This document shows, piece by piece, positions 1 through 46,754 of a stretch of DNA of 46,754 nt. The stretch's first letter is position 1. Every line of letters starts with the position of its first letter. Source of the DNA: Priapulus caudatus (lineage: Eukaryota > Priapulida > Priapulimorpha > Priapulimorphida > Priapulidae); the NCBI RefSeq assembly GCF_000485595.1, contig NW_014577277.1:77761-124514 (forward strand), written 5' to 3'. The position numbers were made by a program, and so were the translations under genes. The notes under the pieces are model-generated. The model was not told the DNA's origin and searched no databases. It saw only the letters and a list, made by a program, of their open reading frames with translations.

Positions 1-980
1 TCGAGCGATGGCCCTGGCGGGGCCGCAGCCTAGAAGTGCTCTTGGAGGAACCCTTGGTACGCGCAGTCTTACTCGAATTTCCTCGATTCAATCGCCATAT
101 CATTAAAATCAGGCGACGACCTACTGATATTTTTCGTTTAATTAATTAATTATTTTTATTGAAATTTTTCCCTTTTGCATATTTTTATAATTTTTCGGTT
201 ACGGATATGTATTTAGATAAAAAATAGATCGGTGTAAATCGGGAGTTTCGGGGAAAGCTGACTCGTCTCGCGACGCGGTGCGCAGACACGGCTCGCGGTT
301 CAGCGCCACGTTTTACTCTTCAACTTTCTCGCCGCTTCCTGTCTTCCGGCTGCTTCTCTTTTACGGGTGAGTCCGACCGGACGATGACGCAGCCCAGCAG
401 GCCTTAGCGCCGGCTCATCGTCCTCTTCCTTGCTCCTCCCTCCGGTACTTTTTCCTCTCGCTGACTTGTTCCCTTGCTTTGCTTTTCGTTCTCCACATTT
501 CCTCGCTCGGCTTCTTCCCTTTGCTTGCGTCGGTGGTGCCGTCGACGGCTTCCCGCTCAGTCGTACTTTCGCGGCTCGACTCTCCTACGCTTTGGCCTTC
601 TCCCTCCAATCCGGAGCGGGTACCCAACCATCGCGCGCACTGTCGCCGCATCCTGGCTTTGAAATTTTGAAACTCTGTACTGGAATCGACAAACACATGG
701 GAGAGCGGAAATAGGAATGCTGGTGTTAATGCGTCGCCACTACCAATGGGTGCCAGTTAAACACGGAAGCAATAGAAACTTGAGAATCCCGATAGCCATA
801 CTGTTGCTGAATTCACACATCTTCTGAATATTTTCTCGATGGTCACAATTTCGTCTTGATGGCTGTTTGTATACTAAACTCAAGTCAACTCAATTTCTCT
901 GCCTCTAGCATCTTAGTCAAATGTTTCGACTGTGCAAACAATCAATGGGTCTTCACAGGTGTAAAGTAAATCACATCAAA
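1..980. repeat. First copy of a ~0.95-kb duplicated block, low sequence quality
   Basis: This block matches 1818-2735 from end to end, for example the shared CTAGAAGTGCTCTTGGAG near 30 and 1848 and the shared AACAATCAATGGGT near 935 and 2695. The two copies differ mostly by one-base insertions and deletions, many next to homopolymers, rather than by substitutions. The minus strand contains a broken counterpart of the AT-hook exon found at 2113-2434. The block is either a tandem duplication or two unmerged noisy assembly pieces; the indel pattern favours the second. Confidence 0.75.
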
Positions 981-1029
981 CATTGAAAAACGAACCCCCC
1001 CCAATACAAAGCTGGCTACGGGCCTGTGT

Positions 1030-1581
1030 GGGTACAAATAACTAAAAAATATGTTATACTTTGAAACTTTAAATTAGCATTTTTGCTATGGCACTTCAAT
1101 ATTGTGCAATAGTTTTAACGTACAAATACAACCTGTCTTCATCAGCACTTATAAATTTTAACCGCTTCACGCTCGCCATTAAAACTGCCACCCTCCCCCT
1201 AAACTGCGATGTCTGCCACTTAGCCGAGTCCAGTTTGCTGCTTAGCACATACACAAGCTGCAACTTGCAAGCACCTTGCAAGCACCTCTCACACATTGTA
1301 TCAATCTTGCTTGGGAGTGTTATCATCACTAAGCGTTGCCTTATCAGCTAAATGAGTTATGCTTCTGAAGTATAACTAAGGTTCAAAATACTTATGAAAG
1401 CTAGATGTAATGATTCTTTTTGCGATCTTTTTCAAAATCGCTTATCGGAGAAAGGTATAGCATGTAAATATTTTTCGGTGATCCAGTCGGATCACCGATG
1501 TTTTATTTTTCATGATCCGGTGTTGATCCGAAGCTGAAAAAGCCGTCGGATCACCGGATCGGCGAGTTATTTTCAACCCTG
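1030..1581. repeat. Dispersed repeat, copy 1, ending in a hAT-like terminus
   Basis: This stretch recurs at 10970-11584 with many small insertions in the second copy. Both copies end with ATTTTCA(A/G)CCCTG followed by ATCTTAAT. Read on the minus strand, CAGGG(T/C)TGAAAAT is a plausible hAT-type terminal inverted repeat. No intact reading frame is visible. Confidence 0.6.
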
Positions 1582-1589
1582 ATCTTAAT

Positions 1590-1815
1590 GTAAACATGTA
1601 CATATCCGTGTCCATATGTACATGTTATTTACGTATCTACATTAAAATACACTCATTTTACACTCATTTGGTACCAGAAAATAGATAATTATCCTCGTTT
1701 CGCTCTTTTGTGGCACTTCTAACACTAACAGTATCAAAATATCTTAACTTTTTTGGTTGCAATTCACCCTAACCCTCGTTCTAACACTGCGCTTAACCGC
1801 ATGGAGCGAACATAG
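1590..1815. repeat. Dispersed repeat block A, copy 1
   Basis: The same sequence occurs at 11590-11835 and 13104-13333, each copy ending with GCTTAACCGCATGGAGCGAA. The first and third copies are nearly identical; the middle copy carries extra G and C bases throughout. The flanking sequence changes abruptly after the shared end, marking a repeat boundary. Confidence 0.8.
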
Positions 1816-1817
1816 GG

Positions 1818-2735
1818 GCTCGACGATAGCCTGGCGGGCCGCCAGGCTAGAAGTGCTCTTGGAGAACCCTGGTACGACATCTTACTCGATTTCCTCGATC
1901 ATGCCAATCATAAAATCGGCACGACCTACGATATTTTTCTGTTAATTAATATTTTTTATGATAATTTTTCCCTATTTGCATATTTTTTATAATTTTTCGG
2001 TTACGATATGTATTTAGACTAAAAGATATGATCGGTGTAAATCGGGAGTTCGGGGGAAAGCTGACTCGTCGCGACGCGAGTGCGCAGCACGGCTCGCGTT
2101 CAGCGCACGTACTCTCAAACTTTCTCGCCGGCTTCCTTCTCCGGCTGCTTCTCTTCACGGTGAGTCCCGACGAATGACGCAGCTCCAGCAGGCCCTGCGC
2201 CGCCTTCTCCTCTTCCTTCTCCTCCTCCGGTACTTTTTCCTCTCCTGACTTGTTCCCTTGCTCCTTTTCGTTCTCCCATTCCTCGCTCGGCTTCTTCCCT
2301 TTGCTTGCGTCGGTGGGTGCCTCGACGGTTCCCGGCTCAGGTCGTACCTTTCGCGGTCGACCTCTCCTACGCTTTGGCGCTTCTCCCTCCATCCGGAGCG
2401 GGTACCCAACCATCGCGCCTGTCGCCGCATCCTGCTGAAATTGAAACTCTGTACTGGAATCGACAACACAGGCGAGAGGCGGATAGGAAATGCTGGTTTT
2501 AATGGTCGCACACCTGGTGCATTAACACGGAAGCAATAGAAACTTGAGAAATCGATGCCATACTAGTGCTGAATTCACACATCTCTGAATATTTTCTCGA
2601 TGGATCCACATTTTCGTCTTGATGGCTGTTGTAACTAACTAGTCAACTCCAATTTCTCTGCTCTAGCATTTAGTCAACTGTTCGACATGTAGCAAACAAT
2701 CAATGGGTTTCACAGGTGTAAGTATACACATCAGG
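1818..2735. repeat. Second copy of the ~0.95-kb duplicated block
   Basis: This copy matches 1-980 and contains the AT-hook exon of the minus-strand gene in its more readable form (open for 155 codons on the minus strand from 2413 to 1949). It directly abuts repeat block A at 1815. Sequence beyond 2735 is unique and clean. Confidence 0.75.
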
Positions 2736-3989
2736 TGTCAGGGTAAGATAAGACAAATATAATACAACCCCTCACATAAAACCTTTACTAACATTATCTA
2801 CTACATTGTAGATAGTAACCACTGTGGGTTCATTCATATACATGTAGAGTTAGGTACCTGTAGGATGCATTTCTTCCCATTGATGGTGACAATTATGTTA
2901 TGTGATAGCTCAATGGGGTTGGATACATCTACTTCAGCAACTGTCACATTTTCTTCCTTTTGGTTCTCCACCTCATGCTGAAATATAGAAATGAATTTTC
3001 TAAGAGCACCCTTATTACACTATTTTATAATTTTATTCTCAACACACAGTTTCCTTTATGTTTCACTGACATTAAACTTTAACAAATTAGCATGTGGCAC
3101 AAACATAGAACATAATTAACGTAACATAATACAGAAAGGTGATGAATGGTTATTTTCAATATGGTTTCTTAGCAGTGTTTTCTGCACCAATAACATATTT
3201 TAATGCCTGATTATATGTATACAGTATTTACCTCGTGTGTGTGCTCGCCAGTATTGTTAGGGATCGTGTTTGACATCTGCAGGTCTCCATCTGCTGACAA
3301 TTGATTTTCCCCTGGTTCCTCATCTAAAGCATCGATATTGCCTTCAAGAATAGATGCTGCCGCTTCTTCCAGCGTCACGGCCGATACCTGTCAGTATCCA
3401 TGTTATTTCTTATGCTCCAATTCATTTGTTTACACACAGTGCCCGAAAGACATGTGAATATGACAAACAAGGAGTAAACACTATTCTTCATATTTGACTT
3501 TTGAAAGCTGCTAACAATCTATTTGACTGTGAAACCATTTTAAACGTTATGCAACTTTATGAAATGACAATTAATGACCAAAGATGGATATGAACCAATT
3601 ATTGAACAATCAAGTTTAGAAATTGCTCAGCTGCATTTGTCTGTTGACAAAATAGTTCCATGTATGTACACAACTCACAAAAGCGAGTTGTCTGAAAAAG
3701 TTGATTACTGTGTACTTGCCTCATTTTGTTGTTCTGCCATGTTGACAATTTGGTCAACAGCATCATCATTGCTTTCAGTGCAGACGAAATCAGAATGCTC
3801 ACTTGCTACTGCCGAAAGAGGTAGCTCAGAAAATCCACTGGATGACCGAGGTAAGGAAATGTCCGTAAGCTGGGTCGAGCACGTATCCTCTGGTTTGCTG
3901 GCTGCAATATAGTATACTCCAGGCTGGTCTTGTCTTGTGTAGACAACCTCTTGTCTCGTCAAAAACATCTGCTCTTCTTCCTCGGCCAT
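2113..3989 (-). CDS. Unidentified AT-hook nuclear protein, 5' part (4 exons seen)
   Basis: I do not recognise this family. Four exons join in frame on the minus strand: 3720-3989 (90 codons, start ATG at 3989), 3232-3387 (52), 2858-2977 (40) and about 2113-2434 (107 codons plus one base). Exon borders have AG acceptors, phase-0 joins and GT donors, except the first donor, which is GC (GAG|GCAAGT). A CAG acceptor lies 7 bases upstream of the ATG, so a 5' UTR exon is likely. The first three exons are acidic and Gln/Ser/Thr-rich; the third ends IIVTINGKKCILQ. The fourth starts QDAATGAMVGYPLRM and has KRRRGRPRK, an AT-hook type DNA-binding motif, followed by Lys/Glu-rich sequence. An acidic N-terminus plus AT-hook suggests a chromatin or transcription protein, possibly with zinc fingers further on. 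The 3' exons are not found, and the last exon lies in a low-quality duplicated block. Confidence 0.6.
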
Positions 3990-4511
3990 TTGAAGTCTGA
4001 AAATGTAGCATTACGCATTACGCATTATGTAGACTATAAGTACTACGTTTTGTACTGTAGTAGTGTACAATTAATATTGATAATTTAACCCTTAAAAATA
4101 TATTTAAACATAGTATTACAAGCCTAGATCATAGCCGCGACTATAGTTGGTAATGTTTTTATTATTCTCCATCAATCGAGCGAGCAAGTTAAGTAATGAA
4201 ACGCTTTAAATTCCTGTCCATGCCATTTGTGTGCGTGCATGCCTGCATGCATGTACAAGTGTATGTGCGTTGTCGCTACATCACTATGGAGACAATTTTA
4301 TGAGATGTATATTTGTATTAATTTTCTGTCATTTTTTTTTAGTTTGCATATATTGCACTGTCTACCGGCCCTGGCGGTAATCTCGGCTTCAGATCTCCAT
4401 ACCAATAATTCACCACTAATGTGGTTTGCCTTGTCTATCCTTTCATTAAGAATAAGATGGGGAATTACTTGGGAGTTGTCATGATACGGTGCATACAAAC
4501 CAGCCATTGAG
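3990..4511. other. Intergenic, upstream of the AT-hook gene
   Basis: This is probable promoter and 5' UTR territory of the minus-strand gene beginning at 3989. I see no coding exon, CpG-rich promoter or named motif. A GCATGC-rich stretch lies near 4235-4250. Confidence 0.4.
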
Positions 4512-4708
4512 GCAGATAAGGTACGTCTATGTCACCCTGACCTCTGTTTGACCTGGCTCGTTTAGCTATTTCTGACTAATATATATATATATATAACATA
4601 TAATATATATAGGGTTAGGGTTAGGGTTAGAGTTAGGGTTAGGGTTAGTCAGAAATAGCTAAACGAGCCAGGTCAAACAGAGGTCAGGGGGACATAGACC
4701 CTACGAGC
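4512..4708. mobile_element. Telomere-core palindromic MITE, 9-bp TSD
   Basis: The 197-bp element is flanked by direct repeats GCCATTGAG at 503-511 and 709-717 (window positions 4503-4511 and 4709-4717). Inverted arms at 4525-4579 and 4645-4699 are almost perfect (both read GTCTATGTC inward, then CTGACC). The centre holds an AT run followed by degenerate TTAGGG repeats at 4611-4647. The termini GCAGATAAGG and GCTCGTAGGG resemble those of 40076-40389. The 9-bp TSD is typical of Mutator-like transposons. There is no coding capacity. Confidence 0.9.
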
Positions 4709-5395
4709 GCCATTGAGCAAGTCAAATAATTATATCCTTTTGCTGTATCTATGCGCTCCATTTTTTTATTTCCTGATGGAAAGAGCTAGAACTCTTGAAA
4801 ATTCCATTCGCAAAAACTAGTAGTAGTAGTAGGTATCCTTGGCTGCGCTTGACAGTGTGGGTGGCTTGTTCGGTGCGCCATATCATGTTTGTTGATGCTC
4901 TTTCTGTGGTTGGTCCTGCTCGGCACAGAACACCACAGAACACCACAGATCAGCACAGAACACCACAGATCGGCACTTTTCTTAGCAGACAACTGATGTC
5001 TCTGTATGTTTTCAATGCCAACCACACTTCATAGCTGCAACCCTTTACCAGTCTAGTATTGCGTCTAGTATTTGTCAGCGCTAGTATTGCTGCTCTTTGG
5101 CATAACATTTTAGTCAGCTGTCCCGTCATATTGTATACCTTCTTTGATAGTGAGGCAAACACAGGTGAGGCCAAAGAACCGTCAAAATGAGTTCAGCTGG
5201 TTTCAGTTTGTTCGTTCAACCAAGTTTTAAATTTCCACTTTTCCAATGGCAATGGACTTTTTCTACTGGAAATTTGTCTAATTCTCATACAAAAGGAAAA
5301 ATTCTCTTAATTTATTATTTAGCTCATAAAATGTTCTAACACTGGTCTTCCATATAGATCTCATAATAACAAGTGGACGACATAGAATTTATTTT
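4709..5395. other. Intergenic, nothing recognised
   Basis: The stretch holds a run of CACAGAACAC-type short tandem repeats at about 4925-4970 and otherwise unique AT-rich sequence. No exon structure could be supported on either strand. Confidence 0.4.
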
Positions 5396-5443
5396 AGGAG
5401 GCAGACAACAGTAAGCCTCCGCAAATTGTTCACTGTTGCACTA

Positions 5444-6174
5444 CAGTAAAAACCCGCGTATAAGAACATAGATTTTAAGAACATGTTAGGCTAAAATTTC
5501 CCATTTAGACCTGGCCTTATTACGATAAGAACTGTTTTAAGGGCTAAGATTTTAAGTAGGTGCTAGAGTTTTCCAGGATGGCAGATGAAGACTTAAAAAG
5601 AAACAGCAGGTAAATATAAGAACGATGAGCTCAACAAGTATGCGATGGGAAGTACACAATTGCCAGTGCCAAATGCAAAATGCTGGGTCAAGCAATAACA
5701 ATGCCCAGCTACCCTGGCATTGTTAGTTGAGACAGGCAGTACTAGGCGATTATTTACATAATACAGTAAATAACGGGGCCGGCATGAAAGAAGGCGACGT
5801 CGATTAGAACGACTGCAGGCGAAATGCGGTCACAAAATTGCATATCAGAGATGAAGAACACAATTCGCCTGAAATAAAAATTGTTCGTTATATAAAAACA
5901 ATGTGCAACAATTAAACGCGTCTCCATATAACCTTATAAGCACGATGAACACTACTGTACTGGTAACACATGCATCACAGTCACTAAGGCCCGCGCGTAG
6001 CGCGGGTTTCAGCTAGTAGGATATTAAAAGTGAGAAAGCAATTAAGAACGCTATTGAAGAAGGGCCCTTTGAGTCACTAATTTTTCAGGATAAGCACCAT
6101 TTAGTATATAGACATTGTTGAGGATCTAACTTGGGAAAAATCATATGTTGACTTATACGCGGGTTTTGTACTGG
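5444..6174. mobile_element. Non-autonomous pogo/Tc1-like element inserted at TA
   Basis: Inverted termini CAGTA-AAAACCCGCGTATAAG (5444 on) and its complement ending TACTG at 6173 bound a ~730-bp element with no intact frame. The flanks rejoin in another copy of the host repeat: TTGTTCACCGTTGCACTAAA at about 12028-12047 is the unfilled version of the site, whereas here the repeat is interrupted directly after GCACTA. CAGT-type ends with a TA target fit pogo/Tigger-like elements; the duplicated TA on the right is separated by one extra G. Confidence 0.7.
5990..6016 (+). mobile_element. Helitron-type 3' terminus
   Basis: A 7-bp GC hairpin (CCCGCGC, loop GTA, GCGCGGG) at 5990-6006 is followed after six bases by CTAG at 6013-6016 and then T. 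A short GC hairpin about ten bases upstream of CTRR, inserted before T, is the hallmark 3' end of Helitron rolling-circle transposons. The 5' TC end was not located, so the extent of this copy, nested in the element at 5444-6174, is unknown. Confidence 0.6.
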
Positions 6175-9100
6175 TAATTTTGTGCTCTAGAAAGGCCTTT
6201 TTGGCCTTTTGTTCGGCAGTAATCTCGGGGCACTACGATGAGAGAGTAGAGGGTGCTAATAAGTCTTGCATTGATGCACGCAAGTTGAATGGCTTGTGGA
6301 CGTCTATGAAAGGCGATTAGATAGTAAACATCTGGTCTTGTTGTGTATTCAGTGACATTCCGTCAGGGTGGCGTAGCTGCACGGGCCGCGGCCATTGGTC
6401 TTTTTGGTTTTGAAGATGGTGTCCAGACAACTTTTGGCAAGAAGATTCGCATCATAGAGGCTGGAGGAGAGTGTTGGGAGGCAGCAGAGGCATGAGGGAG
6501 CATGGGATCTGTAGTTGATTTGAAACAAATAAAGTGTATGATTTGTGTAAGGCGCAGCTAACAGTGGTGGAGTATTTTAATGTAATTTTTGTTCGATGCT
6601 TATTAGGCCTGCCGCGGTATCGAACGCCTCTACTGTTGTGCGACCCGGACCTTGGAACTCCGCTGGTAGGATGCCAAGCTTTTATATACGCCAAAGAAAT
6701 ACGAAGTGGACTGTGACAGTGTTTATTCGAATGAATAATCAGTTAGGGGGTGGTCCGGTAAGGTCCGTAGTAGCTGGTTTTTGAACACATGCATGTTCAA
6801 GGGATGAATTTAGAACATGTACTTAGCAGGGTTGAAAATGCACTTTGTCTAAACATGGTGATCTGGGCAGGGATCACCGAATGTTAGCAGATATTGCGTA
6901 GATCCTGGCACACTTTTGGGTGGAATGCGCTGCACGAAACGCATCGACGTTATAGATTTTTATACATTGGCAATATGTTCCTGTTTTCAAGCGCGGTGAT
7001 ACGAGGTGATGAACCGAGCAGAAGAGTAGAACGAACACAAGGTCAGGGAAAGGTTAGAATTTGATTTATTTCTTTATGATCTTTCTCAGTCCTGAGTCTG
7101 AGTGCTTGCACAGACCGTTCTATGAATATGTAAATAAGGCAGTCATCGTCATGCTACGGTAATCTTATGGCAGGACGTGTGCTCGTTCAGCATCATCTTC
7201 AAGCATGTGGGGCAGGTTTAGTGGAAGATGAGGCCCTACGGTCTGTGACAGTAAAGGCCTTTCGTCTTCTGCATGCTGCTTCCACAGTGCCAACTGCATG
7301 TAGACGGATGCAGACCGAGCGCACCTTACTCAGCCAGGAGAATCAGAGAAGATTCTATCAGCGCTGCATTTAAGTTGGATCCTAATAGTCTGCTTCGTTC
7401 CAATGGAGACTTTATTCTTCATGGTTGAGGAGAAGAACCTCTCTCAAGACTCTACAGCATAGTAGTAACGGCGAAGGACGGAGCAAGGAGATTGCATCGC
7501 ACAGCAGCAAGAGTTCTTGGCTTCTTGGGTTTGCTGCTAGAATGGTCTGCCGGCCGATGTGTGCCTTGTTGGACGGCGCGACGTTCATCACTGTACGCTT
7601 TCTCTGTACAGGTAGAGATTTGAATCGGTGTCCAACTGCTTAGCGATGTACGTTGTTCAGTTTGTACCGATGCCGGGCCTTCCAAAACTGTCCTGGTGAT
7701 GGGCCCAGAGCGGGATATCATCCCCAGCAGAGCGAGCATCGCCATAGCTTGCGTTCACCCCTTCAGAGTCCTAGTGGCCGATCGATTGAGTGTCAAAATT
7801 GAGCGTGAGAGATGGTTTTGGCGACATGTTTCGAATTATGCGGGAAACCGTCTGTTCCCGGCTCACAGAGTTCACCGTGTAAAAAGAGGATAACCATGTA
7901 CCCAAGTTCGCAATGCTTTGGTCGTGTTTGCAGACTTGAATAGAACCTCTGATGTCTGCTGCTGGTCGGATGCAGGGGTTGTCTTTGCATCCAGTCAGAT
8001 GACTTGTACTGCATGCTTTCAGGTTTGGGCGCTATGTCTGCTGTTCGTTATATTTGGTGAAGCATTACGGATGTGCTGCAAATCGACTGCATTGAATGCA
8101 ACGACTTATGTCTGTGCCCCTACTCGTGCAAGATAGAGATGAGTTCGGAGAAGGACAGTTTAACAGTCTGAAGAGGAGAGTGGCACATACAGACTGAAGA
8201 GGAGCACAACGCTTGGTTTGAAGTGTGCTAGGTATGCCTTCAGATATTGGCTGCGGCCGTGTAAGTTGCTTACGCCAATTATCTCTGTGTTGTTGTTCGC
8301 ATTTTCAACTGGGTGCAGATGAAGAAACTAAGCAGGTTTGTACATCTGAGAGTATGGCTCAATGGCGGCAGCTTGCTGGTGTGGAGATCTCGGGTGCCCC
8401 CTATCGCGGCTTGTTGGAAGATAGGACGAAGACTGCATCCTGTGCAGTGCTTATCGCTGGGGCACGTCTCAGCATCTGTCTATTTAGTGGATCAATTGGG
8501 TGGTAAAACAGATATGATGTGGTCAGAGCGAAGAGTAGAATGCAGCTTGTTTGTTGGATGATGGTCTGAGGCCTGGGTTAGCCGTTTTTATAGCGTTCAG
8601 ATTCCAACAGGATGGGGTCCTGGCAGTGAGTGGCTTACGAAGTGATGGCTGTTCTTGTTTCAGGTAGAGTGGCGCGCCAGGTTCCTTACTCCAACCATTA
8701 GCAGCTGCACCGCTCGCTGGCGCAAGACGGCAAATCTTCCGCAAAATATCGTCCAGTTACTTGACAGTGGTAGTTCCGTGTGTGAACGCATTTAATGGAA
8801 TGGCCTGGCATGCCATGGTAATACGGCATCGAGCTCCTCTGCCTAGCGAGGGCACTTTCAAGAAGATACATAAACAACGACAGTGAGATATGCCATCAGA
8901 TTGCAAGTATGACGGAATAGATATTGTTGTTCGGCATGATGACTACTATGCTGTACTATCAGAACGAGGTACAGACAAGAACTTGGCAGGCGGTTGACAT
9001 TCGTTCCTCAAGTTTGAGCCGGCAGGATGCTTGACAGGCAATAGACAGAGGAGACACAACGAAGACGTCGTGGCAGGGAAGTGTGGTTGTGGTACGAATT

Positions 9101-11835
9101 GGAGGCCGTATTGTCACGCTCTTTGCAATATGCGCAGTGTAATAGCCCATTGCTTCAAGAGTCAGAAGTAGGGCTTCCTGCGTTCTGCAATGGCGTGCGC
9201 ATCTCTTGAAAGAAATACTGAGCAAGCGGGTCCACGGCGCCCGCTATTTCATGCAGGATTGCAATGGAGCCCAAGTCTCTGGCAGGTAGGCTTCTTGTAG
9301 TGTTGAGCACGAGTCGGGCTCTGTTATGATCCGCAGCATATCAGTATGTGGTACAGGTTTCTGGCGCGACCGGTTGGCAGTAGCACTTAGAAGGTAGCCT
9401 CTCTTCTGTGCGCCCACATGCATCAAGGAAGCTGGCTTCTGGTGAGCTGGGTGTTTTCATGGTCCTTTCAGCGGACGATGGTATTTGTAGAAAGTTTATG
9501 GACGCCTTGGTCAAAAGTTGTTTTTGCCGGTGAGCGCGCTTGCACTGACTTTCTGCTTGTCGCCGCCTCACAGCAAGCAAATGATGAAAGTGTGTTAAGG
9601 CACACCATGCACGATTCTCCAGAAAGAAGTCAAATGCGGACAATGCTGGTTACCAACATGTACAATGGACAGCAAGTGAGGAACAAGAATTGGGCGAATT
9701 GTGAATTAAAATAGTTTAGTTGTGAGTTTAACCATCGACACAGCAAGAAAAAAGAAATGAAACTACAGGGTATACTTGGCGGCGTAGGCAGTTAAATAAT
9801 CATTTAACGATACTATTTTGCACTGCTTGCTAGTACTTTCTGAGTGCTAATCTGATGTTAATCTCAGACACTCTCCTTTCTCATTACCGAACGGCCAGAG
9901 TGCGGTGCTCACTTTCAGTTGACACTGGAGTAGCTGCACTGTCAGGGGACACGGCACTCTCCATAAATAAAGCCACTTAAACTGAGTGAGGGAGCCATTT
10001 GCTCAGAAATGCTGCTCGTTCGTGTTGTATTGATCATAGCCTTCGCCTTTATTCACATTTTGCTGTCGGCTTTCGTTCTCCGACGATGGATCAGGTCCGG
10101 CGACCGGGTAACATAGTTCCGATCAAGGCCCCTGTTAACGCTCTGATGCCTGAGATCGTTGCGGAATAGATAACTGAACCATCTACTGACTGTCAATCTT
10201 TAGATGGAGCATCAGTCCGCGTTTAGCATGTTCTTGAAAGGACTCTAAGAGATAGAGTGGAGTGGAACAAACTACCGCAAAAACCTTGGCTTGTTCTCGC
10301 GCAATACGCTAGGAGAGAAAATTATGGTTGTTCCATATTTTTTTGGCTAAGCTAGACTGGTGTTTGGATGTAATAGTTAGTCTGATAACACGGAGTCAGG
10401 ATTCAGGTTTAGTGGCGAGCACTGTGCGTCGTCCGCTTAAGTAAAGATGGGCTCGCTAGCAGGGAAAGAGAATAAGTTTGGTTTATATTTCCGGGGGCTA
10501 CTTTCTGCACATCCTCTTTCAAGAATTTTCGGGGGCGGTACTTTTGTTATTTTTCCGGATCCATCTTTTCAGCTTGTCCAGGCTACTTTTTTTTTTCGCA
10601 GAGCTAGCAATGGTATTGTTGGTGATCACAGTCGACTAAGGAGCGCAGTATGTATTCTTTCTTGGGCAGCACGTTTTAGGGAACTAAGAAAGCGTAAAAT
10701 CGTAGAGTTCCGACTACAGGAAGTCTGTGTTAAACTATTATGGTAAATTAAGTATAAATTTGAGTACTGCTATAATAAGAAATTGTAAGTTGTTTAATGA
10801 CGTCTAGATACTTTTTTTGTTGTAGTTGTCTTATTTTTGACGAGCTAAAAATAGGACTCTAGGATCCCCTAACAGATTACGGGAGGGTAATGGTACAGAT
10901 CTGATAGTTTTTATGGCGACAACAGCCGAATGGACTGATAGCTCATTTCTTCCTGGGCTATTGGTAGTAGGTGAGGATACAAATAGACTAAAAATATGCT
11001 TATACTCGGATTGGGAAACCTTTAATTACATTTTTGCTAATGGCACTTCACATATTGTGGCAGTAGTTTTAGACGTACAGGGCTAAATAGGGGCCAACTG
11101 TCTTCATGCAGGCACTTGTAAATTTTAAGACAGCAATTCGACTGCGCGCATTAAATCGTGGACCACCCGTCCTCTAAACTGCGATGTTGCCACTTAGCCC
11201 GAGTCGCAGTTTGCTGCTTAGGCACATACACAAGCTGCAACTTGCTAAGCACCTTGCCAAGCGACTCTCACACTTGTATACAATCTTGCTTGGGAGTGTA
11301 TATCATACTAAGGCGTTGGCCGTTACCAGCTTAAATGAGTTTGAATGTCTGAGTATACTAAGTTGATAAATATTATGAAAGCTCAGAGTGTATGATTCTT
11401 TTTGCAGGATCTTTTTCCAAAATCGCTTATTCGGAGAAAGGTATAGCATGTAAAGCATATTTCCTTCGGCGTGGATTCCAGTCGCGATCACCGAGTGTTT
11501 TATTTTCATGAATTTGGTGGTTGATGCGCGAGAGCTGAAAAAGCCGTCGGTATCGGCCGGATCGGCGAGTTATTTTCAGCCCTGATCTTAATCTGTAACC
11601 ATGTACGATATCGCGCTGTCCATATGTAACATGTATTTTACGTGATCTACATTAAAATACGACTATCATTTTACACTCATTGTGGTACAGAAAATAGATA
11701 ATTATCTCGGTTTCGCTCTTTGTGGCACTTCTAACCGACTAACAGTCGATCAAAGCATATATTAGAGCTTTTTTGTTGGCAAATTTCACCCTAACCCTCG
11801 TTCTAACACTGCGCTTAACCGCATGGAGCGAACAT
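6175..11835. repeat. Indel-rich repeat region with a possible decayed hAT element
   Basis: 6175-6826 is a noisy copy of block B (compare 12048-12600), and 10970-11835 a noisy copy of 1030-1815. The middle has no usable open frame. A CAGGGTTGAAAAT end at 6827-6839 and its near complement ending at 11584 could bound a 4.76-kb hAT-like element. Around 8465-8560 interrupted frames suggest the C-terminal hAT dimerisation region (a SxxLFSGSIGG-like stretch followed by SERR and RMQ). Because single-base insertions are dense, frames cannot be trusted, and the transposase assignment is tentative. Confidence 0.35.
11590..11835. repeat. Dispersed repeat block A, copy 2 (noisy)
   Basis: The copy matches 1590-1815 and 13104-13333 but has scattered extra bases, for example in the ACATGTACATATCCGTG segment. 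It is followed by block B, as is copy 3. Confidence 0.75.
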
Positions 11836-12600
11836 TAATCTCCATTGATTTCTGTGTTTTGGGGGTTTATTTCAGAGAGTGATATCTCAGCTCCTGGAGT
11901 CATACCACATTTGAAATTCGGTTGCCATATAAGGGAATGGCTCTAAATTATTCATCTAAAATTTCAAGTCGATCCCCATCTTCGCTGCTCATTAAAGGAG
12001 GTGTACAACAGTAAGCGTCTGCAAATTGTTCACCGTTGCACTAAATCGTCTCTAGAAAAGGCATTTTATTGCATTTTTTTCGCAGAAATTCGGCATTAGA
12101 GTGCAATAATTTGCATTATGCACGCAAGGTAGATGCCTCGTGGATGTCTAGAAAGCATTAGAAGTAAAATTGGTCTTGTTGTGTATTCGTGACATTCCGT
12201 CAGGTGGCGTAGCCACAGCGAGCGGTTGGTCATTTTGGTGTTTGAAATGTGTTCAGACAACTTTGCAGAAATTCGCATCATAGAGCTGGCAAAAGTTTTG
12301 AGTGGAGCATAGAGCATGAATCTGTAGTTAATTAACATGAATAAAGTGTATCTTGTGTAAGCGCAGTAACAGTGTGAGTATTTTTAATTAATTTCTGTTC
12401 GATGCTTATTCAGGCCTGCCGCCTATGAATGCCCTCTACTGTTGTGTAACACCTTAATTGTGCCTGGTAAGGAGAGCTTTTCTGCCAAAGAAATCGAATA
12501 ATTGAGTTTTATGTTAATGAAAATCAGTTATGCAAGTCCTATAGCATGGTTTTTCCACACATGCATGTTCAAATGACATTTAAACATGTATCTTAAAATG
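11836..12600. repeat. Dispersed repeat block B, uninterrupted copy
   Basis: The block starts TTAATCTCCATTGATTTCTG and is repeated at 13334-14461 plus 14704-14810 (interrupted by insertions) and partly at 5396-6826. It is the empty-site reference for three insertions described separately (13398-13946, 14462-14694, 14727-14775). Features include GACATTCCGTCAGGTGGCGT near 12190. No protein is recognised. Confidence 0.75.
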
Positions 12601-13103
12601 ACTATTGCGAGATTTTTGCTCAGTAAAACTAAATGTAGCTGAATATAGTCTCATCTGACAGCGAAAATATCACTGATTACACCAACATTAAAAATACTAA
12701 GATTTTATGTAGTTATAGCATAGAAAATTGGATATGAACACATCGTAACAGCAATGCATTTTATCGTGTCCCGACAATGCCTAATGGCAGAATTGGTCAA
12801 CTTGTATTTGTGTCGGTGATTAATTGAAAACAAGTGCATGATTTGAGAGAGCCATATGCTTTGTCTATGGCAGATAAGTGGTGGCGCCACAAGCTAATCC
12901 ACACTTCCGCCTAGTTCAAGATAACAGAAAACGAATGTTTACGAAACTAGTTCGAAACCAGTAGTTCGAAACTGGCAGTTTTTGGTGAATACGAAGGTTC
13001 TAAGACATTTTATTGTTACTCTAGACAATTGCTGTGACTCAAGCAATAACGGTAGGTGTCATGAGTGGTCAAAACACTGGGAAATTTTCGCAATAATCGC
13101 TTT
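12601..13103. other. Intergenic, nothing recognised
   Basis: This is unique AT-rich sequence between two repeat blocks. No exon, RNA gene or element termini could be supported. Confidence 0.35.
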
Positions 13104-13333
13104 AATGTAAACATGTACATATCCGTGTACATATGTACATGTTATTTACGTACATCTACATTAAAATACACTAATTTTACACTCATTTGGTACCAGAAAA
13201 TAGATAATTATCCTCGTTTCACTCTTTTGTGGCACTTCTAACACTTAACAGTATCAAAATATCTTGACTTTTTTGGTTGCAATTCACCCTAACCCTCGTT
13301 CTAACACTGCGCTTAACCGCATGGAGCGAACAT
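13104..13333. repeat. Dispersed repeat block A, copy 3
   Basis: This is the cleanest match to 1590-1815, starting TTAATGTAAACATGTACATA and ending GCATGGAGCGAACA. Unlike the other two copies it is not preceded by the hAT-like terminus. Confidence 0.8.
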
Positions 13334-13397
13334 TAATCTCCATTGATTTCTGTGTTTTGGGGTCTTATTTCAGAGAGTGATATCTCAGCTCCTGGAG

Positions 13398-13946
13398 CAA
13401 ACTCCACGACAGATCGCGCTCTCGCTCTGGCTCAATTCTACCACTGCCACAAGCTGATTTCCGTAAGAATTTCTTACGCTTTTTTACTATAAGTTTTACA
13501 GCGACCTCGTTACTCCTGTCCTATGTAATAGGGTGTTTACTTATAAAAGCTGCAAAGATAATAAAAGTCGGATCATTATTTCATGAGAAATTTGATAAAA
13601 TAGTGATACGAAATAGTGCGCCCATTTACTACTTTCAAATCATTACGCTGTTTACTAAACTAAGTTCACGTATTTATCATGAATTTTCGGGATGCTTGCC
13701 AATATACCTAATTCTCGAACATTGTCTTTGCTACATTTTTGCGTATTCAGCTTAAAACATCTAAATTTGTCCACCAACAAACATGCAAATCATAGAAATT
13801 TCTAATGTTTTGTTCCGCGACGACTTCGCGGCCGTTGGCTTGCCATTTGCTGGATTTCCCCGGAGCTCCGCCCACTGTAAAAATAGTTCTAGCATTGTGG
13901 CAGTGGTATATCCTGAGTGTGGGAAGGGGGCGCTGCATGCAGTTTG
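13398..13946. mobile_element. Unclassified 549-bp insertion with 9-bp TSD
   Basis: Block B reads AGCTCCTGGAGTCATACC at 11890-11907 without interruption, but in the second copy it is split by this insertion, with CTCCTGGAG on both sides (13389-13397 and 13947-13955). The ends are CAAACT and AGTTTG, a short 6-bp inverted repeat. The 9-bp duplication fits Mutator-like elements; no transposase frame is visible. Confidence 0.8.
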
Positions 13947-14461
13947 CTCCTGGAGTCATACCACATTTGAAATGCGGTTCCCATATAAGGGAATGGCTCT
14001 AAATTATTCATCTACAATTTCAAGTCGATCCGCATCTTCGCTGCTTATTAAAGGAGGTGTACAACAGTAAGCATCTGCAAATTGTTCACCGTTGCACTAT
14101 ATCATCTCTAGAAAATGCATTTTTTTTCGCAGAAATTCGGCATTAGAGTGCAATAATTTCCATTATGCACGCAAGGTAGATGCCTCATGGACGTCTAGAA
14201 AGCATTAGAAGTAAAATTGGTCTTGTTGTGTATTCGTGACATTCTGTCAGGTGGCGTAGCCACAACGAGCGGTTGGTCATTTTTGTCTTTGAAATGTGAT
14301 CGGACTAGTTTGTAAAAATTCGCGTCATAGAGCTGGCAAAAGTTTCAAGCGGGGCATAAAGCATGAATCTGTAGTTATTTAAGTGTATGTTGTGTAAGCG
14401 CAGTAACAGTGTGTTTTTAATTAATTTCTGGTCGATGCTTATTCAATTCAGGCCTGCCGCC

Positions 14462-14694
14462 ACTCGCAGCTAGGGCCTGCATACCTCCCAAATCCCATTG
14501 GTTGATACAAATCACATGCCTGAAACTCCTGTTTTAATAAAACTTTTATGGTGCATTGTGACCCTAACCCTAAGTGCTAACCCTAATCCGTAACCCTAAG
14601 TTCCCTAACCCTAACGCTACTTAAAATTTAATTACATTTGTATCAACCAATGGGAGTTGGGAGGTATGCAGGCCCTAGCTCAGTAGCTGCGAGT
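14462..14694. mobile_element. Telomere-core palindromic MITE with filled/empty site
   Basis: The host repeat reads GGCCTGCCGCCTATG at 12414-12428; here it is split by a 233-bp insert flanked by CCTGCCGCC at 14453-14461 and 14695-14703. Termini ACTCGCAGCTA are perfect inverted repeats. The arms continue with GGGCCTGCATACCTCCCAA and CCCATTGGTTGATACAAAT. The core at about 14561-14622 is degenerate CCCTAA repeats (variants such as CCCTAATCCGTAA). The 9-bp TSD suggests a Mutator-like non-autonomous element. Confidence 0.92.
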
Positions 14695-14726
14695 CCTGCC
14701 GCCTATGGACGCCATCTACTGTTGTG

Positions 14727-14775
14727 CAAAGAGCTAAATATTACAATTGTACAAATTGTAATATTTAGCTCCTTG
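14727..14775. mobile_element. 49-bp micro-foldback insertion
   Basis: Arms GAGCTAAATATTACAATT at 14731-14748 and its exact complement at 14754-14771 surround a 5-base loop. The copy of the host repeat at 12434-12451 reads CTACTGTTGTGTAACACC without it. CTGTTGTG is duplicated at 14719-14726 and 14776-14783. The ends CAAAGAG and CTCCTTG match the termini of the other micro-foldbacks. Confidence 0.8.
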
Positions 14776-15578
14776 CTGTTGTGCAACACCTTTACTTTAG
14801 CGATTGCACAGTGCCACAGTGTGCGATACGGCAACAACGTCGGACGCCAATTGGTTTATATCATAGGCGTACACCTGCGCGATTATCTGGACAAGTGACA
14901 CCAGAAACGTACATGACTAGCCATTCTCGGCTAATATTAACGTACTAAAATACATAATTAATTTAATATTCTTCATACCATTCATTTTGACCATCGTTCT
15001 GTGCATTTTTACTGTCAAGTGATATGACTCGACGCCATTTTCCTCGATCATGTTGTTAGAGTAGTCCCGCGCCTGGACCTGCTACCGTTCTCGCATATAA
15101 AATAATTATTACAAGAAATTAACTCGGTATAATACCTACCTTATGAGTCCTGGTAGCTAGTAGTAGTACATATGAACATGAACGCAATTTTTAGGAACCT
15201 GTTTAAGTTGCTATATTCACGTTTCACTTTGAAAACAGTCAATAATTTTCCTCTTTGCGTCTCTTAGCGCCCTCTATAGGAGAGTATCACCATCAACATA
15301 ATCACATCTTGTAGCTGCTGCCAGTGGCTGCCACCACTGTGTGCACTTCTATTCTATTTCTATGCACTAGCTGTGTACGAGCTGGGAAGTACTAATCGTC
15401 CTAATATAGGAATTTCTGCTAGTATAAAATAATGGTGCTTGATAAAAATTCCGCTAATACCAACCAAGCATAACTTCTACTATGCACGACGTGAACTAAA
15501 TTAACCCTGTTTACATTTTGACCTTTTGCATTGACCCATGATATACAATGTGTCACCCACTTGTTATATCCCAGTGGA

Positions 15579-15579
15579 T

Positions 15580-15639
<60 letters not shown>

Positions 15640-15640
15640 A
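15579..15640. repeat. Compound (TA)n(GA)n G-run microsatellite
   Basis: About 13 TA units are followed by about 13 GA units and a run of eight Gs. Confidence 0.95.
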
Positions 15641-15950
15641 GAGTCTACAGAATACTACGTGTGTTCATGCATGCTACTAGTGTATGTGTGTTATAGAAGT
15701 GACTGACTGTTAGCGGATTAGCGCGCACTCCTCTATCCGATCTCTGACTAAAAGGACAAGGGTCCTAGGGGGTAGGGTTGTTATACAATTTTTTGTGCTA
15801 GGGGTTATTTTTATGGCCGTTGCTGCGCGTCCGCGGGTTACTGGACGCCCAGCTCTCAGGCTACACGTCCGGTAATATATTTCTCATGTGAACCCAACTA
15901 TATTTTTTCAGTAAAAAACAATAAACAATAAGTTTTTACCATAATATTAC

Positions 15951-15977
15951 CAGAAGTAGATAATAGGGAATTCCCTG
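15951..15977. mobile_element. 27-bp micro-foldback element
   Basis: CAGAAGTAGATAATAGGGA followed by TTCCCTG is flanked by ATATTAC at 15944-15950 and 15978-15984 (7-bp TSD). The left half is the terminal sequence of the copy at 46168-46212 and of the 1.2-kb element at 32213-33448; the right half has lost most of its arm. Confidence 0.7.
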
Positions 15978-16465
15978 ATATTACTTACCTTTAGGTATTT
16001 TATCAAAAAAATATGTTTTTGTAACTTTTGGAGCAATAATAAATCCAGTAAAATCAACGATTTGAAAGGGGGCGTGGTCTAATCGTCACGTGGGTTTGGG
16101 AATCTGTGCTGAGCTTTGTAATGGATGACCGGACGCGTAGCCACTGCGTATTTTTATTCCTGTTAGGCACCGTACGGGCAAATAGAATGCATACCTGTGT
16201 CTTGGGCCCGGGTGTGTAGTAGGCGATAACAAGGCAAATTGTTTAACGCGTAGAAACATAAATTAACATATCTGCACTAGTTGTACCGTATACACGTGTT
16301 TTCATGATAGAACATTATAGACTTGTAATACTTGGGGTTTCAAGTGCAATTTGTACTTTTCCGAACTATTGCCCCGTTCCATATAAAGATAACGTAAAAA
16401 TATTGCCGCGTCACATATATATATACACGCACACCGTCGCACCCGCACACGAACATGGTCACGCG

Positions 16466-16466
16466 C

Positions 16467-16542
<76 letters not shown>

Positions 16543-16576
16543 CGCACACACACACACACAACACACCACACACACA

Positions 16577-16607
<31 letters not shown>

Positions 16608-16656
16608 CCACACACACACACACAGCACGCATGCACAACACACACACACACACACC

Positions 16657-16702
<46 letters not shown>

Positions 16703-16851
16703 CACACACACACACACAAACACGCGCGCCTACACACACACCACACACACCACACGCACGCGCTACACACACACACACACACACGCGCGCGCGCGCACAC
16801 GCACACGCCACGCGCAACCCCCCCCCCCCCGCGCCCCCCCCACACACACAG

Positions 16852-16890
<39 letters not shown>

Positions 16891-16908
16891 CACACACACA
16901 CACACACT

Positions 16909-16944
<36 letters not shown>

Positions 16945-16965
16945 ACACACACACCCACACACACA

Positions 16966-17036
<71 letters not shown>

Positions 17037-17066
17037 ACCCACACACACACAACACACACACTCACA

Positions 17067-17124
<58 letters not shown>
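16466..17124. repeat. (AC)n microsatellite array, ~0.66 kb
   Basis: The array is almost pure CA/AC repeat with interspersed CG, CACG and poly-C interruptions (C-rich at about 16818-16840). Open frames through it encode only His-Thr or Cys-Val repeats and are not genes. Alternating purine-pyrimidine sequence of this length can adopt Z-DNA. Confidence 0.97.
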
Positions 17125-17127
<3 letters not shown>

Positions 17128-19162
17128 CACGAGCATGCACGCGAGTATCCAGACATTGTTAAATGAAACGAACACAGGGCAGCTAGCTGTTTTACAGACT
17201 GTAATTAGCGATCGACACGTATAGCTATATCAATATAGCTATAATTACTCACTCGCACTTTTGATTTTCGCGTACCACCATGGCGGGATGTGAAGTGTGA
17301 TCGATTAGCTGCAGTATTATTTCAGTCGCCAACACTATTGATCGTAACATACTCAATATTTTATTTACACAGTATTCAGCAACGGTATATTTTGTAGTGT
17401 ACTATAAAGTATATTGCAATAAAATGAGGCTTCGTGTGCAATTCAACGATAATATATATATATATATACGTGCGTGGGTGTGCGCGCGTGTACGTACGTA
17501 TTAACATACATATGTAACTTCTATTATAATAGAATTAAACTGATTATTAAAAATATTGGGGTGCCACACATAATTGACCTAACGTATATTAATAAATAGG
17601 CAATGGCATATTTTATAATATTTTGAACAAACTGGAAAGATTTATACACGTATGACTAGGTTAGACTAGAATACACGACTGAATTTAGCTTAATATTTTT
17701 TGTTCATCCTCCAACGGGCTGATATAACTGTATCTCCGATTTGTTTGCTGTCCCGGGAAAACGGGATAGTTGCAATGAGCGCAAGTGGGTTTAACACGTT
17801 GCTTAACACAAATCTGTGGGATGTCTAATTCCGTAAATGCCCAAAGTTGCATATATATATACTGTATATATATATTGGTAGATCTTCAATACGATTCCCC
17901 TCTACGGGAGACATTTTGAAATGCTTCGTTGCACAAGAATTAACCTCTCACGTATACCTTCATACGTGAATAGTTAAACATCAAATTATAGCTAGTGCGC
18001 GTGTGGTTAGACAGACGGATCACTGCCACTGGTATTAGGTTCCAATGAGGATGGTGAGATGCGGGTTACGTGCCTAGCTGATGATTAGTGACATGTTCGA
18101 GCTATAGTAATGCGGCTAAGGAATGGTGATATAGTTGTCTGAACAGGCTGGTCTGGTGTGATCGCTAAAAGCTAAAGGCGCGCCTATAAAAGCTGATTAC
18201 GTGGCAGAGGGTTGGTGACGCGGGTGATGAATGGTGACACAGATGGGGGGGGGGTCAAAATATCGTAGCCAAAGGCGTATGAAGTAGATGAGACTGGTGA
18301 CGCAACTGAGGGCTGGTGGCAAAGATGGCGGTTGGTTACGTGTCCGAGCGGCCGGTGACGTAACAGCTAGAGGTGCTAGTGACGTGATTGACGGACTGAT
18401 GACGTGACTGATAACGTGTGACTGAAGACCGGTGACGTAGATGAAGCGTGGTAACATAGTGCATGGTGGATGAGCGGGTTGAGGGCTGCATGACGCTGTG
18501 GTTGCCAATTGTCGAAAGCAGAGTGGAATGCTCTTGTGTCGTTTTCCGCGTCCGCGTACTTCCTATCAACTGTGTGAAGTCCTGCTCCCTCCGAAGGCGT
18601 TCAGAGCCAGTGCCGTCAGTTGCTTATTGCGTTTCCGTTTTGCCTCCCCTGTAAGTGAAAAAAAACCGGTATAAACTTAATGGTCCTTGCTTTTAACTCC
18701 TTTTTTTATTATTTCACTGACAGCGCGAGGAGCTCGCAGGCTCATGTTGATATATCTTTTACCAATGTACCGTAAAAGATTACAAATATTTATAATATAA
18801 TATAATATAATATATAATATATCTAATATAATATAAATTAATTAATTAATTAGTCATGTCCTATTGCCCACATTATGACAGCATGGTCTATCCGGCCGGC
18901 GTGATTGGTAGGCGGTTCTAGTCTAACATTGTTGCGGTAGGATGTTCTACAGGCAATGCTCGACAAAAAGCCAACCCGAAGGAATATTTTGCATGTACCA
19001 TGCCTTCAATTTAATACCAGGAGATAAACTCTACAAAACTGCTCGTTTTAGTGCGCATTTCACATAAATTTCTTGTGCCAATTTAACACAAAATTCGGAT
19101 TACTATGCGACTATCGTCAGTGACTCCTAGATGCGGTGTATATATCTTCTGTATTTCCTCTC
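17125..19162. other. Intergenic, 3' of the SPEC3/Stum gene
   Basis: Apart from the TGACG-rich tandem stretch at 18190-18450 and AT-rich runs at 18780-18850, nothing is recognised. If the SPEC3/Stum gene has a further 3' exon or UTR it would lie here on the minus strand. Confidence 0.4.
18190..18450. repeat. Degenerate TGACGT-rich minisatellite
   Basis: An imperfect repeat of roughly 15-25 bp with consensus near GGTGACGTNNCTGA recurs along this stretch, giving at least six TGACG(T/C) half-CRE motifs in one orientation, for example near 18213, 18297, 18356, 18379, 18400 and 18431. Confidence 0.6.
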
Positions 19163-20202
19163 TTACTTACTTGTCAGAGATACCATATACACGCCCCAGG
19201 AGATGCTCCAGAACCAGCCTACGAGCAGGAACGTCACAGTGAACATCTGAGCAATGCCAACCCAAAGACTAACGCAGAACGTTCTCAGGTTGGCGTCGTC
19301 CTTGCCGTTCTGAACGCGTGTACTGCTGCAGCAGAAGACCGACGCTCCACCTAGCATCGTACCTACAACAAAAAGATGACAGAGCGGCAAATTTTATTAT
19401 ATATAGCATCCTCGCACCAGGTCACTTATCTCGGCAGTTGTTTGATTACCAAAATACTCTTGCAGGGATATATTAAAGGGAGAGTTTACTCTAGGTTCTA
19501 GGGTTATTTTCAGCTAATTTAGGTTATAATTACGCTACATAAAAAGTTTCCATGGTTCAATCACCCATTTAGAAATTTTTTTTTTTAATGTTTTAAAACT
19601 AACGACTACAGTTTGATTACAACGACGTGGCGCCACTCAAAGTGCACGATCTGATAAGTTGCGCAAAACCACTTTCCAGCCAAGGGCTACAGGCCGAGTG
19701 TGTTTCTTATTATTCATTTAAAAGCAAAAGGATTGTAATATCTTATAAACGACATATAGTTTCAGTTATAATATGGATAAATTTGCCCTAAAATGAATAT
19801 CGTTCGGTTAAATAGCATTTAGGTATAAATATAATTGCACTTTTGTGATTAGCCCTCGGTCTGTAACGTGCAAAATAAATTGTCAACGGTCACGGTCACG
19901 GGTGTCATGGCGCCGTTCAAATTTCGTAGCGTTGATGTGTAATTAATTATAACAATTAAATTAGGTATCTGGTAACAAATACGTGTGGTATAGACGATTT
20001 GTTATACAGTAAGTACAGTTGTATGCAGTTAAATCCTAGAGGCTACTGTCCCTTTAAAGACTTTCTGTGATGGGTTGATCATAGACCAGCGTATGCAGAC
20101 ATGCACCCACGAACAGGATCATATTTGACAATCATATAATATATAATAAATAAACAAATAATTATATATATATATATATTATATATATATATATTATATA
20201 TA

Positions 20203-20252
<50 letters not shown>

Positions 20253-23177
20253 TATATATATAGGATAAGAGTGAGGAATTTGCTTGCATGTTTGTTTACC
20301 GCTCGTGTTCTCAACACACTTGCTTACACTTTTATTACAGAGAGATAGTAAATATGTGCGCCTCTGCTCATCTCGTACTAAATAACGTCTGTTAACTGAC
20401 TGCATTGCTCGCTAAATTGCCAAATACAGATTAATACCAATCTGAGGCTGCGATGGCCGAGTGGTTAAGGCGTTGGACTTGAAATCCAATGGGATCTTCC
20501 CGCGTAGGTTCGAACCCTGCTCGCAGCGCTTGTTTTGCTTTGTAATTGCCGTGTTAAACAAATCCTTATGAAAAAACAATGCATTACAGAAATACGATCC
20601 GAGCTCAATTCGTTGTGGAAAAATACTATCTATAGTCTAACCTCAAAAAATAACATGTTAAAAGAATATTTAAGCGAGAACCATGTATTCTGTGAAAACG
20701 GGGATACCTAAGTTTCAGTTTATATTTTGATTATTGTTACCAAACACGCAAGACTAATGAGTAATGAGTTAAAATGGGTTGGTCGTCGGGTGATGAATCA
20801 AGGAATGGTAATCTATTGTAATTCAGCTGTGACGTCCGAGGTTATATATGACGTCGGATCCAATGGGAAAGGTTTAGAATCCGATGGGATCTTTTCGGAA
20901 AGGTTTTAATTGCACAATTTAATTAATAATTAATATTATGTGATTATTTCATGTATAATTAAATTTTAAATGAGACTACTACTTTGAATTACTAAAATTT
21001 GTGGCTGCGATGGCCGAGTGGTTAAGGCGTTGGACTTGAAATCCAATGGGATCTTCCCGCGCAGGTTCGAACCCTGCTCGCAGCGAAAAAGGAATTTTTA
21101 CACGTAATTTAACTCGACACACACATGATGTAGACATGTAATTAAAGTCTCGTGGTGTCACGTATTACGCAATTTGCACTTGAAAACAATTTCGTAAATT
21201 GCATTTCACGTTATCGGCAATAATTATGTTTTGCAGTAAATTTAATATATATAGTGATGATAGGACGGCATCAGACGGATTAGAACGAGTTTAATCCTTA
21301 GTTTTACACAGATTCTGACCTGCCGCCTGGTTCCATTAGCCTTATATAGTCGCAAACGTCCACGATTATGGAGGTTGGCATACAGTAACTTTTAATAACA
21401 CCGAAACCCAATCAGTTGCCGTGGCAACGCATTGCCGTGTTGTCGGTGTAATATTCCCAATGGAAATACCAGCGCATTTATCGTTGCGGTCCGACTATTA
21501 CCTCTATTATTTACATTTACTCCTGAATGGCTGAATTCTACTGCGGCAACACAATATGGCTATTTCGGTAGATATCGGGCGCAAGCACTTATAATTCTTT
21601 GAGTAATAATAATACCTAAATACCTAACCAGGAATATATTACGAATACAAAGAGAGAAAGTTGCTTATATATGCAATCATATGTAACACGTAGGTGAAAA
21701 GAATCAATTTATATATTCAGAGCAATTGACCAATGAGAAATAAACATCGTTACAATAACAACGGAACCGAAATCTGTTTTCAAGGTGATTTGTTATAACG
21801 CCGGTATTTCGTTGCAGTGAAATTTTGATGCTAGGCCTACATGTTGACAGGCATGTCCGCAGGATACTTTAGTATGGACGTTAGATTTTGAATGACGAGG
21901 TAAAGATTTAGTTAGGTTCACGTTTAGATTTAGGTTAGGGTTATGTGTTATATGGTTGGCGATATGATATATTGATCAATATTTATGACCTATATTATAT
22001 TATATTATCAATATTTATTTATATCAATATTAAGCCTGGAACCTAAAGTAAACTTGAGCCTTCTATATATACGTACCGGTTCCCGGTAGAACGATATTGA
22101 GGACGAGGCAAACCACAGACAGCCAGCGCGGCAGCACGGGAATCGACGAGCGGATCCACGAATCCGGACTGTTCATCACCTCCTTGGCCGCCTTCTCTCG
22201 ATCCGCTTCGTCCTGCTGCTCCTGTGCCGCCGCTTGCTGCATAGCTACTCGGATGTCGACCGATCGCCGGTGGTCGGACACGGGTGTGTCGCCCACCGGA
22301 CTGTCCACAGACAGTCGGCCGCTGAGCCGACGTTGATGGTCTTCCGGTGAGCCATCGCCGAGGCTCGCCTTCGACGCTCTAGAACATGAAATGTGAAATG
22401 TCTAAACAGTCTCTGAATTGCCGCTAAATAGTCTCTTGAATTGTCTCTAAATAGTCTCTTAAATTGTCTCTAAATTGTCGCTCTAGAGGGAACATCGGGG
22501 AACATGAAATGTCGGTCACTTTTTGTCGGAAATGCATGCATATATATCATGAGTGTATAATATAGAGTCTATATCTAAGATAGTGTCTATATGATACACT
22601 CGTGATACGATCACGTCGTTCGCATGCCCTCGCCTCTTCCATACCGCAATTCGTTCACGTTTATAGTATAACGAGTCCTATATGAGAGCGCTGATATCCG
22701 CCTGGTCGTATCAATACCTAAACGCATGATTGTTTTCTCCTATAAACTCAGCTATTATCTCAGCTATCACATCGTTCACTCACCAGAATAAGCATAAAGT
22801 TGACGAAACCTAATAATTATTATGAGGTAGATGTTAAATATTATGAGTATGATAATAACACGAGTGAATAATAATAGATATTATTATTCACTCCTGATAA
22901 TAAGTACTGATGAGGTCCCGGAAGTGAATTACCTAGCTGTAGCCGGTACGATGACATTAGGATCCAACTGCGCCTGTTTGGAGACAACAAGGGTGGCGAG
23001 GTTTCTGTTAAAACTTCGTTTCAGTCCCGCTGCAGCGAGAGCAGCAGGCGGTGGCCCTGTAGTACTAGTCTTAGCGACCGGGGTCGGCACACTCGTGCTA
23101 GCGACCACGGTCGCACCATCTGTAGGGCTTCCACGGGCGCTGTCCGTAGCTGTTAGAAGTTGCTGGGTGTCGGACAT
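19163..23177 (-). CDS. SPEC3/Stum-family membrane protein (3 coding exons)
   Basis: Exons 22933-23177, 22077-22378 and 19163-19362 join in frame (phases 2 and 1) with GT-AG borders to 248 aa; start ATG at 23177. Residues 1-160 are low-complexity, with an Ala/Gln/Glu-rich predicted helix near 127-150 (AAAQEQQDEADREKAAKEV). The conserved part is SSIPVLPRWLSVVCLVLNIV (first membrane segment) leading to PGTGTMLGGASVFCC, a polar loop, then CVSLWVGIAQMFTVTFLLVG and WFWSISWG (second hydrophobic stretch). The IPxLP...LPGxGT...VGWxWSIxWG pattern is that of the SPEC3/Stum family: Drosophila Stum acts in mechanosensory neurons and sea-urchin SPEC3 is ectodermal. The protein may stop at TAA 19163-19165, or splice at the perfect overlapping donor A|GTAAGT (19172) into an unseen exon. 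The two tRNA-Ser genes and a TTAA element lie in intron 2. Confidence 0.88.
19477..20053. mobile_element. TTAA-flanked non-autonomous element (piggyBac-like)
   Basis: TTAA lies at 19473-19476 and 20054-20057. Internal ends AGGGAGAGTTTACTCTAGG and (complement) AGGGACAGTAGCCTCTAGG are imperfect inverted repeats. TTAA targets are the signature of piggyBac-type elements. The 577-bp body has no frame. It lies in intron 2 of the SPEC3/Stum gene. Confidence 0.65.
20159..20263. repeat. (TA)n microsatellite
   Basis: Nearly pure TA repeat with a few TATT interruptions. Confidence 0.95.
20447..20528 (+). tRNA. tRNA-Ser (anticodon TGA)
   Basis: The 82-nt sequence folds as a type II tRNA. The acceptor stem GCTGCGA pairs with TCGCAGC plus discriminator G. 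Box A is TGGCCGAGTGG; the anticodon stem TTGGA/TCCAA encloses CTTGAAA with anticodon TGA; there is a long serine variable arm; box B is GGTTCGAACCC. One T-stem pair is a T-G wobble (GTAGG against CCTGC), which is a normal pair in the paralogue at 21004. A TTTT Pol III terminator follows at about 20532. There is no intron and no encoded CCA. Confidence 0.97.
20876..20909 (+). pseudogene. Decayed tRNA-Ser fragment
   Basis: This piece aligns without gaps to the anticodon-stem 3' side, variable arm and T-arm of the neighbouring tRNA-Ser genes at about 24 of 34 positions, including an intact ATGGGATCTT. Acceptor and D-arm are not recognisable. It lies between the two intact copies, suggesting a former three-gene cluster or a truncated duplication. 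Confidence 0.5.
21004..21085 (+). tRNA. tRNA-Ser (anticodon TGA), second copy
   Basis: It is identical to the copy at 20447-20528 except for one T-stem base (GCAGG here, restoring a C-G pair). All arms, the TGA anticodon, box A and box B are intact. A TTTTT terminator follows at about 21094. Both copies run antisense to the SPEC3/Stum gene inside its second intron, 475 bp apart. Confidence 0.97.
21086..22076. other. Intron 2 sequence of the SPEC3/Stum gene
   Basis: A short TTAGGTTAGGG-like run lies at 21930-21945 and AATATTGAT-type imperfect repeats at 21960-22035. No coding or RNA gene could be supported. Confidence 0.5.
22859..22896. mobile_element. 38-bp micro-foldback element
   Basis: Arms GAGTGAATAATAATA (22862-22876) and its exact complement (22879-22893) are separated by two bases. 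The ends are CACGAGTG and CACTCCTG. ATAATAA is duplicated at 22852-22858 and 22897-22903 (7-bp TSD). It lies in intron 1 of the SPEC3/Stum gene. Confidence 0.75.
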
Positions 23178-23844
23178 CGCTTATGTTGATCCGCTACGTT
23201 AGATACCTTGTAAACAACAAATTGCTATGATAATTTACGCTGCGCGTCAGTGTTTCGCCACTGCGTGAGCGTTGTTTAATTTAATCAATATTTCAACAAA
23301 AGCGTACGGTTGTTCTACCACAAAACCCACGAGATAATTTTTTTTCACTAATTATGGATTTAAAAAAAGAGTATTTTAAACGTTATGCATCTAAAAAACG
23401 CATAGGGAAATCAATCTTACCTGTGGTCGCACTAATAAACTGCATACCGCGTTACACACTGAACGCCCGAACTACAATGGATCAATAATGCTGCCGGCAT
23501 CTATGCAACGATTAAATTGCTGCTGTTTCAATGTTGATATTCACAACAAAAATCCTTCGTGCAGACGTTAAATAGCGCGAATAGTGCAGAAATGCATCTA
23601 AACGCAATCACAACTAGTACTTGTCCGCACGCAGACGTTATAACTCCGCTTTGCTTACCTGAGGGTGCGGGTTATTACTGGGGTCTGAGTCGGCTCGGAC
23701 TAAACTAGTACGTCCGTGTGAAGCCGCACAGCCACGAGAACGCGATACGCACACACACACACAACCATCGCACGACGTTCGCTACTTAGTAACCAGTTGT
23801 GATTGCTGAACCTGCGTCGGAGCAACAATCCAGGTGCAGCCGCG

Positions 23845-23845
<1 letters not shown>
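23178..23845 (-). promoter_or_regulatory. Upstream region of the SPEC3/Stum gene
   Basis: On the minus strand the sequence holds two good donors, CTCAG|GTAAGC at about 23659 and CACAG|GTAAGA at about 23421, which could end 5' UTR exons spliced to the coding exon starting at 23177. The region around 23640-23900 is the most GC- and CpG-rich part of the locus and is the likely promoter. No TATA box was identified with confidence. Confidence 0.4.
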
Positions 23846-23875
<30 letters not shown>

Positions 23876-23878
23876 CAC
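23846..23878. repeat. (CAG)n trinucleotide repeat
   Basis: Nine or so CAG units with one CAA interruption, CTG on the strand of the SPEC3/Stum gene, within its presumed 5' region. Confidence 0.9.
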
Positions 23879-26604
23879 ACAGGTGGCTTACCGCGATATG
23901 TGTGCCGCGGACCACTGCACGACAGGTATCGATGCTGTGGGGAGGGGGTAGAGAGTGGATATTGAGAGGTATCGTGCGAGGTGCAAAGAAAGGAGCGTAC
24001 CGCAACGAGGGTGGGGACGTGCACAAGTCAAGGTCAGGTTTCCATAGTGACCGTGACTAGGTAAAGACCTGCGGCAATACCCCGTGACGATGTTGAGATC
24101 ATCATGTTTTTTTAAACTAACATTATTACTACATAGGGATGTAGTAATAAACCAAAACCAAGTGATGTAGTGGATATGCCAACTTTTATTACACGCACAC
24201 GTGATATATAATCCCACTTTAATTTCGATCGCATCTCACATCATATAAACCCTTCTTGCTCATACCCCGTGACAGCAAAATCGATACGCTCAGCCCTTAT
24301 ATTTCGCAGCCACACTCTATATCGCATCGTGGAGCACTCTCAATGAATGGCAATAAGTGGGCGATAGTTTACTCAGTTGGTTACACGGTGAAAGTGTTTC
24401 TGTTACCGGGGCTGTTCATCGATGTACGCGTGTACAAACGGTAACCGCGATGCGTCACGACGCCCCTACCACTCGTGAATTATCGACACGTCAATAAATA
24501 AGGCCACTGTGCTAATTATTGCCTATATACCAGTCAGCTCTACGACAGAAAGCGGAGTCGCGCAATTCTTTTTTGAATAATGCGCACCAAATTATAGCAC
24601 TTACTTATACATGCTCAGCTAGCGCAGACACGGTGACCAGTTAGTTAGGCACGACGTTGTTTGTATCACAGAAGCCGAAATAAAATCATCGGAAAAAACC
24701 ATGTTGTCCGTTCTGATATTCGATGCCAGTTATTGATATACGTTACGGCGCACGTGGATGATATTATTTCATTCGCATAGAATCCATGAAAGATGTACGC
24801 ATAGAATCGGAGGAAGTTAGATTCAAAACACTTTATATTTGTAAACTAAACATCTTTGGTACGAGGTTTTAAAACCAAAAACGACATCAGTGTCAACCGT
24901 AGTTTAATATTTCCAAAAACAGCTCTTACTTCGTTATAGCTCTATCCACGTGACGCTTCGCCAAGGTCAACAGTCAACAAATTATCTTCTCTTTGGTCTG
25001 AAATTTCCTGTGCTGGCGACTGCTGTCATGAAAGTAGTCACGACATCCTGTCTAAAGTGTCATAACTTTTGTAGTGAAGTGACGTGCAAAAGTTATGATA
25101 TTTAAAACTTACAGTCACAATTATGTTAATAAACTACTTGTGTTTCTAACGAGTCCTGGATAACAAATATCAAATTAGGGGAATTACATAGTGGTTGCGC
25201 ATGCTGAAACTTTCTTAATAGCAAAAATGGAACAGTGCAACACATAAATTTTACTGGTTTTATAATTAAAATTAAATAAAATTTTAATATATACAGGTAT
25301 AATAACGAGCCTGATATGTATTTCGTAAAACCACGTTCTATAAATCAACCCAAAGCTTGAGTATATTTCTAAACAGCATACATTAACATTTTACCTTTGC
25401 GCGGTTTTCAACAAATACAGTTCTAAGCAATAATTAAGGCACAGTCTTGCTGTGTTCTGCGGATCAAACGAGCTCATCATTTAAAAAATAACGTTCAGAC
25501 TCAGCTATCCTTCTTGGATTTATGTTAATAATCCATACACACATTGTTGAAATTATAAGAAATTACTACCAATGCTGAGGCCATGGGCACCGTCTGAGGA
25601 TTACTATCCGATTTACTTTTATCAAGCAACCTCACCTCCTTCTTCCTTAACATCAGTGAGCTTGCTACGTTCCAAAACGTAAATGGACACGTAAACATAC
25701 CTCAATTGATTTAATCCAAGTGAATACACTACCTCAATGAAAGAATGAAAAACATCTCTTCACTTACACGGCATGCAGAATAATAAGACACAGTAATCAC
25801 ATCCAATATATTATTCGTTAAATATCACACGATTTATGTCCATGAGCTGATGATGATTGTTTATTCGGTTTCCAAATATTACAAGGTGCTCTCAAGGTTA
25901 CACGTATATCCAAAGTAAACATATAACTAATGTCTATCAACGTAAAATATTCTGTAACATGAAAAATATTAATACGGGATTTAATGGAGAAACAATTAGA
26001 AGTCTATGCACACAGGTGTTATACATGTATAAAACCCATCTTCTCTCAAACACGTTAATTTTGAAAGACACTAGAACACACATAAAGCAAAGGCCACACA
26101 AGGGTATTCCTACTATTTACTAGTGTTCATGCATGAAGTTATACCGCAAAATTGGTTTAAGAAAGAAGTATTAGGGCGTAGTTTATCCAGACCATTGATG
26201 CATACTCAACACTCATCATATACTTTTCTATGCATACCCGTTTGCCATTATTATCCGTGCTATTAAAAGTAGGTGGTCTTTATTTCTAGTAAATTTTCAG
26301 CCAATAACCAATCACTACTTAGACCAAGCTCATTTGCCCAAACTCTCTATGCAAGAATGACCCAGTACAGTCTCAATTTTACGTGATGATATATTTTGTT
26401 GCTAATTGTGCGTAACTCTCGATAGTATTACACGTTTATGTAGGACTTTATACGTTAATAAAATCTAAATCTTACATCTTAAATATTACATCTGACTCTA
26501 TAGTTTCAAAAGTTTGGTGCCACAACGCAATCTCATTTTTCAATAACACACAAAAATTGTAATCAAAAACCGATAAAGTGTGAAGGGCTTGACAACATCA
26601 TCGG
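23879..26604. other. Intergenic between SPEC3/Stum and SARAF genes
   Basis: A small hairpin TTATTACTACAT/ATGTAGTAATAA sits at 24123-24150. Otherwise I see no exon, RNA gene or transposon end. The segment just below 26605 should contain the SARAF 3' UTR. Confidence 0.4.
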
Positions 26605-29600
26605 TTATCGTCGTTGGGTTCCACCAAAACCTGATGCTGTTCTTGTCCCAGTGCTGCCACCGCCAGAAAATCCACCGCCTCCTCCCCAGCCTGAGCCACC
26701 ACTGCCCCAGCCTGACCTACCACTACCCCAGCTTGATCCACCAGTTCCCCAGCCCGTGCGATGGCCAGGATGGTATGCATTATAGCCTCCAGTGCTGTAA
26801 AACCAATTATAGATGTTTTAGTATCAAGACACCTTTTCTATTAGCAGTTTCGATCAAGAGAAACAATTTTTTATAGTAAAACTAAACAGCAGTGTGTATC
26901 GTCAGCCCACTGTGATTGCCGCGTTTGCACCCATGTCCTGTGATTCCTATGCAACGGCGAGTACACGACTTACCCTCTGTTGCCAAAAAGGTAGCCCAAT
27001 GCACCGCCTGTAGCAAGACCAGACCAGAATCCACCGCCACCACCTGCACTGCCTGCTCCTCCACTCTGGGTTCCACCACAACTGGCTCCCCCTAAACAAA
27101 AGGTATTAGGTCTTTAGATCGTTTCCTACCTATCATTACTGCACACGTGTGAAGATCTAGTACAGTATGAGGACCACTCTAATATTAATACCCCCATCAC
27201 TAGGTATGACTATTCAACAGAATGGACGTTCGCACACCTCTATCCTGGCTTGATACAATACATTCATAATGTATAGTGAATCCCAGAGATAGGCTCAAGC
27301 CTAATCTGCAGATGAAAGAACCTTATCCATAATACCGTTCTTATTGCAATCGTTTTACAACTGATATCGATAAGTAGTATTCAATTAGAATAAAAAATTT
27401 TGGTTGCAGTGTTGTGTTGCAAGCTTGCTACCACTAGTTCTCACTCCTCACTTCTTTCACCCTAGTTCTTCATCGCTCACCTTGTGTGTAACTATCTCTG
27501 GATTCGTACGGTGGAGGGTTTCCGCCGCCTCCGAAGCCTGATCTTCCCGGATACCGGGAATCGCCCCCATCCGGATAGTCACTTGAGTCAGGGCTGTGAG
27601 CGTGCTGCGACACGCACGTCTTGTAGATTCCATAGATGATGAGCCCCACGATGATCAACATGACGACATCGCCTATGGCAGACGACTTCTGCGCCGGGTA
27701 CGATTGAGAGGAGCTACTGCCGCTGCGCGGAAAAAATAAAACTGCTGTGATATACGCGCACGATAGGGACAAGCGAGGAGTAGGGACTTACTTTCGGTTA
27801 CATGACGCTTCATTCATACTAGTCAATACTAGTCTATATAATAAGAAATAATTGTGTGGGGTGTTTAAGTGCCAGGGTTTAAGCCGAATGGTAAAATTGC
27901 TTGGGCTGCTCCTCATTCTTGCCCTCAGTGAACAACAAAAATTAAGGTTTAGCATGATTAAAAAGCCGAGGAAACAAAAATTAAGGTTAATAGATATGCT
28001 AGTGAACTAGTTTTTATTTATGAGGAAGTTTTTTTCATAGTTCATTCTACCCAAGTGTAATTTCATTAAATGTGTAATAAAACAGATATTACATACAATG
28101 TATAACTACATATATTGGAGAAGAGAAAGGGTTTCTTTACGTAATGTTACAATATATCAAGAGTACATAATAGAGATCTCTATTATGTACTCTTGAATAT
28201 ATGTATATAAAAATGTATCAAATTAAAAAAGGCTTCTAAATAGAATATTTAATAAAAAGATGTGTACACAGTATACCAAATGATTGTACTAACCTTCCAT
28301 GTTCATTGTAGTAGTTCTGGTGGCCTTTACCTGCCTGTTGGTGACCCTCCTTTGTAAGGTCTAAAGTATACTGAAGCTGTAAAGCAACATAGCCAATCGT
28401 ACAAATTTTATTCAAATGCATATCGTCTCGCCAGAAAAGCATCCCAAATATTAATGCCTATCAAGATATCAGGAATAGAAGACATTAAAACCTATGCACT
28501 ACACTTTCCTACAAAACTTATGACATTTTAGAGTCTCATCATTCGTAACAATTTATGAAGTTTCTGAAAAGGGGTCCCAAGTTCCAACTGTATATTTACT
28601 TGTTTTTGAATTAAAACACTTGACACAAAAGAAATTTTAGAATGAAAGAAAAATTAGCAGATAGTAGTAGGAACTAGATGGTGTTCAAAACTCAAGAAAA
28701 TTATGCACAAAATATTATACACCCATCCTATACTATTGTTTCTAATATATACATATATGAAAAAATACATTGTATTATACATACACCACATGAGCCTTTC
28801 AGTATGTACGGATCATCAGGATATTCATAGCCCTCACACAATACCTGCACAGTTCCAAATCGGTAGGCATTGTCCATGTCTGATTTACATTCCCACTAAA
28901 ATCACATAAAAAGGCAGAGAAGTATTACTATTAATGTGCATGTTACGGAATGAAGATGCACACAACATAACCTCCTGAAATTTACCGCCACACGATTTAA
29001 TGTTAATTGTAATGCAGAACCTGCCATGATTGCTCCATTCTATGCATCCCTACCCTGATAGTTCAGAATCAAATATGATATGCAGAAACCACAGCTGTGC
29101 ATAAATTTCTAACATGAATTTAACATGATCGTTGAATTTAGACATTTCACAATGTAGATCCCAAAACCATAAAATCTCAGCTCTTGAGTATAACAGTACA
29201 ATATTAACTTAATAAAATCAATTTCGTTTAAAACATTAAGTTATGGGCTAACAAGCTAGGATTGTGAAAGACCCTTTAGGCCTAATCCTTTATTTTGCAT
29301 TGGTCAAACATTATGAATATTGGTTCTGACTCTACGGTGAATGTTCGTAGCTAATCACCTGAACATCAAAACCATCTGATCCTCTGTTGTAGCATTGCAC
29401 AACTTGTGGAGTGAAGCCTTTACATCCAGCTGTACCGCCAACACAGCTCATCTGCACCATGACAAATATAACAGGGAGAATTGTGATTAAAGTAAACCGA
29501 ACTCTGCCCGCTACCCTAGAGTCTAAGCTTTCAGTCCCCCGCAGAGGCCGTCCAGGCCTCTTCTTAACACATCTCCACAAATATAACACGGAGATGTTTC

Positions 29601-30672
29601 TCATGATTCATTGCTGTGTCTAGTCAGGTGCATTAAGTCTAATCCAAAAACATTTTACGTAATTGGTTGTGGAATCATGAGCCCTGGTGTACTGCTGTGT
29701 TTTTTAAGACCAGGGCACAACTACTCTGTACACTGGCTTTCCTATGTACATGCAGTCGAACAGTCTTTCCCCCCTGAACCAAGTCAAATGTACTCTGCTT
29801 CTTCCAAAGTACCAGTGTGTTCAAATTGTACAAATCGTGACTTCACTTTATATATTATCTCCACAGAACAGTGAAATACTTTGTGCAGCATATTATGAAT
29901 GGCTAGTTTGCCTGAAAATAACACTGTAATGTTACACTAGGCCACCCTTAAAAAATTGTTTGTTTCCCCTTTACCTACTCGCCTCTCAGGGTACCGAGTA
30001 GGTATAGGTAGGTGAAAAATCGTTTTTATTTTGTTTTGACAAGATGTGTGTTTATTGTATATTCTGTTTTGTGTATATGTTTTTGCAGAACGAATTTGAT
30101 TGTTTTTTTTTGGTAAAACGAAATAATTTTTGTTTTGTTTTAATCGGCCAATAAAATGTGTCGAGTAGCGGCGTTATGGCGAGTCGGTCGGTAAAGGGGA
30201 AACAAGCAATATTTTATCTTAGGCCCTACGGAGCCGTATGCTTCGCGAAACATCATTCCTGTTCTCTAGCTCTACATGTGTATAGATTACCTGAGGGATT
30301 GGCTGCGATCTTCTCCCTGTTGTCATCTGCCCATGTCTTAGTGTCAACACACTCACATCAGACAGAAGAACTTTGTCATTGCCTGTAAAAGTTTGCATTG
30401 GTCTCTAAAACTACCTGTCAACCAGTGTAGCACATAACCCCACTAAAAATGTGGGCTGACATAAAACTGATACAGTAATAATAATAATGATAATAATACT
30501 AATTATTATTATTATAATCACCATAACCATAATATAACAATTGAATACTATAATGTTACTAAACAACCAAAAGCCATGCTTACTACCTACCAAAGCCAAA
30601 TGCTGCCCAGGCTATGGGCGATATAAATGCAATGATAACAAAGCACAGAATTTCCATGGTGTATAAAGTCAT
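26605..30672 (-). CDS. SARAF: SARAF, store-operated calcium entry regulator (8 exons)
   Basis: Exons 30591-30672, 30291-30382, 29359-29451, 28785-28895, 28294-28376, 27481-27722, 26974-27091 and 26605-26794 join in frame with GT-AG borders to 336 aa (human SARAF is about 339). Residues 1-27 are a signal peptide (ILCFVIIAFISPIAWA core). The lumenal part has VLLSDVSVLTLRHGQMTTGR, CVGGTAGCKGFTPQVVQCYN, GSDGFDVQWECKSDMDNAYR and CEGYE, matching the cysteine-rich SARAF domain. One membrane helix lies at about 170-187 (VVMLIIVGLIIYGIYK). The cytosolic tail is Pro/Ser/Gly-rich and has FWSGLATGGALGYLFGNRG, Trp-Gly-Ser repeats and the family C-terminus RTASGFGGTQRR. SARAF is an ER membrane protein that promotes slow inactivation of STIM1-Orai calcium entry. 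Introns 2 and 5 hold small transposons. Confidence 0.96.
28158..28195. mobile_element. 38-bp perfect-palindrome micro-foldback
   Basis: CAAGAGTACATAATAGAGA followed by its exact reverse complement, with no loop, is flanked by AATATAT at 28151-28157 and 28196-28202 (7-bp TSD). It lies in SARAF intron 5. Confidence 0.8.
29962..30203. mobile_element. Small TIR element in SARAF intron 2
   Basis: GTTTCCCCTTTACC at 29962 is matched by GGTAAAGGGGAAAC ending at 30203. Similarity continues outward (TTGTTT left; AAGCAA right), so the true ends may be 10-25 bp further out. The interior is T-rich and non-coding. No TSD could be fixed. Confidence 0.6.
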
Positions 30673-30860
30673 CCTGGATCACTCCAATTAGCCTGTAATC
30701 AATTCCAGTTCTCTAAGCGTTAAGGATGAATGAAACAATTTACTTTTCCTTGTTTAAATGCTATCTGAAAAATGAAAAAAAATGATATTGTACACTTCAC
30801 AATTCCTAGGTCAGGTATAAGAGTGTTTCACGTGACGTCATAGATCAGGTCACGTGTATC
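30673..30860 (-). promoter_or_regulatory. SARAF proximal promoter with E-boxes and CRE
   Basis: About 155-185 bp upstream of the SARAF start codon, TCACGTGACGTCA at 30828-30840 fuses an E-box (CACGTG) to a perfect CRE (TGACGTCA), and a second CACGTG lies at 30851-30856. CACGTG is bound by USF/TFE-type bHLH-ZIP factors and TGACGT(CA) by CREB/ATF and XBP1-like bZIP factors, which would suit an ER calcium-regulation gene. The spacing is seen; the regulation is inferred. Confidence 0.55.
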
Positions 30861-30952
30861 TGTTATGTGTCATGGTTGGCAGAAGCGAAGCGTGCTGCTT
30901 GACATTTACAGATGAATGTCCACATGTTCTGATAGAAAGCGCTGTTTATGTA

Positions 30953-31605
30953 GTGCACGTACACGTGCGTGCTGCGTGCATGTGCACGTACACGTGCGTG
31001 CATGTGTGTGTGTGTGCGTGCGCACGTACACGTGCGGGCATGCGTGCGTGCATGTGCAGGTACACGTGTGTGCATGAGTGCGCTGGTGCGTACGTGCGTG
31101 TGTGTACACACTGTACAGACCTGTACACGTGCATGTGTGCATGCATGTGCACATAGACGTGCGTGCGTGCGTGTGCACGTACAACTGCGCGCATGCATGC
31201 GTGCGTGCGTGTGTATGTAAACGTACGTGCATGCGTGCGTGTGTGTGCGTGCGTGTGCACGTATACGTGCGTGCGTACATGTGCGTGCATGTGTGCGTGT
31301 GCACGTACCTGCGTGCGTGCTTGCGTGCGTGTGTACGTATACGTGCGTAAGTGCGTGCGTGTGCACTTACACGTGCGTACGTGCGTGCGTGCGTGCATGT
31401 GCATGTGCACGTACACGTGCGTGCGTGCGTGCATGTGCACGTACACGTGCGTGCGTGCGTGCGTGCGTACCTAGACGTGCGTGCATGCGTGCCTGCGTGC
31501 GTGCGCACGTGTGCAGGTACACGTTCGTGCGTGCGTGTGCACGTACACGTGCGTGCATGTGTGTGCGTGCGTTCATGCGTGCGTCCGTGTGTGTGTGTGT
31601 GTGTG
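30953..31605. repeat. CGTG-rich tandem array
   Basis: About 650 bp of alternating purine-pyrimidine sequence built from GTGC/CGTG/TACA units with a recurring longer core near TGCACGTACACGTGCGTGCG. Open frames in both directions are repeat artefacts (Cys-Val-Arg-Ala or Thr-His). It begins about 280 bp upstream of the SARAF start codon and contains many CACGTG E-box hexamers. Confidence 0.95.
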
Positions 31606-32819
31606 CAACAATGAAGTTGAACCAGATCCACATCTGACCTTTCACAACAGTTTTTAGATAGAGCCTACTAAGCCCGACCAGGCTGTGCGACGGATTGTCT
31701 ATACAGGATGTATTTACAGATTGTCTATACGGATTGTTATTTGGTATTCTAACCCTAGCAATACCGTTTCTTGGAGCTAGGGCCTACTAATCTGACAGCT
31801 GTATATTGTAAGGATTCCAATTTAGTACAGTTCTAAATAGCATAGGGGGATCTGCCTGGTGAAAAATATTTTAACCATGGCTTTACAGTCCAACTTACAA
31901 TCGTGATTACTACAAGTAGTAATCACAAGCTTGAGACAAAGTGACTTTACAAATAATTACTTTACAACTAGTAATTACGACCAGTCTGTCACTGACGCCA
32001 AGGGGTCGTTGTCGTAACAGATACTACAGATATGTACCCGAGGTACATATATGTATACACAAAGTGTACCAGACTTGTACTACAGAAGTGTATTCTAACC
32101 CTAACACTAACCCTAACCCTAACTCTAACTCTAACCCTAACCCTAAACATACCTCATATAAAAATATAAACATAATACTAAACAACCTAAAACTACCTCG
32201 GGTACATATCTGCAGGAGTAGATAATAGGGAAGGAGTGTGACATCAATAAACAAGGGAAATTCGTCATTTACTAGCCTTAAAATACCTACGATTTACTAC
32301 GCGTAACGCAACCAACTTGAGCTCAAATCGTACACAGTACATCCGCCTAGCATCGTGCGAAATCGTTTCCTCGTATACACCCGCAATCCGGAGATACAGA
32401 CTAAAACGTACAACACGATTTTCAATTCTGTTGCCAGCAAAATCCATGCGTTGAGAAAGCTATTTGAAACAAAAGGCAGCTACTAACCACACTGTCCACG
32501 GCTTGCGCTCACGGCGAGGCGCTGTGGCTCGCAGGGAGATTGGACATCGATAGATAGACATAGACATAGATAGACTCATGACGTGCTATTGTGCGGTCGG
32601 TTATACATGCTGCCGCTGAGCAGCAGAGCTGCTGCTGATTGCGGTGGGGGAGTGCATACCAGCTGTAAATAGGTCAAAACAAAGGTTAGCTCGCCGAGTG
32701 TTGCGTCGATGTCTAATCTCCCTGCGAGCCACAGCGCCTCGCCATGAGCGCAAGCCGTGGACAGTGTGGTTAGTAGCTGCCTTTTGTTTCAAATAGCTTT
32801 ATCAACGCATGGATTTTGC

Positions 32820-33014
32820 GGTTCAAGGATAGAGAACATGGGTCCCAATAAAACCAATGTTATTTACATCAATATAAATATAATATTATATCAATATAAT
32901 TAATAGGTTAGGGTTATGGTTAGGGTCAGGATTAGGATTAGGGTTAGGGTTAGAATTAGGGTTAGGGTTAGGCACATTGGTTTTATTGGGACCCATGTTC
33001 TCTATCATTGGGCC
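32820..33014. mobile_element. Nested telomere-core MITE
   Basis: Ends GGTTCAAGGATAGAGAACAT and GGCCCAATGATAG (complement) are inverted repeats. The core at 32906-32972 is degenerate TTAGGG. The opposite palindrome arm near 32430-32445 gives the unfilled site; GATTTTGC/GATTTTTC flank the insert as an imperfect TSD. Confidence 0.8.
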
Positions 33015-33198
33015 GATTTTTCTGGCAACAGAATTGAAAATCGTGTGGTGTATCTCCGGATTGCGGGTGTATACGAGGAAACGATTTCGCACGATGCTAG
33101 GCGGGTGTACTGTGTACGATTTGAGCTCAAGTAGTAAATCGTAGGTATTTTGAGGCTAGTAAATGACGAATTTCCCTTGTTTATTGATGTCACACTCC

Positions 33199-33409
33199 GG
33201 CCCAAGGATAGAGAACATGGGTCCAATAAAACCAATGTGCCTAAACTTAACCCGAACCCTAAATGGCCTAATTCTAACCCTAACTCTAATCCTAACCCTA
33301 ATCCTAACCCTAACCATAACCCTAACCTATTATATTGATGTAATATTATATTTATATTGATGTAAATTACATTGGTTTTATTGGGACCCATGTTCTCTAT
33401 CCTTGAACC
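33199..33409. mobile_element. Second nested telomere-core MITE, opposite orientation
   Basis: It has the same ends as the copy at 32820 (GGCCCAAGGATAG and complement GGTTCAAGGATAG) with a CCCTAA-strand core at about 33250-33330. CACACTCC at 33191-33198 and 33410-33417 is the TSD; the other arm at 32231-32250 shows the site without the insert. Confidence 0.82.
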
Positions 33410-33527
33410 CACACTCCTTCCCTATTAGTATTATCTTATCTACTCCTGATATCTGTAGACTGTAGTCTGTAGTCTGTAGACTGTAGTACCTGTTAGTAAC
33501 GACAACGACCCTTCGTGCGTCACTGAC

Positions 33528-34182
33528 CAAGGTTAGGTAAGTGCAATCTTACTTGCCAATAGCCAATTACTTACGTTTACTACTTACAGTTACAAACTTA
33601 CCATTTAGGTCTCCGATAATTATAAATTATAAGTTAGAGCAAGTATTGAAGTAAGAATACACACGAGAGTTCAGATCGTATTTGTGAAATTGTGTTTAGT
33701 GTGACTTGTGTTTTGTGTTTTGACTGACACCTTGTCTGTTAACATTGCCAATAAAGACCAAGTAAAAAAATTACGGTACCCATCTTAACCATCGTACCTA
33801 AGTTCTGACTGCGTGCAATGCAATTGGTTGAAAAATAGACTATCACCGTTTCTCTTTCCATCGGAAGTAGTTACTTCGCATAAACGGAGTAAAATGATAG
33901 CGGACCAGAAGTATCCAGTCTACAATTGATTTAGTGGCGTCACCTAGTAGCCACAGCTTTTTGCATGTTGTGATCGTAAGTCTCGCTTTTTGAGGTTAAA
34001 TGTTATATTATTTAACTATTATTTATGTGTTGGGTACCGTGCATTTTCCCATAGATTCGATACGTTGAATAATTTATACCGTTAGTGTTAGATTAAAGTT
34101 ATGTAGGCCGGTCAGGCTACGACTAACGACGTGACGGAGAAACATCACAGTACACCTCAGATACACCTCAGTACCTCAGATA
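33528..34182. other. Intergenic between transposon clusters
   Basis: Unique AT-rich sequence. CAGATACACCTCAGTACCTC-type short repeats lie at 34150-34182 beside the next element. No gene was recognised. Confidence 0.4.
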
Positions 34183-35197
34183 CACAGCACGCACTTGGAA
34201 CGTCTCAATAAAAAAAATAATGGTAAATAAACACGAAATGTACCAAAGTCTTAATGTTTTTCTACTGTATTTCGCCTATAATCACCTGTAAATGCCGGTC
34301 AAATGCTCATCTGCAACACAAGTACACCGAACTCCCACCCGCGCTGTGCTGCGTGCACAAACAACATGAATAAGAGAGCAGGTAGGAAAGCGGGATTGAA
34401 AAATTTGCTCGACGCTCCCTTCATTTCACACGATCACAGAACGAAAAGACATCCAACGGCTTCCATCTTGGTATCTATGTGTACATAAATGTTCACTTGT
34501 TCGAATTATATCTCTGGCCTTTGTTCTTACCTACTCCCGCCAGAGATATCTCGTGAAATCCTGCAGAAAATGTTTTCTTTGTGAAAATGTAAAGAGGACG
34601 TATCATCCGAAAATCCCTAACGGCGCTACTTTTGATCGATCGCTGTAGTCGTGTGTGCGTGACGTCATTCCCGCGCGCATTGTGCTTGGATTGGCGGGCC
34701 TCGAAATGGAGCTCGGAGGCCAGCAGCAGCTCATCCCGGCATGCAATGCGCCCCATTACTCGTGTATAAACAGACATCTCGTCCTCTTTACATTTTCACG
34801 GAGAGAACATTTCCTGCAGGATTTCACGAGATATCTCTGGCGGGAGTAGGTAAGAACAAAGGCCAGAGTTATAATTCGAACAAGTGAACATTTATGTACA
34901 CATAGATACCAAGATGGAAGCTGTAGGATGTGTATTCGAGCTGTGATGGTGTGAAATGAAGCAAGCGTCAAACGAATTTTTCAATCCCGCTTTCCTACCT
35001 GCTCTCGTATTCATGTTGTTTGTGCACGCAGCACAGCGCGGTCGGGCGTTCGGTGTACTTGTGTGTTGCAGATGAGCATTTGACCGGCATTTACAGGTGA
35101 TTATAGGCGAAATACAGTAGAGAAACATTAAGACTTTGGTACATTTCGTGTTTATTTTCCTTTTTATTTTTTTATTGAGACATTCCAAGTGCCTGTG
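34183..35197. mobile_element. hAT-like foldback element, 8-bp TSD, long copy
   Basis: CTCAGATA flanks the element at 34175-34182 and 35198-35205. Ends CACAGCACGCACTTGG and (complement) CACAGGCACTTGG start inverted arms of roughly 400-450 bp that enclose a ~180-bp centre (34600-34780) with a perfect CRE at 34660-34667. The 8-bp TSD and CA..G start fit hAT-type elements; long arms give a foldback shape. There is no transposase frame. It shares ends and arm sequence (TGCTCATCTGCAACACA) with 36025-36648. Confidence 0.88.
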
Positions 35198-35273
35198 CTC
35201 AGATACTTCACTGAGCTCACAGTCATAGTGACAGTCGGACTTAGCTCTACTCTAGTCTCTAGACTCTAGTAGT

Positions 35274-35539
35274 GCTCAAGGGGTCGTTGTCGTAACAGGT
35301 ACTACAGATATGTACCCGAGGTACATATATGTATACACAAAGTGTACCAGACTTGTACTATAGAAGTGTACCTTAACTCTAACACTAACCCTAACCCTAA
35401 CCCTAACCCTAACGCTAACTCTAACCCTAACCCTAACCCTAAACATACCTCATATAAAAATATAAACATAATACTAAACAACCTAAAACTACCTCGGGTA
35501 CATATCTGTAGTACCTGTTACGACAACGACCCTTCGTGC
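35274..35539. mobile_element. Telomere-core palindromic MITE, simple copy
   Basis: TCTAGTAGT flanks the 266-bp element at 35265-35273 and 35540-35548. The arms read GGGTCGTTGTCGTAACAG then GTACTACAGATATGTACCC. The core at 35371-35449 has about a dozen CCCTAA-type units with variants such as CGCTAA and CTCTAA. It is the uninterrupted relative of 31997-33518. Confidence 0.9.
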
Positions 35540-35548
35540 TCTAGTAGT

Positions 35549-36024
35549 AGTACTGTAGCCCGCGTAGAATTGCCGCAGGCAAAACATGGCCAAAAAATGT
35601 AGACAAAACACATTGGCAGCTATGATGCAGCCTATTACATTTCGGGTGACGTCACGCGTGTACACAATAGCATTTGAAAACGAAAAGCAAGTAGTGCTAG
35701 CACTTTGAGGAACAATTTATGCATAATAAATACATGGACATGATGGTGTAAAGTTGTGGAAAGTGTTCAAAAAAGATAAGTGAGATGTCCATGTACTATG
35801 TAGATAAATAAGTGTTCAAAAGCCATATAATTTTGCGTTTTATCAACCATTTTTCGTGGAAGCATTGGCGGACAGGTGCAGTTACGAAACCTGGCATGAA
35901 ATGTTCTATAGCCCTGCGGCAACTGTACGCGGGCTATAGTATAGTACTAGAGCTAACTGCATGCATGCCACTGCACAAACTCACAAAAGATAGTCTCTAT
36001 CCATGTGCGACTAACACAACCAGC
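35549..36024. other. Intergenic, possible MEA1 upstream region
   Basis: A perfect CRE palindrome TGACGTCA lies at 35647-35654 next to CGCGTG. No exon was recognised. The transcription start of MEA1 could lie here or further downstream. Confidence 0.35.
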
Positions 36025-36648
36025 CACAGGCACTTGGAGCGTTTCAATAAAATATAATGCTAAATAAATACGAAATCTATTTACTACCAAAGTCTTAATG
36101 TTTCTCTACTCTCTTTCACGTATTATTGCCGAAAATTTCCTGTAAATGCCGTTCAAATGCTCATCTGCAACACACGCTGGCTGCCGCACGCTAGCTGCTG
36201 CACACTGACACATAAATAAACAAAACAAAAAATATAAAAATGTAAAAAAAACTATATATTTATGGGTTAGTGTGCAGCAGCTAGCATGCGGCAGCCAGCG
36301 TGTGTTGCAGATGAGCATTTGGACGGCATTTACAGGAAATTGTCACATAAATATATAGTTATTTTTTATTTATTTAATATTTTTTTGTTTTGTTTATTTT
36401 TGACTCATATTGTGTTTTATTTTTTTATTTATTTGTTTGTTTAATTGTCATTTGTTTATTTATGTGTCAGTGTGCAGCAGCTAGCGTGCGGCAGCCAGCG
36501 TGTGTTGCAGATGAGCATTTGGACGGCATTTACAGGAAATAGTCGGCAATAATAGGTGAAAGAGAGTAGAGAAACATTGAGACTGGTAGTAAACAGATTT
36601 CGTATTTATTTAGCATTATATTTTATTGAAATGCTCCAAGTGCCTGTG
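36025..36648. mobile_element. hAT-like foldback element, 8-bp TSD, short copy
   Basis: CAACCAGC flanks the element at 36017-36024 and 36649-36656. Ends CACAGGCACTTGGAG are perfect inverted repeats and the arms run about 190 bp. A right-arm segment of ~75 bp (GTGTGCAGCAGCTAGC to TTTACAGGAAAT) is present twice, at about 36267-36341 and 36467-36541, separated by a T-rich stretch. The internal sequence differs from the copy at 34183. Confidence 0.9.
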
Positions 36649-36936
36649 CAACCAGCAAACAACAAACCAACAAAAACAGCAACTAGCCAGCATGGTGCAT
36701 GATGGATGTGCACACTAAATAATAACGACTCATGTGCAGCAGTGTTCCTTCCCAAAATGACACACGTGCACGTTGGGGTGAAAGCCATAAATTGAAAGTA
36801 TCAATGGTCACTGCTTTCATCACACTGGATATGGGGAGATGGTAATGTCCCATAAGCCTTATGATAAGGAAGTAAACCCTACAGTGAGCAGACAAGCTGC
36901 TAATAAACATATAATAAGTTGGGTTGTGCAATGTAC

Positions 36937-37093
36937 CCTTCCTTCAGTCGGCTTGTGACCAGGTGGGATTAAAGCTGTGACTTCAAAGTTGTCTGTTGTT
37001 TCCAACAAACCCACTTGTAGGCCGTTCCAGATTGGAATCATCCATGCAGGGAACGAAAACGAATTTGTATACGCTGTTGTTGCAGTGCATGGC
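36937..37093 (-). CDS. Candidate coding exon, unknown protein
   Basis: On the minus strand an AATTTCAG acceptor opens a frame of about 52 codons: PCTATTAYTNSFSFPAWMIP, then IWNGLQVGLLETTDNFEVTA and LIPPGHKPTEG. Codon composition and the balanced hydrophobic pattern look like real coding sequence. The donor after AAGG (GTACAT) is weak and no partner exon was linked with confidence; a second open stretch (KAVTIDTFNLWLSPQRARVS) lies lower at about 36750-36830 on the same strand. I do not recognise the family. It could be part of a gene divergent from MEA1 or a transposon remnant. Confidence 0.35.
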
Positions 37094-37344
37094 CTGAAAT
37101 TTGTGAGGATTATCTGATCTGGTGCTGGACTCCACTGGGGTTTAGCATCTGTGTGCTATGTATATATAGTGCTACCCATGACCATTTATTTTTAAACAAC
37201 ATTATGTAACGTGATATCTGCAATGTTTGGTGTAATTAATGTCAAGTGTAGCTGCCGCAACATGCCGTTACAGTAACAACTTGTGTATATATGTTTAATG
37301 TAACATAGTATTATATTTTTTCATTCACAGACACTAACTTTACT

Positions 37345-40300
37345 ATGCCACCAATTCTCCCATCCTTGGAGACACCTGAAGAAGAGTCTCAAGGTAGCAT
37401 TGTTGATGATTTTAATGTAAACCAGATGGCAGCACAACAGCCAAGTTCATCTGACACAGATGAAGATGAGGAATTTGTAAGTTAGTCTGTGTTTGTCTAT
37501 ATTTTTATGTCCTTGTTTTGCCTTACAGCTATTTTGCACACTTATCATATCGTATCATATTCAGCTGTAAAATATAGGCTAGAAGCATGTCAGCCTGTCA
37601 CTTAGGTGAAGTGATTGTAGTATTATTGTAACAGTTCTAGGCAGAATTGATAAGCTAGAAATTAAAGGCATAATTCGACCATCGATTATGCAAAGTTGAC
37701 GAATGCTACAGTAACTGGCACCTTGTGTAGTTAATAAGTACATTACCTTATAGCCAAACGCGTATTAGTTTGTCCAATATCACTGCTAATTACTAAGAAA
37801 TGTCTAATTGAAATCCGTAAATTTGGTAATCTGGCGACAACGCGAAATTTATGGCCAACAAAATAAACATCGAGTTCGGTTCGGTGACGTCACATGTTGC
37901 TTAACGATGTTGAGCATCGAATTGTTTGTTCCGGGTAAATTGTTTGCCTAGTGTTATTATTTGCCTAGTTGCCACATATTATATGTTGCTTGTAATCTCA
38001 AGAACGTATATTCATTTATTCCCGAATCCCAAGAGTAAAACCATAACGTACGGAATGCGCACTCAGACTACAAGGATCGAAATCACTGACGGCCGAGCAT
38101 ACGTGCGAAAATGTCCGGTGCACTATAATCTGTATGACACCGCCTCGCCAGTTCTGGCCGGTTACAGCCGGCATGGCGGTTTGTAGCTGTCAACAACCGA
38201 TTTCTTGGACTGCGGATTTCAATTAGACATTTCTTAGTAACCAGCAGTGATATTGGACAAACTAATACGCGTTTGGCTATAAGGTAATGTACTTATTAAC
38301 TACACAAGGTGCCAGTTACTGTAGCATTCGTTAAAATTGCATAATCGATGGTCGAATTATGCCTTTAATAATGTTCAGTTGGTGTGTTCACAGATTCATG
38401 GAATTGGAGATACATATAGGACTAGACGTATGGCAAAATTGAGTATGGTTACAGCAGTATAACTGAGCTTTTGACCCAGGTCGACTCCCTGTTCTCAAAA
38501 CGAGAGAGATTATACACAGCAAAGTGAGGGTGTTTATGGTCTAAAGTTTAAAATTGCGGTTATCATTAACATATGAACAATAACCACCCAAATGACATAA
38601 ACTAATATATTGTATTATTTTGTGTGTGTAACATGCAATATGAGGCACTGAAATCACTACTTTATTCAATGGTTTTGGGTTTTGTTTATATTTAAAGTAG
38701 AATTTTCAGGGAGTCACACAAATTCCTGGTATTGTTAAATCAAGAACTCCTAATAGTAAGATGGAATATTTGATCCCACAGTCATGTTGGTTTTGACTTC
38801 TGTATGTAATGGCTTGAAATTTGCACATATTAGCTATCAAGGAAATATTAGACCTTGTACATTATTAAATCCATATACAGGCAGCCAATTTAGTGACGTG
38901 CCTCTAGTTAACTGCTATTACTTCTAATTCTGCTTCTGCTGACACGTATGGTTTTCGGTTTTATAGGTAGGAAATGGTGGTTACCAAATTCTTTCCCAAG
39001 AGCCTCCTTCACAAGTAGTCCATGAAAGTGTAGATGAATTTTTTGATCTGACGCATTCCACGTGTTCACCATCCACAACAAAAGTGAGCGATATTTTGAG
39101 CTTTTATTAGATGATATAGATGGTAGATCTATATTTTTCATCGTTACATCAGTTTATTATAACGTTATCTATATTATAATGTTCTGTATGTATATAGGGT
39201 CCTGATCAGGTGGATTGAGTTCAGTGGATCTGACTAATGAAACGATCAGTTCACGAGGTTTGTGTGACCCAGATCATATAATCCACCCAAAACAAACATT
39301 TCTCAATATCTGGCCAATTTCCAGACAGCTGTCACTTGCTGCCATCTGGTGGCTAGTAAATATAACTGACTACAGCTTGACAACGACAACAGACCGATTG
39401 TTGAACCTGTTGCGTTAGTGAAATTAGCGATTTATCGCAAAAAAGTAGAATAATTAAAACATTCATAAATATCGTCAATATTAATGTTATTTTCAATCTA
39501 ACATCCATATCCTGGGATGTAGTTTAATATTTAATATTCCTCTACAGTTAATTGTAACATGTCGTTTAGGTAGATGTGCATCCTGACATGCCAAAGAATG
39601 AGGAGGGATGGGCATCTGAAAATTGGAACACTCATCTTGGAATAAGCAGAGCTGAGCCTATGAATGAGGGTTAGTATGGTTAAAAGACTCTAGACTAAGC
39701 CTAATTTTTAAGGTCATAATCGGTGTTATCTTCACATTAGGTAATCTTTCACATTTAAGATTTACATATATATTAGATATATAGTAGGAATGCTAACCGC
39801 CGACGCAGACGAACGCAGGTGCATTGAATGGTGGACACGAGAATTGTGGTAATGATTTTTATTATCTCGCTTGTTAAAAAGTAAATTCATCTTAATCTCA
39901 TCCACACTCAAATTACGCATGACTCCATAAATCTGCCCTTTTCATGCATCGTCCCACTGCTCATGATAGCAGAATTGTGTACACTAACAGTGTATATATA
40001 TATATGAAGAGCTCTTTCCCAAAACACGATAAGCGCCAAATCCAAAAAAATTGGGTTTGCCATGCCAATACCAAGGCTGAGAGGGTCTATGTCCCCCGGG
40101 GTACTGCTGGAACGTACCCTGGGTACGGTCTGGTATACCGGAACGTACCCTGGTACTATCTAATATGCCGGACCGTACCTCGCCTACTCCACTAACGAGT
40201 CTAGGGAGTCGCCTACGCCTACTCCCTAAGCCGAACCCGAACCCTAACCCTAATCCTAACCCTAACCCTAACCCTAACCCTAATCCTAAACCTAACCATA

Positions 40301-41025
40301 TCAAATAGTGACCAGGGTACGTTCCGGTATACCGGACCGTACCCAGGGTACGTTCCGGCAGTATCCTGGGGGACATAGACCCTATGAGCAATACCAAGCC
40401 CCTAGATCACTCTACAACATTCCGTCTTTGTTTTCTTACAATTTGCGATATGTCCGTGTATATAATACACTAAGAAATACAGTTTCGTTCCATGCCGCGA
40501 TAATCACCATGCCCGTTTTATAGCTAATCGCAATATCTCCTCTCGACGAATCGGCGCATCGCATTTATCCAACATGGCGGCGCCCATAGCATAGGAATTT
40601 CGTGCACGTTTTTCGCCTTTCAGACGTCGATTTCTTGGGCAAAATGAATACTTTCGACGGTTCTGATGGGCAGGTGATGCTTTCGCCGGGCAGTAGAAAG
40701 CGTAGGTTAACCAAAGATGATCATAAACGAGAACAAAACAAGAAAATTTGCCATTCTGGCACCGATCTTTGGATTTAAATAGAGATTTGGAAAAGGAAAC
40801 AAATTATGGATATATAGCAGTTTGGAAAAAATTGATTAATTTTGGTTATGTAATCAACAATATTGTTGGAGGATTTAAATTTTATTCTTGACAATGTTCA
40901 TACTGATCAAACAAACTGCTTTTCCAGAAAAATAAGTATGTTGTTAAAATTTCTAGTTCAGGACAAAAAATGACATTTTTCATAAAACAATGAAAATGGA
41001 TTTATAGCGTTTTGGAAAAGAGCTC

Positions 41026-41086
<61 letters not shown>

Positions 41087-42473
41087 TATATCGTAGTGAA
41101 GCCACAACTGTTACAGTGTTTCACCACAATTAGTGTACTATAGCACAAAGGCCTGACGTGTGTCGTTCAGCATTTCCACACAAAATTTAGTTGACTAAGT
41201 ACCATAAACATATTAAATTGACTACGTCACGAATTTTCTATGGTAAAATTTGTAAAATTTTTGTTGCAATTTGTTTACATTAAAAGTAAGAACTAACGGG
41301 ACTAAACGTATCATCAAATTCTTACCTGATAAGATTGTTTCTCGACTAGTTAAAAATCCAAAAAACCTGGACGATTTGATATTATGTTCCTGACATTATT
41401 GCTTGCTATGGGCTATGTATGAGTCACGAGTGTATGTTCACATCGAAGTTAACAATATAGTAAAATAGGAAGTATAATGCAGCAATTTAACCATAAAAAG
41501 TGAACAGAATCACTTGTATTTTGTGAAAAAGTGGAAATTTTATTTTTATTTTTTACTATTTACCGGGACATAATCAAAAAACGATGTATTTATTATTAAA
41601 ATTGCTGAAAAGACGTGGTGTGTTAGGTGAACGTAGGTTAGGTGTAAACATGAGAAACAACGAGATATCAGGCCAAATATATTCTTGACTAGATGTGATT
41701 GCACTCGTATACATTCGAAATGCAAATTTGATTAAAGTTGAGATTGAAAAATGGTTAAATAGGCTTTGCTTACATGAGTCTACCTCTGATTACTATTCCT
41801 TATTTAAAGGCAGTTGTTTGCCATGTTAGGTTGATTGGTTGATTTGTAACCAAGGCACTCATAGACATATAAACAAAAACTTCACAGTCACCAATTCACA
41901 GCTGTCCTATGAATGCAGGGCATGAAATTAGCCAAAATGTGAATAGGCCCACCCAAAATTTTAAACAGGCCCTTAATTTTGTTCAATTTATTCCATTATT
42001 AATAAAAGTATTAGCTTTGTGTTTATTAGGCATACTCGTAGTATTTCAGTATTTCATTGCTATCAGTGGAGTTCTACTTGTTTGACAGGAATTGCTGGAA
42101 CATGATTTACTTTTTAGTAGTCACTAAGTAAAAACTAGTCAGGAAATTGGTAAATATTGTTGATATAAAGGCAAGATAGGCAAAATTTGAATAGGCCAAG
42201 TGGACTGATTATATGGGGGGTAGAACTGGCAGTTTAGGGGGTTGAACCGGCAGCCGCCGACAAAATAGCGCTAGTTTCGCGCAATGTGAATGCATATCAT
42301 TCGTGACTGAAATATTCTCCGTTTCAGAGCATGCAAACAAGATTAAGTCAATTATGTCTGGTATTGTGCTGCCATCTGCATCACAACCAGCGTGGGCTAA
42401 TTTATTTCCGGACCAAGTATGGAAACAGAAGCTTATAACTGAGTTGAGCACCAAGAAGACTGGAAGTAATTGA
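37345..42473 (+). CDS. MEA1: MEA1, male-enhanced antigen 1 (4 coding exons)
   Basis: Exons 37345-37476 (exon starts at 37331 after CATTCACAG), 38967-39083, 39570-39669 and 42328-42473 join in frame (phases 0, 0, 1) with GT-AG borders to 164 aa; human MEA1 is about 185. The N-terminal half is acidic (ETPEEESQGSIVDDF, SSSDTDEDEEF), followed by VGNGGYQILSQEP, which parallels the GYxYQPLxQDPE stretch of MEA1. The C-terminal block EEHANKIKSIMSGIVLPSAS then QPAWANLFPDQVWKQKLI matches the diagnostic MEA1 end (VKxxMAGVxLPxxxxPAWAxxxxxxxWxxxL). The start codon is the first in-frame ATG of its exon; a 5' UTR exon is likely upstream. The molecular role of MEA1 is unknown; in mammals it is highly expressed in testis. 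Introns 1 and 3 contain transposons. Confidence 0.9.
37666..38364. mobile_element. TTAA-flanked TIR element in MEA1 intron 1
   Basis: TTAA at 37662-37665 and 38365-38368 brackets a 699-bp element whose arms of about 150-160 bp start AGGCATAATTCGACCATCGA and are highly similar. The centre carries CpG-rich sequence with a perfect CRE (37885-37892). TTAA targets indicate a piggyBac-like element; there is no transposase. Confidence 0.8.
40076..40389. mobile_element. Telomere-core palindromic MITE, 9-bp TSD
   Basis: AATACCAAG flanks the 314-bp element at 40067-40075 and 40390-40398. Termini GCTGAGAGGGTCTATGTCC and GCTCATAGGGTCTATGTCC (complement) match those of 4512-4708. Each arm holds several GGTACGTTCCGGTATACCGG-like palindromic units. 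The core at about 40228-40302 is CCCTAA repeat with CCTAAT and CCTAAA variants. Confidence 0.92.
40565..40775 (+). promoter_or_regulatory. Promoter-like GC-rich segment with YY1-type motif
   Basis: AACATGGCGGCGCC at 40571-40584 contains the core of the YY1 site common just downstream of animal transcription starts. About 60 bases later ATG at 40645 opens a 44-codon frame (MNTFDGSDGQVMLSPGSRKR, then RLTKDDHKREQNKK) with a possible donor CAG|GTGATG at about 40673. Lying inside a transposon within a MEA1 intron, it may be a captured first exon or an internal start site. Confidence 0.3.
41029..41091. repeat. (TA)n microsatellite
   Basis: Nearly pure TA repeat with one TG interruption, at the right edge of the element at 40006-41030. 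Confidence 0.95.
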
Positions 42474-44406
42474 TAGTCAAAGTCCTTGCTGAGAGTAACT
42501 GTGACATCTCGTCTGCCAGTAAGTATATATACGTGCCAAGTTATCTGTGTATAATATTGTGTCAGTTGGATGATTGGAACTGTAACATTACTACAAACTT
42601 AAGAAGGCATCACAAATGATACATGTGTACAGATGTGTTCTGTGCAGAATTCTTTCGTGGATATTTTTGCGAATACTTGCTTGGGTGCCCGACAATGCTT
42701 AGGAACAACTTCCCACCATCTCCTGAAAGCTAGATCCGGCCCTGTTTTGGGGGTCATAAACCAATAAATGGCGGAATGCATAGCAAACAGACAGACAGAG
42801 TTCGTTCTTGTAGTACAGTATAGATGTTCAATGAAGGGAAATTGAAACTGTTTCTCATTGCTATGATTAATACCATTATTTAAAGTGGATAAACTTCACA
42901 ACAAAAAGCCTACATACACCTAGTGTGAGCATACTTGCAGTATGCAAACATCACAAAATGTTCTTACTGAGCCTTGTTCAAAGTTGACTATTTTGAAACT
43001 CCGTCGGACGCGGTTTCGGCATAGAGATACACATAGAGCGATGCGACAGAGAACGCTAACAGTAGGCCTACGCTAGCGCAAATAGTTCATGGAAATAAAA
43101 CACTATATTAGTTTGATGATTGCATAAGTAATGTAGATAACATGATTTAAACAAATTTTACAATTTTGTACTGAACAAACATCGAATACTACATAATAAC
43201 TTGTTTTATCATAGAAAATAACTGTTAATAAAAACTGCGATCGGCTCGGCTGTATCCCGGATGTGTAAACACTGCAAACATTCTAAAAGTACTCGTTTCA
43301 TAAGACTGTTTAGGTTTGCTGGAGAAATGTTATGAAAGTAGCAATACCAGTGAGTTGTATTGAATCTTTACAACATAGACGAGCTCACAGTAGGTATATC
43401 TATGCATTTTGCTGCGAGAACATGCCATTTTAACTGCTGTTCATAAGCAGTCACTACAGCGATTATAAACATTTTCTAAAGCTAGTTACCGTGACCTTAA
43501 CCTTGAGTCTAGCATCTTAATATACAGCCTATTACAGGCTTTATTGTGTTGCCATACCTAACATTTGCATGGGATTTTTTAAGAAATCTGTTAAAAAATA
43601 AAGTTGCTAGAGTGGTGACAAAGATTTTCTAAAAATAATAACAGCAACATCAATCTTACGTGCACCATCTTACGTGCACCATCTTAAGTGCACCATCCTA
43701 AAATACAAACTCTTCCAAGATTGTTCTACCTAAAACCTGTATGAAATTTCATGAAATTCTGGTGGAGAATAAAGTTGTTAAAGTGTCGACCAGGGCCGCA
43801 CAAACGTGCATCTATCTGCATAGGTTGTAACCTGTATCCCCTCCTTGCAACTTTCATTTAAGGATGTTATTAAGTATTGATTACCACTATTCACAAGAAA
43901 AAAGGAGGAATATCAATTTGCACGCAAAGAAAACTGTCATTTGTTAATTTATGTATTATGATCATCATAACTCATTTAATATGGTACATAATATAATGAT
44001 ATACATAACAATAATGTTTAGTAATGTAACAAATATGTTTACCACAAATATGTTTAATGGTAGACTACTTTGGTTGAGTAATGGTGAACTACATAGGTGT
44101 CTGCAGACATTAGCATGTTTTTTTCAAATGGGTTGATTTATTCGTGCTCATTAAGCGAAAATCTGCTAATCGAAGCTTCGTTAAACGTGGTGTGATATTA
44201 CTTTAAAAGGTGCATGTGATTTTTGCCTTTACATAACTGCACCAGGCTACAAATGCGTTGGTAAGTGTGAGACTATAGCTATTGTTAATTGCCTTTGTAG
44301 GTCGACTTTGTTTTTTCTACACCTTGCTGAAGCATATCAAGGTTCTTTGCTGGGCCTACCCAAGCTCACAAGGCGACACTGAGAATATAGTACTGTTCTT
44401 CTTCCA
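42474..44406. other. 3' flank of MEA1, no gene recognised
   Basis: The segment after 42473 should hold the MEA1 3' UTR. A 15-bp unit (CATCTTACGTGCAC-like) repeats three times at about 43654-43698. Two related motifs (AATAAAGTTG(C/T)TA at about 43598 and 43771) suggest a diverged repeat pair. No exon was supported. Confidence 0.4.
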
Positions 44407-44896
44407 CGGGCGGATTCAGACCGTATTTGCCGTATTGGGAAATACGGTCTAGATTTCAAAGTGCCCTTCGAAATTTTGCGCTAAAAAATACAGAAAGCAA
44501 TTTGATGAAATTTGGCTATATTCTTTATTTGTTTTCTTTTTCATCTGATTCATTGACAGGACTTGAAGGAAATCAAAATTTTACATGGTAACAAAACTAG
44601 CTTTGATATCTGAAAAAGAAGGGAAGTGCTTGAATCATTCTGCATTAATTGCTGGTATGCAAAGCGCAGGCAAAATGAAGCAGAAATAAAATTCCATGTG
44701 GTTTTTAGCTATTGCTGCTTTTTTGTGCTCATTTTGGTGCCTAGGGACCCTTGAAATTTATAAATTTCCTGGCGGAGGCCCCCCAGACACCCCGCCATGT
44801 GCTTCCGTGCCTAACGGCGCCCACTGTGAGGTGGTGTGGATGTGCCCTTAAAATCTGGAAAAATACTGTCTAGCTTCAGCCCTGGATCCGCCCCTG
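44407..44896. mobile_element. hAT-like MITE with CAGGGGCGGATCCAG end
   Basis: The right end CTGGATCCGCCCCTG at 44882-44896 and left end CGGGCGGATTCAG at 44407 are inverted. CAGGGGCGGATCC-type termini are hAT-like. The interior has GGCGGAGGCCCCCCAGACAC at 44773-44792 and no open frame. Flanks share TCTTC but no full 8-bp TSD could be confirmed. Confidence 0.6.
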
Positions 44897-46158
44897 TCTT
44901 CACTACTCCCTTCTCATTGCTTTTACTAGCCCCTAGCAAGAAAATGCGCCCGATGATATGATAAAAGCACTTACACTAAATAACAACCGGATTCTCAGAA
45001 TTCCGATTTGAAGATGAAAAGAAATAAAAAAAACCTTTTATGTGTAATAGGAATAGCAGGCGTGATTCTGATCACATTTACTGAAAGAACTAACATACTT
45101 TGCTCAATGCCAGCTTCCTTAGTAAAGAATTTGCTCTGTAAAAACGATGCAGCTTGACAATCATGTGGATCATGTGGATCATGTGGATTGCAGGAAGAAT
45201 ATGAGTGTAAGGTGAAGGTGAGTAAATAATGTTGACAGGAGTAATGAGCAGGGAATCAGGTTCAAGCACTCATGGAACTAACTCCTTCTTTGACAATTTT
45301 CACTGGTATTTTTTCTTGGAATTATGATTTTATTTTTGTTATGTTTTATTGAATCAGGGATGATGAATTGAAGTAGTTCTGTCTATAGCGACCTGGGTCA
45401 CACAGATGAGGATAGAGCAAGGTACAACATCGCCCTGCTTTTGACGAGGGCTGTCATGTTTAAGGGTGAATAACAATAGATACTTTCAATTAGATTAGGA
45501 CATCGTATAATGCTGCGAGTGCATCACTATATTTTGTATTACGATGGGGTTTCATAGCACTCTAAGGGTTCAGATAAGGGTTCAGATAGCAGTGAAATTT
45601 TTTGTTACGAAAGCGGTATGATACCATTGCGTTGTCTATGTAACGTGAAATCTTCATATATTTACGATTGATTTGGTGGACCAATTACAATCTTAACGAG
45701 ATACTTCTGTACAGAATGCCGTAAGTGGCCGTATCCGTTCATGGAGGATGAATTTATTATGTTAAAAACTGTCGGGATAGTGATAGTGAATAGTGATGTA
45801 TATCTACGTAATCTCACTGGGTTTTCTATGGCATTGGTCATATAGCATACGTAATCTATAATGAGTATATGTGTTGTGCACTTTTCGAAAGGCAAGATAG
45901 TGTATTTCTCTGTGAATTACCTTACATGTACCATACGCTTATAGCGTGCATCCAGAAACAATTGGTGAATCGTTTACCCTATAGATTTTATAGGTTCTAT
46001 AGATTCTATCTTGATTCGATAGTATAGAACATGCAATACGTGACCTTGTGCGAGAGAACGTGCCAATAACGTGAGCATATCTATGCTCACAGATCTATTA
46101 TATGATCATTCTAATAATAGGATTGAATTTGCCAGTGCTACTATTACGAAGGAATTCA
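44897..46158. other. Intergenic, nothing recognised
   Basis: ATCATGTGG is repeated three times in tandem (12-bp unit) at about 45162-45188. No coding exon, RNA gene or element end was supported. Confidence 0.4.
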
Positions 46159-46167
46159 TATATACAT

Positions 46168-46212
46168 CAGGAGTAGATAATAGGGAATAAGAATCCCTAT
46201 TATCTACTTCTG
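46168..46212. mobile_element. 45-bp micro-foldback element
   Basis: CAGGAGTAGATAATAGGGA, a 7-base centre, then the complement with one mismatch (ending CTACTTCTG). ATATACAT is duplicated at 46160-46167 and 46213-46220. Its arms are the terminal sequence of the element at 32213-33448. Confidence 0.8.
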
Positions 46213-46520
46213 ATATACATGTTGTAAATATGAAATCTAGTTTTTTCTGGCTGCTTATTTTACATGTCTTGGCAGTTGCACATATGTGTCAGGATTGGTA
46301 TGATGTGTATTCCGTAATTTACACAGAAACGTGGCCTGCTAGGGTGAGACAGAGCACGCGCTCCTCAATTATTGGAAAAATAACGTAATAAGCGTATTAA
46401 GCATGAATGAGCCACTAAAATACATGTAAAAATAAAACGAAAAATAATATATTCAATGAGATAAATCCTATCCTACTGTGGATTATTTCTGTTTGGTTTA
46501 TCTATATGTATCTATTAAAT

Positions 46521-46558
46521 CAAGAGCGTATTAAGTATGCATACTTAATACGCTCTCA
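46521..46558. mobile_element. 38-bp micro-foldback element
   Basis: A 34-bp perfect palindrome (46523-46556, centre TATGCATA) with outer CAAGAGCG start; ATTAAAT is duplicated at 46514-46520 and 46559-46565 (7-bp TSD). Confidence 0.75.
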
Positions 46559-46670
46559 ATTAAATCCATTTCTGCTGCGTCACTGAGTGGAAGTAGGAGG
46601 AGGTAGTGGAGTACTGGTAAACATAAAGATGTTATAGTAGCCGTTGTCACCGCTATCCGAGTCACACACA

Positions 46671-46714
46671 TGCTCTCTCTTTCTCTCTCGTTCTCGATCT
46701 CGTTCTCTTTCGCG

Positions 46715-46754
<40 letters not shown>
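46671..46754. repeat. (CT)n microsatellite at the window edge
   Basis: CT repeats with TTCTCG and GCGCGC interruptions run to the last base, so the array continues beyond the window. Confidence 0.95.

Follow-up and report, generated by a model that had tools for sequence, protein, structure and literature searches.

Several MITE families of Priapulus caudatus carry a telomere-type (CCCTAA)n core between their inverted arms, and transposition, more than end fusion or healing, placed most of the interstitial telomeric tracts that we sampled in this genome; we hold this reading at a probability of roughly 0.84. The window, as the term is used here, is the whole stretch of DNA analysed, 46,754 nucleotides of contig NW_014577277.1. 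It contains 65 telomere-like 12-mers (at most two mismatches, overlapping matches counted) against 2.34 expected and a maximum of 7 in 100 shuffles. As the original prediction had it, this telomeric sequence is concentrated in five palindromic elements, which hold 58 of the 65 12-mers and cover 2,532 of the 46,754 bases (5.4% of the window). The boundaries predicted for all five are exact, each element being enclosed by a perfect 9-bp TSD, and their reading as palindromic MITEs that have transposed, each with a core resembling telomeric repeats, is supported. These elements, and the palindromes that bear on them, are as follows.

40076..40389, plus strand: family F1 MITE with telomeric core; TSD AATACCAAG; arms of 79 nt, 92% complementary
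40067..40075, no strand: left 9-bp TSD AATACCAAG of the F1 MITE
40390..40398, no strand: right 9-bp TSD AATACCAAG of the F1 MITE
40076..40154, plus strand: left inverted arm of the F1 MITE
40311..40389, minus strand: right inverted arm of the F1 MITE
40224..40297, minus strand: degenerate telomeric core of the F1 MITE, CCCTAA on the plus strand, about 12 units (Tandem Repeats Finder)
4512..4708, plus strand: second F1-type MITE, telomeric core 4610-4648; TSD GCCATTGAG at 4503 and 4709
14462..14694, plus strand: family F11 MITE, interrupted telomeric core 14563-14614; TSD CCTGCCGCC at 14453 and 14695
35274..35539, plus strand: family F2 MITE, end GGGTCGTTGTCG, telomeric core 35370-35442; TSD TCTAGTAGT at 35265 and 35540
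31997..33518, plus strand: F2 MITE, telomeric core 32095-32146, split by a later insertion; TSD GTCACTGAC at 31988 and 33519
32213..33448, plus strand: palindrome inserted in the F2 element, without a telomeric core of its own; ends CAGGAGTAGATAA/TTATCTACTCCTG, inverted arms I4, I6 and I10
32820..33014 (start and end approximate), plus strand: first nested F12 MITE, telomeric core 32906-32972; flanks GATTTTGC / GATTTTTC, one mismatch
33199..33409, plus strand: second nested F12 MITE, telomeric core 33240-33327; 8-bp TSD CACACTCC at 33191 and 33410
36025..36648, plus strand: palindromic MITE without telomeric core, end CACAGGCACTTGG, 0 telomeric units; 8-bp TSD CAACCAGC

The F1 element at 40076..40389 returned at least 123 matches in a genome search (40 of 1,456 candidates scored, its own copy and separate arms counted). 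Its relative at 4512..4708 has the same end type (22 nt at 95%) and a different arm interior. The stretch 31997-33518, which had been put forward as a single element, is instead composite: an F2 relative, 90.5% identical to the element at 35274-35539 over 232 aligned columns, has been split by the core-less palindrome 32213-33448, which in turn carries two nested F12 elements. The inserted palindrome is flanked by a 7-bp ATATCTG repeat, read by eye from the flanks. The two nested elements, also anticipated, are real, with an exact 8-bp TSD at 33199 and flanks differing by one mismatch at 32820; in a by-eye comparison of the arms, the opposite arm of the host palindrome presents both nested sites without the insertion. 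Nine reading frames of the window gave no match in Pfam.

A telomere-like core is not universal among these palindromes, although it had been said always to be present: several palindromes of the window lack it, as do two of 20 F1 elements selected by their ends (see below). Besides 36025-36648, core-less palindromes lie, as judged from inverted arms, at about 34205-35190 and at 37661-38369. An end like CACAGGCACTTG recurs in 36025-36648, in the palindrome at about 34205-35190 and at L041:1540-1746, with an exact 8-bp TSD in two of the three and no telomeric cores; we take these palindromes to be hAT-like. The window also contains long simple-repeat tracts, CGTG-type and AC, at 30953-31606 and 16468-17125.

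Across the assembly (385.2 Mb, 2,952 contigs), exact (TTAGGG)4 occurs at 1909 + 2007 overlapping positions, and the reversed-pattern control at 0 and 1. Taken in the order of the contigs, the first 100 of these places, all on C1-C6, gave 41 clusters in 39 stretches and a sample of 44 tracts, each with at least four exact hexamers. Inverted arms of at least 20 nt lie beside 22 of the 44, a raw count without a control, within which L059 and the second L068 tract depend on low-complexity or telomeric arms. When an exact 8-10 bp TSD was required together with inverted ends scoring at least 20, 14 of the 44 tracts qualified and none of 143 control positions from these loci; at a score of at least 9, the counts were 19 of 44 and 4 of 143. 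For one of the 14, the first L069 tract, the supposed TSD is a self-complementary internal word, leaving 13 sound cases, and 30 of the 44 tracts miss the strict signature. A library of twelve end types, built from the window and the same tract sample with no separate control set, places 27 of the 44 tracts between paired ends of a single type (the first L069 tract enters this count via the right end of a neighbouring element) and six next to one end. L047, L062 and L065, which were recognized by inverted arms, bring the number of tracts enclosed on both sides by arms or ends to 30 of 44. The original prediction had named, as the finding that would speak against it, a majority of tracts elsewhere without arms and TSDs. 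For arms the opposite was found, as these 30 tracts attest; the TSD part of the expectation held less widely, an exact TSD with strong ends accompanying only the 14.

The other sampled tracts are of several kinds. Five are one-sided or decayed by eye, namely L044, L049, L058, L066 (left flank outside the fetched stretch) and L059 (72% to F4). L043 and L061 have a repeat in common (92.7% over 150 nt) with no visible arms, and within it the telomeric tract comes after a possible coding start (ATGGCGGCGGTGGCGCC in L043). Of the remaining seven, the L071 tract and two in L057 belong to other repeats, and L046, L053, the second L068 tract and L074 fall into no group. At L057:1000-3500, TTAGGG pieces form part of a higher-order tandem repeat that adjoins F1- and F2-type elements. 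Elements with telomeric cores occur in every sampled contig, C1-C6, with copies elsewhere. A TSD-plus-ends scan of the window and the 39 loci produced 38 rows, against three in a reversed control; 13 were dropped as a self-complementary word within an arm. The 25 retained rows comprise 20 with a telomeric core, mostly the sampled tracts, and five without, these being the element at 36025 of the window and a single one from each of L039, L041, L069 and L076. In the window alone the same scan gave four with a core and one without.

Elements picked by their ends alone tell the same story for F1 in most cases. Exact matches to the F1 end pattern, which spans 22 positions with two degenerate, number 1332 + 1376 = 2,708 in the genome, and those to its reversed-pattern control 0. 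Among the first 100 places, 23 convergent pairs lay within 204-611 bp, of which 20 were fetched and three were already in the tract sample. The 20 elements measure 204-611 bp, 18 of them within 204-296 bp, and are non-coding by size. A telomeric core with the same flanks is present in 18 of the 20, or in 15 if at least two neighbouring exact hexamers are demanded; the two relatives without it (605-611 bp; L079, L087) have a different interior. Exact 9-bp TSDs bound 11 of the 20, and 13 with one mismatch allowed; L081 and L082 within this set are duplicates of one another. The F8 end has 90 + 104 = 194 exact matches genome-wide. Four of the eight convergent F8 pairs among 100 listed places were fetched, and all three short ones have an exact 9-bp TSD and the core. 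The fourth, a 2.4-kb pair (L120), was considered as an autonomous copy and rejected as composite, with reverse-transcriptase-like pieces by eye and no exact TSD; its longest frame is 176 aa. A 16-mer of the F1 end had 18 and 3 matches in prokaryote and viral collections, respectively, which we take as chance.

Twelve end types (F1-F12), some of them related, bear telomeric cores, with TSDs of 8 or 9 bp, rather than the single family with subgroups that had been proposed. TSDs of 8 bp occur in one F12 copy and two F7 copies, and the length is not constant in F9 (8 bp in L076, 9 bp in L129). Terminal inverted repeats, TSDs, high copy number and uniform size are all found, as in MITEs. An A-C/G-T centre characterizes 18 of 23 exact F1 TSDs and 4 of 4 exact F2 TSDs but none of the 11 others of 9 bp, which suggests that a single transposase may serve both F1 and F2. 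The end dinucleotides are GC in F1, F2 and F5, AC in F11 and 5'-GG in F3, F4, F7-F10 and F12; F6 is mixed. TSDs of Mutator/MULE elements are 8-11 bp long, mostly 9. Mobilization of the Mutator kind, as originally suggested, is compatible with the 9-bp TSDs, a length that is also found in other superfamilies, but no MULE transposase with matching ends was found at the single MULE-domain match read of 46. At that locus (C939, in L119) the F1 end does not occur within 3 edits, the F2 end occurs once at 3 edits, and short end motifs are weak and scattered; it encodes a ZSWIM1/3-like protein, and with no convincing F1 or F2 end we rejected it as a Mutator partner. The MULE-domain protein of C939 matches a Priapulus caudatus protein at 98% identity over 92% of the query. 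Merlin transposons, in the excerpted account of PMC8101967, have 5'-GG ends, 8- or 9-bp TSDs and internal tandem repeats, all of which recur in F3, F4, F7-F10 and F12. They differ from the GC ends of F1, F2 and F5 and the AC ends of F11, and the two Merlin loci read among 11 Merlin-domain matches (L124, L125) have no F1-F12 end within 3 edits and were rejected as Merlin partners.

The cores themselves change in steps of the hexamer. All 14 cleanly delimited F1 cores are multiples of 6 in length (12-54 bp, 2-9 units); these omit six of the 20 end-selected elements, namely one duplicate, the two without a core, L078, L091 and L094. The core of L078 has changed by other than whole hexamers. In the 14 clean cores 25 of 426 bases (5.9%) differ from CCCTAA, and the F1 arms are 6.2% and 8.0% off consensus; in a MAFFT alignment that includes one core-less relative, the core stands at 9.3% against the same arm values. 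The number of exact units per core ranges from 1 to about 20. Exact TSDs bound the few-unit copies L090, L091 and L094 and the core-less relative L079. The former suggest that a long telomeric tract is dispensable for transposition, and the core-less relatives L079 and L087 show that the core can be dispensed with. From these comparisons, the core appears to act much like a neutral microsatellite within a transposing unit.

DNA next to the core is held in common by elements with different ends. F8 and F10 have 60 nt of core flank in common at 95%, and L042 combines F2 ends with F1-type core flanks by eye. The 20-mer TGATGCAAAAACCCTAACCC has 172 + 150 exact copies and is present in F5, F8 and F9 elements; eight out-of-sample loci picked by it comprise five F9 elements with both ends, two truncated F9 elements and one truncated F8 element. 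Core flanks common to different families point to few origins of the core.

In our reading, these are non-autonomous cut-and-paste MITEs of several families, each housing a short (CCCTAA)n microsatellite, which is inherited within the family, mostly gaining or losing whole hexamers and decaying like the rest of the element. Arms and core are observed together between TSDs, and their joint transposition would spread the tracts. Cores may have entered a few ancestral elements, perhaps at an internal break through telomerase or end-joining, and recombination or common descent may then have carried them from family to family. Movement would depend on transposases acting in trans on the element ends; among the one MULE and two Merlin loci, none has matching ends. 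If telomerase or end-joining instead added repeats at breaks during MITE birth by internal deletion, independently in several families, the core would lie at the junction. This would account for the same motif in several unrelated end types, and in three of the 15 elements measured (F1 at 40076, 4512 and the first F12) palindrome homology does stop at the tract on one side, with a gap of 0-1 nt. No side is constant, however, the abutting side being 5' of the G strand in F1 and 3' in 4512 and F12; the other 12 of 15 have unpaired DNA on both sides of the tract, and the flanks common between families argue for few origins. We consider such independent births unlikely, though with a real chance of being correct. 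If the tract had instead grown by slippage in every family separately, starting from chance seeds, its likeness to telomeres would be coincidental. This fits the hexamer-step length changes and the cores of one or two units, yet twelve end types of one genome, some of them related, have this hexamer in common, in a sample chosen by that hexamer, and slippage alone seems to us very improbable.

Recurrence of one motif in several families could also reflect selection on the core, which might bind a TRF/Myb or POT1-type protein or form a single-stranded loop and so aid movement or persistence. Consistent with a loop, the single strand of 40076-40389 folds at -99.8 kcal/mol against -39.3 for shuffles (z -16.4), with paired arms around a tract that stays mostly single-stranded, but this hairpin forms because the arms are inverted. 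A selected role, which we judge distinctly unlikely, is weakened by the decay of the core, about as diverged as the arms, by its range of exact unit numbers, and by the short-core and core-less copies with exact TSDs. That the core is an exchangeable working module, on which telomere-binding or end proteins of the host would act (for example, at the hairpin loop) and which elements differing in their ends, and probably in their transposases, would acquire, is a long shot; if true, one MITE class would parasitize the telomere machinery, seeding interstitial telomeres in passing. Fusions, subtelomeric duplications or healing at random breaks, with MITEs adjoining by chance, could fit a minority of tracts, such as the L057 tandem repeat, L046, L053, the second L068 tract and L074, which lies beside a gap. 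As an account of the sample this is scarcely credible given the strict TSD-plus-ends score, reached by sampled tracts and by no control position, and the constant position and flanks of the core within F1, and it fails for the TSD-bearing F1 and F8 elements.

Elements with telomeric cores are real, and microsatellite-bearing MITEs are known. Two reviews (PMC6947457, PMC9659126) describe, in the parts available, MITEs with hitchhiking microsatellites, the (GTCY)n MITEs of Lepidoptera and Xmix/Xstir and miDNA4 of Xenopus. Like these, the Priapulus elements are non-autonomous inverted-repeat elements that bear and spread a tandem repeat; unlike what these parts describe, the repeat is a telomere-type hexamer, is carried by twelve end types in one genome and accounts for most sampled interstitial tracts. 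The MoTeR elements of Pyricularia also tie a mobile element family to interstitial telomeric repeats, but in the portion of PMC8381367 that we cite they are retrotransposons inserting in telomere repeats, with internal relics that lack TSDs, whereas the Priapulus elements are DNA-transposon-like, have TSDs, lie within contigs and hold the repeat inside. Interstitial telomeric tracts of Caenorhabditis elegans are likewise degenerate; the corresponding section of PMC9071541 reports them as plentiful on chromosome arms, judges an origin by head-to-head fusion unlikely and terms their abundance a mystery, whereas most of the tracts sampled in Priapulus have been assigned to a carrier. No description of telomere-type MITE cores was found among the titles and abstract beginnings listed from open-access literature, most subscription journals lying outside this scope, so that the telomere-type core seems new on a weak literature negative.

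With carriers defined by ends, TSDs and families, the share of animal interstitial telomeres that is transposon cargo becomes countable. Our data caution that interstitial telomeric tracts should not be read by default as fusion scars, and they raise the question of why several MITE families in one genome hold the same hexamer.

A second kind of carrier may exist beside these MITEs. F3 holds a tRNA-SINE-like piece that terminates in the tract, and a tRNA-SINE-like repeat ending 3' in (TTAGGG)n is seen at L071:1815-2031 and L039:1814-2025, 84% identical over 218 nt with the tract included. The tRNA likeness comes from box A and box B motifs by eye; ARAGORN found no tRNA in the SINE-like piece. 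The L071 copy sits outside any arms seen, and the SINE-like repeat may therefore be a second carrier of interstitial telomeric repeats. In the F9 palindromes L127, L128, L129 and L131, and more weakly in L130, two tracts are arranged as CCCTAA - spacer - TTAGGG, the orientation that telomeric repeats have at opposite ends of a linear chromosome.
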